Part shown: in pieces, positions 1 to 7,950 of the stretch
Layout: each line of letters opens with the position of its first letter
Numbering within the stretch: the stretch's first letter is position 1
Assembly: GCA_021821565.1 (NCBI GenBank)
Contig: JAKACI010000062.1
Coordinates: 1 to 7,950 of the forward strand
Direction: 5' to 3'
Origin: a bacterium
GTDB taxonomy: Bacteria > SZUA-79 > Acidulodesulfobacterales > Acidulodesulfobacteraceae
Length of the DNA stretch: 7,950 nucleotides
Position numbers and translations under genes: made by a program
Notes under the pieces: generated by a model
Told to the model about the DNA's origin: nothing
What the model saw: only the letters and a program-made list of their open reading frames with translations
The model's database searches: none

Positions 1-140
1 CCGTTTATCATGATACCGAAAGCGACGGCTATAGCGCCTGAAAAGGTAGGAATATATATATTGTTTTTAACAATAATGATTGAGATAATAATCGTTAAAA
101 CAGATACAATATTGATAAAAATAAATTGTCCGCTAATCAT
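1..140 (-). CDS. N-terminal part of a membrane protein, possibly DUF92 family (runs off the window)
   Basis: An open frame starts with ATG at 140 and runs off the left edge, giving 46 residues. An in-frame TAA lies just upstream of this ATG, so it is the first possible start, although no good Shine-Dalgarno sequence precedes it. Residues 5 to about 24 are strongly hydrophobic (a membrane helix), then a short polar turn (VKNN) is followed by IPTFSGAIAVAFG, the beginning of a second helix. A helix, a short basic loop, then a [T/P]-x-SGA-x-A pattern resembles the start of DUF92 integral membrane proteins (the family that includes plant phytyl-phosphate kinase VTE6). This identification rests on a short stretch and is tentative. 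It lies 51 bp downstream of queE on the same strand and may be the last or a later gene of the kinase-regulator-queE operon. Confidence 0.5.
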   Translation of the reverse strand, partial: MISGQFIFINIVSVLTIIISIIIVKNNIYIPTFSGAIAVAFGIMIN

Positions 141-191
141 AATTTGTTAATTATATCACAGGATTTAGAACTATATATAAAAAAGCTAAAA

Positions 192-872
192 CTATTTCAA
201 ATCGAGGAATTTATGCAGTTGTAGTCCTATTTTAACATTGAGCCTGTCAGATAAAATTTTTTCGGCTAAAATATGCGATGAAAATTTATTTTCGGCGACA
301 TCTACAGCGCTGAATATTATTTTTTCCGTTTTAATAATTTTTCTGTTTACATTTATAAAATTTTTAGCAAATTTATAATCTGCAGTGTTTCCTATAATAA
401 ATTTTAATTCATCGTTTTTATTGATAAAATTTAAATTTTCGTAATTGTTACAATCTTCAAATCCGCTTGACGGACATTTTATATCCATTATTTTTACAAC
501 TTTATCCGGAACATTTTTAAGACTCAATGTGCCGTTTGTTTCAAGTAAAACAGTGTATTTCAAATTTAAAAGTCTATTCATTAATTCATAAACGCCGCCC
601 TGAATTAACGGTTCGCCGCCCGTTATTTCCACTAATTTTATATTTTCGCCGTATTTTATTATTTCATTTATGATATCGCCGATATGAATTAGTTTTGCAT
701 TTTTATCGGTTAAAGCTTCTTTTGTATCGCAGTATGAACATTTAATATTGCACCCTGCAAGTCTCATAAAAAAACAGGGGTAACCTGCAAATGAGGATTC
801 TCCCTGAATACTGTAAAAAATATCGTTTATTTTTAAAAAAAAATTATTATTATTTATTATTTTACTCATCAT
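192..872 (-). CDS. queE: 7-carboxy-7-deazaguanine synthase (radical SAM)
   Basis: QueE rearranges 6-carboxy-5,6,7,8-tetrahydropterin to 7-carboxy-7-deazaguanine, a step in making the queuosine/7-deazaguanine precursor preQ0, in the cytoplasm. The 226-residue protein has the usual family length. Visible hallmarks are SIQGE at 21-25, the iron-sulfur cluster motif CNIKCSYCDT (C41, C45, C48; CxxxCxxC), the SAM-binding TGGEP at 84-88, LETNGT near 110-115, and the C-terminal QLHKFLDL signature. The start is ATG at 872; a second ATG follows immediately at 869 and either could be used, since neither has a clear Shine-Dalgarno sequence. The gene begins 21 bp after the response regulator stop, so it is probably co-transcribed with the two-component pair. 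No other queuosine gene (queC, queD, queF) is in the window. Identification is firm. Confidence 0.95.
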   Translation of the reverse strand: MMSKIINNNNFFLKINDIFYSIQGESSFAGYPCFFMRLAGCNIKCSYCDTKEALTDKNAKLIHIGDIINEIIKYGENIKLVEITGGEPLIQGGVYELMNRLLNLKYTVLLETNGTLSLKNVPDKVVKIMDIKCPSSGFEDCNNYENLNFINKNDELKFIIGNTADYKFAKNFINVNRKIIKTEKIIFSAVDVAENKFSSHILAEKILSDRLNVKIGLQLHKFLDLK

Positions 873-893
873 TTAAGTAAGATTTTAACCAAT

Positions 894-2243
894 TTATTTT
901 TCACTAAAAAGCTCGTATTTTTTCATTTTAGTTCTTAGCTGTTTTCTGGATATGCCGAGAGAAATAGCGGTTTTTGTCTGATTATAATTATATTTTTCAA
1001 GCGCCTTGATTATAAGCTCTTTTTCTACCGAATCCAAATTTAAATCATAATCGCAAAAATTATTTAGCGGCATAAAAGAAATAGATGAGGTTTTATCGGT
1101 TTTTTTTAAATAATTCGGTAAATTATCTACTTCAATGGAATCAAAAGGGGTAACAATAACGGACCTTTCTATTATATTTTCAAGTTCCCTGACATTACCG
1201 GGAAAATTATAATGTATTAAAATGTCTTCGACATCTTTTGATATATTAACTATATTCTTTTTATTCTCCGCATTGAATTTTTTTATAAAATAATATACCA
1301 TCGGCATTATGTCGTCTTTTCTTTCCCTGAGCGGAGGAACTTTAATATGAAATACATTTATTCTATAAAATAAGTCTTCTCTAAATTTATTTTGCAATAC
1401 GGCATTTTCTATATCAATATTCGTAGCGCTTACAATTCTGGCGGTTAGTTTAATAATAGAATTTGAACCTATCATTGAAAACTCGCGTTCCTGCAGTATT
1501 CTTAATAATTTAGACTGAACAGCTATCGGCATTTCTCCAATCTCGTCTAAAAATAGCGTTCCGTTTGACGCAAGTTCAAATTTTCCTTTTTGCGTGCTTA
1601 CGGCATTTGTGAATGACCCTTTTTCATGACCGAAAAGTTCATTTTCTATTAAACTATCGGGGTATGCGTTAATATTAATCCCGACAAAGGCTCCTTGCCT
1701 TTCCGATATTTCATGAATAATTTTTGCTATCAATTCTTTGCCTGTTCCTGTTTCTCCTGTTATTAAAACATTGGAGGACGCTTTTGCGATCATTCCTATT
1801 TCTTTAATCAAATCTTCTATGATTTTAGATTTATAAATTAAATTAGTTTTAAATTTTGGTTTGTTTTCGTTATTATAGTTTTCCTTCTTGCTTAGCAAAA
1901 TATTTATATTATTTATTAGACCGTCCATATCTATCGGTTTGCTAATAAAATCATCGGCGCCTATTTTCATTGCTTTAACAGCATCATCAATAAAACCGTT
2001 TGCCGTAATCATTATAAATATAACATTTTTATTAATTTTTCTTACACGGCTTAAAAAATCCAACCCGTTCATACCCGTCAATATTAAATCGCAAAGGATC
2101 ACTTCATATTTCTTATTGTCTAATTTAGTAAGAGCAATCTCGGCGCTAATAGCCGTATCAACATTAAAACCGTTTTGTTCAAGATTTGAACCTACAGCTT
2201 TTAAAATATTTTTTTCGTCGTCAATAAGAAGTATTTTAGTCAT
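894..2243 (-). CDS. NtrC-family sigma-54-dependent response regulator (REC-AAA+-Fis)
   Basis: A 449-residue cytoplasmic transcription activator with the full three-domain layout. Receiver domain, about 1-118: acidic pocket D8/D9, phospho-acceptor D52, T80 and K102. AAA+ ATPase domain, about 138-380: Walker A GETGTGKE at 163-170, the sigma-54 contact loop GSFTNA at 209-214, Walker B LFLDE at 230-234, and the FREDLFYR and PPLRERKDD motifs at 288-312. C-terminal Fis-type helix-turn-helix, about 404-442. It should be phosphorylated by the adjacent kinase and drive open-complex formation at sigma-54 promoters by ATP hydrolysis. The contact loop differs from the common GAFTGA by Ser at the second and Asn at the fifth position; such variants occur in working regulators. 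Start ATG at 2243, 45 bp after the kinase stop, with only a weak AAGA-type ribosome site. The target genes cannot be told from the sequence. Confidence 0.93.
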   Translation of the reverse strand: MTKILLIDDEKNILKAVGSNLEQNGFNVDTAISAEIALTKLDNKKYEVILCDLILTGMNGLDFLSRVRKINKNVIFIMITANGFIDDAVKAMKIGADDFISKPIDMDGLINNINILLSKKENYNNENKPKFKTNLIYKSKIIEDLIKEIGMIAKASSNVLITGETGTGKELIAKIIHEISERQGAFVGININAYPDSLIENELFGHEKGSFTNAVSTQKGKFELASNGTLFLDEIGEMPIAVQSKLLRILQEREFSMIGSNSIIKLTARIVSATNIDIENAVLQNKFREDLFYRINVFHIKVPPLRERKDDIMPMVYYFIKKFNAENKKNIVNISKDVEDILIHYNFPGNVRELENIIERSVIVTPFDSIEVDNLPNYLKKTDKTSSISFMPLNNFCDYDLNLDSVEKELIIKALEKYNYNQTKTAISLGISRKQLRTKMKKYELFSEK

Positions 2244-2288
2244 AATTATAAAAATCTTAAATCAAATTAGATATTAAACATTAAATAA

Positions 2289-3677
2289 TTATACCCCCGG
2301 AAGAACAACGGAAAAGACCGTAAACCCGTTTATTCTTTCAGCGGTAATTAATCCTTTATGTAAAAGCACGATTCTTGATGATATGGCAAGCCCTAAACCC
2401 GTTCCGTTTTTCTTAGTTGTAAAAAAAGGTTTAAATACATTATTGGTATTAAAATCTTTTATGCCTTCTCCGTTATCGGATATATTAATTAAAATTTTAT
2501 TCTTTTCATTAATTACGGAACTTGTTATTTTTATTACAGGGCTATCTATATTGCTTACGGCGTCTATTGCATTAATAAGCAAATTAATTATGACCTGTTT
2601 TAATAGTTCTTTATCCCCTTTTATTAAACCGATAGAATTATCTAATTTTTTAATAATTTTTATGCTGATATTCTTTATTTCATAATTTAATATCCGGATT
2701 GATTCAATTATTATATCATTTAGATTAACATCGGTTAAATTTGGTTCTCTTTGTTTTGCAAAATGCATAAAACCTACTGTCATGTTATTAAGTCTTTTTA
2801 ATTCTTCTTCAATAATGTTAATAAATTCCAGTAAATTTTTATCTTTAATATGAAGGTTGTTTTTTATATATTTGTTGCTGGAATTAATCACATAAACTGC
2901 ATTTTTAACTTCATGCGCTACCATGCCGGACATTTCTCCCATCTGCGCCATACAATTTAATTCTTCCCTTTCTTTACTGATTAAATCTATCTTGTCAATA
3001 TACCCCTTAATATTTTTAATCATAAAATTAAAAATATTAACTAAACTTCCAATTTCATCTTTAGAACTTGATTGTATATGAACGGAATAATCTCCGTTAG
3101 ACACTTTTACCATCTTGCTTTCAAGCTCTAAAAGAGGTCTTGTCACTTTGGATATTATAAAATAAAATATAATAAGACCTATGCATATAAATATCAGACT
3201 TATAAGATAAAACCTTGCCGCAACCCAAAAAACCCTCAGTTTTATTTGCTGCAATTCTTTTTTTAAATTAAATTTTATATAAACTTTTCCTATAATTTTG
3301 TTGTTGAGTTTTATCGTTCTCGGACTAATACTTTTTATTAATTTTTTATTATATAAGCCAAAATTAAGCTGACGCTTTATATTTAGATTGTTGTTTTTTA
3401 ATACGTAAAAATATATATATTTAATATAACTGTTTTTGTTAGCTTCGTAAAAAATACTTTTTAAGGACTCAATATTTTTATGCAATAATGAAAATTTTAA
3501 TTGCGATACAAGCATATTTTTATGCAATTTATTTCTTAAAGAATTTCTGTAAACAAGCGTAGCATAAATTGTATATAAAGCAACGGAATTAACGGTAATT
3601 ATTGTAAAAAATAAGACGACAAAAGCTGAAAAAAGGAGTTTTGTCCTTAAACTTCTTTTGTTTATAAATTTAAACAT
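2289..3677 (-). CDS. Membrane sensor histidine kinase (HAMP-HisKA-HATPase), partner of the adjacent NtrC-type regulator
   Basis: A 462-residue inner-membrane sensor kinase. A basic N terminus leads into TM1 (about 13-37), then a periplasmic domain of about 115 residues (38-151) that is rich in Lys and Asn and has no recognisable fold, then TM2 (about 152-176) and a HAMP linker (about 177-230). The dimerisation/phospho-acceptor helix has MVAHEVKNAV with H255 as the likely phosphorylated histidine. The usual HExxNP proline is replaced by Ala after N259. The ATP-binding domain shows the N box (NLLINAIDA, 365-373), G1 DNGEGI (401-406), F box PFF (417-419) and G2 GTGLGL (425-430), all intact, so the kinase should be active. 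ATG at 3677 has no strong ribosome site. It starts 47 bp past the CCA end of the tRNA-His fragment and is the first gene of the kinase-regulator-queE run. The signal sensed is unknown. Confidence 0.93.
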   Translation of the reverse strand: MFKFINKRSLRTKLLFSAFVVLFFTIITVNSVALYTIYATLVYRNSLRNKLHKNMLVSQLKFSLLHKNIESLKSIFYEANKNSYIKYIYFYVLKNNNLNIKRQLNFGLYNKKLIKSISPRTIKLNNKIIGKVYIKFNLKKELQQIKLRVFWVAARFYLISLIFICIGLIIFYFIISKVTRPLLELESKMVKVSNGDYSVHIQSSSKDEIGSLVNIFNFMIKNIKGYIDKIDLISKEREELNCMAQMGEMSGMVAHEVKNAVYVINSSNKYIKNNLHIKDKNLLEFINIIEEELKRLNNMTVGFMHFAKQREPNLTDVNLNDIIIESIRILNYEIKNISIKIIKKLDNSIGLIKGDKELLKQVIINLLINAIDAVSNIDSPVIKITSSVINEKNKILINISDNGEGIKDFNTNNVFKPFFTTKKNGTGLGLAISSRIVLLHKGLITAERINGFTVFSVVLPGV

Positions 3678-3724
3678 ATGTTATGTAATTTTATGTAAAG
3701 TGCTTATTTACTGGGGTTTTTTGA

Positions 3725-3774
3725 TGGGGTGGATGACAGGGCTTGAACCTGCGACAACCGGAGTCACAATCCGA
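3725..3774 (-). pseudogene. 3' fragment of tRNA-His (GTG); probable attachment-site remnant
   Basis: Read on the minus strand, this stretch matches the 3' part of a bacterial tRNA-His. It has an anticodon arm (stem 3770-3774 with 3758-3762, one G-U pair; loop TTGTGAC with anticodon GTG at 3765-3767), a five-base variable loop TTGTC, a T arm (stem 3748-3752 with 3736-3740; loop TTCAAGC), the 3' acceptor strand CATCCAC (3729-3735), the C73 discriminator characteristic of tRNA-His, and an encoded CCA (3725-3727). The D arm and the 5' acceptor strand (GTGGATG expected) are missing: upstream of 3774 the sequence changes at once to unrelated AT-rich DNA. A lone 3' tRNA half is what integrases that target tRNA genes leave at the far end of an island. 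It cannot make a functional tRNA; an intact tRNA-His should exist elsewhere. Confidence 0.85.
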
Positions 3775-3781
3775 TAACTGT

Positions 3782-3787
3782 ATTATA
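3782..3787 (-). promoter_or_regulatory. Possible -10 box (TATAAT) upstream of the tRNA-His fragment and kinase gene
   Basis: A perfect TATAAT on the minus strand sits about 8 bp upstream of the tRNA-His fragment. No good TTGACA-like -35 is found at 16-18 bp. In DNA this AT-rich a chance hit is likely. If real, the kinase-operon transcript would begin near the fragment and carry it in its leader. Confidence 0.25.
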
Positions 3788-3895
3788 TAACTTATTAATT
3801 TAATTAACGATTTAGCTTTACAAAAAATGCTATGCGGTAAATTCTGTGCCAATGTCATCCTGTTTATTGTTATTGTTCCTCTTTTTTACATCCAA

Positions 3896-3921
3896 TTAAA
3901 ATTAAAACTTAAAATTAAAAC
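3896..3921. repeat. Tandem 13-bp AT-rich repeat (2 copies)
   Basis: TTAAAATTAAAAC occurs at 3896-3908 and again, directly abutting, at 3909-3921. It lies in the AT-rich gap between the TauE/SafE gene and the tRNA-His fragment. Function unknown; replication slippage in low-complexity DNA is the simplest origin. Confidence 0.6.
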
Positions 3922-4064
3922 CCGCAATTTTATTATAATATTTTAATTATATATTATAATTCTATATTTTAAAACTATTTTTATTATATGCATATAATTT
4001 TAATTTCCATCAAATTTCCACAAAGCAAACTTAAAAACGTAAAAATAATTTTAAATATTTTATT

Positions 4065-4436
4065 TTAATGTTTGATTAAACAATTCACTATTCCAAATAT
4101 TTTAAGCATTTCGCTTATTGCAGTCACCATAAATGCACTTCCGAGAATTATATACATAATTGAATGTCTCATATTTTGTGCTAATTTTGCAAAATAATAA
4201 CCTAAAGGAAGCGTAATCATCCCAATAATTAAAGCTGCGACTATATCAACTCTTCCTGACGACAAATAAGCTCCCGCACCGCTTACAGCAGACATAAACA
4301 TTGCCAGCGTTGCTGTTCCTATCATTTTCTTTATGTTTATTGAAAAAAATATCATTATTATTGCTATAAATATAATTCCGCCGCCTACGCCTAAAATTCC
4401 CGTGAGAATGCCAACTATCATACTCATAAATAGCAC
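4065..4436 (-). CDS. TauE/SafE family permease, C-terminal half (second reading frame)
   Basis: A 123-residue hydrophobic protein equal to the second half of a TauE/SafE-type anion transporter, an inner-membrane family linked to movement of sulfite, sulfoacetate, taurine or related sulfur compounds. The half begins with the family's second signature, GILTGILGVGGG at residues 9-20, followed by three to four membrane helices and a short tail (NCLIKH). The annotated start is GTG at 4436; in-frame ATGs follow at 4427 and 4421, and none has a good ribosome site. The same frame is open further upstream, back to a TAA at 4473-4475, and encodes VPLNFFSFAI just before the GTG. That reads as a normal linker and the start of the first helix. 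The frame is offset by -1 from the N-terminal half at 4457-4849, and the two together make one ordinary-length permease. It is therefore better read as part of one gene than as an independent protein. Confidence 0.8.
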   Translation of the reverse strand: MLFMSMIVGILTGILGVGGGIIFIAIIMIFFSINIKKMIGTATLAMFMSAVSGAGAYLSSGRVDIVAALIIGMITLPLGYYFAKLAQNMRHSIMYIILGSAFMVTAISEMLKIFGIVNCLIKH

Positions 4437-4456
4437 AATTGCAAAGCTGAAAAAAT

Positions 4457-4849
4457 TTAGCGGAACTTTTTTTTATTTTCTAAATGATTTTTTATTTTAC
4501 TCCTTTTGAAAGAGACATAAGTCATATATAAAACAAATATAATGAATAATAGTTCAAGCATTTTTTCAGAGGTTATGAAAGCGATGCGTGCTCCGATTTG
4601 GGCGCCTATTATTGCTCCGGTGCCAAGAAGCAAAGATAGTTTTACATCCAGATTTTTATGCTTTAAATAGATTATCGTTACAGGGACGGTGGTAATTATA
4701 TCCACCAACAAACTTGATCCGACAGATTCTTTAAATGTCAAACCTAACAATGAAAGCGCAGGGACAACTATTAATACAGCGCTGGCACCGGTAATTCCCG
4801 TCAAGGCCCCAACAATTACGCCAATAATCAACAATAAAATTATAAACAT
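4457..4849 (-). CDS. TauE/SafE family permease, N-terminal half (frame ends early)
   Basis: A 130-residue membrane protein that matches the first half of a TauE/SafE transporter (usually about 250-265 residues). Residues 1-36 form the first helices with the signature GALTGITGAS at 14-23. Further helices follow at about 44-62, 71-91 and 96-114, then a basic cytoplasmic loop (KRSKIKNHLENKKKFR) and a stop at 4457-4459. The stop comes 6 nt after an A8-G run. The second half of the family continues in the -1 frame, so the gene is frameshifted, programmed to shift, or miscalled by one base. Start ATG at 4849; a GAGAGGA-like sequence is present upstream but too far away to serve it, so initiation looks weak. 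It lies 117 bp downstream of the DUF1641 gene, at the end of the sulfur module. A role in moving a sulfur anion fits the context, but the substrate is not shown by the sequence. Confidence 0.85.
   Translation of the reverse strand: MFIILLLIIGVIVGALTGITGASAVLIVVPALSLLGLTFKESVGSSLLVDIITTVPVTIIYLKHKNLDVKLSLLLGTGAIIGAQIGARIAFITSEKMLELLFIIFVLYMTYVSFKRSKIKNHLENKKKFR
4466..4474 (-). promoter_or_regulatory. A8-G slippery run: candidate -1 frameshift or slippage site in the TauE/SafE gene
   Basis: On the minus strand the zero-frame codons are AAT-AAA-AAA-AAG-TTC-CGC-TAA. The heptamer A-AAA-AAG, in the correct phase, is the same slippery sequence as in E. coli dnaX. A -1 slip gives AAG then GTT-CCG-CTA and runs straight into the C-terminal TauE/SafE frame. 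The joined product would be 261 residues (128 + 10 + 123), the normal family size. A Shine-Dalgarno-like AAAGGAG occurs in the coding sequence about 25 nt upstream, farther than the roughly 10 nt spacing in dnaX, and no strong downstream hairpin is obvious. RNA polymerase slippage, a simple mutation or an assembly indel in the homopolymer are equally open. Confidence 0.5.
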
Positions 4850-4882
4850 GGTTAATATTATGACTTTATAATATCCTCTCCC

Positions 4883-4983
4883 GCGTTAAACTAAATTTTT
4901 TCACCTGTTTTTAGAATTATTGCTACAATATAATATGCAGTTCCAACTTAAATAGCGTTAAACTAACTAAATAGCTTTAAACT
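4883..4983. repeat. Short direct repeats around the DUF1641-TauE/SafE gap
   Basis: The 12-mer GCGTTAAACTAA occurs perfectly at 4883-4894 and 4955-4966 (72-bp period). A third related copy overlaps the 3' end of the DUF1641 gene: ATAGCGTTAAACT at 4952-4964 and ATAGCTTTAAACT at 4971-4983 differ by one base with a 19-bp period. On the transcribed strand the core is AGTTTAA-C/A-GC. The copies could be a regulator or processing site, or a relic of a small insertion or duplication. No function is assigned. Confidence 0.55.
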
Positions 4984-6058
4984 CTTTTTCCGCTCCAGCG
5001 CTTGAAATAAAAATATCTTGAGCATGCTTTTTTATATCAATAGTCATGTTTTTAGATAATAGTATCATAAATTTAAGTCCGTGCATCACTTCAGGGTCTT
5101 TTGTAAGCGATAATAACGACAGAACGCCGCCTTTTTGATATTTTTCTTCTTTTGATTCATTAATTGTTTCCGTTGTTGAACGATTTATAGACTTAACAAA
5201 TTCTTTCACATTAATTTGAGTCATAAGAGCTTCTAACATTGCCTGAGCTGTATTCACAATCCTGTCAATAAGCCCGTCGGTGAACATTCTTCTTGCTCCT
5301 GCCGCTGCATTGGCAAGTTCGACTAAATCGTCTAATGTGCCGTTGTCAATAAATCCTTGACCCGTGTCTAAAAGCGGTCTTATATTATATTGTAGCATCA
5401 ACTCCGTAAGCTCCGCTAATTTCTCGGCAGTCCCTGCCATTCGTTCAATCATCGCATCCGTCGTTCCTTTGTTAAATCCTGCGACAAAATCGCCCATTTC
5501 CTTAAGAGTTTGAAGCGTGCCTGATCTTTCGAGCTCGTCAATCTTTTCAAGCGAAGATTCTATAGACTTTGATATTTGATGTGTTTTTTTAACAAGCCCC
5601 GTTATATTTTCATCGCTAAAGACATCCGCCAGCTCCGCCAATTTCTCGGCAGTCCCTGCCATACGTTCAATCATCGCATCCGTCGTTCCTTTGTTAAATC
5701 CTGCGACAAAATCACCCATTTCCTTAAGAGTTTGAAGCGTGCCGGATATTTCGAGTTCGTCAATCTTTTCAATGCCTTTTTTCATACTTTCAGATTTTTC
5801 GCCGACAGTTTTAATCATAGAAAGCTGCTCTTCACCGGAAAAACTATCCATAATGGAAAGACCTGCAGTAATATTATCAGCCACCCTTTGAACTATCGCA
5901 TCCGTTGCTCCTTCCTTCTGAGCTTGAAGCATCGCGCTAAATTCATCTAGAGTGTCCAACCTGTCAATAATATTTAATAAATGTTCAAGTGCTTGTGGCT
6001 TTTCCGTGAGTTTTTTTGTCAGGGCGGCAGCAATATCTATTTTTTCGTTTTCAGCCAT
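4967..6058 (-). CDS. DUF1641 family protein with internal repeats, partner gene of SQR
   Basis: A 363-residue, all-helical, soluble-looking protein without signal peptide or membrane segment. DUF1641 proteins often sit beside sulfide:quinone oxidoreductase (and some formate dehydrogenase) genes; their biochemical role is not established. The C-terminal hallmark GG-x-LSLL-x-LTKDPEV-x-x-GLKF is at 310-330. The protein repeats a module of about 70 residues with a G-x-TDA-hydrophobic-x-x-R core: residues 50-58, 124-132 and 198-206, and a divergent form (TDGLIDRIV) at 260-268. Modules two and three share about 48 residues (96-143 and 170-217) with one internal substitution (LEISG versus LERSG) beyond the boundary residue. 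Typical members are about half this length, so it has grown by duplication. ATG at 6058 follows a strong AGGAGGC five bases upstream, and SQR ends 37 bp before, so the two are almost surely co-transcribed. Confidence 0.85.
   Translation of the reverse strand: MAENEKIDIAAALTKKLTEKPQALEHLLNIIDRLDTLDEFSAMLQAQKEGATDAIVQRVADNITAGLSIMDSFSGEEQLSMIKTVGEKSESMKKGIEKIDELEISGTLQTLKEMGDFVAGFNKGTTDAMIERMAGTAEKLAELADVFSDENITGLVKKTHQISKSIESSLEKIDELERSGTLQTLKEMGDFVAGFNKGTTDAMIERMAGTAEKLAELTELMLQYNIRPLLDTGQGFIDNGTLDDLVELANAAAGARRMFTDGLIDRIVNTAQAMLEALMTQINVKEFVKSINRSTTETINESKEEKYQKGGVLSLLSLTKDPEVMHGLKFMILLSKNMTIDIKKHAQDIFISSAGAEKEFKAI
5409..5772 (-). repeat. Intragenic 142-bp direct duplication in the DUF1641 gene
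   Basis: Positions 5409-5550 and 5631-5772 are direct copies with a 222-bp (74-codon) offset. By eye they differ at six of 142 positions; only one change alters the protein (Ile versus Arg). The 80 bp between copies encodes a unique spacer (ADVFSDENITGLVKKTHQIS and onward). Near-identity at synonymous sites points to a recent duplication or continuing gene conversion. Confidence 0.9.
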
Positions 6059-6063
6059 AATTT

Positions 6064-6070
6064 GCCTCCT
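6064..6070 (-). promoter_or_regulatory. Strong ribosome binding site of the DUF1641 gene
   Basis: AGGAGGC on the minus strand ends five bases before the ATG at 6058 and fixes that start. It lies in the 37-bp gap after the SQR stop. Confidence 0.8.
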
Positions 6071-6095
6071 ATTTTAATATATTGTAAACTGTTAA

Positions 6096-7235
6096 TTAAA
6101 GAATACCCATCGGCGTTAGCCAGTAAACTTTGTTGTAAGTTAGTTTAAACCAATGAATCAAAGCTGACGGAGTTACGGGGTTCGGCGGAGTATTGTAATC
6201 AAACATAATATATGTAGCTTTTGTCATGCTTGTTTCTATAAAGCAGAAAACTTTACCGTCATACCTGAAAGGCGTAAGACCTTCTCTTAACTCGGAAGCG
6301 ATATTTTCTACAATAACATCGGATTCGAAATGAGCTGTAGAACCTGCTTTACTTATCGGCAGATTTGTCGTATCACCTACAACATATACATTGCTGCTTC
6401 CTTCCATTTTTAATGTATATCTGTCCGTGGGTATAAATCCGTTTTGACCCAGCCCGGAATCTTCTATTACCTGAGCGCCTTTATGAGGAGGAATAGTAAT
6501 TAAGATATCGTATTTTAAAGATACTCCTTCTAAGCTTGTTATTGTTTTTTTATTGGCGTCAACTGCCTTCATATTAAACAGTGTTTCTGATTTAATGCCG
6601 TGTTTTGGAAATGTTTTTGCCGCAAAATTAGCTACGGATTCTAATCCGTGCAATCTTCCTATAGGATATGTATAAGTATACTCAACTTTGTCTCTTATTC
6701 CTTTTTGCTTAAACCAATCATCAAGCATATATGTAACTTCCAAAGGAGCAACGGGACATTTGTGCGGAAGACCGATAGCAAGAACTATTTTGCCGCCTTT
6801 AAAATTCATAATCTCGTGCCTTAATTTAAGACATGCGTCTAATTCGTAAAACCAGTGTCCGCCTTCTCTTAAGCCCGGAATCAATTCAGGCGCAGGTCTT
6901 GAACCTGTAGCAATAACCAATATGTCATAATTTAAAACCGCGCCGTTTTTTAAATGAACCTCATTTTTGTCTTTGTCAATTTTAACGGCAGGATTAAGAT
7001 GCAGTTCTACCATGGGGTCAAGAAGATCTATTTCATTTCTTGTAAGTTCCTTTTGATTTTTTAACCCTAAAAGCATATAAAGCAAACCCGGCTGATAAAA
7101 ATGAACAGGATTATCTGAAACAATTTCAATAACAACTTCACCTTTCTTTAATTCATCCCTCATCTTTTTAGCAAGAAGATTTGCTATGATAGTCCCGCCA
7201 ACTCCTCCCCCTACTATTACAACTCTTTTTGACAT
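6096..7235 (-). CDS. sqr: Sulfide:quinone oxidoreductase (SQR)
   Basis: A 379-residue FAD enzyme that oxidises sulfide to sulfane sulfur or polysulfide and passes electrons to the membrane quinone pool. It has the N-terminal dinucleotide-binding motif GGGVGG (9-14), the second FAD motif ATGSRP (109-114), and the FAD/quinone-side motif YVVGDTTNLPISKAGS (284-299). Only three cysteines occur: C135, C160 (in HKCPVAP) and C331 (in VFCFIET). This matches the three-cysteine pattern of classical SQRs; C160 and C331 fit the catalytic pair. The aromatic C-terminal segment (ALIHWFKLTYNKVYWL) could anchor the protein monotopically to the membrane. Start ATG at 7235 has AAAAGGAGG five bases upstream. A flavocytochrome c sulfide dehydrogenase flavin subunit is the main alternative, but there is no signal peptide and no cytochrome partner. 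TusA lies upstream and DUF1641 downstream. The specific SQR type was not resolved. Confidence 0.9.
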   Translation of the reverse strand: MSKRVVIVGGGVGGTIIANLLAKKMRDELKKGEVVIEIVSDNPVHFYQPGLLYMLLGLKNQKELTRNEIDLLDPMVELHLNPAVKIDKDKNEVHLKNGAVLNYDILVIATGSRPAPELIPGLREGGHWFYELDACLKLRHEIMNFKGGKIVLAIGLPHKCPVAPLEVTYMLDDWFKQKGIRDKVEYTYTYPIGRLHGLESVANFAAKTFPKHGIKSETLFNMKAVDANKKTITSLEGVSLKYDILITIPPHKGAQVIEDSGLGQNGFIPTDRYTLKMEGSSNVYVVGDTTNLPISKAGSTAHFESDVIVENIASELREGLTPFRYDGKVFCFIETSMTKATYIMFDYNTPPNPVTPSALIHWFKLTYNKVYWLTPMGIL

Positions 7236-7240
7236 AACGG

Positions 7241-7249
7241 CCTCCTTTT
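7241..7249 (-). promoter_or_regulatory. Strong ribosome binding site of SQR
   Basis: AAAAGGAGG on the minus strand, five bases before the ATG at 7235, decides the start of SQR and agrees with a highly translated gene. Confidence 0.8.
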
Positions 7250-7273
7250 CTTTTATGATTTTAAATTAGTAAT

Positions 7274-7279
7274 ATTATA
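7274..7279 (-). promoter_or_regulatory. Possible -10 box for SQR-DUF1641
   Basis: TATAAT on the minus strand, in the context CTTATAAT, lies about 40 bp before the SQR start in a 118-bp gap. No TTGACA-like -35 is present at the right distance; that position is occupied by the AT-rich repeats at 7289-7314. This leaves a factor-dependent promoter or a chance match. Confidence 0.3.
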
Positions 7280-7288
7280 AGCTGCTAT

Positions 7289-7314
7289 AGTTTTTTAAAA
7301 TTAGTTTTTTAAAA
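7289..7314. repeat. Two 12-bp direct repeats upstream of SQR
   Basis: AGTTTTTTAAAA occurs at 7289-7300 and 7303-7314, a 14-bp period. The second copy is nearly palindromic with its flank (AGTTTT-TT-AAAACT). It sits just upstream of the possible -10 box of SQR, where an activator site or UP-like element would be expected. No known regulator motif is recognised. Confidence 0.5.
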
Positions 7315-7353
7315 CTGCTTTCCATACCGACGGTTATTAAAATAATCACAAAA

Positions 7354-7614
7354 TCACATATCTTTTATTTTTTTGGCAAATATTCTCCAGTATTTATCTT
7401 CTTCTATAACTCCCAAAAACTCCTGATTAACTTTTTTTAGCCATTCAGGAACATCTTTAGCAGTTCCCGAATCTACGGATAAAACCTCTATAACCGCGCC
7501 TACCGGCTGCTGCCTCATTTCTTTAATTAATTCCATTAACGGTCCTGGACAGTATGTTCCTCTTGCATCTACTACAACGTCAGGTTTAATGTCTTTTAAA
7601 TCTAAGTTTGCCAT
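7354..7614 (-). CDS. tusA: TusA-like sulfurtransferase / sulfur carrier
   Basis: An 86-residue cytoplasmic protein of the TusA (SirA/YedF-like) family. The active-site motif YCPGPLMEL has C22 as the persulfide-carrying cysteine, preceded by the family's VDARGTYCPGP context, and a beta strand (AVIEVLSVDSG) and W-containing C terminus follow. In E. coli TusA feeds sulfur to tRNA 2-thiouridine synthesis; in sulfur oxidisers the homologue near dsr, hdr or sqr genes carries sulfane sulfur between enzymes. The neighbours here, a DsrE-like protein upstream and SQR downstream, favour the second role, which is inference. ATG at 7614 has AAGAGGATT six bases upstream. Full length for the family, with no oddities. 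Confidence 0.92.
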   Translation of the reverse strand: MANLDLKDIKPDVVVDARGTYCPGPLMELIKEMRQQPVGAVIEVLSVDSGTAKDVPEWLKKVNQEFLGVIEEDKYWRIFAKKIKDM

Positions 7615-7620
7615 TTAAAA

Positions 7621-7629
7621 AATCCTCTT
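7621..7629 (-). promoter_or_regulatory. Ribosome binding site of tusA
   Basis: AAGAGGATT on the minus strand ends six bases before the ATG at 7614 and supports that start. Confidence 0.65.
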
Positions 7630-7668
7630 TAAGGTTTTATATTTAAAAAATTAAAATTTATAAGTACA

Positions 7669-7674
7669 ATTATA
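7669..7674 (-). promoter_or_regulatory. Possible -10 box for tusA
   Basis: TATAAT in the context CTTATAAT, the same flank as the box before SQR, lies about 55 bp upstream of tusA in the 148-bp gap after the DsrE-like gene. A GC-containing CCCCC tract lies just upstream, and no -35 match is seen. Weak evidence. Confidence 0.25.
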
Positions 7675-7762
7675 AGACTTGGGGGATTAACAATTTTAAA
7701 ACCAAAATTTTATATTGAAAATGTTATAAAAAATGATAAGATTTCATATTTTAGCAATATAA

Positions 7763-7950
7763 TTAAAAAGTAATTGTCTTAGCTCCTTCCATAATGCCGA
7801 GAAAAGCCGCAAGTCCAAGATGATCATCTATAATATCTAAAAGGTCTTCTTTTTTTAAATCCAGCAAATCCATTACCATGGAGCAGGCATAAATTTTTAA
7901 TCCTCCGAACATTTTTGCCTGATATAACATATCGTAAAACATTTGCGCTT
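7763..7950 (-). CDS. DsrE/DsrF-like sulfur-relay protein, C-terminal end (partial)
   Basis: The right edge cuts this gene; 62 codons up to and including the TAA at 7763-7765 are visible. The 61 residues read KIYACSMVMDLLDLKKEDLL and end in AAFLGIMEGAKTITF. The pattern K-I-x-A-C-x-M-x-MDL followed by KKEDL, a Gly-rich helix and a final beta strand matches the C-terminal half of DsrE-family proteins, closest in feel to the DsrE2 type, where this cysteine can carry persulfide sulfur. DsrE-type proteins exchange sulfur with TusA, encoded next on the same strand 148 bp away, so the pair is a plausible sulfur-transfer couple. The N terminus, and thus any membrane segment that would settle the subtype, is outside the window. 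Confidence 0.8.
   Translation of the reverse strand, partial: AQMFYDMLYQAKMFGGLKIYACSMVMDLLDLKKEDLLDIIDDHLGLAAFLGIMEGAKTITF

Follow-up and report, generated by a model that had tools for sequence, protein, structure and literature searches.

Frameshift Sites in Homopolymer Runs and the TauE/SafE Permeases

In the dnaX gene of E. coli, the slippery heptamer A_AAA_AAG is accompanied by a downstream structure and by an internal SD sequence about 10 nt upstream. Homopolymers in general are also the usual site of sequencing and assembly errors. The upstream SD of dnaX is described in PMC5600365, and according to PMC4066793, A_AAA_AAG with stimulators is among the most efficient heptamers of E. coli. 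For frameshift-prone motifs without stimulators, the same paper gives values that exceed the background of about 0.055% by factors of 2.1 to 10, that is to say, about half a per cent at most, a range which applies to the motifs collectively and not to A_AAA_AAG alone. As for the RNA polymerase, PMC1088944 suggests productive transcriptional slippage on eight A in IS elements of Deinococcus and Nostoc, and reports evident selection at runs of nine in a large share of genomes. In insect endosymbionts, 12–50% of transcripts are reported to be corrected at long poly(A) runs (PMC5009743), and a poly-A/T tract of 7 nt or more close to a frame transition serves as one mark of phase-variation clusters (PMC3711429). 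In a limited literature search, frameshifting in a TauE/SafE gene was not the subject of any paper listed, which is not a claim that none has been printed.

The gene reported here belongs to the same family as the TauE/SafE permeases (PF01925; TSUP, TC 2.A.102) of Sulfolobales and Thermoplasmata, with 45–59% identity in the best 95 of 234 matches, and differs from them in that its frame is broken in the linker, its contig is of bacterial type and its branch is a long one beside the Sulfolobales-type clade. With E. coli dnaX it shares the heptamer A_AAA_AAG and its phase; unlike dnaX, it has no stem-loop that could be found, its SD-like element is too far away, its break is not conserved, and its shifted product is a full-size family protein. 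The poly(A) frameshifts of endosymbionts, as described in PMC5009743, are similar in being AT-rich, with the break in an A run and both halves kept, whereas the run here is just eight and the host is presumably free-living. Another comparable case is P0124, a TauE protein of Acidiplasma type, in which the homologous lysine-rich A run is the site of the break and one lost base reproduces it; unlike the present gene, its DNA, as inferred from a near-identical gene, contains no in-phase A_AAA_AAG.

The Permease Gene and Its Two Halves

The window, i.e., the whole stretch of DNA analysed, comprises 7,950 bases with 31.3% GC, and its main genes lie on the minus strand in the order DsrE-like fragment, TusA, SQR-like flavoprotein, a 363-residue protein which we take to be DUF1641-like, permease, sensor kinase, NtrC-like regulator and QueE. 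The features of the permease are as follows, the last one resting on folding against shuffles and the four before it being read directly from the sequence:

4849–4457, minus strand: N half of the TauE/SafE (TSUP) permease, 130 aa in the unshifted frame
4466–4065, minus strand: C half of this permease in the -1 frame, 133 aa counted from GTT
4475–4473, minus strand: TAA shutting the C frame upstream of the A run
4474–4467, minus strand: A8 run, where the frames can join
4472–4466, minus strand: heptamer A_AAA_AAG, in phase
4459–4457, minus strand: TAA terminating the unshifted N half
4385–4466, minus strand: stretch 3′ of the A run, without unusual RNA structure

The N-terminal ORF ends in ...ENKKKFR*, and the C frame opens with VPLNFFSFAI... 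at 4466 and runs to its stop codon at 4067–4065, with the earliest start codon within it being GTG at 4436. Against the PF01925 TauE profile, the N half matches positions 1–113 with 84.4 bits and the C half positions 127–235 with 50.5 bits, so that both repeats lie in order above the curated cut-off of 32.6 bits. The match of both halves to one family is certainly beyond chance. A search of the two halves against NCBIfam and a profile search against solved structures gave no match at E 0.001. The gene is not one continuous reading frame, since the N half stops at TAA 4459–4457 and the C half continues in -1. The original prediction of a split TauE/SafE gene with an in-phase heptamer and a C half in the -1 frame is thus borne out by the coordinates and by PF01925, and so are the two product lengths that it gave: 130 residues for the unshifted half, and 128 + 133 = 261 residues for the shifted product, which is the size of the Sulfolobales and Thermoplasmata permeases.

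The Join Site and the Information in the Heptamer

Because the C frame is shut by one TAA (4475–4473) and the N frame by the other (4459–4457), any shift is confined to the A8 run plus GTTCCGC, and only a -1 shift joins the halves. The position falls in the hydrophilic linker between the two repeats, each half being complete, and the A8 run is the longest homopolymer in the permease gene. In the window there are 15 coding A/T runs of at least 7, including an 8-run in the NtrC-like gene and a 9-run in queE; one of the 15, the A8, coincides with a break, although the other frames were not each compared with homologues, and the queE run lies so close to the start codon that it is no strict test of run-associated breaks. 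By the transcriptional-slippage criterion of about nine or more A/T, the permease run has eight.

In-phase X_XXY_YYZ heptamers are common in the genes of the window, at 45 per about 2,289 codons, of which 14 are A_AAA_AAN and two are A_AAA_AAG; the second A_AAA_AAG lies in the DUF1641-like gene, where the frame continues past it. Moreover, the loss of one base from a lysine-phase A run followed by G leaves an in-phase A_AAA_AAG by construction. The heptamer at the break is therefore not more than chance would give, and the best reading is that it is a by-product of the indel.

The stimulators known from dnaX were sought around it. The downstream RNA structure for which the original prediction proposed a folding test did not appear: the 82 nt of 4385–4466 are no more stable than shuffled sequence (z = +0.29, with 117 of 200 shuffles at least as stable, in a test that leaves pseudoknots outside), and there is no internal SD at the dnaX-like distance, the nearest SD-like GGAG ending 27 nt upstream of the heptamer. 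Of the label "dnaX-type" that the site had been given, the heptamer and its phase stand, while the downstream structure, the SD spacing and the conservation of the break do not, and programmed frameshifting at A8 is weakly supported.

Relatives of the Permease and the Origin of the Gene

In the best 95 of 234 matches of the joined product, every named organism is an archaeon of Sulfolobales or Thermoplasmata; in the best 120, the closest match has 59% identity, and past the first 96, bacteria come in and the identity falls to about 30%. The 29 loci found on genome contigs all have archaeal titles, in a scan whose patterns were themselves derived from these relatives. The present protein joins 41 Sulfolobales-type sequences with a node support of 0.93 in an unrooted tree of 96 sequences, where its terminal branch (0.63) is the longest. 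The SQR-like protein points elsewhere: its eight best relatives share 82–89% identity and the next one 61% (best 120 of 4,965), and the sole named organism among the eight is Candidatus Acidulodesulfobacterium sp. H_13, at 82%. The GC content of the window also fits the range of 29.9–37.4% given for four Candidatus Acidulodesulfobacterales genomes in PMC6776010. As the close named relatives of the permease are archaeal and the SQR is most like that of Candidatus Acidulodesulfobacterium, it is likely, judging from these comparisons, that the permease was acquired horizontally between acidophiles. No match of the N half was found in plasmid and phage records, and among viral contigs 232 stretches fit a pattern and none of them encodes a relative; the repeats around the permease are short imperfect pairs at most, with nothing resembling insertion ends.

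The linker is read through without a stop in 26 of the 29 archaeal loci (the match of L011 ends about 20 residues early), the three exceptions being L007, L028 and L029. Likewise, among the matches above 150 bits in two archaeal orders, which overlap with the 29 loci, 67 of 69 are stop-free (46 of 48 and 21 of 21), and the other two are found on the contigs that carry L007 and L028. Where it could be measured, in 17 loci, the longest A run of the linker is 2–7; two of these (L008 and L014) carry an in-phase A_AAA_AAN heptamer and are unbroken, which means that heptamer and break are not linked. Searching with the N half among proteins of half size returned itself and four fragments, and the identical 130-aa protein is listed on two contigs, the longer of 7,950 bases, from which the allele may be more than a one-off. 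In all, no conservation of the break was seen in the 29 archaeal loci or the best 120 of 234 matches, all at 59% identity or less. The original prediction had tied a sequencing error or a private mutation to relatives with an unbroken frame and no A run; the unbroken frame was found in 26 of 29, along with A runs of 2–7, and a private mutation is favoured, but since the relatives are distant this support is not conclusive.

Other Broken Copies

Over 126 residues, P0124 (127 aa) shares 99% identity with L014, the unbroken gene of Acidiplasma aeolicum, and its C-terminus, ...SYNMNKKE, falls in the same inter-repeat linker. When every single-base deletion and insertion over 36 linker positions of L014 was scanned, the sole match to this ending was a one-base deletion within AAAAAAGG, no insertion giving it, and this deletion leaves no A_AAA_AAG in phase. 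P0124 is known from protein alone, with its DNA inferred from L014, and its lysine-rich linker appears to have lost one base relative to the near-identical intact gene; its break may also be a sequencing error.

Two further copies are interrupted in the linker: L007 (Thermoplasma sp., 3998–4726) has an in-frame TAG there and its halves are otherwise in one frame, and L028, decayed at several places, shows a number of frame changes together with a stop in the linker region. Five others (P0123, P0125, P0126, L029 and G180, i.e., L043) are stopped or interrupted outside the linker, and some of these may be contig ends. Clustering of breaks in the linker is not claimed: a P of 0.04 for 2 of 4 was dropped since truncated copies had been left out. 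When all 8 copies that are broken or truncated are counted, the linker making up about 9%, the P for 2 in the linker is 0.15, and for 3, the decayed L028 included, it is 0.027, a post hoc calculation. In the archaeal L029 (4001–7960), some 3.5 kb separate the N piece from the C piece, both having the same orientation, as though something had been inserted.

Constraint and Age of the Break

At positions invariant among 15 relatives, the N half retains 30 of 30 and the C half 27 of 28. In simulated neutral decay, run with 27 positions, P was 0.095 for 0.05 substitutions per site and 0.026 for 0.07, and the 5% limit corresponds to about 0.06 substitutions per site since constraint ended. Such retention is unlikely under neutral decay, which argues that the gene was selected as a whole until recently or still is; since the invariant residues are kept in both halves, the break would be recent or leaky. 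If the gene is dead, the break would, on this comparison, be young. The retention fits a young mutation, a leaky but useful gene and an assembly slip alike, and does not separate them.

The 133 codons of the C half are free of stops. A random figure of 4e-5 for this open frame as a proof of coding was set aside as too generous: in the same stretch, just 2 of the 132 codons of another frame are stops and a reverse frame has 3, so that the open frame is modest evidence and the family match is the better proof. Decay of the C half was also considered. The present protein is 40–55% identical to the 15 relatives in the C half and 52–66% in the N half, and its branch is 0.63 in the C tree versus 0.39 in the N tree; however, the relatives lean the same way, with mean identities among themselves of 58% and 64%, respectively, and what is left is a mild acceleration at most.

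Explanations of the Break

The best explanation of the break is a private and recent indel of one base in the homopolymer, in a permease of archaeal type carried by a Candidatus Acidulodesulfobacterium-like bacterium; its probability is put at about 0.52. A bacterium related to Candidatus Acidulodesulfobacterium would bear a TauE/SafE permease of acidophilic-archaeal type beside SQR-like, TusA and DsrE-like sulfur genes; the A run that codes for lysine in the linker would recently have slipped by one base, shifting the C half to the -1 frame; and normal translation would then give the N half alone, with probable loss of function. It is possible that a low-level full-length product arises by ribosomal or RNA-polymerase slippage on A8, though nothing observed shows such slippage to be programmed. 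Against the private indel stand the 130-aa protein on two contigs, if these are independent, the retained C half, which is equally expected under continued slippage decoding, the position in the inter-repeat linker, which also suits a programmed or tolerated split, and a comparison that reached relatives at no more than 59% identity and not true siblings. An error of sequencing or assembly, with a different true run length and an intact gene, would account for the good preservation of both halves; the same 130-aa form on two contigs speaks against it, again if these are independent, as do the 14 other coding A/T runs of at least 7 without a coinciding break (not each compared with homologues), and it is considered unlikely. 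Functional slippage, by the ribosome at -1 on A_AAA_AAG or by the polymerase on A8, would yield a useful share of full-length product, either in a regulated two-product gene or as indel rescue of the kind seen in the poly(A) runs of insect endosymbionts. The tightly shut frames on either side of the A run and the conserved residues in both halves suit it, and so do the stimulated efficiency of A_AAA_AAG, the IS elements with eight A and the corrected endosymbiont transcripts in the sources cited above. On the other hand, heptamers are common in this AT-rich window, neither a downstream structure (pseudoknots aside) nor an SD at a dnaX-like distance was found, conservation of the break is not seen (across the linker, 26 of 29 archaeal loci are intact), and A8 falls short of the nine at which PMC1088944 finds selection evident in a large share of genomes; this explanation is improbable as well. 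That an archaeal-type permease is kept functional by A8 slippage, a private indel having become a tolerated or regulatory site giving half and whole permease, is quite doubtful.

If the A-tract length toggled the transporter on and off in the population, the A8 at the frame transition would be one of the marks named in PMC3711429, and the loss of a base in this linker also accounts for P0124; but eight A is judged short, the 8-run of the NtrC-like gene has no break, and no second allele of the permease is among the protein matches listed, making phase variation very unlikely. It is even harder to credit that the repeats are made as separate polypeptides assembling in the membrane. For this, the break lies between two repeats that are each complete, two other copies are cleanly broken in the linker (the TAG of L007, and P0124), and in L028, too, one of several disruptions is a stop in the linker region. 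Against it, five copies break elsewhere and the decay of L028 extends to several places, no SD of the C half lies within 25 nt of GTG 4436 or ATG 4427, and a start at either would probably trim its first helix. In the same window, good SDs precede the DUF1641-like, SQR and TusA genes, and the starts of the N half, queE, the NtrC-like gene and the kinase have no strong one.

Returning to the private indel, the case is mostly of cautionary value: where genomes are AT-rich, a one-base indel in a lysine run is expected to leave an in-phase A_AAA_AAG at the break, and unless conservation or stimulators accompany the heptamer, it argues only weakly for programmed frameshifting. In the Acidiplasma-type parallel, this linker seems to have lost a base with no slippery heptamer present. 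If slippage rescue were true, it would be a decoding-level repair outside endosymbionts.

Other Features of the Window

The longest run in the window is a nine-base homopolymer at 835–843, near the queE start. At gathering scores, the whole window has no Rfam match, and ARAGORN found no tRNA in it. About 290 bases past the permease end lies a sequence resembling the 3′ half of tRNA-His (about 3725–3775, in the region of 3736–3801 on the minus strand), with a GTG anticodon loop, T arm and acceptor end and without a proper D arm; it scores 19.3 bits with the Rfam tRNA model, below the gathering score of 29, and it could be a tRNA remnant or the attachment site of a mobile element. The 363-residue DUF1641-like protein (4967–6058), which has no match in Pfam or NCBIfam and is encoded between the SQR and the permease, contains two near-identical internal stretches of about 40 residues each.
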